The notes under the pieces were generated by a model. The model saw only the letters and a list, made by a program, of their open reading frames with translations. It made no database searches and was not told the DNA's origin. A program made the translations under genes and the position numbers. This document shows positions 1 to 64,000 of a DNA stretch of 64,000 nt, in pieces. The DNA comes from Athripsodes cinereus (lineage: Eukaryota > Arthropoda > Insecta > Trichoptera > Leptoceridae), in NCBI GenBank assembly GCA_947579605.1, contig OX388316.1, positions 19,161,290-19,225,289 of the forward strand, written 5' to 3'. Position 1 is the first letter of the stretch. Every line of letters starts with the position of its first letter.

Positions 1-120
1 ACTATTATTTTACAAGAATATATTGCTATGGTAGTGTATTAGTTCATAATGGAAATGAGATCAATTTTAAACTGTATGATAATAGTGGTTGAATTTCGTG
101 ACTAAATCATTGATAAATTG

Positions 121-232
121 GGTGGAATGCCGAACAATAAAACTCATTTATTCACACCATCACGGCATCTCCCACAATTAAGATAACCAGTACATGTTAT
201 AAGCACACAAATCATCCTCTCCGTATCAATAA
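121..232 (-). repeat. Family A dispersed repeat, copy 1
   Basis: Read on the minus strand, this holds the landmark words of family A in order: GAGAGGA near one end, a CTTGTGGGA-like block, then GCCGTGATGG. The same order recurs at about a dozen sites in the window. No coding capacity is seen. It may be a SINE or the 3' end of a larger element. Confidence 0.6.
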
Positions 233-235
233 AAA

Positions 236-794
236 ATGAAACACTCATCTATAAAGTGGATATTTGTTATGCTATGTAGGTATGTGATGTTTTTTTTTCG
301 AATTTAACAAGACACTTAAATTTGCAGAAATTATCGGGAGGCCTGTTCCCTTTTTATTTTTGTTTTTGTATATTGCACGTTGTGCCATGAAAGTTACTTG
401 TTTAAGAAATATTTTTGTGGAGTAGGTATCTTTGATTATTTTTGAGCCTCGAAGGAAAAAAGGCATACAAAATAGAAGATATAATTTATTTTCATTGAAT
501 AACACAGTCATTGTGGAAAATGATTTTGACATCTGAAGCACCATAACGTAAATTTCAATTTATTGGAATTCCTTTATGACACTTCATTCATCAATCATTT
601 TGGGTTGTCATCTAAAATAAATTAAATATTATTTAATACCTACAAGTGTAGTTTTGTCAGGCTTTGCTCAAGAAATAAACATCAAGTTTACAAAATAACA
701 CATGCAGAAAACATAAATGCTGTGTAAGAACGACATGGTATTTTTTTATAGAAATTTCATAACACTAATATGCTGGACGAGATCAATAGAGCAA
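236..794. other. AT-rich spacer, nothing recognised
   Basis: No gene, splice-supported exon or clear repeat is seen. Short open frames here have no recognisable motif and are bounded by AT-rich sequence. Confidence 0.4.
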
Positions 795-980
795 ATCTTG
801 CTTTTATACAGGGCTTTTGGCATCGCAGGACCCGTCATCTGGAACCGATTCTCCGAGGACCTTCGTAAAAACCAATCAATAACAACGTTCAGGAGCAAGT
901 TGAAGACATCGCTCTTCCAACATAGTTTCTCGCGCCCTTGAGATGGTTGCTTCATTAAAGGGCGCCGAATAAATCATCCA
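795..980 (+). pseudogene. 3' end of a CR1/Jockey-type non-LTR retrotransposon
   Basis: Bases 801-941 translate to the usual C-terminal tail of a non-LTR reverse transcriptase ORF2: RAFGIAGPVIWN, then EDLRKNQSITTFRSKLKT, ending in SFSRP and a stop. The pattern 'R-F...A-P..WN-L...LR....FK..LK..LF' closes many CR1, L2 and Jockey polyproteins. Beyond the stop comes a GC-rich hairpin (GCGCCCTTGAGATGG ... GGGCGCC) and AATAAATCATCC, which recurs at 11590, 37855 and 38340 as a 3' tail. The copy is severely 5'-truncated. The family name is inferred. Confidence 0.7.
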
Positions 981-1661
981 ATATACATACATACTAATAA
1001 TATGATAATACGTACAAGATACATGTATTTTTCATATTTTCAGCCTTAACCTATCTAAAGGACCTCTTGTCTTACTACGGTTACTATGAAGTACATATAA
1101 ACATAATATCCACGAACGCACTAAAATATTTACAAGATTGAATACGAAATTGAAAAGGTAAAGCAAATTTTATTTCAATAGCTAACAAAAATCATTGACT
1201 TTTTATGTCCACAGTTCATATCAATCTAATTTATAGTCGATTGTTTATGGCGATGTTGATTTCTCGGAAAAAATATTTATAATTACCTGATGTAATACGA
1301 CAATAAATTATGGAAATTAATTATTAATTTAAATCTGAAATCGTGACCGAGGAAGAGACAAAGAAGTGTAGAAATACGTAAAAAATGGTCTGACAAAATA
1401 ATCTAGGTTAGGGGAAGATAGTAAGTTCATGTGGCTCCTATCCAAAAATATTTGAAAGGGTTTAAATTGAACTGAGGAGAAACGAATGTACCTACAACAG
1501 TCAGTAAGTCATTTATTAATGGGAAAATTATGAAAAAGACAATCTATAATATAACAAAATAGTATCATCCAGTCTTGTATTGCACATACAAGATTTAATC
1601 TACACTGTTATTTCAACTCCATCTGTTGAAAAAATCCTGAATTGTTTTCATAGCCAATAAT
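981..1661. other. AT-rich spacer, nothing recognised
   Basis: Low-complexity AT-rich DNA with no supported gene or repeat boundary. Confidence 0.35.
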
Positions 1662-2179
1662 CGGTTAATATATACTTCAACACCCCAGAATGCTTTGCCT
1701 ATTCAGCTTGTGGTGGCGCTAGTAAAGTTTTTGCTTTGTCTATTCAGCGTGTAGTGGCGCTAGTAAAGCTTTGAAAAACCTCAACGGGGTGGCGGTAGTG
1801 TATGGCAGATGAATTAAACAATAAATTATTAAACAATAAATTATTATGCCTAAATTATTTATTAAATTACTAAATTATTAAACAATAAATTTTCATGTAA
1901 TGTTAATAAACATTGTTGTTAGCACATAATTATACCTACAATACGTCTCCATATGGTGCCTTCCTGTCCGTTGACATACACCATTCTACCTACCCATTCA
2001 AACCGGCATACAATCGTGTTAACTCGCTTCATCTGCCATACACTACCGCCACCCCGTTGAGGTTTTTCAAAGCTTTACTAGCGCCACTACACGCTGAATA
2101 GACAAAGCAAAAACTTTACTAGCGCCACCACAAGCTGAATAGGCAAAGCATTCTGGGGTGTTGAAGTATATATTAACCG
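1662..2179. mobile_element. Foldback element with perfect 152-bp inverted arms
   Basis: Bases 1662-1813 and 2028-2179 are perfect reverse complements as read base by base. They flank a 214-bp AT-rich centre in which AAACAATAAATT recurs. Each arm holds two imperfect direct copies of a ~37-bp unit containing TGGCGCTAGTAAAG. No transposase is encoded. A small open frame across the right arm is incidental. No convincing target-site duplication was found next to the arms. The lack of divergence between arms implies recent insertion or arm-to-arm gene conversion. Confidence 0.85.
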
Positions 2180-2653
2180 TAAAATCATTACGTAATTACA
2201 AAATTGGTAGCTATATTGCTCGTAGCCTCGTACCCAGTATAATTAAGTTTTATTATATAAATGTACATACTTCATCCGCTTATGTAAATACCGAACAAAT
2301 ATTATAACAATTAACACACAGAGATGGCGCTGAGACTTTTAGTGTAGACTTTCAATTCTTTTATTTAAATTTTCGAATATCTTGTTAAAAGCAGCTATTT
2401 GTGAAACCTCATATAAATAATATTCCGTGGGCTAGAACTAGACGTCTACTAGAACTAACTGATGTCTCGAATTTTAGTGGTTTTTTAGTTACTTGATCCC
2501 GATGTTTGTTTTTAGTATTTGAGTATTTTTAAGTAATAATTTTGGATTATGAGGCTTCCTTGTATTGAAATCAAAGTGCTTGAATTAAAAATAACAAATT
2601 TATTTAAATCCATAATTTATCCAGTCCATTTAAGTACATAAATTTCATCTCAT
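2180..2653. other. Spacer between foldback and DNA transposon
   Basis: AT-rich. It contains one GAGATGGCGC word like those in other short insect repeats (near 2322). No gene is seen. Confidence 0.3.
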
Positions 2654-2687
2654 AATTCGTCCCTCGTCTGACTAACTGTCGTAACTG
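2654..2687 (+). repeat. Left terminal inverted repeat
   Basis: Pairs with 5242-5275, one mismatch in 34 bp. Ends in GACTAACTGTCGTAACTG on the inner side. Confidence 0.75.
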
Positions 2688-3061
2688 ACTTTTTTGGCAA
2701 AATTGAGTTATGACCGCCACCATGTATTGTGATTTGATACGCATGTTCTCACCGAAGATCACAGCTGTAGCTGCTGCCATTATCCTGGAACAGCTTTCTG
2801 ATTTGTTGTCGTATCTACGAATTAATCAAAATAATATCTTACTAACGGACGTAAGTGCAGATACTACAGTTAGTGTGATTTTTTATAAATGAAAAACATA
2901 TCCAATGTAGGTCCTATCTTGAAATACGATACTTAGTATAGACATAAACTGGGAATATCTTTTTATTTATTTTCACATAGGATAGTATTTTTCTTTGTTG
3001 GAATCATTTTAGTAGAAATTCTCAATATCCCGATCATAATTTAAGTACTGAAAAAATTAAT

Positions 3062-4480
3062 ATGTCAAATATTTACGAAGTGCAGCCACAAGATTTTGAA
3101 GTTGACGGCTCACTGAGGGAAATACTAAGAAAAAAATCTTCTAAGGTCAATAAAAATAAATAAAAATAAACAACTAAAAGATCACAGAATGGAGTATATG
3201 ACCCAAGTATCCAAAAATATTGTTGCATAGTGAATACTAAAACCTGCGTGAAACATTGAAATTTGTTAGGCAGCATCTCGTCAATGTTTTCTTTTCAACG
3301 AATATACTCCCGAAATAATTTGAGAAAATTTTCGGAGTCTTGAAGAAATTTTACAATTTACTATCATCATCTGCTAGACGGACATCAGATATGCCGGCCA
3401 TTTTTTTAAAATACATAAGTGTTGGAAAAAAAACGGTTGAAACAGCTATCGATAGTTACTTCGGCGAGGATTTTAGATAAAGAAAATCGAGGCGATCGAA
3501 AAGCTTTTTACATTGATCTGAGAATGAGTCGCAATATTGAGGAACAAATTGAGAGATTTCCAAAAGTTGAGTCTCACTATTGTCGTGAAAAGACGACATG
3601 AAAATACTTGCATAGTGACTTGACATTGAGAAACATGTACGCTATGTTTCTGGATACTTTGAAAAACAATACTGAAAAACTAGGTTTTGTATCATACAGA
3701 AGAGTTTTAATATAAAAAAAAAACCTGTCTTTCCATCTACCGAAAAAGAATCAGTGTAGCTTGTGAACGACATATTGCGAAAGCTCAGAAGATGTTAAAA
3801 CTAAATTGAAAAATCAATATCTTAAGCATGAAAATGAAAAAAAATACTTGTTCGTCCTGCTAGAATGGTTGGCAAAACAAAAGCTCAGCAAGATTCTATA
3901 ACACAGTGTGCTACGTTTGATATGCAGCAAGTTATCAACTTACCAATCAGCAATGTAAGGGCAGTTTTCTATAAAAGACGTTTATTAGTATATAACTTCA
4001 CAATATACGATATACCTTCTGGTGAGTGCTATCGTTACACGTGGCATGAAGGTGCAAGCAAGAAGGGTTCCTCTAAAATTTAATCTGCGATTTTTCTTTT
4101 CTGAATATGTACTCGTATTATGAAAAATGTTATAAAAAGTATATTTATTTGCCGACTGCTGTTGCGGTTAAAACAAAAATTCAATAATCGCTTCTACCTT
4201 AATTTACTTTATAAATAATTCAAGAAATAATAATGAAATAAAATAACGTATCTGTTCCATGTCACGGACAAAGTGAAGGCGATTCGGTACACAGTGCTAT
4301 TAACTATGCGCTTAAGAAAAGTGGTAATATCTTTGTTCCTAGTCAATTACTTCCTGTTTTCAAATTAGCAGGTAGAAACAAACCTTACATCGTTACACCC
4401 CTCAACTGTTCAGATTTTTTGGATTTTAAGAAATTATCCATTGAGCTACGTCTTCTTTCCCTTCGAATGACGACACAGGG
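3062..4480 (+). pseudogene. Degenerate transposon-encoded protein (FHLPKK..C / FDMQQV family)
   Basis: Conserved-looking blocks appear in order but in different frames. They are EQIERFPKVESHYCRE (near 3540-3596), KYLHSDLTLRNMYAMFLDT (3602-3658), an LSFHLPKKNQC block (near 3729), FDMQQVINLPISNVRAVFYK then LLVYNFTIYD (3917-4010) and HEGASKKGS (4044-4070). Further on come GHGQSEGDSVHSAINYALKK (4258-4320) and KPYIVTPLNCSDFLDFKKLS (4381-4440). From memory this order resembles a family of insect transposon proteins with a Cys-rich 'PKKDxCxxC' block and a distal 'GH.Q.EGDSVHS' block. I cannot name the superfamily. Stops and frameshifts between blocks make it non-functional. A short piece from 3062 (MSNIYEVQPQDFEVDGSLRE) may be its N-terminus. 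Confidence 0.6.
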
Positions 4481-5241
4481 CTAAATGTAAACTGAACGGA
4501 GATGACGTAATTTTCAGTAGAAAAACACAGTCTTACTAAGTTTTCTTTTAAAACTAGTGATGGCGAAACAAATTATCGTTCAATATACTTGAAACGACAA
4601 GTATTTAACATAATATTGCATAACGAGATTTCTCAACTCAAATCCACTCCATCTAAAATTTCCCAGGCAAAATCTGCTGACTCGATGTCTTTGACTACTG
4701 GCGATACACCGATGATAAGATTACTCAAGCACGCTGAGTTTTATAAGTCCCTCCATCACTAAATTCGTTGTTTTGAAAATAATCACGAAATTTTATTTAT
4801 TAACATCTGATGATGAGGATGAGAAATCTCGAACACCATAATCTGCATAATAATTTATTTTTTAGTGATTTACTATCATTTTATTTCCCATAAAACTGCT
4901 CTTATTACAGTGTAAACACTCTTGTTAATTAATATACTTTCTTAAATTATAAAATCGTTTTATTTTCACCTTTGACTCTTAAAATAGTTAAGTCCTATCT
5001 GAGCATAACTAAATATGGCCATGGGAAAAAAGTCTCACAAAGGGTCCTATCTACTTTGACGGTGCATAAAAATAAATCCAATATACTTATGGAAATTTAA
5101 TTATCACAAAAATAATTCAGAGATTCATAAAAATACAAATAAAATAATAAAATACATTTAGACTCTTTCGTTTAGCTGGGAGAGACGAAACTATGCACGC
5201 CAAAACACTAAAAATGCTCTCCTGAACAATTTACATTTTAC

Positions 5242-5275
5242 CAGTTACGACAGTTAGTCAGATGAGGGACGAATT
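5242..5275 (-). repeat. Right terminal inverted repeat
   Basis: Partner of 2654-2687. It ends in GATGAGGGACGAATT. Confidence 0.75.
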
Positions 5276-5396
5276 TATCCATTTTCTCAAAACTATTACT
5301 TTTGGGATGTCTAGGTATAGTATTAAATCCACGATTTAATATCTTTCATAAAGCGATAAGCCATACCACTAATCCAAAAATGTATTTTATTATTAG

Positions 5397-5462
5397 CATG
5401 GAGAGGATCACTTACATAATCATTAAGTTTTGAAAGTCTACTGACTACCCCATTTGCAGAAG
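5397..5462 (+). repeat. Family A dispersed repeat, partial copy
   Basis: Contains CATGGAGAGGA and, further on, CTACTGACTACCCCATTTG in the family A order. The terminal GCCGTGATGG block is missing. Confidence 0.45.
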
Positions 5463-5524
5463 AAATTGGCAAGTTAAACTTATGTCAGTTTTTTTTCAAT
5501 AATTATATTAAAAACACTATTTTG

Positions 5525-5900
5525 TTTGCACGGATGACATAAGTGCGTGTCCAAGACTGGGAGGTCTAATTAAGGTACCTCCCAGAAAAACGTCTGCTGG
5601 ACAACACCACTATACTCATTTGGGTGTTGTGTGGTACAATAAGCTGGACAAAAAATCTAAGTATGATTCTACAAAAAAAAATCAGAGTTGTAAATTGAAT
5701 CTGAAAGATATTTTTAAATAGCTGTTCAACTGCTCTGTTGTTGAGTTTTGTTAAGAAACTGTATTTGGTTGCTGTTTGTATTGTGAATATGTGTTCATTT
5801 TTGTTGTTGTTTGGTGAGCGCTATTGTTTTATCTTAATTATATAAAATATGTTTAAACCCTCAAAGCACGAGCACTGCTCAATTTTTAGGGTCAAATGTG
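5525..5900 (+). pseudogene. Non-LTR retrotransposon 3' fragment with 3'-UTR hairpin
   Basis: Bases ~5525-5700 translate to GGLIKVPPRKTSAGQHHYTH and GVVWYNKLDKKSK. This matches the closing module of CR1/L2/Jockey ORF2 ('L.VPR.RT..G..S....G...WN.LP'). The UTR that follows carries CCTCAAAGCACGAGC(A)CTGCTCAA at about 5859-5883. The same word recurs at 37993-38020 and 49079-49124, so this looks like the shared 3' end of one family. Short and broken. Confidence 0.55.
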
Positions 5901-6105
5901 TGTTTTTTTAGTAATAAGGTGTGTATGTAATATTATTAAATTGTAAATTTTATTTTAATAAAAATATTTTAATTTGAATACAAAAAGCGTACACATTGCC
6001 TGGAGGCAAAATCTTCGAGAAAACCTGATACAATTTTTGATATGCATGTTTCAATATGATGTGAGAGAGAACATATTATGAAGCAGATATTAAATATACT
6101 GAATA

Positions 6106-6446
6106 CTAGCTGACCCGGCAAACGCTGTTTTGCCACATACATTATTTCTAGATTACTAATATCGCTATTAAAGAAATAGGGATTGATAATAGAAGGATGA
6201 AAATTTAGGACTGTATGTATTTTTATTGCCTCACCATAAACATTTTAAATAAAAAAAATTGTCCAAAAAAATAAAAAAATCGGGTTGGACCTCCTTTAAC
6301 TTAAAGGGGTATAAAAAAAAAATATGTTGACCGATTCTTAGACCTACCCGATATGCATACAAAATTTCATCAAAATCGGTCCAGCCGTTTCGGAGGAGTA
6401 TGATAACAAACACCGTGACACGAGTATTTTATATATTAGATAAAAA
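6106..6446 (+). repeat. 'CTAGCTGACCCGGCAAACG' dispersed repeat, copy 1
   Basis: Starts with CTAGCTGACCCGGCAAACG and ends near GTTTCGGAGGAGTATGATAA followed by CACCGTGACACGAGTATTTT. A second, inverted copy lies at 21985-22530. Its conceptual translations (such as YRVGLRIGQH on the minus strand) are well-known false peptides in insect gene sets. No coding role is supported. The class is unresolved. Confidence 0.7.
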
Positions 6447-8939
6447 AAAACTATGTAATAACAAATGTGATAATACAAATGTAATAAATGAAAATTACTC
6501 TCAGTTTGGAAACAAAATAGGTAAGTATAATACGTACCTATACTTTGTACTATTATTCGATAATGTAAGTGAAAATATTCATGAAAATACCATCAGTGAA
6601 ATTTGTATGAAGTACCAACGCACTTTGTAAAAAATAAAATCGTAAAGAAGTTTTCAACACTATTCTACTTATCCCTTGAGAATGACGCGATCGTAACAAT
6701 ATGATGGTCGACATTTATTTTTTAGTATTAATTCTGTTGTAAATATTCATTACCTCTGGCTTTTGTAAAACCGCTTCCTCGCAAATTTTGGTAAAATATA
6801 ATACTTATCCAAGATTATCCGCAATAGAATATTATTCATATGATAATGCCTTTTAGAAATTTTGAAATAAATAGAACGTTCTTATTTGTTAAAAAGGTGC
6901 TATATGTCACAAAGCACTTTTGTAATAATTAACCTTCAATTATTTTATAATATCAATAGTTTTTAAGACAATCATCAGATGGGCAACTTAATCAAAGCAT
7001 TGAAATTTATTAATGTTTTGACAAAATATGAAAAACTTATTCTCTGAAAAGCCGTTTTGTTGATTTGGTGAGTAGCGTCATATTGCGTTTTCTTAATAAA
7101 TAATAAACCTTAATTAGTTTAAAAATGAGCTCAAATAAGTTAGTTTACAGATTGACTTAGAAGATTTAAATAAGTTTATAAATGAACCATGATTTTTTGG
7201 GAACTGCGAAGCTTAGTTCAAAAAAGAGGAATTTCGACGTATCAAATAATGTACAACGGTTAGCCAGCAGTGAATGCATCTACTCTACTTAAATCAGTAT
7301 GCTGTGGAGAAAAAGGAGGAAGCTTATGTTCATCAACGGATACCAAAGGGTTTATGATGATGATAATTATTTTTTTATAAAATGATCTAGGATTTGTGTG
7401 TTCATAAAGTAAAAAGACATAGAAAACTTATAATGTACGTCGACAAAAATACATACCTACATATAAACATAAATATATTTTACAAGATATTTAAAATTCC
7501 CTTATTTCATTTCATTGCATAAATATTTATATATTTGAAATTATTGCTATGTAAAAAATCGAGAATTTATATTGCCTGAGTCTGTTAATTATGGAGGCAG
7601 TTTATTTTTGGCTCAATATGAATGTTTATTAGTTCATACGAAATAATATGATTTTGATGATATCATATTTAAATAAAAAAGGTTTACAAAAAACATATAA
7701 GGGAAGAAAATTATTCTGAATAATATTCAGATAGGTTAACACAACAAATATTAATTCTTTGTTTTTATTTTGCAAACCGAATACTTTAGAGGAAACGAAG
7801 ACTCAAAAATGTAAGAATTCAAAATTTTCATCGTTTTTATTTTTAGATTCATAGATGAATATTTGTCATAAAATAGTTTAAAAAAATTTTAAACAATATT
7901 TATTTTCAATGATTTTTCGTTTCTAAAAATATCTAGGTGTTCTTATTATTCTGAGTAAAATAAATTATACATAAGGGCGGGTTTACTGCAAACTTGTGAA
8001 TTCTGTCAACAAATCCAGTAGGTACTGTCTTTAATAATTCGTTTAGGTATTCATTCTTCTCTGAATATTGATTGCAAACAATTTTATGAAAAGTATATTC
8101 ATAATAATTTATTACAATACAATCAATCAATAAAGATAGAGAGGGTTTAGTTAATCGCAAAGGCGTAATGTCTTCCAACTAACTCAATATTCAGTTTCAT
8201 AAATAAAATAAAAATAATGTTCATATTCTCATAAATCCAATCCGTGAGAGATTCGTTTAATTTATAAACATTCCATCGATATGTTTGGGAAATATTCATA
8301 ATTTGTAATTTTGGTAATAAAACACAAGAAATATCCACCATTATTAAAACTCTTATTTTTTTCACAACATTATATTTTTTTTTTATTTTTGCACATCATC
8401 AACTATTAATATACAAAAAAAAATGAAATATTATTTATATACAATACATAGGTAGCATATGTAGATATGAAAAAAATATGCAGTGGTCAGAACACTTCTT
8501 AGCGATCTCTTCCACATGATAACTTCTTATTAGATAAAACATTAATTAAACTTAAGTTACATATTATAATAGTTTAAATCAGAGCTGGTTAAAGTCAACC
8601 AAAAAATGTATCTTTGTTATTCATTATTAATCCGTGAACGAAAAAGAAACTCGTTTACTTCTTAATTCGTTATTTTCAAAATTGTAACGTACGTATCGAA
8701 ATAAAAACACAATAACTTTTTTCTACTATTTATGTTTTATTGTCAAGATTGACAATATCCTTGTAAGACGAAAGACGTTTCTCTACCTAAACACTAAATG
8801 TTTAATGTATCAGTTACCTATCAGCTCTTTAAATCACTCCACCACTCCCAGAAAAAAAGTAAGTTAGAGAAGTTAACAAATGTTATTAAGTCAGTGAAAC
8901 ATCTACAATTCAGCGATGATGTATGCTGATCTGAATGTT
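6447..8939. other. Long AT-rich gene-free stretch
   Basis: No gene is recognised in 2.5 kb. At 8744-8790 there is a short TTGACAATATCC ... AGACGAAAGACG block that also occurs at 32690-32725 and 41235-41270, so it is an interspersed repeat fragment. Confidence 0.4.
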
Positions 8940-8947
8940 TTTTTTTT

Positions 8948-8965
8948 ATATATATATATATATAT
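8948..8965. repeat. (TA)n microsatellite
   Basis: About nine uninterrupted TA units directly left of a family A copy. Confidence 0.8.
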
Positions 8966-8967
8966 TA

Positions 8968-9044
8968 ATGGTATGGAGAGGACAGCTTGTATGCAGGGCA
9001 GTTAGTCTGCTGGCTAATACACTCTTGGCATATTCTATGATGGT
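8968..9044 (+). repeat. Family A dispersed repeat
   Basis: TATGGAGAGGACAGCTTG, then GTTAGTCTGCTGGCTA, then a degenerate TATGATGG end. Same block order as the better copies at 25283 and 25501. Confidence 0.6.
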
Positions 9045-9208
9045 CGAGATAGGTTATAAGTCAGTCATTATTTTTTGAGTGTAAGTCAAAATTTAACACT
9101 TTTTGAACAATGCTAAACGAAATGTCGAGTTGACACTCTGCTCTGATTAAAAAACATATAATTCCTACAGCTTATCAAATTAATTAATATCGTATTATCA
9201 CAATCTTT

Positions 9209-9214
9209 TTTATT
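9209..9214 (-). terminator. Candidate polyadenylation signal of the takeout-like gene
   Basis: TTTATT on the plus strand gives AATAAA on the minus strand, 127-132 bases past the stop codon at 9341-9343. AATAAA is common by chance in DNA this AT-rich. Confidence 0.4.
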
Positions 9215-9340
9215 TATTTGTGGGGCAAAATGCCCCTGTGGGGCACCCTTCATAACATCAATTTTTAATGATATTTTTGTTTTTCTAAAATTTAACTGAT
9301 ATCAAATAATCGATTTTTTTGTCGGTTCGTTTACAAGATT

Positions 9341-9492
9341 CTATGGCAGCCAAAATTCTTCATCAGAAACACTGTTCATAAATCCTTGTACTGTCGCTGT
9401 GATTCCCTTCTTGATATCTTCTAAGACTGGTGGCGCTATTTCTGCAATGACGTCCCTCCAGAGTTCATTGATTAAGGCTTCAGTGGTTTCAC
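9341..9492 (-). CDS. Takeout-like gene, coding exon 5 and stop
   Basis: Acceptor TTATTTAG before 9492. Encodes GETTEALINELWRDVIAEI to FWLP and TAG at 9343-9341. An open frame runs on upstream of the acceptor into the intronic minisatellite and is not coding. Confidence 0.93.
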
Positions 9493-12400
9493 CTAAATAA
9501 AATATATATATTATAAGTTTTGAAATTAAATTAAAAATAACGGACACCTGAAAATTACGGTATTTTAAATCTAACAACGGAAATCTAAAAATTAAGGGAA
9601 ACAAATCTGATAATATTGTCACCTAAAAATTACAGTTTCACAAATCTAATAACGGATAACTAAAAATTACGGAATAATAAATCTTATAACGGACACCTAA
9701 AAATTACGGGGCAATAAATCTGATAATTGTCACAAAAAAATTAAATTACTTAAATTAACAAATCTTGTTAATTTAACGGACCTGCTAACGGACAACTAAA
9801 AATTACGGAATAATAAATCTAATAAAATACACCTACAAATTACGGGATAACAAATCCAATGACGGACACTTAAAATTACTGGATAATAAATCTTATTTTA
9901 TGAAACTGATGATTCATATTTGATGATTAAGATTAATATCAGACGATTAAGATTAATATTTGGCAAATTTTAAGCCGTATAGTTAGGCATCCAGTATTTT
10001 TTTTTTAAATAAGGTGCCTGTATAATTTTAAGCTAATGAAGCAATTAACAACGGAAGTTTCAATTTTACATCATTCAAAATACATAGTTTCTTTTTAATA
10101 TCAAAATGAAAAAATATTAAATTATGCAAATGAGATAAATATACTCAAATCGTGTGAATATCATTAATTCATAAATAGTTAAGTGTGAAATAAAGAAATT
10201 TATTTCTACGTACCAAGTAATTTGTCACCGTTGAAAAGATTTTCCAGTTTGAATATTGCCCTGCCAATATCATACTTGATGCTGTCTTTTACTATTTTGC
10301 CGTGATCTTTCCCATCCTTCCCTTTTTCCATCACGTAGTCCATGGTGTATTCAGTTTTACAGTTTCCTGAAATGAGTAAAATGAGAGATGTGTAAAGTCA
10401 CAAGCGCGCTCATTAGCTTGATTAAGAAAACAAATTCAGAAAACACATTTGCTACGCCAAATAATAATTATTAACTCGCGTTTTCCCCATGTATTATTTT
10501 TTGTGAAAAATGTGTACCCTTTTCATTCTATAAGTGGACTGATCCGTAAAAGAATTAAATATATTTTGTTATTATGTGAAACCGAGTTCGTCGATAGCCT
10601 GGAAGTAGAGTCTCGGCCTCGTTCGTATGAGGTGCGCAGTTTGATTCCAGGTGCCGGCAAATTCCCTTTCACGACATAATCTTTTAGCTATAGGTTATAT
10701 TTGGGTTTAAAATAAAAATCTAGATATACCTTTGTTAAATACAAAAACTTTGAAGCAGAGCGTTGTAGGAAATTTGCGATTTCTCACAACTGAACCAAAT
10801 TGTTGTTTAACATGATTTAGCAGCTTTGAAATGGCTGGTAAGAGACAGGGTGGAATAGAAAAGAAAAAAAAATAAGCCAGTTGCGGAACAAGAAAAAGAA
10901 TCTATGTACAAAAATAGAGTAGCTGTAATTGAAGTCGTATTCATTTATATAATTATGTTTATTATAGAAGACGTCATTCACATCCCAAGACATAAGTAAC
11001 ATCTAAAGATGGTCTTAAAGTGAAGATGAAAATCTATAAGTATAATTATTTGTAAACACGACATAAAGTAATTTGTAGGTATGTATATTAAGTACAATTT
11101 GTAAGAATGAGTCGGTCGGTGGATGGCGCTGGTAGTAGCTGCCTGAAACCTCTGGCGTCTCATTTTTCAAAATTAAATATTATTATCTTATAATTGTTCA
11201 AATTAACAAAATTTTAATACATTTTTTTTAGTTTCAATAGTTTTATAAAGTTAAATTTTTGGGTGTTATTATTTTTAAAATAGTTAAAAATTTCAAATTT
11301 AAAAATGTGAATTAGTGAATAATATTTGTGACAATTAATAATACCTTCAATTGGAACTCACATAAAATTATCGCATTTTAATCAAATTTGTGACAATTTT
11401 TTTTTTATTTATTTATTTATTCTTCTTGCACATCATTATTACATTACAGTGTTAACAAAATAGTATAATTTTTTTTAAAACTAGGACGATGTGCAGTGGC
11501 GAGATTATCACTATAAAGTGATTTCTTCCATCTAACCACCTAATCACAATTGTGTTTTCAAAATTTTATAATAGTTAAATAAAAATAATAGGCGCCCTTG
11601 AGACGGTCTAGGGACTGTTAAACGGCGTCAAAACAAAATCATCCATAATCATCATCATCATCATCAAACTAGAAACCAGTTTTGCAGTACAAGCAATACC
11701 AAATCAATACAATTCGCTTGTATATTTATAGATACGCGTACAATATTTGCAAAGTTATTTAATGTTTATTTATAGCACACAAGCTTTTGTTCATTATAGA
11801 TTCTCTAGCATATAATTACCCAGTGATTTCAAAAACAAACTAAGAATACTATGTAGATGACAGTCGACATAGATTAATTGAAAATAAAGTTTTTTTTTTA
11901 GTATATCAGTGTATTCTTTTCTCCATAAGTCCATTCTTTTTAGAAATAATTAATAACCTTTAACTGTTTATTTTTGTGTTTTCAAGTTCATAAGTGAAAA
12001 TGATATTGAGCAATTTTTTGAAGGAACAAATTGATATATTTATTTTTATATGTGATAAAATAATAGAGCTCATGCTAAGATATATTTTCAATATTGAATA
12101 AGTAAAACATGTTATAGAGAATAGAACTATAAATAAATCTCGTTATAAAGAGTGACAAAATCCTATTGGATTCACTTTTACAAAAACATTTTCTCTGTTT
12201 TGTTACAAAAGTAATATAAAAAAGTTCGTATCGTTTTGTTGACTTAAGAAAAGATTTTAAAAAGGGAATTTATTATTTTTCACGCGCGTATAAAAATATA
12301 TCGGTACGCAGTCGGGAAACTACGCAATGTCGAAGTTGGCCAAAGCGATCTATAAACGCAGATTTTAGTCCTCGGTAATTTTTTTTTTGATAAAATATTC

Positions 12401-15400
12401 ACTTATGTTGAAAACCCGTTATATTTTTTTTTATAATTCACTAATAAAAAAATAGGTGAAATCTTTTGTGAAGAGAAAACAATATTTTTTTGCACGTTAT
12501 ATATTATCGTTAACAATTTGTTTGATTTTGTTGGCACTAACTATGTGGTAATCACGAAACATTTTTAATTAAAGAATTAGTTAATTATGTACTACAACCA
12601 CTTTAATTTTTTAAAAAACACTACCGGTTTCAACTGAGTTTTAGTATAACACTCGTCAATGACGCATCTGAGCGTTGAAACCGGTAGTGTTTTTTAAAAA
12701 ATTAAAGTGGTTGTAGTACATAATTAACTAATTCTTTAATTAAAAATATTATCGTTAAGTTTACGAAAAAGTATGAGCCATAGTTAATGACTATAACACG
12801 CCATTATTTTTAAAAGTATTTTTTTGTTTTGTTAAAAAACACTATTAGAGACAATCATAATGTAATATTGACATAACCATGAATTTGCTTTACCATAAAA
12901 CGATGTCTTATGACAAATACGAGTATATTTGTATAAACGACAACTGACATCTCAATAATATTATAATAAGTTCAAAGTTCCCTCTTTATAATATCACCAA
13001 TATATTCACGATAATAATATTTCTCTGTTGTATTGAACATTCTGGTTTCAATTACAGAAGGTTTTAGCAAAGCAAAGTTTCTAGCGGGAAAATTGAGCAG
13101 TAAATAATCTCCCGCGGGGTCAAGTATAAGTGTGTAGTAGGTTATGGAAAATTCAGGGATAATATCTATAAAATATAATGGTTCAGAGAATTTGTATCGG
13201 GAAAATTATAACTATTGTTGATCAGATGTATTCGGATTTTGTGTATTGAAATAATTATATCATGGAATTAATTCAATAACATAGAAGCAACAAACGATAA
13301 GTCAAACTTTGGAGCATTTTATTCATTAATGACAACCAAAAGTTTGTGTTATTACTGATTTTCATATGTAATATTCCTGAGTAACGTTTCTGGGTGAGGA
13401 AAATATAATGTTTGACTTCTTCATTCCTCAAAAATCAAATAATTCTTTGTACAACATTTAACGATCATAAATATATAAAAAAATAGGTTTTCCGCACGTC
13501 ACGCGATATTTAATGGTTCCCTTAAATATGCATAAGGCTTATTATACTACAATTCTATTAAATGCTGATATGCCATGATCTTCTAATTGATATTCCAAAC
13601 TTATTTCATTACATAGTGCTGCTCAACTGACAGTTTTGTGGATCAAATTTTATAAAAAAAAATGCACTCGACTATTCTATAACAACTTATTTTCTTCAGA
13701 AGTAATTTATTAATTTGAGTTTATTTTAAATTATTTTCGTAGATAATATGTTACGTTTATCGTCAATTTTTTCATATTTACAAAGATATTTAGGTACGAA
13801 TATTCACTGTGTCGGTGTTTAGATAGAAGAATACTATGGCGAAATAAATAAAACATTTTTTTTAAATTGATGGGCAAAATTTTCAAAACTGATGGGCAAA
13901 AAAGAGACATGTGGTAGTGTTTATCCACCTTTTTGTATTACATGTTTATATTTAAAGTAATCAAAACAGCACTCGCACTCGTTCAGAGATATAAAAAAAT
14001 CTCAAGAAGTATCTTTCACAAATGTGACAACGTCAACGAAATCCAATTATATATTTCATGATATTTTATTCTTAACCTTTTGTACTTTTTGTAGGAATAC
14101 CTTACATATACCTAGAAAATAAAGAAAAATATTTTACTTCGTAATAACACTAGATAAAGTGAATATAAGAAACCATGACATATTTGTAAAAGAATATTTT
14201 GACACATCATAATATCATTGATACTAATGCTATGAAAAGAGATAAAAAAACAAATAGATGTTTTCGTAGAAATATCATTTCAGAAATAACGTATAAGTTG
14301 AGTATATCCTTTTATCTCGTGAAGCTTCTTTTTTTAGTTTTCGAGTGCCTTATACGAAGCAAATATTCGTAAAAATACACGTTTAAGACATTTCACGTCT
14401 TCAATTCAGTGGTCAAGTATGCTACTCTTAATCTGTTCAGTGTCCTCTACGTGGGGTAGCTCAGACTATGCACGGTGTTTGTGCTTTTGGAGGGCATCAG
14501 ACTTAGACTAAGGGTTGGGGTGATTAGGTGATTCTCACTTATTGCAATGAATGCATGTAACGAGAATGACCTAATGATGGCAAATAACAAAACGATATAC
14601 TACGTCGCTGCACACTGGAATGGTGAGATCTAAAGTCCGGACCCGAAAAGTAAAGAAAGTAAGTAGGTATTCCTGAATGTCTTAAATGTTGTTGGCACGA
14701 AGAGGACCCTGATCTATTGTGTCCTCCTTATTGTGAGAAATTCCGTGATGGTATATATCAATTAATGAACGAACGTTTAAGTAAACTTTAGTACTTAATA
14801 ATATCAGGTATGTTTAGAAAAATTGTTCAATTTCTTAAAAATCGAGCAAGTAGGTATTTACAGCTCGACAAAAAGTTTTGAATTGATATTTTGATGTTCT
14901 TTTTGGTATCACTGGATGGAAGCAAAATGCTTAAGTTTACATCAATTTTTTACATCTTAATTTTAGTAGGTAGTTGTTGGAATAGTTTTTTTTTTATATG
15001 AGTTGCAGGATCTTTAAAACGTCGAATTTCAAAAAAAATCCATAATCATCAAATATCCAGAATAAACAGAACCAAAATCAATCATGTATACAACGTATTG
15101 ACATGAATATTGTAAGTGCCTTTACATATATTTCTATTAATGTGTAGTAGGATCGGGTAAGATACAGAGGATGAATCATCTGATTTCATTAAGATACCTG
15201 TCTAAAGGGAATTAGATTATAAAGGTCATGCGTCAAACTGTTTTAAGTCGATACATATCTTCCAACAAATAATACATTAATAAAATATACGAAAAAGCGA
15301 GAGATTTTTAGAACTGTTACCTGGAGACCTTGAATATTTTATGCGGTAGAACAAACTCCTTACTAGTTTTACCGAAATACACTATGAATTTCACAGTTCA

Positions 15401-18400
15401 AATTATTCAATATTTTATATTGAATAATTAGGCAATGTCTTCCAGTAAACCTACTGGAAGACATTGCCTAATAATATAACCTATGTGTTTTCTTTCCATA
15501 ATTCATGTCATATGGCTCGAGGTTACTGTTTTTAATTTTGTTCTCTCTCTTTCGTCCTAGAAAACAGTGGTCTTTAACCTGACCGGTCAACGTGTGATAA
15601 TTTAACTGCGGCCGGCCGAGGAAGAGATATTGATTGTTTACAATAAAAAAATAAAAGTAAGGACTTTTTCATTAATTGTATCGGCATTAACTTTGTAACA
15701 CTTCATTTTAAATTATCAAATAAAATAAAATAAATATTTATTATTTTTATTTTGTGTTACTGTTGAGATAATAACAAAAATAATAAATATTTATTTTATT
15801 TTATTTGATAATGTAAGGACTTTTATTAAAGTCTCAGAATCCAAATTTATACCCCTCCGCCGCCAAACTAATGAATTTAAAATCTTTAACGTTTTCCTCG
15901 GTTTTTTTTATAGAATATATCCTCAGAATATATGTGAAGAAATAGATAAGTGTAAATGTTGATGTAGGTACTTACTTAGTTTTGTTAATGATTTTCCTTT
16001 TCCATTCAAAGGAATGATGAGAAGTCTTCCTGACATTTCATAGTCTCCTTCTAGCTTTAAATCACCGAATGATTTTATCACCATTTGTTGTTTCTTTTGG
16101 TCGAATCTGAAAAAATATGCAAATACGATTTTAGTGTATCAAAAAACGATTATAAATAAGACAACGCTGACAATTAATAGTTACAAACAAAACAATAACA
16201 AGATTTAGTATAACTGGCAGCGACATTGGATCAGGATAAAGATGGTGATGTTTTTTTCGGATTTACCAGGATTTCATCAGATGTCAAGATGAAGGAGAAA
16301 GATCAACCAAATGCGGTTAACCCGGAAGAACATCATCAAAACTCGAATAAAGAATAAAGAATAAATGAAAAACTCGATAGCCTACAACAGCTTCTAGTGG
16401 TAGGAAATTTCTGACAAAAAAAAACATAATTTTGTACCTAGTCACACTGGGCCTCCTCTCCAACCAGAATTAAGGAAAGAAGATATAAATATGTAGGTAC
16501 ATAGATGTACATCGTCAAATAAAACATAAATAAAAAGTCTTTCAAATAAATTTTTCCAATTTCAATAAGAGAATGAATTCTAAATAAGTCTATTGACATT
16601 TGAAGTTCAAGATATACCTAATGAAGAACAATCATTTTTATATTCATATATGAACATATTTTTAATATTTGTATCTATTTATTGTATAAATATTTCGATG
16701 CTTTGATGTCTATAAGTGAGTTGGAATAAATATTTTTAATAATAATATTACATGCATTTAATTTTTGATTATTGTAGAGTCGTTAGTCTTTGGAAACTTC
16801 AAAGTATTTTAAACTCTATGTATTACATCTCAACTTCTTACCAATGTAGCTTTAACAAAATAATATTTTATAAATTTGATAAAGAAATATTCATGTTATT
16901 TAAAGATCTTAATTAAATGTTTCAACACAGTAGTAAAATAGAGTACTCGTATTTCAATGGAATCAAAAATATATTTGCTAAATAATATATATACTTTGAT
17001 AAATACAAATTTATTTGAATAGGTTTCGAAACAAAATCAATGTTGCAAAAACTTCTCAAAGATATTTGTTTATTTACTATTGAAAGCATCAGTGAATACA
17101 TTATTATTATCATCTGAAAATGACATGTCTAAGTTTAAATTTATTTGTTTTATTTCTATTTGTAAGGAATGTTCAAACAAATTTATTTCAGTTAAAAAAC
17201 AAATTCACAGAATTCATTTACCTACACATTAATAATACTTAAATTCTGTTCTCTTATTAATTTATCAATACTTAGTTGTTGGTTTACTTTCATATTTTGA
17301 GCTAAATTTTCTTTTGAGTTTTGGTGGAGTTTTAAGTTAAATTAATACAAATAAAACCCTTTTTGGAACATTACTTCCACAGGACTAGACCCATAAAAAT
17401 ATTACAAATACAAGGTATTTTTAAATATTTATACATAATAACACTTAAAAGTTTTAAATTTGTTTATTAAAACAGTTACATGTGTTTCGGGTTACAGGCC
17501 CATATTCATTCATGGTAAATAAACATTTATATTTTATTTTATTTCATAATGGAGTTTTATTCATTTAACGAAAATAAAACCAGTGATAAAAGTATTTTAT
17601 TTTTATTTGTGGCATGCCTTCTTTCCTAGTATTTCATGCATGTAGTATGGTTTTCATATTTTAATATTTTTGATAGATTCATTAACAGAATTATAATAAC
17701 ACAACATAAAGTACATATGAGAATCGAATCTGAATCCTCGTTATTTATGATACATATATTCATGAAAAAAAGTATAATAGTTGTGGTCGAGGTAACTGAT
17801 AAATTTACAATCAAATGAATCTTTAATTTGTGGGAAAGATTGAAGATTCATTAAAAAAGAACGAAGATTTGAGAAAGAAAAAGATGTAACTACACATGTA
17901 AAACAGAGAAATAATACAAAAGAAAATAAAGTTAATTTTAATATAACTTAGTAAATGAAAAAAGTGACAATCTTATCAATTGATCACAAAATGATAACTG
18001 AATTATTTAATATTTTACTCACGTCAGTTTCTTGATATCCATGTTTCCAATGCCACTCAAAACAGCATTTTTCAATCTGATATTAAAACCGTTTCCACCT
18101 CCTGTACCAAAAGCATCAATTTTCTCGATTATCAAGGGATCCAATCTTGGAATACCATTTTCTGGATCCCCTTTGACAAACTGTGATGATACTCCCTTGG
18201 CTACCCTTAGAGCACATTCGTTAAATTTGTTCGATCTTGAACACGGCCTAATGTAGTCCGCTAAAAAAAACAATTACATAATTATATATTTTTGTTAATA
18301 ATAACTAAGTTCTTGCAACGTTTTATATTATTTATTCATTCTGATTTTGTTGGTGTTTTATTTCATATTATATTGATTTGGTTAGCTGGAAGATATTGCC

Positions 18401-21400
18401 TCCAGGCAATAAGCTCGCCAATTGCTCATGATTTTTTTTCTGATCAATAAAGTGTTCTTATTATTATTATTTCGACAATATTTTGTTAAATGCATATAGG
18501 CATGTTACCGGTTCGGAAGACATTGGTGAACCACACATTTTGATTTCATTAATTTTTTTGTGTGGGTTTTTTTATAAAAAAAACATATTTGGTCCCTCAA
18601 AGATTGATTATTTATTATTTTTTTTTTAATTAATTGATTTCGATATCAAAGCCCCTTACAAAAGTCTTTGTTCAAAATAATACAATTACCTATAGATAAA
18701 TATTTTAATTAGTACCTACCCAAAGAGATAATTACAAATTCTCGCTGATGATATTATTCAAATTCTACAATTCTCATTTCAAATTATTGTAAGCGATATT
18801 GGAATTTTGAGAATTTTATTAATCAACTGTTATTATTCAAATCATGACTTAATTTTAACTTCCTTTAATCAACACTTCCTTACAACTTAATTAAACAGTC
18901 ATGCGTACTTATGTTAATGGTTAAAATAAAAAACTTAGGCGTTGTCTAAAAGTATTTTACGATTATTATTATAATTTCATTATCAAAAGTTTTCATTCTT
19001 TTCATATCAACAAAGTTCAAAGTTTCAATAAAGTTCTCAAATCATTCTTAATACCTCACTTGTTCTGAATCTTTAATTTTTTTATGCCATGAAAAGGGCG
19101 TTTTTTATTTTATTTATTATGTGAAGATGATCTATTGATTACTCCATTTTTTATAGATGCAATGTTGGGAAAGATATACATTCTTCCCTTAGAAAAAAAT
19201 ATACATTCTTTGTGAGATTCATGATCCATCTTTCTTTCATGATCCATCTTGCAATCAACATTTAATTCAATATTTTTTTTAATGTTTTATTCACATTAAA
19301 GAAAATATTGAATTAGTTATAATATACCTATAATATGAAAATGTTATTGTAACTCATTAATTCGATAATTCATTCATAGAAGTAAAGATTTGGATTCCAG
19401 AATAATAAAAAGCATCCAACTTAATTTATTTATTTTTGAACCGATTATCAACATTTGAATTTTCAGGACTTAACAAATTATTCTTGGGTCTATTACAACA
19501 AACTTGAGCAGTAAATATTCAATTTGTTATCGGAATTGAGATTCTTCGAATTAGCTAAGTAAATAACGCTTAAATCCGATTTCCGGTGATAGATACGTCG
19601 AATTAGTAAATTTGTACAATAAATTTTTCAAATTCACTATCATATTTTTTTAGCGCAGAGGTATGCTACCCAACATGAATTTCTCGAAGTTTGTTGACAT
19701 TGAGAGGACGGCCTGCATGTTTACTACATTCAGATAGTCTGGTGACTACCCCACTTGTGAGATGTAAGTTAGAGCTATTCAAGTGCTCGGAGGATCTCCT
19801 TCAATGTCCTGGGTCTGATTTTAACATGTATTTGTGCTTGAGTTTTAGAATTACATCCTCCCCTCATACCAGCATTTCATTGCTGTTTGGGGAATACGAA
19901 ATGTTTATTGTTAACTATAATAAAATATCAATATAAATGTATCGAAATATAAGTTGTGTAATATTAAATAAATAAATAAAATAAATAAATAATAAATATG
20001 TGTTTGGTGCATTGTTAAATAATTATGCGTATCATCGCATTACTACACTTTATAAAAGTTTCAAATTTAAATTTGGAACTAGTTCGATCTGTGTAAAAAA
20101 TTGTGTATTTGTATGTACCTATATATTTAAGGTAATTTTTAATAATTTATGCAAAATCATGCACTACCAATTCAAGTAGGTACATATACATACATCAAGA
20201 GAAATTCAAGTAATTTTTTGCATTTAAGTATGTATTATAATAATGAAGGTTACACCTCTCGACCATAACACCCATTATATTATTAGCAATGTTAAATATT
20301 GATTCACTTCCGAGCGAATATCAATCTAAGTGTTGTATACCAGCTATCTTTGCTTCGGTATGTCTGGGTACTGACGCAACCTTCAAAAATCTTTTAAAAT
20401 CACTTAACCGTGAAATAGCATTATTAATTATGTATTATAGAATATTCATTGATTGTGGTTTTTATCTCTATAAATAAAATAGGAAATTATTAATTATTCA
20501 AATAGATTTAAAGTCCATAAATAATAAGACGTAATGTTTACCACATTTTTTCATTTCAAGGATAATGTGTGATTACAATTTTAGGTTTCGTATTTGATTA
20601 TACAATTGCCTACTTAAGATTTTTTTGAATTTTTATAATGGCAATCAATTACTCAGAGCCAATATTGTGAACCAACATACTGATTATTTATTATTATTGG
20701 TACATATACTCAAAAACACTTGGAATTCTCAGACAAATATTTGTAGTATCTTGTGACAAGAATATTATCGTAATATTTTATTCCTGATAGGTTTAATTGC
20801 GTATCACAGACGCTATTAATTTTTAATTGATTTTATTAACAATCTAACAGAGATTATAAAACAATTCAGGTACGTACATAACTAACAACATACTCTTTAA
20901 AACTTCAACAAGGAACTAATGGCTAAAAAACTTAAATCTACCGAATATAAATTTTGTGTATCTATTAATAATTAACGTATCTCTAGATCTATACACTATT
21001 GCAATATATCATAATAATTGCTAGAATACATAGGAAGTTGGTACAGTAACTATGTATACGAGTATCGGCTTTAAAAGTGTTAATCCACTATATTAATGCA
21101 AACGAAATATTTACCGATGCAATTATCAATAATTTGAAAAAAACTGATCAGACACTTTTCTGGTGTCATATTAAATTATGCTGCAAATTGATTAGATAAA
21201 GAAGTAAATTATTGTTAATCACTATTGAATCAAATCTGCCAACTAGACAGGTAGCATGTTAAATATGTAAATAAAAAATATTATTGTCAGGTCCCAAAGA
21301 CGAAGTATCTACCTACACCAAAAAAAATATATGTATGAAATTGTGAAATATGAAAATATTCCATATATTTGAACAAACGCACGTGAATCTGAATACCTAC

Positions 21401-24400
21401 TAGAAAAGTGATTTGATACTATAAAAATGTTATTTTTTACTTTAAACGCCATTTCAAAAGATTCAACTGAGTTTCACGTCGGTCGACAGAGTATAAAATT
21501 TTATTTTATGAAAATATAGAATTTTCATATTGTCCGTTGTGCGCAATCAAAACAATATCAATGAACACGAATTTTGAGATGTTGTTGTGACTCATATTCA
21601 AACTCATGCTTGGTATTATTATTTCAAGATATACCTAATATTAATTATATTTCAATTGCCCTCAATCCCTGCCATGGTTGACGTCTCTACTGAAACCATG
21701 GTGATGATATTTTTTTTTAATATATTACAACAATTTATAAAATTATCTAGAACAATCAACTCTGAACAATGTGATTTGAAAATAATGTGTTTGCTACTTG
21801 ACGTGAATGAATGTAGTATCTGAAGTTTCATCACGGTCAATGACAAATGTACGAACTATTCAAAGTTTATTACAACTTTTTTAATTATACTTAAAACTTG
21901 AAGCCTTATATATATATTTTTACATTTCACCCAGTTTTGAGTGATTTTGCAAAATTGATAAATAATATACGTAAAATGTAATATATAAGACTCTCGTATC
22001 ACGGTGTATGTTATCATACTCCTCCGAAACGGTTAGACCGATTTTAATGAAATTTTGTGTGCTTATCGGGTAGGTCTGAGAATCGGTCAACATCTATTTT
22101 CATACCCCTTAAAGTTAAGGGTGGTCCACAACGAATTTTATTTAATTTCGTGGTTAGATGGAAGAAATCACTATATAGTGATAATCTCGCCACTGCACAT
22201 CATCACATTTTTTCTTGTGTATATTGCTTTATTTTATTTGTTATATGAATGATGATGTGCAAGAAGAATAAAATAAATAAATAAATAAATAAATTTTTCA
22301 TTTTTATTTTTTGGATAAAACTTTTGTTTTTATTTTTTAAGTTGAGGCATTAAAAAATACATACAGCCCTAAATTTTCACTCTTCTACCATCTACCCCTA
22401 TTTTTGAATAGCGATATTAAAAATTCAAACATTTTCAACTCCGGTCGATATAATATATTATAATGTACCTACCTATATGGCAAATAAATAATGTATATGG
22501 CAAAACAACGTTTGCCGGGTCAGCTAGTTTAACTATAAAACTTTTTGAACAATCGCTCTCGTAGAAAAGATTTATATAAACACAAATTCAACCCTAGTTT
22601 TGTCTGTGATTGTGCTCTTCCGAAAATCAATATTTCCATTAGCAAATAAAGTATCATTAATCAAACTTTTGCCTTCCCGATATTCTGTTGACACAAACAT
22701 TTATCAAATAATACTAATAGATATATGATAGATGTAACGTAACATATTATTAACTAGTTCATCTGACTTCCCTCAAATAATGATAATCAATAATAACAAT
22801 ACATTTTGTTTTTGATTCGAAAAAGGTACCTACATACAAGTTGCAGAGGATTTTTTTTTATGATCCTTAGAAAATGTTTATGATTAAAACGTTTTATTAT
22901 GATTAGAAATATTTTAGAACCTAATTATAAAGTAGTTAATGTTTTTTTTGCTAATGTAGCTCCGAATATTATACATTATTTTAATAAATCCTGGGAAAAT
23001 TTTACCTATAATTTTTGAAGAAATGAACACTAATTTGTGTAATCGAGAAAAATGATGTTCGCTCCACATACATGCAAAATTTCAGACCAAAGTCACGATA
23101 AATATAAGCCTGTGTTATGAGTTATCATATTACATACTTGCCTATAAGTAGGCACAAACATGCAAGCACGCGAACATATTTAAATATTTAATACATAGAT
23201 TATAAGGTACCTATATAATTTATAATGCCGTTAATGTCAACAAAAGAAGAAGAATTTGGAAATATTATTGTAACTGTGAAGTACCATTGTAACATTTCTC
23301 AAAGAATGTTTCATTTTAGTTAGTTCAAGGGTAACATGATTGTGACAGTACGTACATACTTCAAAAAGAATTAAACATCCAAAAACAATAATGTTTTGTT
23401 TGTCAAACAAGTTTACCTTTGTTCTAAAACAGCTCATGGTGACAATTCAATCATCATACCACCTCTCAATTTATTAATTATTAAGGAGCATTCCTTTTAT
23501 TCAATCTTATCTCAAGCGCATTTCACAAGATTAAGATAAATACGCACTCTTCACTTATTTTAAGATTTGTTTTTCATTATGAGTATGACAGCATATTTGA
23601 CATTTCTAAAGTCAATACTAGTTTTTTAAACCCATAATAATTATTATACAACAAACCATATATCAAAATACTTAGTAAATAAATGGGGTAGCTTAGAACA
23701 CAACACAATTGTGCGTGTAATGGGGTACATCATTGACCCATACTTTTGTTTTATTTTCCATTTGTTACAAGACGCGTATGATGAACCTGCATTTGTTTGT
23801 TTGGTAAATAAATTTCTAGCAAATTTCTTATTTACATTTTTACGCTGGTATGGATTACGTAGATACAAAAAGCACATTTTTTTTAATGTTTACATAACTC
23901 CTATATTATATCCGCAAGAGTTCCGTCGGTTCCTCTTTCACAATGCACCGTTCCGACATCAGAGCACAGGGAATGTCGTGGGAAGAGGTGACGCGATGGC
24001 CACAGAGATGCTTTGAATGGAGAAGGCTGGTTTTGGCCCTGTGCTCCAGAGAGGAACGTTGAGGGCGATGATGATTTATTAATCAGGTATGTTAATAAAT
24101 AATATATATATATATATATATTTATAGAATCATTTTAATATCTTGTAATTTTTTTTATAAAGATATATCTGGGTTTGGTTATGAACCCAATACAACCTTG
24201 TTCACCTTTCACACTAAGCTACTATTAATGAATTCAAATTTGCATAGAAGGTGTGAGTAATCCTATAACATATTAGCTGATAAACGTTTCAGCATACATA
24301 TACCTATAATCGTACACGTGAATAGTCTGTAATATTTAATTTGATACGACTTTTTGCAAAGTTCAATGTATTAGATAAACATGCATAAAGTTTCAAAAAA

Positions 24401-27400
24401 CTTCTGACTCAGCACTCGAGTTTACAAAGTTTTGTTAGGATATTTTATGTAGTGATATTTCCACTGTGAAATTTCTTACCATAATATGAATGGGTATATG
24501 TAGTTTTATATAAATGTATACAATGTCAACATAGAAATGTATGAAATATGTAACAGACACTATTGTATCCGAGACACCTTCATAAATAACAATATTGAGA
24601 CGGGTAATATTTTGTTTGTCAGAGAAAATATTACACCTTCAGAAGAAAAATCAATAGTCTGAACTAAGCCTTAGTTTTTTCTCTCACTAGTATTATGCGA
24701 AAAAGCTTACACTGGGTTTACACCTTTAATAACATGAATATACACTGAGAAAAATACTAACGAAATTTCACAACGAATCATTGGTACCTACTATCAGATT
24801 AGGACTAGAAATAGTACAAACGATTCATTAGTACGAATCTATAATATTAAGTTTTCGCAAAAAAAATGTTGGTAAATTTTTCTCAGTGTATCTTCACTTG
24901 ATATTTGTATGTAGTACGTTGTTTTTCACATACAAAAATAAAATCAACCGTTTTATGTATAATTGCCATAAAAAAATGTTTTTTTTTTAAAAAAAAAACA
25001 ATTTATACTACTTTTATATCATTGATGAGGTATTCCACCCATTGTAAGGTGTTAATTTTACTTGGCACCTAGAGAACAACAGACTATAACATGCAGATAA
25101 TTCACTGACCCCAGTTGCTGGTAGCAGTATCCCGTTAATGAAAATTATATCTATTCTATTCTATTTTCAAAGGCCATCCACTTGTTAACGAGTGATCAGG
25201 GTAAAATTATATCAATATTTTTCTGAATTAGTCTGAAAAGCTACTGAGATTTATTTTATTCAGACCGGTTGAATCTCCGATTTGTCACCTATCCTGAATG
25301 TCCTATTTTGGTTGGCACGGAGAGTACAGTTTGCATGATTATTACATGCAGCTGGTCTGCTGGCTACCCCAGTTGTGGGATATGCCGTGATGGAATAGAA
25401 ACGGAATGGAACTTCCGTAACAGAATATGTCTTCCACACTTTTTTGCTAGAGTTAGTCACATGCAGTTTATCAACTTGCTGAAAGACATTTTACATATTA
25501 AATTTAGCGATGAAATTTGCCATCCATCCTAAATATCTTTCATATATTTTTTTGAACCGAGGGTGCAACTTGCATGTTTGTAATGTGCAGCTGGTTTGCT
25601 GGCTACCCCATTTGTAGGATATGCCGTGATGGTAAAGTATTTGTAATCTACTTGCTTTCTCAGTTATGGGAAATGCCGATATTGTGTGTATGAATGACAA
25701 AACTCTTAATTATGGTATTTTAATTTTATATAATTTATTCATTGTAATTCTGTAATTCAAAAAGACATTATGAATTATAGTGATTGTATGATAACATAAT
25801 ATTTTATTATGAAAGTTCCAATACATTTTTTTTTCTTTAATTGTATCGGCATTAACTTTTTAACACTTCATTTTAATTTATCAAATAAAATTAATATTTA
25901 TTATAATTAAAAGTTACATTAAACAATAATAATAAATATTCATTTTATTTGATAGTTCCAATTTATATTTATACCTACCTGATTATTGCTTAATTGTATT
26001 TTTATCTAACCCAACATCAAGTTATTTTTTCAAGGATGTCACATTTTTTCTGCAAATGTGGTAACAGCACACGGCCGTGTGCCTGTTTGGCTCAAAACTG
26101 AGAATCACACAATCGTTCCGATTAAATTGCGTACAGTTAATTATAATAATATTTTATATTGCGGTTTCAAAATAGCAGATTATTGGTCAGTGCTATAAAA
26201 TTTTCATCTAACGCAAAAAGATACGTGTTGTCATTGAGTGACCGAACAACTATTTAACGCAATGAAACTTTGTATGGTATACCCATTTATTTTTGCAATA
26301 TCATATTTCGTAGAATATGGAATCATTTGTCTACCATATTTAAGCAAAGAGGATCTCTTAAGGACTTTAAAAAGAAAATGTTAAGTTATATAACCCACAA
26401 GAATTCTTGTTGGTTTATCTAAGGAATAGATACTGAAGATTTCGGACTTTGAGTGATAAATATATTTCGATCAAATATATATGTATTTATATGAATATTG
26501 TATGTCGATTTATACATATACCTACTTAATTATATTGAGATAATATTCTGAACATGGCAAAACACCCCTTTAAGGGAAGAAATGTAAATTAGAGGAATAG
26601 AATATATTGCAAAAAGTGAGTATTGTGATTTAAATTTTAATCCTTGAAAGAATTTAGTGACTGTCGATTGTAACCAATGTAGTAGAATTAATTTTTTTTT
26701 TAAATTTGACAAATTTCATAAATGACATTGTTTACAATTTGTTTAAAATTACATTGACAGCGATAAATTGTTAACTCTAGTACAGTTAACTCCATGATTA
26801 CGGATCTTAGTGGGAAAACTTTTACTATGTGTAATATGTAATCCAGAAGTCTTTCTTTCACGAGACACCGTTTCTATGATAAGGCAACGGCTTCAGAAGA
26901 GTGCGAATAAATTGGCACCAAGAGGTTTTGAATAAAGGAGGTCAGTTTTAACCCTGTGCTCCCGAGAGGAGCGTTGTAGGGCGAGCAATGATGATTACAT
27001 CGCGGCGTATCCAAAAAATCGGGTAGCCAATACGTACTTAATGCAAGGATTTAATATGCCGATTGTCTTTTCCATGGCAATAAAAAAGCATAATATATTA
27101 TTTGATATTGGTAATTTATTTGTAATTTTTCATATTTATTTATCAACGGTATCTACACCACAGACGACATAAATATGGTTTAAGTATTAGTTTCATTTTT
27201 TTAATAAACTCAAATAAGATAATTAAAGTTGTAGTTGGTACCTATTTATAAAAATATTATTAAAAAATGCATAACATTTTAGCATAGACATACATATTTC
27301 TTTATAAAAAACTTGTAAAGATAAGCATCAAATATATTTTGTCTGTCGTTTATAACATTAATAAAACCTGTTGGATGTCCTTTGTTACAACAAAATATTT

Positions 27401-30057
27401 CTACATTAAAATCGTCGAAAATCAATAATAATTTATGGGTATGTTTGTAGACGTCAAAAGTCCAAAGACAATAAAATAAAATTGTATAAGATAGGGAATA
27501 AAAAACCGAATTACGTAATTTTCAAACTAGATTTGTTCCTAGCTTTATCTATACAAAAACAATCTATAATATTTTACCTTTAGAAGAAGATTTCTGAACT
27601 GAAGATTTTAATATTTTAAATTGTATCATTGTAATATGAAGTTAAATACAATAGGATGAGAAGATTTTTTTTGAAGGATGAGAAGATTTTTTTTTGATTT
27701 TTTTTTTATTCAAGTCATGTGACAAGCATGACACAGAGGAATTGGGAATGTTACCTAGGTTTTAAGAGTACTCTTAACCAAGCCTTGAGTCGATTCATAA
27801 GCGTCGAAACTCAGTGTCGTGCACCCCTTAAGGAAGTTCTCATATAATATATGTGTATCATATACAACATAAGTTAATATCTATTCAAATAGGTTGACAA
27901 TCCGTGAGTGTGATCAATCGGAATGATTTATCTAGAGTGGTTCAAAATATGGTTCATATTTATTACGTAGGATCACACACAATGGTAAATGTGTCCATAG
28001 CGGATACGCAAACAAAATAACATACAGGTGTCTCATTTGATTTTTTCTTGTTTTTTCAACAACAAATAAGTTGACAATTTATTCATACCATTAATGTTAT
28101 TTAAAGAGGATTTTGTGTGTGTATCTAAGGAAATATTTATATAAAATATCAGAATTTTTATTGATATTATTGACGAACATAAAATTATATTTTAAGATTG
28201 ATATAATTTATTCTCACTTTAAATAAGATGATTATTTTTATGCACACAGAACAAATATTAGAAAAATAATGTATTTCTTGATTGGATCATATTTCCAGAA
28301 TATTAAATTATAACTGCTCAAAAAGAAGGCTATTTTTTGCATTACATTGTTTTATGGTACTGTTATTTTATTCGTTGAGATACACAAAATAATAATTATA
28401 AAAGCTCATAGAATCTATGGCTGGCTGACGAGATAGTCGAGGACTTTCTCGATTTTGAATCTCAATAAATTTCAAATAATTTATGGTTAACGAAATAATT
28501 AGCATTATCTATAAAAAATGTATTTTATTATTTTTTTTCTCTTTCACGAAAATTTTTATTAAAGAAATAAAGTTCTATTTTTTCCTCAAATATGTACCTA
28601 AATGAGATGAGATAATATAACTTTATATAAAATTATCTGTTTTATATACTTATTTAATTATGTTCACATTCGTACATAAGAATATGTGTTTTCAAAAGTT
28701 ATACTGCCTCACTAAATGTCTGTTCAAAGACAGTAGCTTAGCAGTAAAAAATATTAACTTATGAACTGTAATCGTCATTTCTTATTGGAAGTTCACTTTT
28801 ACAAGTGTTAAAGTGTACTCAAAATTTAAGACAATATTATTTAGTTATCAAACTTTTAAATATATTTATCTCTAAAACCGTCTGTGCAATCCCATTTTTC
28901 GGCAAGAATAAATTATAATAGTAGGTACATTCAAAAAACGTATTGACTGTTGCAATTTGCGTCAAAAATATTTTATATACAATGTAGAATATACAGTTTG
29001 CTTAAATAAAACATGACAATAAGTTCATCAATATAATCTTTACCATTCAACGTGTGAGTGCTAAATGCTGTCAACCAACATAGCACTTATAAATAATATT
29101 ATATATTAATATAATATAAACATACATATTAGGTTTATCCATTGATTTATGATGAGAATAGGAGGTGTTAATAATATAATAAACTATTGGTTGTAAATAA
29201 ACTTAACCTTGAAATAAACCACACTTTGTTTAAATAAATAAATATTATAAATACAACGGTCGTTTGTAATTCAAATAGTGATTTAAGCGTTGAAACTCTC
29301 ATCCTTACTTGTAATTTTGGAAAAGCTGTTAATTCAGCTTTAGTGAGGCATTACTATAACACAAAATATCGAATAGATGCGTTTTGTTCTTTCAACAATA
29401 ATGCTTAAATATGTAAATATTGTACATTGTTGATTAAAACAAGCATTTTTATAAGTAAAGGTAGTCTATAATATTATGACACCTTCATGGATCAAGTGAA
29501 GAAAGAACTGTGAAAGTGAATTGTGGCACATTGTGTTAAAGAGAGTAGCAGATAATAGAGAGAAATGGAGAAGAAAATCCAAACTCATTGCAGACCGATC
29601 CGGTGAATTGTTACTTACTAAATAATATTATTACCATTGTCTTTTTCAAGCAATTTATTTTGAAAATATCTTAGATCATACCACAGAAATAATGATTGAT
29701 TTTTTTTATATTTACTAGGACGTAAATTTGTTACTTTTATACGTGTTAATGAAAATTGAAAAGAAATTCAATCACATTAAAAGCGAAAACAGTTTATAAA
29801 TTCTTAACTAGTTTTTAAATTATAGGTACCAAGCTCAAACTTGAAGAAAACCAAAAAAATATAACTAAAAAGTAAAGAGCGCTTTTGCGAAAAATATAAT
29901 AAGTAGGTAATTTTCATATCCTGTTTTTAAATAGTATAAATTGGTTTTACCCTTTAAAGATAATTAACATAAAAGAAAACTTACGCAATTTTCCGTAACT
30001 GGTATTAAAACAAATTAACAAAGTAACCACAATTAAATTAATTAAACACTTTGCCAT
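9341..30057 (-). CDS. Takeout / juvenile-hormone-binding-protein family secreted protein (5 exons)
   Basis: The CDS joins 30057-29985, 18260-18023, 16106-15976, 10366-10214 and 9492-9341 on the minus strand. Exon lengths are 73, 238, 131, 153 and 152 bp, 747 bp in all: 248 residues plus TAG. Every junction has GT donor and AG acceptor, and the phases agree. The protein opens with a hydrophobic signal peptide (MAKCLINLIVVTLLICFNTS, likely cut near residue 22). Then comes the family's N-terminal cysteine pair (C31 in DYIRPC, C40 in NECALR), the GDPENGIPRLDPL block, GDLKLEGDYEMSG (mid-protein), and the takeout motif LFNGDKLLG...LINELW (residues 191-210). It ends in ...DEEFWLP. About 250 residues is the usual family length. 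The family comprises extracellular carriers of small hydrophobic ligands such as juvenile hormone, and the Drosophila takeout protein links feeding and circadian output. The ligand here cannot be read from sequence. A third cysteine (C150) lies in the third coding quarter. No neighbouring paralogue is visible in the window. Confidence 0.93.
9539..9898. repeat. Degenerate ~36-bp minisatellite in the last intron of the takeout-like gene
   Basis: About nine to ten diverged tandem copies of a unit like ACGGACACCTAAAAATTACG + GAATAATAAATCTAATA. The array starts about 45 bp from the exon 5 acceptor and fills half of the 721-bp intron. Confidence 0.75.
10214..10366 (-). CDS. Takeout-like gene, coding exon 4
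   Basis: Acceptor CATTTCAG, donor GTACGTAG. Encodes NCKTEYTMDYVMEKGKDGKD through LENLFNGDKLL. It holds the first half of the C-terminal takeout motif. Length is a multiple of three, with phase 1 on both sides. Confidence 0.92.
10585..10670 (+). repeat. Possible tRNA-derived SINE head
   Basis: TAGCCTGGAAGTAGAG resembles a pol III A box, and CAGTTTGATTCC, ~45 bp on, resembles a degenerate B box. It does not fold into an intact tRNA by eye. A SINE fossil is the best guess. Confidence 0.35.
11401..11539 (-). mobile_element. Family B short retroelement
   Basis: Read on the minus strand it runs from GGTTAGATGGAAGAAATCAC through GATAATCTCGCCACTGCAC to an (AAAT)n tail. Other copies: 22151-22295, 34922-35054, 49651-49791. 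It is either a SINE or the autonomously conserved 3' end of a LINE. An internal hairpin ATCACT-ATAA-AGTGAT is preserved in most copies. Confidence 0.75.
11590..11665 (+). repeat. CR1-like 3' tail with (ATC)n
   Basis: GGCGCCCTTGAGACGGTC ... AAACGGCG hairpin followed by ATCATCATCATCATC. Same tail as at 930-980, 37855-37928 and 38280-38380. Confidence 0.65.
12501..12758. mobile_element. Hairpin insertion with 13-bp target duplication
   Basis: The 13-mer ATATTATCGTTAA occurs at 12501-12513 and 12746-12758. The insert between them ends in a foldback with perfect 74-bp arms (12561-12634 and 12674-12747) around a 39-bp loop. GAAACCGGTAGTG lies at the inner end of each arm; similar words occur in Penelope-like and related repeats. 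Lies in intron 3 of the takeout-like gene. No ORF. Confidence 0.75.
12759..14400. other. Intronic AT-rich DNA
   Basis: No gene seen. A CACTGTGTCGGTGTTTAGAT block near 13807 is a minus-strand fragment of the repeat also present at 32795-32815 and 41325-41357. Confidence 0.4.
14400..14660 (+). repeat. Unclassified interspersed repeat fragment
   Basis: Locally GC-richer block ending AAAGTCCGGACCCGAAAAG, a word nearly repeated at 32620-32640. Nothing coding. The class is unknown. Confidence 0.35.
14670..14760 (+). repeat. Family A dispersed repeat
   Basis: TCCTGAATGTC, TTGGCACGAAGAGGAC, TTGTGAGAAATTCCGTGATG in family order. Confidence 0.6.
15427..15472. repeat. Perfect 21-bp hairpin
   Basis: 15427-15447 and 15452-15472 are exact reverse complements (ATTAGGCAATGTCTTCCAGT...) with a 4-base loop. 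A second short palindrome, TTCAATATT-T-TATATTGAA, ends just upstream. Confidence 0.8.
15657..15824. mobile_element. Hairpin MITE copy 1 with 12-bp target duplication
   Basis: GTAAGGACTTTT at 15657-15668 and again at 15813-15824. The insert starts TCATTAATTGTATCGGCATT and ends in inverted arms (AAATTATCAAATAAAATAAA and its complement). A second copy lies at 25814-25962 with a different flanking repeat. Confidence 0.75.
15976..16106 (-). CDS. Takeout-like gene, coding exon 3
   Basis: Acceptor TTTTTTCAG, donor GTAAGTA. Encodes FDQKKQQMVIKSFGDLKLEG and the following DYEMSGRLLIIPLNGKGK strand region. Joins exon 2 through a split Thr codon and exon 4 through a split Arg codon. Confidence 0.92.
16107..18022. 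other. Intron 2 of the takeout-like gene
   Basis: 1.9 kb, AT-rich. No repeat boundary or hidden exon recognised. Confidence 0.7.
18023..18260 (-). CDS. Takeout-like gene, coding exon 2
   Basis: Acceptor TTTTTTTTAG before 18260, donor GTGAGT after 18023. Encodes the C31/C40 disulphide region and the first half of the ligand-binding fold (to ...NMDIKKLT). Phase 1 in, phase 2 out. Confidence 0.93.
19691..19764 (+). repeat. Family A dispersed repeat
   Basis: TTGAGAGGACGGCCTGCATG, then AGTCTGGTGACTACCCCACT, then TTGTGAGAT. The terminal GCCGTGATGG is lost. Confidence 0.55.
19785..19862 (+). repeat. Possible SINE body fragment
   Basis: TCCTGGGTCTGATTTTAACA then TGTATTTGTGCTTGAG resembles the body after the B box of the SINE at 36143 (TCCCGGGTCTGGGTGTTACA). 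Confidence 0.3.
21985..22530 (-). repeat. 'CTAGCTGACCCGGCAAACG' repeat, copy 2, interrupted
   Basis: Inverse orientation to 6106-6446. It runs from AGTATGATAACA-type sequence near 22010 to CGTTTGCCGGGTCAGCTAG at about 22509-22527. A family B element (22151-22295) is inserted inside it, so this repeat is older than that insertion. Confidence 0.7.
22151..22295 (+). mobile_element. Family B short retroelement nested in another repeat
   Basis: TGGTTAGATGGAAGAAATCA to an (AAAT)n tail. The host repeat's sequence resumes directly after the tail. Confidence 0.75.
23915..24070 (+). pseudogene. Non-LTR element C-terminal fragment ('SWEEV...WRRLVLALCSREER')
   Basis: One frame gives MSWEEVTRWPQRCFEWRRLV and LALCSREER before a stop, followed by ATGATGATT-rich tail sequence. 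The same ending recurs, more decayed, at 26930-26995, 32408-32495, 46190-46262 and (minus strand) 49503-49590. Probably the end of a LINE ORF2. The clade cannot be named. Confidence 0.5.
24102..24122. repeat. (TA)n microsatellite
   Basis: About ten TA units, just after the non-LTR fragment. Confidence 0.75.
24741..24890. mobile_element. 146-bp MITE with TA duplication
   Basis: CACTGAGAAAAAT at 24743-24755 and its complement ATTTTTCTCAGTG at 24876-24888, flanked by TA on each side. A TA duplication fits the Tc1/mariner superfamily. A longer, rearranged relative lies at 36419-36672. Confidence 0.75.
25283..25395 (+). repeat. Family A dispersed repeat, near-complete copy
   Basis: Runs TCACCTATCCTGAATGTCCT, TTGGCACGGAGAGTACAGTT, ATTACATGCAGCTGGTCTGC, TGGCTACCCCAGTTGTGGGA, TATGCCGTGATGG. 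Best reference copy with 25501-25634. Open frames crossing it are incidental. Confidence 0.7.
25501..25634 (+). repeat. Family A dispersed repeat, second of a pair
   Basis: Same block order, starting near ATTTGCCATCCATCCTAAAT and ending TATGCCGTGATGG. It lies ~105 bp from the previous copy in the same orientation, so either a local duplication or two insertions. Confidence 0.7.
25814..25962. mobile_element. Hairpin MITE copy 2 with 9-bp target duplication
   Basis: AGTTCCAAT at 25814-25822 and 25954-25962 flank a relative of 15669-15812, sharing TTAATTGTATCGGCATTAAC, TAACACTTCATTTTAA and ATCAAATAAAA with inverted arms. Confidence 0.7.
26930..26995 (+). repeat. Decayed '...CSREER' non-LTR tail
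   Basis: AACCCTGTGCTCCCGAGAGG then AGCGTTGTAGGGCGAGC parallels 24036-24066. Reading frame is lost. Confidence 0.45.
29484..29611 (+). pseudogene. RTE-like retrotransposon 3' fragment
   Basis: ATGGATCAAGTGAAGAAAGA..., then AGAGAGTAGCAGATAATAGA and GAGAAATGGAGAAGAAAATC, then AAACTCATTGCAGACCGATC. These parallel the end of the RTE-like element at 56442-56565 (MDQLKRDMK...LKRLAENRDEWRRKTKLVAD). Stops break the frame. Lies in intron 1 of the takeout-like gene. Confidence 0.65.
29985..30057 (-). CDS. Takeout-like gene, coding exon 1 (signal peptide)
   Basis: ATG at 30057-30055 in the context CCACAATGGCA. The exon encodes residues 1-24 and ends one base into codon 25, before a GTAAGT donor. Downstream exon 2 starts with CG, giving Pro25. 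No clear TATA box is seen; AATTAATATAGCAATCAGCC lies just upstream of the ATG and holds a weak initiator-like ATCAG. Confidence 0.88.
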
Positions 30058-32400
30058 TGTGGCTGATTGCTATATTAATTACTTTAACTGTTATTAAAAA
30101 TTAAATAACAACAATAAAAGAAAATAACTGCGATTCTAATTGTTATTTGAAAATGTAAAAAGCCTCCTAAAAATAAATAAACTTTTATTTTAGGAAACTT
30201 TTTAATCCTCCGCTGGGACGTCTATCTTCTAAGAAGTGCAGAATAGAAGTAACGCTAAGAATTATCATTTTACAAACTTCATTATATTTAATATGTCCAA
30301 GAACATGGATTATTATTAACAAAGGTAAACAAACTATAATTTCGTACTAAATTTGTTTGATTACCCGACATTGCTCGACGAAGATAAGGTAGAATATAAT
30401 AAAATCTAAAAATTTCATGAAAAATATCTATGAAAATATGTGAACCCTCCTCCATATGACTATAAGTTGACGAACATAGGTATATGTAGATGGTTACTTT
30501 ATTTAAGAAAATAATTCAAAAATATTCTTATTTCTTTTAACATATAAATAAATAAAACATTCTAACTTGAAAATATGTTTCAATCATCAATCGATGAACT
30601 TCTGAAATCTGAAGTATGAAAAGCTTCTAAATGACCCACCTAAATAAATGATTGTACTATTCAAACCTAGTAACCCGGTATAATAACTCGAAATTGACAA
30701 ATATATTATGTGTAGTTCGTGAACACTTTGGAGAAAGTTGTTTGAAGAATCTCAAAGGAAATTAAAACAAATATGCCTTTTACTTACTTTTTCGTTCATT
30801 CTTATTTTGTATTTATCATAATTAGATAAATTGAAATAAGTGTCTTGTTCTAATATAGATTAATTACAACATGAGATGGACTTTCTTTTATCTTTCGACT
30901 TCTCAGGTCATTATCAATTCGACTGAGGGATTGATAATGAGCTAAGAATTCTAAAGACGTTGTTTAATCTATTGTAGAATAAAGCGCTCGTTTCAAATAA
31001 TGAAATTAAGGAATTCGACTACTTCTATAACAATATTAAATTTTCCAGTCTTTTCAAACAAACAAACACACAATTTTTTTAATCATAATACCATCCTCAT
31101 ATATACATTAAAATAACATTTAAAATACATATCCAGCATTACATTATTATGTTTTATAATTTTACAAGACTAAGCATAGATAGGTGCGTATCGTATAGGT
31201 AAATATTATAAGTAGAATGTGATGGATAGTATAGTAATGTTGAATAATATGGACAGTATGGCCTTCAGAATCACGTTGTTATTACGCATAGATAGATAGA
31301 TATTAGTCGTAACACCTAACAGGTAGTTGATCAAATAATTAATATTTTACTTCGTTCTTATGTATTTTGCTTATTTATTAAACAGTTTTATTGAACATAA
31401 AAATATAACAACCTTAAACATACCTAATCTTATTACAATATAATAAGTATTCTTGTATCTTACTGATTTACTCTCCTTAAAAAGTAAAGGATATAATTAT
31501 ATTAACCTAAACAGATTCATTCATGCAACTGTATGAAGGTATGAAAAAAATACCCTCTTAAGGGAACAGTATATGTTCGAACTATTAAGAAAATGGATTG
31601 TACGAAAAATTTCACCCTCCGCACGATCTTCACCTTTCCTGTGTTGTTTTTCTAGCATTAACTAAAATATTAGTAAAATAAATGTTGCCAAGAATGCATG
31701 CGATGCGTCCACACCTGATAATTTTTTTCTCGAGAATAATATTTTTAGACAAATCCAGAAATAGACTGTGTTACTAACATTCTGATAGACAAAATCCTGA
31801 AAAATGACAATTAAGCTTTTTTGCATATTTTTTTAATCATTCTTGAATCATTTTTCATTAGTGCGCTATCTTTTGACATTTATCTTTCTTCCCGTCCATC
31901 CTGTTATTGAAAAAATAATCGAGTATTAACACTAGTGATTGTGATAGTATTTGCCTATATTTAGTTGGCTGTTAATGAAATGTTAATATACTCTGAGAAC
32001 GTGTTATTAAGATAAGATGATAATTTAAAAGAAGTTTTCTATCACTCGTTAGCAACCTTCGATAGATTAATTATTATTCGATATTGCAAGCCATAAATTG
32101 ATGTTATGAAAAATGTTCGATGAACTTCTCACTTCCTCCATAGATAACATAGCGTTATTTCTATTGTGATTCAATATATATTTTTTGTTTATGATGAATA
32201 TTGAGATAGTTCTTAGTGCAAAATAGGTATCTCCCAATATAACTCATTTTCATACTTTTTTTCCAAAAAGCCTGTTGTGGAATTGGTTACACCTTAATTG
32301 ATGTGAAATAATAGTTATCCAAAAGACCACTGTACTTTTTTTCATAAAGCTTTCGACAACTTGAACATCCCATTTTCATAATACACCATTCATTTGATAA
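30058..32400. other. Upstream region of the takeout-like gene, no gene seen
   Basis: AT-rich. A weak inverted pair, TCCTAAAAATAAATAAAC then TTTTATTTTAGGA, sits at about 30165-30196, ~110 bp from the start codon. Promoter elements cannot be assigned with confidence. Confidence 0.4.
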
Positions 32401-32407
32401 CAATATC

Positions 32408-32495
32408 AGGACGTCGGCAATTTCGTGGGAAGAGGCGATTCAACGGGCGAAAAAACACTTTAAATGGAAGAGGTTGGTTTCTCTTGTGAATTCGG
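32408..32495 (+). repeat. Decayed '...WRRLV' non-LTR tail
   Basis: ATTTCGTGGGAAGAGGCGAT then AAATGGAAGAGGTTGGTTTC correspond to MSWEEAT and WKRLV of the family at 23915. Confidence 0.45.
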
Positions 32496-32619
32496 TAAGA
32501 ACAATGAAGAACGAAATTAGTACTTTCAAAGCGAAAGAAATAAAACAAATGTTTTATTCTACTATTTTGATTTATTTACGAGAGAAATTATATATATTAT
32601 AAAAATATATTCCGGACCC

Positions 32620-32830
32620 GAAAAATAAAGAATTTACGAGAGACAGTTTTTTCGTTTTGCTGAGATATTTTCAATCAATATTCTTACAAGATTGACAATG
32701 TCCTAACAAGACGAAAGACGTCTCACTTGTAAATAAATCAAATAGTAGAATAAAACATTGTTTTTTTTTTATTTCGCTATGGAATTCAACTACCTAAACC
32801 CCGACACAGTGAATATATTGGTACTTTCAG
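32620..32830 (+). repeat. Unclassified dispersed repeat
   Basis: Carries AAGATTGACAATGTCC, AGACGAAAGACGTC and, further on, GGAATTC..CTACCTAAAC.CCGACACAGTGAA. The same set is at 41230-41357, with pieces at 8744 and 13807. Confidence 0.5.
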
Positions 32831-33740
32831 TTTGAGAAATGAAATTATATGTGCACCTTTTATAGGATTAGAAATCAAATCATTATAAAAAGCTTATTTT
32901 CAAAGGATTACGAGTGGGTGTACCTTAAGTACCAAGCTTTAGAGTTAATTTCATAAGATTTACTGGAAAAACAGAGTGATGAAATGTCACATTATTATTT
33001 TTATGAAATATGGTGAAACTTTAATTTTAAATTACGTTCTTAAAACATAAAACACACCTGTCAAAATTCAATATCCGTTCGGTATAACCTTTATGGCACT
33101 AAAGAGCCTAATTTACCTTTGAAAATTTGTTAAAGCATTTATGTTATTCTAATTTACGTAGCTTTTCACAAATTCTTTGAGTCAATTTTTTTAATTATAT
33201 TCTAGTGGTTTTGGATTGAAAGAAGACAAATCCTAAAATGTAATTTTTCAACTAAGTGTGCAACTAATTCTTCGTGATAAACTCTTTAAATTGCATTTTC
33301 AAAAATAGTTTACTGCTATGAAATTTGTGTCTAAATAGCGAAGTAAATCAATCAAAGTATAAAAATCAGGGAAATCTAGTAAATTTTTCGGCTAAACCGA
33401 AATTTTATCACAATATAAGTTTGTCTAGTTTAGATACTAAACCATATATTTTTCGAGGTAAAACTCTTTATTTTGTTAAATTATTATGTAATTAAAGTAC
33501 TTATTTTGTAATTAAAGTACTTTGCCATTCTAAAAGTATAAAATATACACTTTGTTACATTCTTGAAGCAAACAATAAAGCAAGCATTGTCGTAGTTAAA
33601 ATAACATTACAAAAATATTAGAGTATTTCCATATTAGATTTCCATAGTTACAGTTTGACTTTTTGAAAGAAAGAATCCCGCTAAAATAATGTAGACTTTA
33701 ACTTGACTTTTGTTTAAATCTCTTGGTTGACCATCTGCAA
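32831..33740. other. AT-rich intergenic DNA
   Basis: No gene or repeat recognised. Confidence 0.35.
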
Positions 33741-33744
33741 CCAA

Positions 33745-34030
33745 CTTCATTCTCTTCTCTCTCGGCCGCCGTCCTCGGTGCTGCCCGGTGTATTACACCG
33801 GGTAGCACCCGAAATAAATAACTAAAAGCTTGGTAAAGTGTGATTAGAATTAAATTAAAACCGTAAATGTGAACTACAAATAGTGACAGTGAATCATCAT
33901 TAATTTAATATTAGAACCTGTTGAATAAATACTAACTCTTGTGAATATGTAAAAATCTATGTGTGTGTGTTGTCGTTGAACGGGCATTGTTAAAATTTAA
34001 ACCATCAATAAATGTTTCTTTTAACTTAAA
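33745..34030 (+). repeat. Candidate solo LTR or transcript-derived insertion
   Basis: An unusually GC-rich island (CGGCCGCCGTCCTCGGTGCT) leads into a strong hairpin TGCCCGGTGTA-TTACACCGGGTA (33782-33804). About 200 bp later there is an AATAAA (34007-34012). Layout suggests an LTR or the 5' end of a retroelement. Ends and target duplication not found. Confidence 0.25.
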
Positions 34031-34861
34031 CTGTGTTTTTTTCTAACTATGAAACCAATCTAGTAACTTTACGATATCCCTGATTGAGACTCTTGCCCTG
34101 CAGACTGAGATAGCTGGTGAATACAAGTAGAGATGGACTTGAGTCATACAAGGAGTGGGAAAAGGTTTAAATATAAAGTGTAATGGAGGTGTTACAGCAT
34201 CCACAATTAAGAAAGAAATTATGAAAAAATAATATTCTAGAGAGCTGATACTTCTGCAGTCTGATTGTGGTATATGGTCACACCATATTAATTTTTTTTC
34301 GACAGTCATAAAATAAATTATAATTTATATGCTCCATATAATATTTAAGGCTATCAACAATGTATTGAAATAACGATCAGGGTAAACGGGTCATAATAGA
34401 CTTTGCAAAAACAATCCTGCTGTTTACTTTTTTATTACTTTTATAAGTCTCAAGAAATACATTAAACAAATGTATTATTAAGAGGGTGCTATGTAACAAT
34501 ATTTCAAACAACACAACCTTCAAACAGAGATGTTTTGAATAAACAAAATTTAACTAATCGGCCAATAGTTTTTGGTAGAAGTTCGCAAGCATTAATATTA
34601 GTTATTATATTCCTTATTATCACATAATATTATCTCATTTGCGAAAAAGTTTTCAAGAGTTTCCGATTTCATCGAAAGGCAATATTTACGAGTAGAGGAA
34701 ATTTTTGTATTGAGTCAACACTTACATTGTAGCAAGAGTTGTGGATGGACCATGAAGATGTCCATCATTACAAAATATTTATTAACTCAAATATTTCACC
34801 GAATTTCGATAATAATTTCGTAAAACCTCACATTCACAACGTTCAACATCTTCAGTTCAGC
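34031..34861. other. Intergenic DNA
   Basis: A long minus-strand open frame (34043-34309) has no recognisable motif. Nothing else seen. Confidence 0.3.
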
Positions 34862-35120
34862 AATGAGATATGCCGCACATCCTGAATGTGTTAACTTTCA
34901 TTGGCGTGAAGAGGACAACTTTATTTATTTATTCTTTTTGCACATCATCATTATATAACAGTGTTAACAAATCAATATAAAATTTAAAAAAACTAGGTCG
35001 ATGTGCACTTGTGCAGTGGCGAGATTATCACTTTAAAGTGATTTCTTCCATCTAACAACTTGCGTGTTTGTTACATACTGTTTCTCCTCTGGCTACCCAT
35101 TGTAGGAAATGCCGCGATGG
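34862..35120 (+). repeat. Family A copy split by a family B insertion
   Basis: Left part 34862-34921 (ATGCCGCACATCCTGAATGTG ... GAAGAGGACAACTT in family order) and right part 35055-35120 (CTTGCGTGTTTGTTACAT, CTGGCTACCCATTGTAGGAA, ATGCCGCGATGG) make one family A element once the insert is removed. Confidence 0.8.
34915..35061 (-). mobile_element. Family B element with 7-bp target duplication, nested in family A
   Basis: ACAACTT at 34915-34921 and 35055-35061 flanks a 133-bp minus-strand family B copy (34922-35054), from TAGATGGAAGAAATCACT to the (AAAT)n tail. The duplication shows that B moves as a ~135-bp unit. Confidence 0.85.
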
Positions 35121-35819
35121 AATGTTGTGAAAAGAATTTCATTTTTCGACTAAAGTGACTTTTACACTTTAAATTAAATATTTCGGCGCATAACATAATT
35201 CTATAACACTACCAATATATATTTTTTTATAATTTGTGTAAGCATGAATAGCTATTATAACCTAATATCTATAAGCTAATAAGTAAACATAAAATATAAC
35301 CTTGCTTATATAAAATATTCTTTATAATAAAGATATTATGATTAAATGAAAAGTTCGGTTTTATTATGACATGAAACTTATGTGGTTAAATGGTTTCATT
35401 GCTTGTGATTCAGTTCAATGATCTTCAGTAGTGTCTTTGAACGTAATAAATAAATGTCATAGTTTATAAGTAGCAGTAGTAGAAATACTATGTTATAAGG
35501 TACTATTGGTAAGTTTACAAATTATATACCGCCATACATATGAATTCTGTTGGTTGATTGGCGACCTTAAAGAAACTTAATAGTCTATCTACCTATACTA
35601 TCGCTGTTTTTTTTTCTATAATGACACACCGATCCCCCAGATAGAGCAGAATATTTATTTTCCCATTAAAAGATAACCAATGGGCTTAAATAGTTCTATA
35701 AATAAAACTGAATTATTTACAAAAAAAAATAGATTTACCGGTTAATTTGTACATTAAAATTCAAAAATCTATTATAATAAACACTTGTAATATTGTAAAA
35801 AAGTTTTTGAACACAGATA

Positions 35820-36024
35820 TTTCAGGCACAATGCTGGTATTTTGAACCCGCGTTCTGAGCCTAATCCTTTGATATCCTGTATATCTGGATAGGTGATTTT
35901 TTCCCGGCATTAGACTGTTAAGTTTTTGTGTGACCATGACTGATCATATGGAGACTTATTTGGTTGTATAATGCTGAGAAGTGTGGATGGCAATTCTGCC
36001 GCCGCGTAAAAAAAAAAAAAAAAA
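35820..36024 (+). repeat. Poly(A)-tailed retroposon candidate
   Basis: A moderately GC-rich block (TTTCAGGCACAATGCTGGTA ... GGCAATTCTGCCGCCGCGT) ends in an A-run of about 17 at 36007-36024. It could be a SINE or processed RNA copy. No coding region recognised. Confidence 0.4.
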
Positions 36025-36142
36025 AGACATTTTCCTTACTTTGATATATGGAAACATAAAATACCTCATACTTATAAAACTTTTGCGCTGAGTTTATGAT
36101 TGGCTTAATAAAACAAATGTATTATATCAATTGGCGGCCATA

Positions 36143-36290
36143 AAAAGCGGACAGTGTGGCACGGCGGTAACGCTCTTGCATTTGAGTCATATGATGTCCC
36201 AGGTTCAATTATCGGCCAGGCCAAAATTAATAATGACTTTTTTCAAATTGTCCCGGGTCTGGGTGTTACAATAATTATGTATGTGTTTAA
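36143..36290 (+). mobile_element. tRNA-derived SINE
   Basis: GTGGCACGGCGGTAAC (36155-36170) fits a pol III A box and AGGTTCAATTATCGG (36201-36215) a B box at the right spacing. A body with TGTCCCGGGTCTGGGTGTTA follows. The head is tRNA-like but has no complete cloverleaf, so it is not a functional tRNA gene. Confidence 0.6.
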
Positions 36291-36418
36291 TGCATTTTAT
36301 ATGTGTGAATCGTCGTGTCAGTAGTACTCATAATACAAAGTTCATGACTTAATTTGGGACTTTTTGAATTCGTAATCCAGCTAATCTTATTTGAGTATTT
36401 TGAGAATATTTGAGATAA

Positions 36419-36672
36419 CACTGAGAAAAATTCTAACGAAATTTCACAACGAATCATTGGTACATACTATTAGATTAGGACCAGAGATAGTACAAACGAT
36501 TCATTAGTACGAATCTTTAATATTAACTTTTCGCAAAAAAATCGTTGGTTAATTTACCTAACTAATTAATAAGTCAATATTATAGATTGGTACTATTGAA
36601 TCGTTTGTACTATCTCTGGTCCTAATCTGATAGTACGTACCAATGATTCTTTGTGAAATTTCGTTAGTATTT
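36419..36672. mobile_element. Rearranged relative of the 24743 MITE
   Basis: Starts CACTGAGAAAAATTCTAACG like the 146-bp MITE, includes its whole body, and then a second inverted partial copy of the left half (36590-36671). The result is ~80-bp inverted arms and no second CACTGAG end. Confidence 0.7.
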
Positions 36673-37850
36673 TATATATTGTTATTATGTAAGGAACGCG
36701 CCGACAAATCTATTTTAATGGATTTGGCGCGACTGTATATTTGTATTTAATGTTTATATTATATGAAATAAATACCTAAATTTAAAAAAAATTGTATAAT
36801 ATCAGAAATCAAAATTCATCTAAAAAGTGAAGATTTACATTTCTTTTGTTTCGCCTTTCTACTATTCTCATCTCGGAGGCAAAAGGTGTCCAGTAAAATA
36901 TTTTTTTTAACGAGGATATGAGCAATGATATAACATAATAATGTATCAGAAAAAAAGAGTTTGAAAGCTGTTTTTTAAATACGTATTTTTTTTTAATAAT
37001 GCAAGAAAATTCAGATACCTAATCAGAAACTCATTTGTTATTCAAACTGTTTGTTCTCGTATCTAATATTGTATAGGTTTATCATAATGTGCACTGTAAA
37101 TGCATCTACATGTAATTGAACATCAATAAAATATTCATTACATATTATGTACAATCAATCCTTTACAGTGGCGTATCAAAACTTTTGCAGGGCCCTGAGC
37201 GAACTAAATTGTGCGGGGCCTCTGACGACATATTATATTTCTTCCCCCCGTAACCAATTTTTTTGGTAATGACATTTGAGCAAATATTACCTTCCTCGTA
37301 GAATTTCACGGAAAAGAATAGGTAACTCACACTTTTCTATAAATTATCAGTGTCCTGTTAAAGCTAGGAGTTAAATTAACATCTTCAATTTTGTGATAAG
37401 GCACAGCTCGCATCCTGAATTTTTTTTTATTGACAAGTGGAAAACTATATCTGGATTTTGATTTGATATTTTGGTATAATAATAAAAAATAATTGCCTTG
37501 GCTTTGATAAATTCAAATTCAAATATTTCTATTGACGTAATAATAAACACATTAAGTTTGGGTAGATGGCGCTCTTGCAGCTGCTGAACCCACAACTTCT
37601 CTTTCTTTTAAATTCAAAGTAATAGTTAAACATCAATTAAATTATTATTTTGTTTTCATTCCGACTAAAATACAGTGTAGTTTATTTAATTATGTTGTTT
37701 TTAGTATTTACTGTGCTAAAGTTCAAATGATAAATTGTATAAAAAGAAATATACAAACTAAATCTTATAAAAATTTGTGACAATAATAATATTTAACCAA
37801 ATTTGTTTTATAAAAGTAGTGAAGAATAAATAATAATGTGAAATAGTAGT
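36673..37850. other. Intergenic DNA
   Basis: AT-rich. Contains a GTAGATGGCGCTCTTGCAGC word near 37562 like those in short insect repeats. No gene. Confidence 0.35.
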
Positions 37851-37854
37851 GTTA

Positions 37855-37928
37855 ATGCGCCCTTGATGTGATTTGAACCATGAAAATGGCGCAATATAAA
37901 TTGTCCAACAATAATAATAATAATAATT
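37855..37928 (+). repeat. CR1-like 3' tail with (AAT)n
   Basis: TGCGCCCTTGATGTGATTTG ... AAATGGCGCAATATAAATTG then (AAT)n. Same hairpin-plus-microsatellite ending as at 930, 11590 and 38340. Confidence 0.65.
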
Positions 37929-37992
37929 AAATATAAGTATACATACAATAAGCACAATTATACAATTCTTTATAATAGGTATCTGTTTTAGT

Positions 37993-38020
37993 CTCAAAAT
38001 TGAGCAGAGCTCGTGCTTTT
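37993..38020. repeat. Copy of the LINE 3'-UTR hairpin word
   Basis: CTCAAAATTGAGCAGAGCTC then GTGCTTTTT is the reverse-strand form of the word at 5859-5883. Isolated fragment. Confidence 0.4.
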
Positions 38021-38263
38021 TAGCTTGTTAATCTCAACAAAAAGACGATGCAAAAAACCTGATCTACTTATACCAGTGATATGTTATACCTAGATTTGCA
38101 ATATGAATCTCAAACATGTACCATCAATAAAATCTCGTTGCGGTCCTTGGTGCCGCAATTTTTAGTTTGAAAAAAAGCGACACACATATAAATTGTTTGT
38201 AGATAACAAGAGATAGACAATATGAGAATGGGGATTATAACAGACGACAAAGGCCGGTAGATA

Positions 38264-39190
38264 GAGATGAATATATACAAAAGAAAAGAGATAATAATAA
38301 TAATAATAAAAATATAATTTATTTGGCGCTGTTTAATGGTCCGTGACCATCTCAAGAGCGCCGGCGTGGCTTGTTAATTAAGTTGGAAGCATCTTCTAGG
38401 CCAAACATGAAGTTCATGTAACGCTGCTGCCACTGCAGAGGACGGTCGGGACTTTGGGCAAACTCATCCCACATAGAACTCCATTCATTCACAGACACCT
38501 CTCCATCTTTATTGGCATCAGTTCTCTGCCTCAGTACATCCCATATCTTGGTCATGGTGTCGTACGTCTCTACGTTCTTAGGATGACTCTGGGGCCATCC
38601 ACGACGAGTGCAGATTTTCTGAATAGCTAACTCGAAGTCCTTCTTTTCGAGCGTTCCACTTTGGTTGACATCAAAGAAAACGTTGGACACATAGAGAAGC
38701 TTCTTCTTGCGGAGATATGAGATAGGCATCGTGGTAAATTGGAATCGTGAGACAAAGCAGTATTTTTGTCTCTTTCACCCGCTGTGTTGTTGCGAGTAGT
38801 CGGTGTTGTTATCCTTTTCTGTTACACTACCGGACATACACTGATCACTACACGCTGGCACTTGTGAGACAACAAAGTGATTCCCGGAAGGGGTCGATTT
38901 TTTTAACACGTGTTTTGTCAATAGAAGCGGGAATGTAACACAAAATGATGACTTGTTAAAGTTTTGAAGAGACAATCAACAATAATGAATATTAATTTAT
39001 TTCGAGTTTTGATGAAGTTTAAGAGATGATGAGATGCAAAAAAACTACGCGGTTTTGTAATGTTAGCGTGCACAAGAAAGTTCAGCACTGTAGGACCGAT
39101 ATCTTTCGTAAAATCGAATTATTTATATGAGCGGTTTGATTTGCGTGGCGGCAGCTAGATAGCGCGCAACCCACCCGAGATGAATATATA
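38264..39190 (-). mobile_element. Chimeric retrocopy: EF-hand mRNA joined to a CR1-like 3' end
   Basis: GAGATGAATATATA occurs at 38264-38277 and 39177-39190. Between them, on the minus strand, lie ~450 bp of untranslated sequence, an EF-hand coding segment without introns, and then a CR1-like 3' tail (GCGCTCTTGAGATGGTC ... AGCGCC ... (TAT)n) in the same sense. This is the layout expected if a LINE reverse transcriptase began on its own 3' end and switched to a cellular mRNA. Thirteen bases (CTCTTTTCTTTTG on the minus strand) lie between the microsatellite and the direct repeat, so the limits are provisional. Confidence 0.6.
38352..38729 (-). CDS. Sarcoplasmic calcium-binding protein-like (EF-hand), 3'-truncated and fused to LINE tail
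   Basis: 125 codons from ATG at 38729. The start MPISYLRKKKLLYV and the segment WQQRYMNFMFGLEDAS match what I recall of insect sarcoplasmic calcium-binding proteins (calexcitin-like). EF-hand 1 loop is D20-x-N22-x-S24-G-T26...D31. EF-hand 2 loop is D71-x-N73-x-D75-G-E77...E82, both with good Ca2+ ligands. EF-hand 3 begins at D113 (DAS) but is cut. The last residues (LINKPRRRS) come from CR1-like 3' sequence, ending at the TGA that also closes related element tails. The full protein is ~190 residues, so the C-terminal third is gone. No donor site lies at the break. The frame is intact, so a short calcium-binding product is possible. A retrocopy is preferred over a host exon because of the fused tail and flanking direct repeats. 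Confidence 0.65.
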   Translation of the reverse strand: MPISYLRKKKLLYVSNVFFDVNQSGTLEKKDFELAIQKICTRRGWPQSHPKNVETYDTMTKIWDVLRQRTDANKDGEVSVNEWSSMWDEFAQSPDRPLQWQQRYMNFMFGLEDASNLINKPRRRS

Positions 39191-39300
39191 TTACTCAGGT
39201 ATTGTACCTCGACGGGTGGGTACACATTTTTAGAGAATATTTGTATGACATTGCGAATCTAGTTGTAACATATCACTGACTTATACTAAGAATATTGTGA

Positions 39301-39396
39301 GGATGCATTCTGAATGTAAGAGGACAACTTATTTGTTCATTACACGCAATTAGTCCGCTGGCTACCGCACCAATGGAATATAATGTGATGGTATAT
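39301..39396 (+). repeat. Family A dispersed repeat
   Basis: GATGCATTCTGAATGTAAGA, GGACAACTTATTTGTTCATT, GTCCGCTGGCTACCGCACCA, AATGTGATGG in order. Confidence 0.6.
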
Positions 39397-39774
39397 AATT
39401 AATAGTATAATTGGAGAAAATTCACAATCTCTTTTTTCATAGAGGATATTATTGTAAAACATGTATTTCTTCTAGCTTTGTATATTCGAATTTTAAAATT
39501 ATTGCGCGAGGCTTTTAATATTGTGGGGCAGATACCCAATCTGCCCGTCACAAAGACCGCTGCTGATGCTATAATATTATGTTAATAATACTCTACAAAC
39601 GACGAATATTCAATTAATATCGCATTATGCAATGCTTTGGTGAGCATTAAAAATATATCATAATGAAGTATATGAAGAAAACGTTCACAGTCAAAATAAA
39701 AATATGTCATAATTAATGATATTCTACTTTAATTACAACACAGTTATATTTAATTAACTTAGCTTCTCATGAAG

Positions 39775-40215
39775 TTACCGGAGTAGAATTGGTCGCTCTA
39801 CTTTTTTTCTTGTTTTAGAGCGCTTTGTTAAAGATAAATTAGGTAGACCATAAGAGTTTTTAATCATCATGGGTAAGAATCTTTGTTCTCTCTTCAGACT
39901 GTGCATGCTGCAAAAAAATTTCCTCCTAACATTATTTGCCTGCCGACGCCACGAGAGCTCCTTATCCAGTAAAAGACTGAGATTCTTAGCAGCTTTAGAA
40001 TAAAGTAACACAGTTGAGTCAATACATGCACCGTTAGACTGCTGAGTTTTGGGATCGAAAGGGAGCTTTCTATAAATATCGTTTGTGTTTTAGTGAGATT
40101 GAGAATCATGCCGCTATTTATTACTGGCCCAATTGGAAATTTGTTGTAGACAATTCGACTTTTCATCAAAAGCCTTTGACAGATCTCAACTTGAAGTGAG
40201 TATAAATACATACAA
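39775..40215 (-). pseudogene. CR1/Jockey-type reverse-transcriptase fragment
   Basis: Two overlapping minus-strand frames give consecutive ORF2 pieces. First comes QIVYN-like and MILNLTKTQTIFIESS (the '..L.LN..KTQ.I..G' block after the catalytic YxDD). Then come SKAAKNLSLLLDKELSWRRQ and NVRRKFFCSMHSLKREQRFL ('VKNLGV.LD..LSW..H...V..K...LH.L.R...FL'). Frameshifts separate them and both ends are truncated. Confidence 0.7.
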
Positions 40216-41090
40216 GCATTTCGATTTTTTTAACTCAACACACGGCCGTCCATGAGAATTTGATCCATGCCACTTTTTTCTTTCTTAATTAATGAGCGGA
40301 AATTGAAAAAATGTTTCAAGAACGTACATACTTGTCTGCTGTTTGAAGATATAAAGATAAGCAATTAATTATATGTAGAATTAAAGTGAGAGATTGTGTC
40401 TGTGAGGGATTGTGGAGAGAGAAATGTTGTGTCAAGTTTGTTATTAAAATTGTTATTAAATGAAATTTTGAAATTTGTTAAAAAATGTAATTTTTAATTT
40501 ATTCTTTAAAAAATTAAATTTTATTATTCAAATTCAACCCTCCATACAAGCACTAGGTTGCTTATGGAGGGAGTATTTTAATTTGTTCAACGTTGTTTTG
40601 TTGTTTATTATTGTCATACCTTTATTTGTAAATTATTGTTATTTTAAAAATTAAAAAAAAAATCAATTAAATTATGTCTGAATGAAAGAAAACCTACTCA
40701 TAAATAATTTTTGTCATTTTTTTCTATGAACCTTCGTAATAAAATTCTCGAAACATGGGTGCATCGTTAGTATATTACGTATATTATGGTTTTGGTAAAC
40801 GTTATTTACTCAGCAAACAATGAGTATCCTTATTATTATGTTGCTATGTAAATAGCGAGCAATAAATTATTCTCAGATCGGTTCATGCTTCAAAATAACA
40901 CAACCATTGTATAATATAACAGAGATGGACCGATTACTCGTATCGATAAGTCGGAGGAAAATTCGGTTCTATTACTACTTGGCGACCTTGATGCGACCCA
41001 AAACTACCCTTAACATCATGGCCACTCGTCCAGAAAAAAAACATCCACTGTTATTGTATTGTTTCAATAGTGAAACTATGTATATAACAT
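40216..41090. other. Intergenic DNA with one stem-loop
   Basis: CCCTCCATACAAGCA (40538-40552) can pair with TGCTTATGGAGGG (40559-40571). No gene recognised. Confidence 0.35.
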
Positions 41091-41097
41091 TAACGTC

Positions 41098-41127
41098 CTG
41101 AGAAATCACTAATTAGTGATTTCTCAG
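41098..41127. repeat. Perfect 30-bp palindrome
   Basis: CTGAGAAATCACTAA and its exact complement abut with no loop. No function can be inferred. Confidence 0.85.
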
Positions 41128-41229
41128 AATTAGTTACTGATACATACTTCATTATAATATTATACTATACTCTCTTATCATTGTTATTGTAAATATTTTT
41201 ATATATATGAATGATGTTGTATTTTTAAA

Positions 41230-41357
41230 ATCAGATTGACAATGTCCTCATCAGACGAAAGACGTCTCTCTCACATAATAAACCATTAGTAGAATAAAAC
41301 ATTTGTTTTATTATTTCGATATGGAATTCTACTACCTAAACACCGACACAGTGAAGA
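41230..41357 (+). repeat. Unclassified dispersed repeat, second good copy
   Basis: AGATTGACAATGTCCTCATC, AGACGAAAGACGTCTCTCTC and ACCGACACAGTGAA as in 32690-32830. Confidence 0.5.
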
Positions 41358-41364
41358 AAATGTA

Positions 41365-41458
41365 TGACTGTGGACGAGGCGAAAGAAGTATGTAAGGACA
41401 GATCTAATTGGCGTTTCGTTCTCTCTGCCTACCCCACTTGGGATACGGCGTGAGGGAT
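41365..41458 (+). pseudogene. Non-LTR 3' fragment ('CKDRSNWRFVLSAYPTWDTA')
   Basis: Encodes EAKEVCKDRSNWRFVLSAY then PTWDTA and TGA-like end, close to the longer copy at 49828-50055. It ends exactly where the (TA)n tract begins. Confidence 0.6.
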
Positions 41459-41460
41459 GA

Positions 41461-42711
41461 GATAGATATATATATATATATATATTTATTTATTTATTTA
41501 TTTCATTTACGGCGTTAGCCCTTACACTTGCATAATATTATGAACAAAGATACAAATTTCAACAATAATAAAACATTAATCAAATCAGTAATAAAACTTT
41601 AAAATATACATAAAAGTTCATACACATATTCAAACATAAACAACAATCTAGATACATTTTTAAAATTTTGGAAGATGTTAATATATATGTATATTAAAGT
41701 ATACCTATATATTGGGAATCCTTATAAATATACAATGAATGAGAAAAATACAATAATCATAGACAAATAATATATATTTCTCTGACAATAATGGTAAATA
41801 TAAAAAACCAGTAAGTAATTACATAATATTGGTAAACATTTCAACATATTCTTAACATGGTATACATTTCAAAAAAATAGATATAGGTCAGATATAGGTA
41901 CGTAAAATTAATAACATTACCTTTACTACATATAATAACATACATAAAAGTAGAAATATTTTAGGATAAAAGTGGACAACTCAACATAAAACAATAGTGC
42001 ATATATGCAAACATACTTCAGATAGCATTCACGCAATTCTCAGCCAATACACACAAGTGTATAATATATAGTACATGGATTATGTATATTATTATGTAGT
42101 TACGTTATATTGTATCATTATAGAGAGACAAAAGATGGGTTGTAATTGACCGTTTGACAGCAGTTTGAGTGTCATAAAAAATATCTACAATGTGACCATA
42201 TGTATTCGCTGTACTATGGAGACGGGGGATGATGCTATGTTGGAAGTGGTTGGTTTTAGTTCTAGGAATAGAGAATAGTGTGGATTGTCTTAAGGGTCTA
42301 CTTTGAACATGATATTTTATATTTTCAACCAGGGCCGTACTGTCTATTAAATTATTTATTATTTTATGTAGCAACAATATGTCATTGATGTTTCTTCTAT
42401 CAGCGAGCGTTAACATGTTCAACAATGGTAATAAATAATTATAATTAATATCTTCTATCGGTATACCTAGTTTGTAATTAATCAGCCTCAAGAATTTGTG
42501 TTGAACACGTTCTATGGTTTTCACATGTACTGCGTAATGTGGAGACCATATCGGCGTTACATATTCCAGTTGGCTTCGGACCAATGCACAATACAAGGTT
42601 ACCAGACAGTTGATAGATTTAAAATCTTTGCATATTCTGCTTATGAACCCCAACATCTTCAAGGCCTTATCTGCAATCTGCAATCATATATATATATATA
42701 TATATATATAT
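41461..42711 (-). mobile_element. 5'-truncated Jockey-like element inserted in a TA microsatellite
   Basis: The 3' end is an (AAAT)n tail (minus strand) at 41486-41503. (TA)n tracts border both sides, at ~41467-41486 and 42687-42711, consistent with insertion into, or duplication of, a TA tract. Contains the ORF2 C-terminus at 42105-42683 and a ~600-bp 3' UTR. Confidence 0.7.
42105..42683 (-). pseudogene. Jockey-type ORF2 C-terminal region (5'-truncated)
   Basis: 192 codons without a stop. The order DKALKMLGFISRICKDF, LVTLYCALVRSQLEYVTPIW, IERVQHKFLRLIN, LADRRNINDILLLHKIINNL is the standard region after the reverse-transcriptase core in Jockey-clade elements ('LGFI.R....F.......LY..LVRS.LEY...IW.P' and 'RR..D...L.K..N..'). 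The catalytic domain is missing, so it cannot replicate. The open frame suggests recent insertion. Confidence 0.8.
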
Positions 42712-43918
42712 TAGTAGGATTTTCTGTTTCAATCTTATATTCCAATTATTATTACAAAAAAAAAAGCAGCATGTAACAAACTCGAATTGAACCGAAACTA
42801 ATAATCGGCTTTTGTCAATTAGTCGGCGAACAAATCGACCATTTGACCACTGATTAGTCGGTTAGTCGGTCAATTTGATAGTCAGTCCAACTCAAATATA
42901 TTTGAAACTGTCAAGCTTGCAGGATTATTTGACTAAAAGCACATCGGCCAACAAACAAGTCTCCATAAATAAATAGATCATGATCCGAGAACAAAATATG
43001 TGTGCTCGTTTAATTAAAGCAATAAATTTTGAATGTATGGAAAACTTTCTGGTGAAGATGTTAATTAATTTTCTGTAAATACAAATAGAAATTCACATCG
43101 TGTACACAACATGAGATAAAACTTTTTAATTTGATTTTATACTTACGATATTAACAGTAGGTATTTATATATACCATACGCTGACGCCGCATCCTGTATT
43201 GATCGCCATATAGATCTATCCCTATATACTTCTTTCGCTTCTTTCAAATTACACAATATCTCATAAATACACACACGCACAAACTCTCTGTCTACTCGCG
43301 GCCGTCTTAGCAATTTGATTCACGTGATTGAATTGTGTTCAGTTAATTTTGTTTGTTGTATCTATCTCAGCATGCTTTGCAATAGTTTATTTTTTCCTCA
43401 GCTCGCTCTCGTTCGAACAAGGAACTGTTCAAGGAAGATATTTATGCAAAACAACAAATATAAATAATAATGAAAATGTAATATATTCTAGAATATTCAT
43501 AAATAATGCGCATAATAATTAATAAAATGACAATATATTATAATTATATAACCAAGGTAATCACAAGATATGACAGAAATATTATAATACAAAATAACTT
43601 TTGTCTTTCCTTTCCTCTTAATATCAAGAACACTCAAGAGACTGACCCAAGGAACCTTTATTATGTAACTGAATTTATATACCTCACTTCAACTAGTGAA
43701 TTCTGTAACTATGACGTACGGAAAATCAAGGAACAAAGTTAAGATGTAAGTTTTTTTTTTATATTTTGCGTTTACGTCCTGTATTTGTTTTTTTTTGCTC
43801 TTTTATGTTTCAAGTATAATACTTAGTAAGTACATTTGCAAAGTAAAATATTAAATGAACCTGCTTCACAATTCGGTTCTAAGTACCGCGCAATTATACA
43901 TTATACAACCAATCTTTG
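42712..43918. other. Intergenic DNA
   Basis: No gene supported. A run of CGGTTAGTCGGTCAATTTG-type words near 42830-42885 is a small local repeat. Confidence 0.3.
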
Positions 43919-44528
43919 CATTAAATAAAAAATGTTTAGAATATTTACTAATTTTTTTAACTGTTTAACCGGATTTGGGTGCAGATGACAAAACCAATCA
44001 GGAACCTCGATTGGAGAACCATGTCTACACAATGCAACCGTGTGTAGAATCTAATCGGATGAAGCGAGAAAGGTGTCCCAACGCTTACGAATTGGCTCAA
44101 GGCTGGCTTAAGTGATCACTCTCGGTGTCCATGGACAACGTTCACCAATTCCACCATTCTCACTGTCACGATTTAAGGTCCACCAATCGAGAGACGCTTT
44201 ATGCAAACCTTAGAAGCAACCATCTTTCTGGGATCTCATTTTTCAGATCTCAAATAGATCGCGATCTCCCGTCTAAATGGCGCGGGAACAATTAAGTTCA
44301 ATACTTTATCGGTTGCTAGTTCGACCAGTCAGCAACAAATGTTTAGAATATTTACTAATATTTTTGGTGAACGTTGTCCATGGACACCGAGAGTGATCAC
44401 TTAAGCCAGCCTTGAGCCAATTCGTAAGCGGTGGGACACCTTTCTTGCTTCTTCCGATTAGATTCTACACAATATTGCATTGTGTAGACATGGTTCTCCA
44501 ATCGAGGTTTCTGATTCATTAAATAAAA
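43919..44528. mobile_element. Foldback element (family F) with 12-bp target duplication
   Basis: CATTAAATAAAA at 43919-43930 and 44517-44528. Inside, 43996-44146 and 44366-44516 are inverted arms of 151 bp with a few mismatches, including GTCCATGGACAACGTTCACC and its complement. A relative lies in opposite orientation at 47629-47897. One end carries AATGTTTAGAATATTTACTA outside the arm, a word repeated near the inner end of the right arm. Confidence 0.8.
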
Positions 44529-44713
44529 GATTGTAAATTTTACATATGAAACTTAGACTTAGAAAAGATAACGTCACCTAATTTATTAGTACCCTGGAAG
44601 GGACTTAATGAGACTGGATGGGACAGATATACCTGTAGTATGGGTACCGGATAAGTGTAGGTAGAATTGTGTTCGCGACCCTCACAGATAAGACAATCAA
44701 CAACTATAATTCA

Positions 44714-44836
44714 CCCATGAGGCATGTCATCCATCCTGAATGACTTATTTTTTATTAGTACACAGAGGAAAATCTGAGTATTTATTACACGCAGTTAGCC
44801 CGCTGGCCTCCCTACTTTCGAGATATTAAGTGGTGT
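44714..44836 (+). repeat. Family A dispersed repeat, diverged
   Basis: TCATCCATCCTGAATGACTT, ACACAGAGGAAAATCTG, ACACGCAGTTAGCCCGCTGG, then a decayed end. Confidence 0.55.
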
Positions 44837-46180
44837 TATAGTACAGTGGTACCTAGTGGTAATTTTTCGTAATAGACGATGTCAATTTAGTATAAATATT
44901 CCTCTCTTTGCTGTATGTACGAGTTGAAATATGCTTATTTTGAGGAATAATCATAAATTTATCCATCCACACCAATAAAAAAACCACATCCCTAATTAAA
45001 TGTAAAATACAATCACAAAACATTTCTTTATAGGTATATGTTTTAATTCATTTATTCATGTAGGTAGTCTACTATTCATTTAAAATTATATCGATATTTA
45101 TTTTGTTAATCTCCATTATATCTACAAAACAAATGAAAATATGATTTTGAATTCCACTATCAATTTTATTACAGTAATCTATGTATGTACCTAACGACAT
45201 GCAATATTGTTTTCAAACTTAACCCACTATCTTCCACTACTACGCCCTCTGGTAGTAGATTTAGTTTGAAAACGAAATCGCATGTTATACCCATAGTTAC
45301 AAGTAGAACCATATTATGATTTGTAATTTAAAAGTTATTCTAACTTTATGATAACTGCTAAACGTATTGTATCTATTTTTATTCTAGTGGGACGCACGCT
45401 GAAGGAACCACAAATACAATAGTGGGAACTTGTCCTAAAATAAATAGCAGGTTATATTATTTTCAAACTTTATATTAATTTTTATGTTTAAATATAATAT
45501 CATTGTTAATAATGAATATATTGTATAAATAGTCATGTACTCGTCTCATCTAATATTTTATTATTATATAATTAAATATAGATAGTGCGTAAAAACGAGT
45601 CAAACCTGATGTCTATGTACCTACAAAGTGGCTTAATATGTAGATATAATCTACTGGCTACATAATTATATTCTTCACGATGTACATAGTATTTTATTTA
45701 TTACTTACTTAGATTTCGGTTTCGTACCTACTTGAGGTCTTGTCAGTACAGTATGCAGCGAAATATTTTGCTTTGTCAGTAACCATCCTTAAGTCATTCT
45801 CATCACGTGCATTACGCATTTTATTTATCAAAAAAAATACGTAAATAATAATAGTTTTCAAGGGCCAAGACGTCCCTCTTTCATTATACATCGTACATGT
45901 GACAGTTTGTATGCATCGATTATCTATGCGAAGATATGGGTTGCAGATCATATGAAAATCTTAACGGATCGCATAGTATAGAACACAATGGAAAGAAAAA
46001 TGCAAGACATTGCTGCAAGCCAATCCTTAGAATTGAAACCAGAAAAAGAGATAACAACGAAGGAACAACGATATCAAAACTTTAAGAATATCAAGTTCAT
46101 CAATCATTTCAGTGCCTTTGATATGGCTATATCTTTAAAACGGCTCCAAAGCAATATCGTCATCGTCCAGAATCATCGTA
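44837..46180. other. Intergenic DNA
   Basis: AT-rich. No gene or repeat boundary recognised. Confidence 0.3.
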
Positions 46181-46189
46181 CCATCAATT

Positions 46190-46262
46190 GGCGTAAGAGT
46201 CACTTTGTATGGAAGAGGCTGTTGTCTGCCCTGCGCTCCCGGCTGAAGGGTTTATGGGCGAT
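46190..46262 (+). repeat. Decayed '...WKRLLSALRSR' non-LTR tail
   Basis: FVWKRLLSALRSRLKG parallels FEWRRLVLALCSREER at 24000. It lies at the end of a chance open frame starting at 45988, whose N-terminal part shows nothing recognisable. Confidence 0.45.
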
Positions 46263-46638
46263 TGTAAATTGTTGTTTTAAAGAGTCTCATATTTTATAAG
46301 GACCCGAAACAAGCAGCCCTGATATGGATAAGTACCTGCAGTAATGTAAAATATAAAATATTTTAACGAATAAAAGAAACGGGAAATATTATTTAAGTAG
46401 TTTCAATTAATAATTTGACGTCATTGATTTACACTAACTTATAATAAAACAAATTTTAATGTGAAACAAATCTAAACAACAACAAAAAAAATATTAATAG
46501 GTAGTTTCCATTTTAAATCTTTTATCATATAATATAAGGGTATATCGTTTTGCTCAAATCAAAACTAGAAATTCTGGTTTTTAATCTATAAATATTTATC
46601 ATATAAAGGCATGCGTTTAATTATAATTACTACTACTA

Positions 46639-46764
46639 TACCATCACGGCATAGCTCACAAGTCGGGAAGTTAGCAGATCTGCTCCATGGTATAAACACG
46701 CAGGCTGTCCTCTCCATGCCAAAAAAATAATACAAAATTAAGACAGGATGGGTGGCAAACTCCA
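46639..46764 (-). repeat. Family A dispersed repeat, complete minus-strand copy
   Basis: Plus-strand reading CCATCACGGCATAGCTCACA ... CTGTCCTCTCCATGCC ... GACAGGATGGGTGGCAAAC is the complement of the whole family order. Confidence 0.65.
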
Positions 46765-47243
46765 TCACTGCCTTCTACAGGACACTATAAAACTTAAGGA
46801 TGAAGTGAAATGTAGTGGGTGCTCCATGGAACAATAAATTTACTTGAATTGATTATAATAATAATAATAATAACTAGACAACTTATTTATTATGCGCCGT
46901 TTTGTGGAAAATTCACCGCAAGGACCAAATATTATTAAGTAAAATAAATATAATAAAACATTTAATATTCATTTGATTTTGACTTACCTTCCTACCTAGG
47001 ATATGCGATGGATAAAGCCTCCTCTATTTAAAGATGTTCTGTGCACATTGAGTCACCTTCAGTTTTCTTAACATTTATTTAAACATAGATTGTTTATGAC
47101 ATTCATTATTTGCAAAAAAATCATGTGTATTGATAGATTATTAGAATATTGTAGGTGCTGCCGCAACTACTACCTGTACTACTACTATAAATAAAACATT
47201 TGTGATTAGGATATGTGGCATATCTCATTGAATTTAAACAAAC
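46765..47243. other. Intergenic DNA
   Basis: (ATA)n run near 46855-46872, otherwise nothing recognised. Confidence 0.3.
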
Positions 47244-48069
47244 CTAATATTGAGTGGATTCGACACCGGTTGTATTTTAATCCCGAAATTTTTGGGATTA
47301 AATTTAACGAATTCCGGGATTTTCGAAATTAGTACAATTTTTAAATAAGTCAGGAATTTGGGACTTATTCGCATTAATGATTCACTGACAGTCGAAACTT
47401 TTGTTTATCTTAAAAGAGCACTTTTGTGAGATCACTATCTCACTACATACCGATATCGTGGCAATAATCACTGTCTATAGTCACTGATGGTCTATCTACA
47501 ATAGTCTATAGTCACTGATGGTCCAAATGTTTAAGGTTGGAAAACTTGTTAATACAAAACACCAAGTTGTATTAACAAGCCGTCTGTGGTTTATTGTATG
47601 GAAAAAGAAAATAAAAATAATTTAAAACTTAAATAGGTAACAAAACCAATCAGAAACCTCGATTGGAGAACAATGTCTACACAATGCAACATTGTGTAGA
47701 ATCTAATCGGAAGAAGTGAGAAAGGTGTCCCAACGCTTACGAATTGGCTCAAAACTGGCTTATACACAATGTTGCATTGTGTATAAGCATTGTGTAGACA
47801 TGGTTCTCCAATCGAGGTTTCTGATTGGTTTTGTCATCTGCATCACCCAAATCAAACAATAAAAAAATTAGTAAATATTCTAAATATTAAATAGGTACAT
47901 TGCCAAAAGATAAATAAAAAACTAATTTTGACATGGTTACCTAATTTTTTTAACAAATTTTCATCACCAATACAATCCCGGGACTCTCGGGATCCCGGGA
48001 TTCGCTGTAGATAATTCCGAAATCCTGGGATTAGAAAAAAGGGCCGGAATCGAATCTTCTACTAATATT
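47244..48069. mobile_element. Non-autonomous hAT-like element with 8-bp target duplication
   Basis: CTAATATT at 47244-47251 and 48062-48069 flank an 810-bp insert (47252-48061). Its ends pair imperfectly: GGATTCGACACCGG near the left end against the complement of CCGGAATCGAATCTT at the right. ATCCCGGGAT-like words lie just inside. Eight-base duplications are diagnostic of the hAT superfamily. No transposase is present. A family F foldback is nested inside at 47629-47897. Confidence 0.7.
47629..47897. mobile_element. Family F foldback, short copy with 11-bp target duplication, nested
   Basis: TTAAATAGGTA at 47629-47639 and 47887-47897. The insert 47640-47886 carries the same ACCTCGATTGGAGAAC arms as 43996-44516 but lacks the middle; a TGTTGCATTGTG hairpin replaces it. 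The AGAATATTTACTAAT end is on the right here, so its orientation is opposite to the 43.9-kb copy. Confidence 0.8.
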
Positions 48070-48581
48070 ATATTCATAACCACGTTTGTATTGCAAATTG
48101 AAATATTTATATGAGGATTAACTCTCTGGTTCAATGCTCAATAAAGATGTATAATTTAAGTGTAGTTTACTCTCGGATATAAAATGCAGTAGATACATAA
48201 GTATGTAAATATACTTTTTAAATGTATTTTAATTGAAAGTACACCATACTTGCATCATTACGAACACTACCTTACTTGTGATTGACAGTATACTTAATAC
48301 GCAAATAACGCAATGTTGCAAACCTTACACAAACAATATTATGTACCTTCAATTATAAAGGAATGCATCAAATTAAATATGCAGAATGACAATAAATGTA
48401 AAAATAATAAGGCTAAGTAAAGAATTTGAAAGATGGACTTAGAAAACCGAGAAAAAGTCAAATATCCGAAAATTACGTAAGTATTTATGATTATCAATTT
48501 TTGCTCATGGTTTTCATAAAAAAACACTATAGACTTGTTGAGTAAGAAAATCTAAAATTCTAATTCAAATATTGCGCAGTC

Positions 48582-48772
48582 ACATTGGGGGTTATTCTGA
48601 ACATTCGACCGGTTGCTTGCAAACGATAGTATTGCGTTCCATCCAACTTTTTAAACGACAGTCGAATGAGAATGTATTGAAATTTATACTCGTATGGGTG
48701 TCGCATGGCAACCGATAGTATCGAATCAGATGCAATTCGATACTGTCGTATTTTCAGAATAACCCCCAATGT
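48582..48772. mobile_element. 191-bp MITE with 20-bp terminal inverted repeats
   Basis: ACATTGGGGGTTATTCTGAA at 48582-48601 and its exact complement at 48753-48772. Subterminal ATAGTATCGAAT/ATTCGATACT words add further pairing. Superfamily not determined. A minus-strand open frame spanning it is incidental. Confidence 0.75.
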
Positions 48773-49078
48773 CTGTTTTGGCTGCCTTTTATGCATGTTG
48801 GATTGGTGTTTTGTTGTTTTTTCATTTTTTGTATAATTTTTGTAATAAATGACAAACTTGTGGGCTTGGTATTATAATATATAGCAAAGGGTTAAATCGT
48901 GAGTGCAGGTTGAGAAGGATGATGCATTGTCTTTGCTTTGTGATTTTGTGTATTATTTCTGTCCATATGTATTTTCAAATGTTTTGTAATAATGATGAAT
49001 AAATAAATAAATATAACTAGGTACATTTTACAATAACAATCATTTTTTTATAAATATACAGTAAAACATAATTGATTC

Positions 49079-49124
49079 CCTCAAATTTGAGCAGAGCTCA
49101 TGCTTTGAGGGATCTAATATTTTA
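49079..49124 (-). repeat. LINE 3'-UTR hairpin word
   Basis: CCCTCAAATTTGAGCAGAGC then TCATGCTTTGAGGGATC. Related to 5859-5883 and 37993-38020. Confidence 0.45.
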
Positions 49125-49502
49125 TCTGTAGTTATTTGCTAATTTGCTATATATCCTTTTTGGCAATAAAAACACATTTCATATATAATTTATGAAATTA
49201 CAGATATCTATTATATTTCACTGCAGGTACACACGTCATTATAAATATTAGGAATAAGTATTTCCATAATCATTTTACTAACTACATATTTTGAACTGCA
49301 TGAAGCCAAATAAATATTTAAGATAACGTAAAGTAAATTTATAGTACTAGTCACCGCCATCTATTGATTAAGTTTGGAAATATTACTTTAAGAAAATGCG
49401 TCTATACCGAATACATTGCAGAAAATGATGCAATATTTCTATAATCTTATAATCTCTTCGAAGTATGACGGACAGTAGCCCGTTCTAGCATTTGTTCATC
49501 AT

Positions 49503-49590
49503 TTTCATCATTCAATGTTCCTCTCGGGAGCACTGAGCAGAAACCAGCTTCCTCCGTTCAAAGCAACTCTTCCTGCGACATTGTTATAGG
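49503..49590 (-). repeat. 'SREER' non-LTR tail, minus strand
   Basis: AATGTTCCTCTCGGGAGCAC on the plus strand is the complement of the ALCSREER region, followed by AGCTTCCTCCGTTCAAAG, the complement of the WRRLV region. Confidence 0.45.
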
Positions 49591-49650
49591 AGCTCTTGTT
49601 AGGACTTTCGTTTTACTATAATTTTTTTTTAAACTATAACAAAATGGAAG

Positions 49651-49791
49651 TGGTTAGATGGAAGAAATCACTATAAAGTGATAATCTCGCCACTGCATAT
49701 CATCACATTCTTTTTTTTATGTAAACTGCTTTGTTGATTTTGTTATGTTTGTGATGATGTGCAAGAAGAATAAAATAAATAAATAAATAAA
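49651..49791 (+). mobile_element. Family B short retroelement
   Basis: TGGTTAGATGGAAGAAATCA to GAAGAATAAAATAAATAAAT. Full-length type copy with the AATCACTATAAAGTGATAAT hairpin. Confidence 0.75.
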
Positions 49792-49827
49792 ATTTGTGTA
49801 TAAATAAAATAAATAAATAAAATTTCT

Positions 49828-50055
49828 TTGATATACTTATCTGAAAGAAAGGGTGTGAGGAAACGCGGGCGTCCGAGAACCACGTGGCTTGATCACGTGG
49901 ATCAAATTCTCAAGGACGGCCGCGTGTTGAGTAAGATGAACCGACGTGCGTGTATGAGAAACTGTATGAACGTGAAGGAAATGAAGGAAGTGTGTAAAGA
50001 TAGATCTGTTTGGCGTTTCGTTCTCTCTGCCTATCCCACTTGGGACACGGCGTGA
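49828..50055 (+). pseudogene. Non-LTR retrotransposon C-terminal fragment
   Basis: 75 codons in frame: RKRGRPRTTWLDHVDQILKD, MNVKEMKEVCKDRSVWRFVL and SAYPTWDTA before TGA. The 'RGRP...W.D.V' block followed by '.DR..WR' is the usual end of many LINE ORF2 proteins. Shares its last ~30 codons with 41365-41458. Its start at 49828 is arbitrary; the element is truncated. Confidence 0.65.
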
Positions 50056-50496
50056 GGGTATAGTATAGAATAGTATAAATAAAATTGATTGTTAATATCG
50101 TGCCCGAAACTAAATATGGTCAATAAATGGGTGCGATTTGTGTAATATATTACATAATATGTAAATTTGAACTTCTGACACTTTCAACCCCCAGTTCTAC
50201 GAAGGACGGAAAAGTTGGATATTACAATAACAAATTAATTTTACAGTGAATTACCCGTGAACAGTTGTTCAATATTATTATGTAACTTATTACACAGAAT
50301 CATCATACCTACTATAAATTATAATATGAACACGATTATCCATAGCTGTAACGTCTTGAATAAAAGTGTATAATTAGTTTTCATAATTAATTTGAGCATG
50401 AATGATAAGTAAATTAATTCAGTTCAAATGTATGCTTGTTGAAATTTTAAGCAATAATCCAAATAAACAAATCCAAATTACTGTCTCTCCACTTTA

Positions 50497-50545
50497 ACCA
50501 TCACGACATCTCCCACAATTAGGATAAGTCTTACGGACCAAGCAC
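50497..50545 (-). repeat. Family A fragment
   Basis: AACCATCACGACATCTCCCA then CAATTAGGATAAG, the complement of the family's end block. Confidence 0.5.
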
Positions 50546-53541
50546 TGGAAGTAATATACATCCAGTTTATACTTTCTGTGGGTAATTACTTTCTTAAAAC
50601 TGATCTTTGTTTCTCTTCCTGAAATTTTCTTCATGTTCTACACACGAACCCAGAAGGTACCTCGTTATTTCAATATTTTTCAATTACCATTTCTGTAACT
50701 AAATGGAATCGAGGTATTTAAATAATTTATACTTTCATGATATTTCATGTAATTCACTTAAAGACTCGACACAACAAAACAGATAGTTTCTATAAATATG
50801 ATATAAATATATATATATAAATAGATTATTTTCCGGAAAAATTTGGCAATTTCCATAGGCTAATTGAGCACAAATTATGTTTAAATTATATACCAAAAGA
50901 TTCATATTTTCCGAAACAGGTCTAGGTATTATTTTCTACCCACATTCGTGATTTTGATTTCCTCTTGTCTCCCGACTAATTTGTAGGTAATTTTCATCAA
51001 AAATAATGTAATAAAAAGCTGGAAATGTACGATTATACAGTTTCTACATTTTTTTCTGATTTGGAATCACCCAATTAAGGTATATCACATTTTTTTTATT
51101 TCCGGATATTACTTAAATACTTATTTATAATATTGTTTAAAATTTACTCTTCTATCATGTCCATCATTGAATAGAAACGTCATGTTTTTATTTCATTATG
51201 CATTTACAGATGATCGATGATCTTTCTTACTCAACACTGGTCCATATTTGTTTTGTTGTTATATTTAAGTTTTGTAAAAAATATTTTTATGAAACTTTAT
51301 TAAATTAAATAAATAAATAAATAAAATATTTAGAATCTGATTTAAGTGGTCATGAAACGTAATTCTTTGAATGCCAAACACCTCAGACATTTCATTCAGT
51401 TACCTTTCTACAAAGTTTCTGTCATTATTAACGCATTTATTTGTCATTCAATTCTAAAATACCTACCTCCTTTACCCTCTTAATATGAAAATTGACAGAT
51501 CTTTCTAATGCATCTCGTTGAACAAGTATTCGCGTACATAATATATCTTTTTCACCCTATCCCAGTTGATACTTTCACCCAGTTATTACTTTCTCAAGAA
51601 ATGACTGTCCATTGCTATTTCCTGGACCGCTGTCCACTTCAAAACAAGTCTTTCAAAAAAAATGTTTGACACTTGTCCTTGCCAGATTCTTTTGAGGCAG
51701 CCTATCGCCCTTCTCTCACAACCATCAATGATATTAGTAGTAGATTATCATTTACTTATTCCAATATTAAATTTGTATTTATATTTTTTATCGATTTTCT
51801 TATTCTTTACCATAAATTAAGGGCAATCAATATTACCTACATAGAAATACATTTAAATTAAATACAATCACACAATCAATATACAAAGAGAGTTTACTGC
51901 AGAGGCACGATTTCTTATTACTTATCCATGTAACGAATTGATGAAAAACGAATAAGACTACCACTGTTCTTTCAAACATAAATAGTATGACTTTTTAATA
52001 TCGGTATATGACTTCACATTATCATGAATTGTGTAGGTATTCTACCGTCTCGTCTCTTCAGTGACACTAATTAATCTTAGAATCTCCGTTCTCGATTCCA
52101 AGAATCACAACAACAACTGGAGCGTGAACATAATATTGATTCCTAGAAGGTGTGAGAGTATGTCAAAACAATTTGTGCTGAAGCATTCCATAATATTAAT
52201 ACGGGTATTATTATTACACTGACCTAACTAATACATAACCTCAGTGCATCACCCACAGAGCATATTGGCATATGAATATTTTAAAACCATTTGTGTTTAT
52301 ATGAATTTATGTGTACATTTTTACTGGACAAGCACTAGAGAAACTTGTACCAACTTTCACCTATCGATCGTTTTTGAGTATTTCATATAAAAGAAAATTG
52401 ACCTGTATTGACGGAAAACTGTAGGTAAAGTTTCAGATTTTAAATCAGAGATCCATAATAGAATCTTTTTTCAGCCGATTTACGACACTACACGACATTG
52501 AACAAATATATTTCTTACTGTGGAAGTGTATTAGGAGTATTGAATTCTAACCATTTATTTAATTGTTTTTTTTTCATGGGTAGTTACTACACACTCCCAC
52601 ATCATGATGAGATCTGTCTAGCTTGTTTTTCTTCGCTACAAGATTCTGTCCAATGCATTACTCTGGGTGACAGCACAGATATTTTATGATGAAATTTTTC
52701 ATGTAACCATGTTTATTGATACACATATTTTTTGTAAACCACAAGATTTCATTTTAAAAGGTGTAAAATATTTTTTTATAAGTTTTTTTATCAGGGTGGT
52801 TTTTAAAGTTCAACGTTTTTTCCTTGGCCTAGTTAACTGACTATTTCATTCACAATTAGTAGTTCATTCATTCATATCATCATGGCACAGGTGAATTATC
52901 CAGTAGACTATCTATATGTAAAAGAAAAACGTGCATGTGAAAAAAAAACTTTGAGTATGGATGGTACATTTCATTACTGAATTGTTGAAATGTTAAATAA
53001 CTTATATGTACCTACCAAGTGTTTTCTTAATACCTGCCTTTTAAAGGACACTCGACAAACAAGAGTTGGTAACCTATTCTTTTCGAAGACCTATCATATA
53101 CTGAGCTACACTTAGTACAAAACTAGTAAAATACGTTACTCAAACGAACAAGAACAATAATAGTAGACGAATCGCACGACTAGATATTTAATTGACAACT
53201 TAATAAATTATTTCAACACACTATATTCTTCTACCCATTTCATTCTCCATTTAACACTTCATCTTTTGTAAACCATATTATTATGTCTAGAGTACTCAGA
53301 GCTGCAATAATGAATATACATACGGGTCCTTTATTCCTGGTGGATAATATTAATCATTTTCGTTGAATTAAAGTGTTAAATATCTTATCAGTGGGTAATA
53401 TTTTTCACGAATACTTGTAGGTTTTTTATAGATGCCTAGAAATCTTGCAAATAAAGTAAAAAAGATTTATTTATTTCGTATGACGTATATCAACACTGTA
53501 CTAAAATTAAATTGATGAATAATTTATCAACTTACCAACAT
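50546..53541. other. 3-kb gene-free AT-rich stretch
   Basis: Several short open frames, none with motifs or splice support. No clear repeats. Apparently old unique or decayed sequence. Confidence 0.4.
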
Positions 53542-53777
53542 AAAATAAGATATATCTGGTTATTAATTCTCGGGTTTGCCATGTCTTGATTTGTTTAATC
53601 GACGTTTCGGTGCACTTGCTGGCCCCATCTTCAGGATATGAATGATCCTGAAGATGGGGCCTGCAAGTGCACCGAAACGTCAATTAAACAAATCAAGACA
53701 TGGCAAACCCGAGAATCAACAACCAGATAGTGAAGATCGCCATGAAAGCCTTCAAACCACATTGAAAATAAGATATA
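53542..53777. mobile_element. Hairpin insertion with 13-bp target duplication and hammerhead-like core
   Basis: AAAATAAGATATA at 53542-53554 and 53765-53777. Inside, 53553-53637 and 53645-53729 are ~85-bp inverted arms with about four mismatches and a 7-base loop. The plus-strand arm contains CTGAAGA, 19 bases, then GAAAC (53648-53677); the minus-strand arm has the same. CTGANGA...GAAA is the hammerhead ribozyme core pattern, and hammerheads are known in Penelope-like elements, which also often carry inverted 5' copies and variable target duplications. The ribozyme and the assignment are inference. Confidence 0.65.
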
Positions 53778-55060
53778 GATTTTGGTTCTCAGTTGCGTAT
53801 CAAAACGAAAAATTTCAAATGAATTAAATATTAATATTAACTATTTATTTAAAAAAAATCTTGTTCATCCACGGCACAAGCTTTTGGCTTAGTATGAAAG
53901 GTGTATAAGGTTGTATTTGGGTTTATAACAAACCCAGATATATCTTTTATAAAAAAAATTAAGGTTCACCTTTGAACATATCTCTCCCCCCTTGAACTTC
54001 ATTCCTTTCTGTGTTGGGTTTGCTCCTTCCAGGAATCTTCTTTACGTCACCAGATTTTTTAGCCTGAGGACATTCAAAACTTTTCATGCTTGTTCTAAGT
54101 TACCGCTTCAAAACTTATATTGTCATGCACTTCTTGGACATTCATAAAGCGAGAAAATACTAAATTAATTGAATTTACTGAACTGGAGTACATGTTATCG
54201 TGTGTTTAGGTAAATAACATTTTTTTGAGATAACGAGAAATAATATATGTTACTAGTTTTGGACACCGGATGTGTCAAATCGCGTTATTTAGACTCTTAT
54301 ACAAAATGAGTCATATCCTACCTATTTAACCCTTTCAGAACCATAAGTAAGTCTCTCGAAGTAATTTGAAAAAATCTATAATGTAAGAATTATGAGTAAA
54401 AAATACAATAAAGTAAATTTAGTTAGTCTAGTGTAGGTTAAATGTAAAGGAAAAATATTTTCCTTGGTTCATAGAAGGACTCATTACGCAAAAATTATTA
54501 TTTTATTAAAAATATTGTCAGACCTATAAATACTTTAAATATTATTTCAACTTATTTTTTGTGTTTTTTCAAAACAAAATGGGAAAATAAAACCAATAAA
54601 CTGCGGTGTCATTTCTGATTTTACCATCACACAATTTTTAAGCAAATATTTTAAGAACAAGAGGTAATTGTTATCACGAAATAATAAAAATGATGATGAG
54701 TTGCAATTTAATTTTTCGTATCATGGCAAAAATAAATAACATTTTTTATTGAAGTTCTCAAAAAATGAAATAATATTTTTGTTAAATATATTTCCCCTAG
54801 ACCTAATAGGGGTTTAACATAGGTACAAAAGACGTATACATATTTCAATGGGAGGGAAATTTTTCAATGTCATATTTATATCATTGTATAACCGAAGTAT
54901 GATTAAGATATTAATTTCAAAATTGAAATACATAAGTTTCGTGCATAAAACCTTAAAACCAGTTGTTTCTAACCTTTTATAGATCATCGCCCACTTTGTG
55001 ATATAACCAAAATCAAGCGAGCCTCACAGGACTCAGCGATGAAAAAGTAGCAACTTTATA
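53778..55060. other. AT-rich intergenic DNA
   Basis: Nothing recognised. Confidence 0.35.
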
Positions 55061-55067
55061 TTTATGA

Positions 55068-56565
55068 ATTTCAAAGAAATACCCAGTCGCATACTCTGAA
55101 GTAAAGAATTTCTTCACTGACAAAACACAGCCACGATGTGCTATACAAGATAAAAACGGCAAACTGCTGTTTGAGGACGAATTGATCGTAAAAAGATGGA
55201 AAGAATACCTAGAACAATTATACAAAGGAAAGAACATAGTCCAGGAAAGCAAAGCACTAGAAGCAGAATATGACATAGAAAATAATGGAGATGACATCTT
55301 AAGAAGTGAATTTGATATTGCCTTAGTAAAGTTGAAAGACGGCAAAGCACCAGGTATTGACCTGATTCCATCAGAGCTGCTGAAATGCGCGGGAAAAGGC
55401 ATGCTTGATACATTGTATAAGCTTATCTGCAAAATATACGACACAGGAGAGATACCTGAGGACTTTGCCAAATGTCTGATACGAGCGCTCCCTAAGAAAG
55501 CAGGCACGACAAAGTGCGAACAACACAGAACCTTAAGCATGATATCACACGCTTCTAAGATACTCACCAACATTATAATGAAAAGGGCGGAAAGTAAAAT
55601 CAACGAAACACTTTCAGAAGATCAATTTGGATTCCGCAAAGAGACAGGCACAAGAGATGCAATCCTGAGTCTCAGACTTACTCTAGAAAAGAGATTAACA
55701 ATTAATAAAAACACATATATAGCATTCATCGACCTTGAAAAAGCATTCGATAAAGTAGAATGGGAACAACTTTTTAACACCCTCAACCAGATAAGAATGA
55801 GTTATAAAGACAGAAGTGCAATCTGGAGCTTATACAAGAACGAAATGGCTGTGATTAAAAGCGGAGAGAGCTGCGCAGAAGCAAGGGTCGAACAAGGTGT
55901 GAGACAGGGATGCTCAATGTCGCCAGCTCTCTTTAACTGCTATATACAGCGAGCCATTGATGAACTGAGAGAAGAAATGAAGAACTGGACAGGAGTAAAA
56001 ATAAATGGGAAAAGGTCGACATGATAAGATATGCTGACGACATAGCACTGCTCGCAGACTCCGAGATGGAGCTGAACGAAGCCTTAGGAAAAATGGAAAG
56101 TATACTGTTGTCAAAGTACAACATGAAAATAAATAAAGAAAAAACAAAATGTATGGTCGTTGGAAAAGAGGAAGCGACTGCGAACATTGCCTTAAATGGA
56201 GTGAGCATCAAACAAGTAAGTGAATTCGTGTAGGTCTGTAGCTTAAGTTCCATTGGTCGGAGCACGTCGAAAACGAAGAAGTATTAACCAGGGTAGGCGA
56301 AAAAAGGCAACTCCTTAAGAGAATCAGCCAACAACGAGCTAACTGGATTGGCCACAATATTAGGCACCCAGGACTACTCATCGCCATCGCGGAGGGTAAG
56401 ACCGAGGGGACAAATAGCAGAGGCTGACCAAGAGACGCATATATGGACCAACTGAAGAGGGACATGAAATGTGGCTCATACGTGGAGCTGAAAAGACTGG
56501 CTGAGAATAGGGACGAATGGAGAAGAAAAACCAAACTCGTTGCAGACCAATCCAATGGATTGTAA
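55068..56565 (+). mobile_element. RTE-like non-LTR retrotransposon, 5'-truncated, frameshifted and internally deleted
   Basis: Covers the end of the linker, the reverse transcriptase and the C-terminal tail. The end is DEWRRKTKLVADQSNGL and TAA at 56563-56565. 5' border lies near 55015-55068. Related fragments are at 29484-29611 and 57945-58200. Confidence 0.75.
55068..56565 (+). pseudogene. RTE-like reverse transcriptase (broken)
   Basis: Frame 1 runs 55068-56024. It has CAIQDKNGKLLFEDELIVKR, LKDGKAPGIDLIPSELLK, RTLSMISHASKIL, QFGFRKETGTRDAI, motif A FIDLEKAFDKVEW with the first catalytic Asp, and motif B GVRQGCSMSPALF. A one-base loss near 56015 shifts frame. Motif C then appears as MIRYADDIALLAD (56021-56059), the YADD box with the other two catalytic Asp residues, followed by NMKINKEKTKCMVV. 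The frame stops at 56233, just after VSEFV, and the following ~100-codon region is deleted. It resumes at HVENEEVLTRVGE, QQRANWIGHNIRHPGLL and EGTNSRG, where TGA replaces the Arg codon of the usual GRPR. A pseudogene on three counts. Confidence 0.8.
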
Positions 56566-57940
56566 CTCATTATATATACCCAGTTTTATAACCATCGCCA
56601 AGTTTTCAATTTATTTTTGGAATTTGAAATATTTCTGCATTTTTTAATATACCCAAATTTTAATTATTTTTTTCGTATAAGTTTTCAATTTTTAATTTAG
56701 AACAATATTATAGAACGATGTCCTTTCGTTTACAAATAGTTTAAATTACTTTAAAGAATATTTGTCTATGATATTAACCCTAAATTCCCAAAAACTAGTT
56801 TCAGAATAGATGATTATATTTTTAAAAAAGATCTTATTTGATTTTTAAGAAAAGATACATTTAAATAAGACAAGTGATCCTCAAAACAATGTAAGACAGG
56901 AATCCCTGTGAAAGTACTTGAGTGATATGGGTCTATGTATGTAGATCTAGCCGAGTTTATATTCTATAAGAAAATGACATAGTCAGGGTCAGGCCCTTCT
57001 ACGTAGAATATAGAGGTATAGAACTATATAGAGGTATAGAACTATAATATAACAGACCACTTGGGGAATTAACAAAAGAAATCCTACCCTTTGCATAATA
57101 TAAACTTATGTAAAGAGGAAATCAACATCTTCCGCTCAAACCGACAGAGTGATATGTTTCCAAAGCATGTCTAGTATTCTTGTATTATATTATGACAGAG
57201 CTTTTAATGTTACAAGTCTTATGAAATGGACTAGTCTGTCTTCGGAAGTATCTACTGAAATAGGATGACTCAAAATGAAAAGAATTATTTTGTAACCTGA
57301 GCATAACAAAAAAAAATGAAAACATAAAAGTTGATAGCGGTGTATTTAAAGCAATAAATTCAAGTTCAAAACCGCAATAAAATTCACAAAGGTTTCCATC
57401 CTTGGTATAAACACCAATTCTAATTAATCAATAATTGGTGTAAAATACTTACGGGCAATCTATTTCAATAAACAATATATTTCATTTATAATAGCAGAAA
57501 TAATTTATTGAATGATTGTTTACGGGTGTGTAATGTAATTAGGTAATATATGTTTTACTCTTACATATCTTCCGTGAAATAATATTAGTTCTCACGAGAA
57601 TATTCAGATTAAATGCTATCTCTAACGTGATAACAATGGAATTTTAATGAAGGTCCTTCGTCCAGTTTTATCCTACATACGACCGACACACACCACGTCC
57701 ACATTATAACACAGTCATTATATGGTAAAATACATTAATGATTCACATTCACATGCTTGGCCTAACATAGATAACTAACCAAAGACAATATCTACGTACT
57801 ATAAGTACCTACATATTTTGTATGAATTGTAATATTGTTAAATTTAGCAATCTTTCTCTACAATATGTATGAATGAGTATAATTCGTTTGTATTTATACT
57901 CTAACTTTTTTTTAGAAAATATTATTTCTTTCAATAGCAC
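56566..57940. other. Intergenic DNA
   Basis: A short tandem, TATAGAGGTATAGAAC twice near 57010-57040. No gene. Confidence 0.35.
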
Positions 57941-57944
57941 CCAT

Positions 57945-58200
57945 TTTATCCAATGCTCTTATATGGTGTGGAAGCCTGAATACTGACTACAGCGACAGAA
58001 AGGAGAAAACAATAATTGATATGTAAAAAATGATATGAAAAAACTCATAACCTCAGAGTTAGAATTCTCAGTGAGATTGTTCCAACGGATGAAAAAGAAT
58101 TATGTGTTGCTCGACAGTATAAAAGTAAGGAAATTGAAACACAAAAGTTACGAAATGAGGGAGAAAATACCAGGAAGAAGAGGACAGATAGATAATTTAA
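57945..58200 (+). pseudogene. RTE-like ORF2 C-terminal fragment
   Basis: Reading across frames gives LLYGVEA..LTTATERR (57957-57999), then DSIKVRKLKH, then EKIPGRRGQ. This parallels the usual LINE sequence 'LLYG.E.W.L....RRL..F', '..I..RKL..FGH' and 'GRRG.GRR'. Heavily frameshifted. Confidence 0.55.
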
Positions 58201-58474
58201 TACAACTGATATACTTATTTACTATCAAAAAATTTCATACAAATTACTTATACACTTCCTCATCAGATTATCTTTTTATATTGTAGCTAAACCATCAAGA
58301 CATTTTCCACAAACAAAATAGCCTATTGATCTATTTAATGAACGCACAGTTAGCTTTCATTTAATCATAATATACAAAACATTCAGAAAGGGTAGTTCAA
58401 TCAAATATGTCAAAAGTTTTTTTTATGTGACGTATGATGAATACCTTTTATTTATTGAATTGTTAATTCCTGTT

Positions 58475-59360
58475 CAAAACAACCAGACCATGTTGCGCAA
58501 TGTCTTAGATTTTTTTTATACTTTGCCTGTTAATTGCCTGATATGTTGAGACTTTCAAACAAGTATTATTATTTTTTTTACTGTAAATTTTTTTTTTGCG
58601 GCCATTTTTGTAACGTGCCGTGGGTGATTTTTAATGAAAATAGATATTTAGAAAAAATGTTGTATCTTTTTTATTTATTAACATATCGAGATAATTAAAA
58701 AAAAAAGAATATTTTAAGTACAAAATATTCTAGTTTAAAAACTATTTTTGATCATCGATATCTATCGAAAAAATTACTAAATTTTGCTTCAAATTTACAA
58801 TTCTAAAATTGAAAATTTCTCATATTCGCATCATTATTTCAGAATGAAAACAACAAATATCATCAGAGATATTTTATGTCACTATCCTCAGAAGCAATGC
58901 AGATGAATTTAAGAAAGTCCTTCTTTTTCTATAACTAGTCGAACTTTGCACTTATGTGAAAAAATGCAAATTTTGAAACCAAATACCTATCATTCCGAAA
59001 AAAATTTAGAATTGTAAATATGAAGCAAAATTTAGTAATTTTTTCGATAGATATCGATGATCAAAAATATTTTTTAAACTAGAATATTTTGTACTTAAAA
59101 TATATTTTTTTAAATTATCTCGATATGTTTATAAATAAAAAAGATACCTACAATAAATTTTGTAAAGATCTATTTTCATTAAAAATCACCCACGGCACGT
59201 TACAAAAATGACCGCCAAAATAAAAATTTTGAGAGTAAAAAAAAATAATACTTGTTTGAAAGTCTCAACATATCAGGCAATTAACAGGCAAAGTATAAAA
59301 AAAATCAAAAACATCGAGCAACGATTTTTCCATTTTTTGGTTGTTTTTGTTTGGATCGAT
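58475..59360. mobile_element. Large foldback with ~320-bp arms
   Basis: 58492-58815 and 58990-59322 are inverted repeats of high similarity (for example TTTGCCTGTTAATTGCCTGA against its complement near 59270-59290), with weaker pairing out to ~58475 and ~59360. The centre (58830-58985) is unpaired. A 61-codon frame in the right arm is a by-product of the arm sequence. Confidence 0.75.
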
Positions 59361-62300
59361 ACGAATTTGCTTTTAATTTATAGATTGAAATAGAAAAAAT
59401 ATAATAGGTATGTTCCGTTGACTTTGCGAATAAATAATTGTATCAAAGGTTTCAAGTTATGTGTCAGCGGATGTCTGATTTAGGAAATTATCATATTTAG
59501 GAAATTTAGGAAAATATACATATTATAGTAAAGACTACCTTTAACTGTAACAATATGCGAGTCTATACATATATAGGTATTCTCCCTTTTCAGTAAAACT
59601 AAGAATCTACACCTACATTACATAATAAATTGTTATTAGAGTACAGTACTATCTCAAAAATACGCAATTAGTGATAATGCTTAAAGTATTATTACTATTC
59701 TTTACTCTTTCTTATCATCCATAGACCATCGATTTGGCACTTCAAGTCGTCGAACAATAATTATAAATAATTTAAATTGACACAACAAAATTAATTCGTT
59801 TCCTATTCAACATAGACGCGTGTTGCCGTTTTACAAGATACGTAAGTAGCTCATAATCTCATCAGTAACAAAATAACAATATATTCCTTTAGGTTGTGAA
59901 TCAGGGTAACAAAAAATTTAAGTAGAAAATGATTGTTTATAAATCGTAAAAAAATCATTGAGATTATAATATATGTGAATAAAATTTTCTACAAAAGATC
60001 TTTATATGTACTTTACAATTTAGAAATCATATCGTTTTTTTTTTATATAACAGCAACGAAAAAAATACAAAGTTAATAGAATAAAAACCTACCTTATGTA
60101 TATCTATCTACCTACATTATCTAAAAACCTACCTTATATTATTATACCTATCATTCCGAAAAAAAATTAGAATTGTAAATATGAAGCAAAATTTAGTAAT
60201 TTTTTCGATAGATATCGATGATCAAAAATATTTTTTAAACTAGAATATTTTGTACTTAAAATATATTTTTTTAAATTATCTCGATATGTTTATAAATAAA
60301 AAAGATACCTACAATAAATTTTGTAAAGATCTATTTTCATTAAAAATCACCCACGGCACGTTACAAAAATGACCGCCAAAATAAAAATTTTGAGAGTAAA
60401 AAAAAATAATACTTGTTTGAAAGTCTCAACATATCAGGCAATTAACAGGCAAAGTATAAAAAAAATCAAAAACATCGAGCAACGATTTTTCCATTTTTTG
60501 GTTGTTTTTGTTTGGATCGATACGAATTTGCTTTTAATTTATAGATTGAAATAGAAAAAATATAATAGGTATGTTCCGTTGACTTTGCGAATAAATAATT
60601 GTATCAAAGGTTTCAAGTTATATGTCAGCGGATGTCTGATTTAGGAAATTATCATATTTAGGAAATTTAGGAAAATATACATATTATAGTAAAGACTACC
60701 TTTAACTGTAACAATATGCGAGTCTATACATATATAGGTATTCTCCCTTTTCAGTAAAACTAAGAATCTACACCTACATTACATAATAAATTGTTATTAG
60801 AGTACAGTACTATCTCAAAAATACGCAATTAGTGATAATGCTTAAAGTATTATTACTATTCTTTACTCTTTCTTATCATCCATAGACCATCGATTTGGCA
60901 CTTCAAGTCGTCGAACAATAATTATAAATAATTTAAATTGACACAACAAAATTAATTCGTTTCCTATTCAACATAGACGCGTGTTGCCGTTTTACAAGAT
61001 ACGTAAGTAGCTCATAATCTCATCAGTAACAAAATAACAATATATTCCTTTAGGTTGTGAATCAGGGTAACAAAAAATTTAAGTAGAAAATGATTGTTTA
61101 TAAATCGTAAAAAAATCATTGAGATTATAATATATGTGAATAAAATTTTCTACAAAAGATCTTTATATGTACTTTACAATTTAGAAATCATATCGTTTTT
61201 TTTTTATATAACAGCAACGAAAAAAATACAAAGTTAATAGAATAAAAACCTACCTTATGTATATCTATCTACCTACATTATCTAAAAACCTACCTTATAT
61301 TATTATACCTATCATTCCGAAAAAAAATTAGAATTGTAAATATGAAGCAAAATTTAGTAATTTTTTCGATAGATATCGATGATCAAAAATATTTTTTAAA
61401 CTAGAATATTTTGTACTTAAAATATATTTTTTTAAATTATCTCGATATGTTTATAAATAAAAAAGATACCTACAATAAATTTTGTAAAGATCTATTTTCA
61501 TTAAAAATCACCCACGGCACGTTACAAAAATGACCGCCAAAATAAAAATTTTGAGAGTAAAAAAAAATAATACTTGTTTGAAAGTCTCAACATATCAGGC
61601 AATTAACAGGCAAAGTATAAAAAAAATCAAAAACATCGAGCAACGATTTTTCCATTTTTTGGTTGTTTTTGTTTGGATCGATACGAATTTGCTTTTAATT
61701 TATAGATTGAAATAGAAAAAATATAATAGGTATGTTCCGTTGACTTTGCGAATAAATAATTGTATCAAAGGTTTCAAGTTATATGTCAGCGGATGTCTGA
61801 TTTAGGAAATTATCATATTTAGGAAATTTAGGAAAATATACATATTATAGTAAAGACTACCTTTAACTGTAACAATATGCGAGTCTATACATATATAGGT
61901 ATTCTCCCTTTTCAGTAAAACTAAGAATCTACACCTACATTACATAATAAATTGTTATTAGAGTACAGTACTATCTCAAAAATACGCAATTAGTGATAAT
62001 GCTTAAAGTATTATTACTATTCTTTACTCTTTCTTATCATCCATAGACCATCGATTTGGCACTTCAAGTCGTCGAACAATAATTATAAATAATTTAAATT
62101 GACACAACAAAATTAATTCGTTTCCTATTCAACATAGACGCGTGTTGCCGTTTTACAAGATACGTAAGTAGCTCATAATCTCATCAGTAACAAAATAACA
62201 ATATATTCCTTTAGGTTGTGAATCAGGGTAACAAAAAATTTAAGTAGAAAATGATTGTTTATAAATCGTAAAAAAATCATTGAGATTATAATATATGTGA

Positions 62301-62459
62301 ATAAAATTTTCTACAAAAGATCTTTATATGTACTTTACAATTTAGAAATCATATCGTTTTTTTTTTATATAACAGCAACGAAAAAAATACAAAGTTAATA
62401 GAATAAAAACCTACCTTATGTATATCTATCTACCTACATTATCTAAAAACCTACCTTAT
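58984..62459. repeat. Three tandem copies of a 1161-bp unit
   Basis: Unit boundaries at 58984, 60145 and 61306; the third copy ends at 62459. Units 2 and 3 look identical; unit 1 differs at only a few bases (AAAAAAATTTAG against AAAAAAAATTAG, TTATGTGTCAG against TTATATGTCAG). Each unit carries the right arm of the foldback plus ~820 bp of otherwise single-copy DNA. TACCTAT lies at both edges. Recent unequal exchange or an assembly duplication. Confidence 0.92.
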
Positions 62460-63025
62460 TGTATTAAAAATTTACCTACCTATGCTTAGCTGACTATTGT
62501 GTATGTCTTTCTGATTACTACTATTATATTATACTTGTATAAATTCTAATATACTTTTAGTTAGAGCTGTAGTGCTTATATATATTTGTAAAAATTTGCT
62601 AGTATCTAAGTTTTATATTGTTCTCCTTATATGATATGCATTGTTTTTTCACTTGACTGTTTTCTTTTTTATTATGTTTGTAAAGGCTGTTTCAGCCGTT
62701 TATTGTATAAATAAATAAATAAATAAAAAATAAAATCTAGATTGTGTGTTGGAAAGTCAAGTGAAATATATCTTTTCTCTACAAGAGTTGCAAAAATACG
62801 TAATAAAGATCTATATAACCAAAATTATGATCACACAAAAAGCTCATAAAGGAGTAATTTATTTTCATCAATCCATCAATCTTGGTTGGAGATCCATATT
62901 GTGCAAATTCTAAAGTAGAAAAATGCGAAAGATGTCTTATTCTTAGCATTTCTAATTGGTACATAAATACACTTACAAAAAAATCCAACTCAATGTTCAT
63001 TTGATTTCACAGTGTTGCTCTCAAA
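62460..63025. other. Spacer with a LINE-like tail
   Basis: GGCTGTTTCAGCCGTTTATT then (AAAT)n at 62709-62730 looks like a non-LTR 3' end. No coding sequence. Confidence 0.4.
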
Positions 63026-63961
63026 TATTAGGTCCTTACATATGAAATTGGCGTTTGGCGAACTGGCAACTTTGATTCAAAATATGTGGCGTTCGGCTAG
63101 GAATTCCAAATTCAAATTTATTTCAAATTTAAGACCATGTATTTCTGTGTTCGAATTACGAAATTTATTTGTTATCGCGTCATTTGTTTTTCTTTCACAT
63201 CGTTCTGTTCACAATATGGAGAACTTAAAATATCGCTATATTTACGAATATGAGTTTCACCTCGGCACTAGTGCTGCAGAAACGGCTCGTAGGATTAACA
63301 ATGCGTATGGGGAAGCTACTGCAAAAGAAAATACGGTACGTTATTGGTTCCAACGTTTCCGTTCTGGAAATTTTGACCTACAGAACAAGCCTCGTGGACG
63401 GCCGGAGACACAAGTTGATAACGAAGAATTAAAAGCAATTGTGGAAGCAGATCCATCGCAAATCACGTCAGAGTTAGCGGCAGGCTTCGGTGTGAGTGAT
63501 AAAACCATTTTGATTCACTTGAAACAAATTGGAAAAGTGAAAAAACTTGAAAAATGGGTACCGCATGAATTGGTACTGCTGCTTCAGGACAACGCTCGAC
63601 CACATACGGCACGTTTGACGACCGCAAAACTACGGGAGCTGCGACTGGAATGTCTTCGACACCCACCATACTCCCCGGACCTTGCTCCAACTGATTACCA
63701 TTTTTTTCGGAATTTGGACAACTTCATGCAAGGAAAAAAATTCAATTCTCACGAGGCTGTCCAAACGGCCTTCAAAGATTTTATTGATTCTCGCTCACAC
63801 ACTTTTTTTAGTAAAGGAATCAATGAACTACCTTCGAGATGGCAAAAGTGCATAGATAGCCATGGTACATACTTTGACTAAATAAAAAAATAGTTTCATA
63901 AAAAAAAATCGTTTTCATTTCTGCCATATGAAACGCCAATTTCATATGTAAGGACCTAATA
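63026..63961 (+). mobile_element. Mariner transposon, internally deleted (932 bp)
   Basis: TA duplications at 63026-63027 and 63960-63961 flank perfect 29-bp terminal inverted repeats, 63028-63056 and 63931-63959 (TTAGGTCCTTACATATGAAA...). Full mariners are ~1.3 kb, so about 350 bp are missing from the transposase gene. Perfect ends suggest a young or recently mobilised copy. Confidence 0.93.
63216..63881 (+). pseudogene. Mariner transposase with in-frame internal deletion
   Basis: 221 codons from ATG 63216 (MENLKYRYIYEYEFHLGTSA) to TAA-type stop at 63881. The N-terminal helix-turn-helix DNA-binding region is present (AAETARRINNAYG, VRYWFQRFRSGNFDL, GRPETQVDNEELKAIVEADP, HLKQIGKVKKLEKWVPHEL). 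After residue 119 the sequence jumps to VLLLQDNARPH (D125) and SPDLAPTDY (D160). D125 and D160 are 34 residues apart, the mariner D34D spacing. The first catalytic Asp (TCDEKW-type block) and its surroundings are deleted. The usual length is ~345 residues. It may still bind the terminal repeats but cannot catalyse transposition. The frame also extends upstream to 63012, through the left terminal repeat; the start at 63216 matches the family. Confidence 0.92.
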
Positions 63962-64000
63962 AAATTAGCTTACCTACTCGTTTACCGAAATTACGTAAGT

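Follow-up and report, generated by a model that had tools for sequence, protein, structure and literature searches.

We found that the block at 38264-39190 on the minus strand of the window (the whole 64-kb stretch of Athripsodes cinereus DNA that was analysed) very probably belongs, as one copy, to a family of non-autonomous, LINE-dependent retroposons that have a protein-coding mRNA as their head. The original prediction described the block as a one-off chimeric gene, a description that does not survive a search of the surrounding genome: the junction string GATGCTTCCAACTTAACTAAAAAG occurs at 427 genomic sites with at most two mismatches, compared with 0 sites for a reversed control pattern, which makes the block one copy among hundreds. 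The machinery is ordinary (presumably a LINE acting in trans); it is the head, a protein-coding mRNA turned into a repeat of hundreds of copies, that is unusual.

Read in the minus sense, the block runs through TATATATTCATCTC, GG, a 445-nt leader, a 125-codon ORF, a hairpin, (TAT)n, a short stretch and a second TATATATTCATCTC. The features of this copy and of its insertion site are as follows:

38066-39286, no strand: host MITE split by the insertion, with terminal inverted repeats at 38074-38102 and 39250-39278
38264-38277, no strand: target-site duplication (TSD), 3' copy (element sense minus), exact 14-mer
38278-38290, minus strand: short stretch separating (TAT)n from the TSD
38291-38370, minus strand: LINE-type tail, consisting of GCC, the hairpin GGCGC..CTTGAGATGG..GCGCC, then (TAT)n
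38352-38729, minus strand: 125-codon ORF, in which 116 calexcitin/SCP2 codons (EF-hands 1 and 2) precede LINKPRRRS and a stop
38371-38382, minus strand: remnant of the parental 3'UTR, CTTAACTAAAAA in the family consensus and slightly altered in the window copy
38382-38383, minus strand: internal-deletion junction CCAA/CTTAA (type C), distinct from the LINE fusion point
38730-39174, minus strand: 445-nt leader, consensus 1-445, from comparison of the 40 scored copies
39089-39127, minus strand: putative core promoter, by reading, with TATAAATA (39120-39127) and a CAGT initiator-like site (A at 39089)
39177-39190, no strand: TSD, 5' copy, exact 14-mer

The 14-mer GAGATGAATATATA that had been predicted to bound the block is exact at both ends, and 38264-38277 and 39177-39190 are its only mismatch-free sites in the 64-kb window. 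Two additional G (39175-39176) lie between the 5' TSD and the usual first base of the element, and the stretch at 38278-38290 follows (TAT)n in none of the other 39 scored copies. The 292-bp MITE into which this copy was inserted has 29-nt terminal inverted repeats (CAGTGATATG...) and an 8-bp duplication, GTATAAGT (minus sense), at 38066-38073 and 39279-39286; we take it to be hAT-like from the length of the duplication and its CAGTG ends. Elsewhere in the window, we observed a fold-back repeat at 36415-36685 with 115-nt arms that are 89% complementary (a further copy of the arm lies at 24732-24879), and a mariner-like transposase ORF (HTH_48, DDE_3) at 63012-63881(+).

The ORF contains two EF-hand stretches and has its best protein match in SCP2 of the caddisfly Arctopsyche grandis (77%), and its relatives are insect calexcitin/SCP2/juvenile hormone diol kinase proteins, which bears out the intronless sarcoplasmic calcium-binding ORF of the original prediction. 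The origin of these codons in the gene stands, although their number does not: the alignment shows family residues through ...LEDASN, which is 116 codons in place of 110. Nine further codons (LINKPRRRS) follow where 15 had been assigned to the element, and the first four or so of these come from the parental 3'UTR and the remainder from the LINE-type tail. The ORF leaves the family after residue 116 and lacks the four-EF-hand, 184-residue architecture of calexcitin/SCP2. In the window copy the frame is open across the junction, as had been claimed, and stops at the TGA of the tail (38352-38354). The expected terminal hairpin and TAT microsatellite are both present, the hairpin in the folded consensus tail of the family. 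An mRNA origin, a sense fusion to a LINE-type 3' tail and a 14-bp TSD were likewise supported.

We searched the window's own genome (160 contigs, 716 Mb) and scored 40 of the 820 first-look candidates, the window copy included. Identity among the scored copies is 97-100% over nearly the full length (97-99% for the 39 outside the window, which were taken with 500-bp flanks for comparison). In 38 of the 40, the match extends to consensus 1 (GTGGGTTGCGCGCT, where copies usually start) or slightly past it, and in L035 and L042 it begins 1-2 nt later; at the other end, all 40 finish in a TAT-type repeat, with (TAT)n of variable length. The element measures about 0.88 kb, which is longer than a usual SINE. 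The 40 scored copies, all of type C (see below), diverge from the consensus by 0.3-1.8%, a figure biased low by their selection on score. We also sampled 12 places among the first 100 of the 427 junction sites, on contigs C1-C8; seven of these copies begin at consensus 1 and five are 5'-truncated. Exact junction matches come first among these sites, so the sample omits the window's own copy and the youngest type C copies, in which one base of the junction string differs (15 of the 40 scored copies). The family is a young, dispersed, SINE-like retroposon, present in high copy number and with a uniform composite structure.

The flanks of the scored copies are mostly unrelated at the similarity cut-off used, the exceptions being the pairs L023/L024, L014/L036 and L027/L039. 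L023 and L024 have both 500-bp flanks in common, that is, they are a duplication. Such a pair demonstrates that duplication happens, and spread as DNA (by a DNA transposon, a Helitron or segmental duplication) would need no reverse transcription. We nevertheless regard it as extremely unlikely, given the exact removal of introns, the 5'-truncated copies, the variable microsatellite 3' ends and the mostly unrelated flanks; on the last two grounds we rejected duplication at the DNA level as the chief means of spread. L014 and L036 resemble each other in part of the 5' flank, probably a repeat into which both copies inserted. In L027 and L039 the 3' flanks agree over roughly the 60 bases that follow (TAT)n and the 5' flanks differ, which could be due to 3' transduction or to both copies having entered one position in a repeat.

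After exclusion of L024 as a duplicate of L023, TSD-like matches of at least 6 nt were counted in 12/39 copies, against 10.9% of mismatched control pairs, and matches of at least 7 nt in 5/39, against 3.8%. Clear TSDs are thus exceptional, which indicates that insertion usually leaves short TSDs or none. A cap-like G signature was absent from the 5' junctions of the 39 copies, where only A at -1 is common (22/39).

The original prediction proposed looking for the parental gene in the same genome, and it lies elsewhere, on contig C13, with introns; the block at 38264-39190 is thereby ruled out as the parental locus. We searched with the C-terminal part of the protein that is missing from the block, scored all 33 candidates and obtained 30 matches, two of which are adjacent exons on contig C13. 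Exons from codon 20 onward were found on this contig, the internal ones with AG before and GT after, and the last with AG before. The ATG exon (C13:24514047-24514079) is the sole match in the genome to its splice pattern and has an acceptor of its own at consensus 427. Together, the parental exons span C13:24514047 to 24627918, more than 113 kb, and every located intron, with its AG/GT borders, is missing from the element, which amounts to exact removal. At the position of the fusion, the reference allele of the parental DNA does not contain the LINE-type tail. Parent and element differ by nine amino-acid changes in 97 codons. The caddisfly protein P0001 sides with the parent at eight of the nine (it has a third residue at codon 48), so those eight changes arose on the element's side.

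The remaining C-terminal matches show where the tail was joined. Of these 28 non-parental matches we compared 18, nine of which belong to a type that we call A and nine to a type B. Type A copies carry the coding sequence to the stop codon or near it, and 8/9 continue through about 70-80 nt of parental 3'UTR into the common tail; minor deletions close to the stop codon occur in L057 and L062, and L059 leaves the 3'UTR for other sequence and lacks the tail. All nine are 5'-truncated, the longest spanning codons 19-184, so that the set includes no complete type A element. The parent reads ...AATAATATAACTAAAAGTTCATT at the fusion, compared with ...AATAATATACTTAACTAAAAAGCCACGGCGC in type A, and the LINE-type part appears to begin, to an approximate base, after AACTAAAA in the 3'UTR. 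Since these older copies have a stop codon and 3'UTR before the tail, the 3'UTR is where the fusion took place, and EF-hand 3 was broken later by an internal deletion. In type B, the cut follows codon 139 and the sequence resumes at CTAAAAAGCC; in type C, the window's kind, codon 116 is the last before the cut and the sequence resumes at CTTAACTAAAAAGCC. The 3' breakpoints of the two types are a few bases apart. Type D is type C with a further 56-bp deletion that has a common GAGAG/TCC join and causes a frameshift. It accounts for 9/12 copies in the further sample (L081 having lost some more bases), L090 has a different, larger deletion, and 2/12 have neither deletion. GT-AG borders are not obtained with any of the possible breakpoints of types B, C and D, and splicing was rejected as the source of the internal deletions. 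The 5' breakpoints in D (L081-L087 and L091-L092 among the sample) and in L090 are clustered at consensus 667-676; together with the close 3' breakpoints of B and C, this clustering suggests pause sites of reverse transcriptase.

The template switch inside EF-hand 3 that had been proposed is contradicted by the type A copies. A single chimeric retrogene, made by one such switch and possibly producing protein, would account for the intact 125-codon ORF and 14-bp TSD of the window copy and for the ORF of most scored copies. It is refuted by the copy number and by the type A copies, in which the tail is joined in the 3'UTR; types B and C are separate internal deletions, and the substitution ratio and ORF retention described below argue in the same direction. 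We consider this explanation scarcely credible.

Types A, B and C agree with one another against the parent at 11 positions (33, 43, 69, 72, 96, 111, 151, 184, 186, 237 and 279 in the numbering of the comparison), the first nine of which are covered by one or two type A copies only. These shared derived states argue for descent from one captured copy and not for independent origins from the gene. Types B and C also carry further changes of their own, and some type A copies keep the parental base where B and C have changed. Position 93 conflicts with this pattern, with a change common to A and B that is missing in C, and does not fit a simple A-to-C descent. One capture ancestral to A, B and C is the simplest reading of these sequences. 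Divergence from their own consensus is 0.9-6.6% in type A and 0-3.7% in type B and, judged from sequence, the youngest copies seen belong to types C and D. Four of the type D copies differ from one another by 0.6-1.6%, which implies that the frameshifted lineage has also been recently active.

The common tail has the pattern CTTGAGATGGTCACGGA..CAGCGCC, and a BLAST search with the tail against the sequences gathered for comparison gave one independent relative in the window, at 932-978(+), with 78% identity over 49 columns. This relative is part of the following feature:

810-978 (start approximate), plus strand: independent 5'-truncated LINE 3' end, a peptide running into the same kind of tail

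The reading frame that precedes the tail relative, FGIAGPVIWNRFSEDLRKNQSITTFRSKLKTSLFQHSFSRP, corresponds to about the last 40 residues of a LINE-like ORF and, as we take it, resembles the C-terminus of LINE reverse transcriptase ORFs. The chimeric ORF stops at the TGA in CTTGAG, and the same TGA terminates the LINE-like frame. A second relative of the tail lies in a parental intron, in the opposite sense and without such a reading frame. In seven hand-chosen sequences, comprising the tail relative and tails of types A, B and C, CTTGAGATGG is invariant; the tail hairpin is predicted to have 14 pairs, with both partners substituted in one pair and three others disrupted or gapped in one or two of the sequences. 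The 3' end of the family is homologous to a LINE-like 3' end, presumably of a CR1/L2-like clade; no full-length LINE with such a tail was seen among these sequences. No tail of the family's kind was found downstream of another LINE frame in the window, at 42105-42683(-). The window also contains a reverse transcriptase ORF at 55182-56024(+) (RVT_1, E 9e-26), which probably belongs to a LINE.

In the origin that we propose, a single event would have placed the 3' tail of a CR1/L2-like LINE within the 3'UTR of a spliced calexcitin/SCP2 mRNA, as its new end, giving type A. The hairpin and (TAT)n of the tail would have let the reverse transcriptase of the LINE that owned it take the RNA in trans, like the RNA of a SINE. 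Copies would have spread, and internal deletions, presumably made by jumps of the reverse transcriptase, would have yielded the shorter subfamilies B and C, and then D from C. The same family could also have begun with a fusion at the DNA level and no template switch, in which a LINE fragment inserted into the 3'UTR of an allele of the gene or of an early retrocopy and a read-through transcript was mobilised. The join is in the 3'UTR and in sense, and the LINE tail could supply the 3' end of the RNA; the reference parental allele lacks the tail, but a tailed allele or copy may have been lost. Nothing speaks directly against such a fusion, and the eight tailed type A copies have one common join. 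We regard it as a serious possibility, albeit not the likeliest.

The leader offers a candidate for the transcription of the mobile copies. TATAAATA occupies consensus 48-55 and is followed by ACAGTG with its A at 86, both of which were found by eye, and one type B copy begins at consensus 86, the initiator-like A. The distance from the TATA box to this A is 38 nt, which is farther than usual. Each type C or D copy may carry its own core promoter, given the TATA box and a leader that starts 85 nt upstream of the initiator-like site; transcription would be by RNA polymerase II. The 426-nt leader was not found in about 105 kb of the parental locus, including 13 kb around the ATG exon, a comparison that left out about 22 kb lying between the parental stretches, and its parental origin therefore rests on the splice acceptor at consensus 427. 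A tRNA or Rfam-type head was rejected, with no tRNA and no Rfam match found for the element (Rfam scope 38200-39300). On the sequence evidence, the coding head is a spliced mRNA, and nothing points to a Pol III head. A retroposon transcribed by Pol II, with an mRNA as its head and a LINE tail, might represent a new kind of SINE-like element, a suggestion that we make tentatively and with some doubt.

The retention of the frame could potentially reflect a two-EF-hand protein that helps the element or its host. The full ORF is kept in 37/40 scored copies; in the further copies it is kept in 1/12 (as a 124-codon ORF). Over the 116 family codons, the 40 scored copies have 37 distinct non-synonymous changes and 1 stop against 9 synonymous changes, which fits neutral expectation with a ratio of non-synonymous to synonymous sites of 4.2 to 1, uncorrected for transition bias. 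Substitution density is 0.0064 per site in both leader and ORF, and the tail changes faster (0.015). The frameshifted type D has also spread, so the small EF-hand protein is unnecessary for movement. Protein-level selection was accordingly rejected, and a useful protein is very improbable. The ORF is open owing to the youth of the copies, with no sign that its product matters; the functional gene once considered possible gives way to a mobile repeat family with a neutrally changing ORF and no sign of gene function.

SINE heads named in the sections of the literature cited here derive from 7SL, tRNA, 5S rRNA, snRNA, 28S rRNA and snoRNA, and two bird families are GC-rich and of unknown origin (PMC7245038); those named in the cited part of PMC13174262 include no mRNA. 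LINE-tailed SINEs (SINE2, SINE3 and others, with CR1/L2 or RTE tails) resemble the present family in their foreign RNA head, LINE-type stem-loop and repeat end, uniform structure and mobilisation in trans (PMC3747384, PMC7245038). Their heads are small or structural RNAs as described there (PMC7245038), whereas here the head is a spliced protein-coding mRNA with an ORF. The snoRTE/PlatSINE1 of platypus likewise combines a LINE tail with a cellular RNA other than tRNA and has been amplified, but is described as having a snoRNA head and an RTE tail (PMC7245038). Chimeras with cellular RNA 5' and a LINE 3' in the same sense, for which template switching was proposed, are reported from Magnaporthe grisea and, with LINE-1, from mammals (PMC2104539, PMC13174262). 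The fungal set, as given, includes 33 bipartite chimeras (WEIRD + MGL) with 28 different joins, six of them common to a pair (PMC2104539), and the mammalian set includes 17 mRNA/LINE-1 chimeras, two with one common sequence (PMC13174262). The joins in Magnaporthe differ, whereas the hundreds of copies of the present family, across its subfamilies, have inherited a single join. Like processed pseudogenes, the family is an mRNA copy without introns; unlike them, it ends in a LINE-type tail and (TAT)n with no poly(A), and its copies beget copies. Tailless retropseudogenes of therian mammals are treated in PMC5322556. In Trichoptera, TE-associated BUSCO genes likewise involve high-copy sequence overlapping genes and were explained as repeats inside or beside genes (PMC8881205); the words "calexcitin" and "chimeric" are absent from the main text of that paper. 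Searches of an open-licence library of papers listed no SINE with an mRNA head and no family like the present one.

With a parent gene, a 3'UTR fusion and several shortened derivatives in one genome, the birth of a SINE-like family can be read step by step. The finding agrees with the view that an RNA gains access to tail-specific LINEs by carrying the LINE's own 3' tail, recognition of the 3' tail by LINE reverse transcriptase having been argued previously (PMC3747384). The long-standing view of processed pseudogenes is that the want of a promoter makes them dead ends (as summarized in PMC3747384), and a core promoter carried by each copy, if true, would explain how this mRNA copy escaped that fate. 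LINE-tail capture together with an upstream start would then be a general recipe by which any gene could become a mobile family where LINEs demand their own tail. For A. cinereus itself, EF-hand "genes" annotated in the genome may be repeats.
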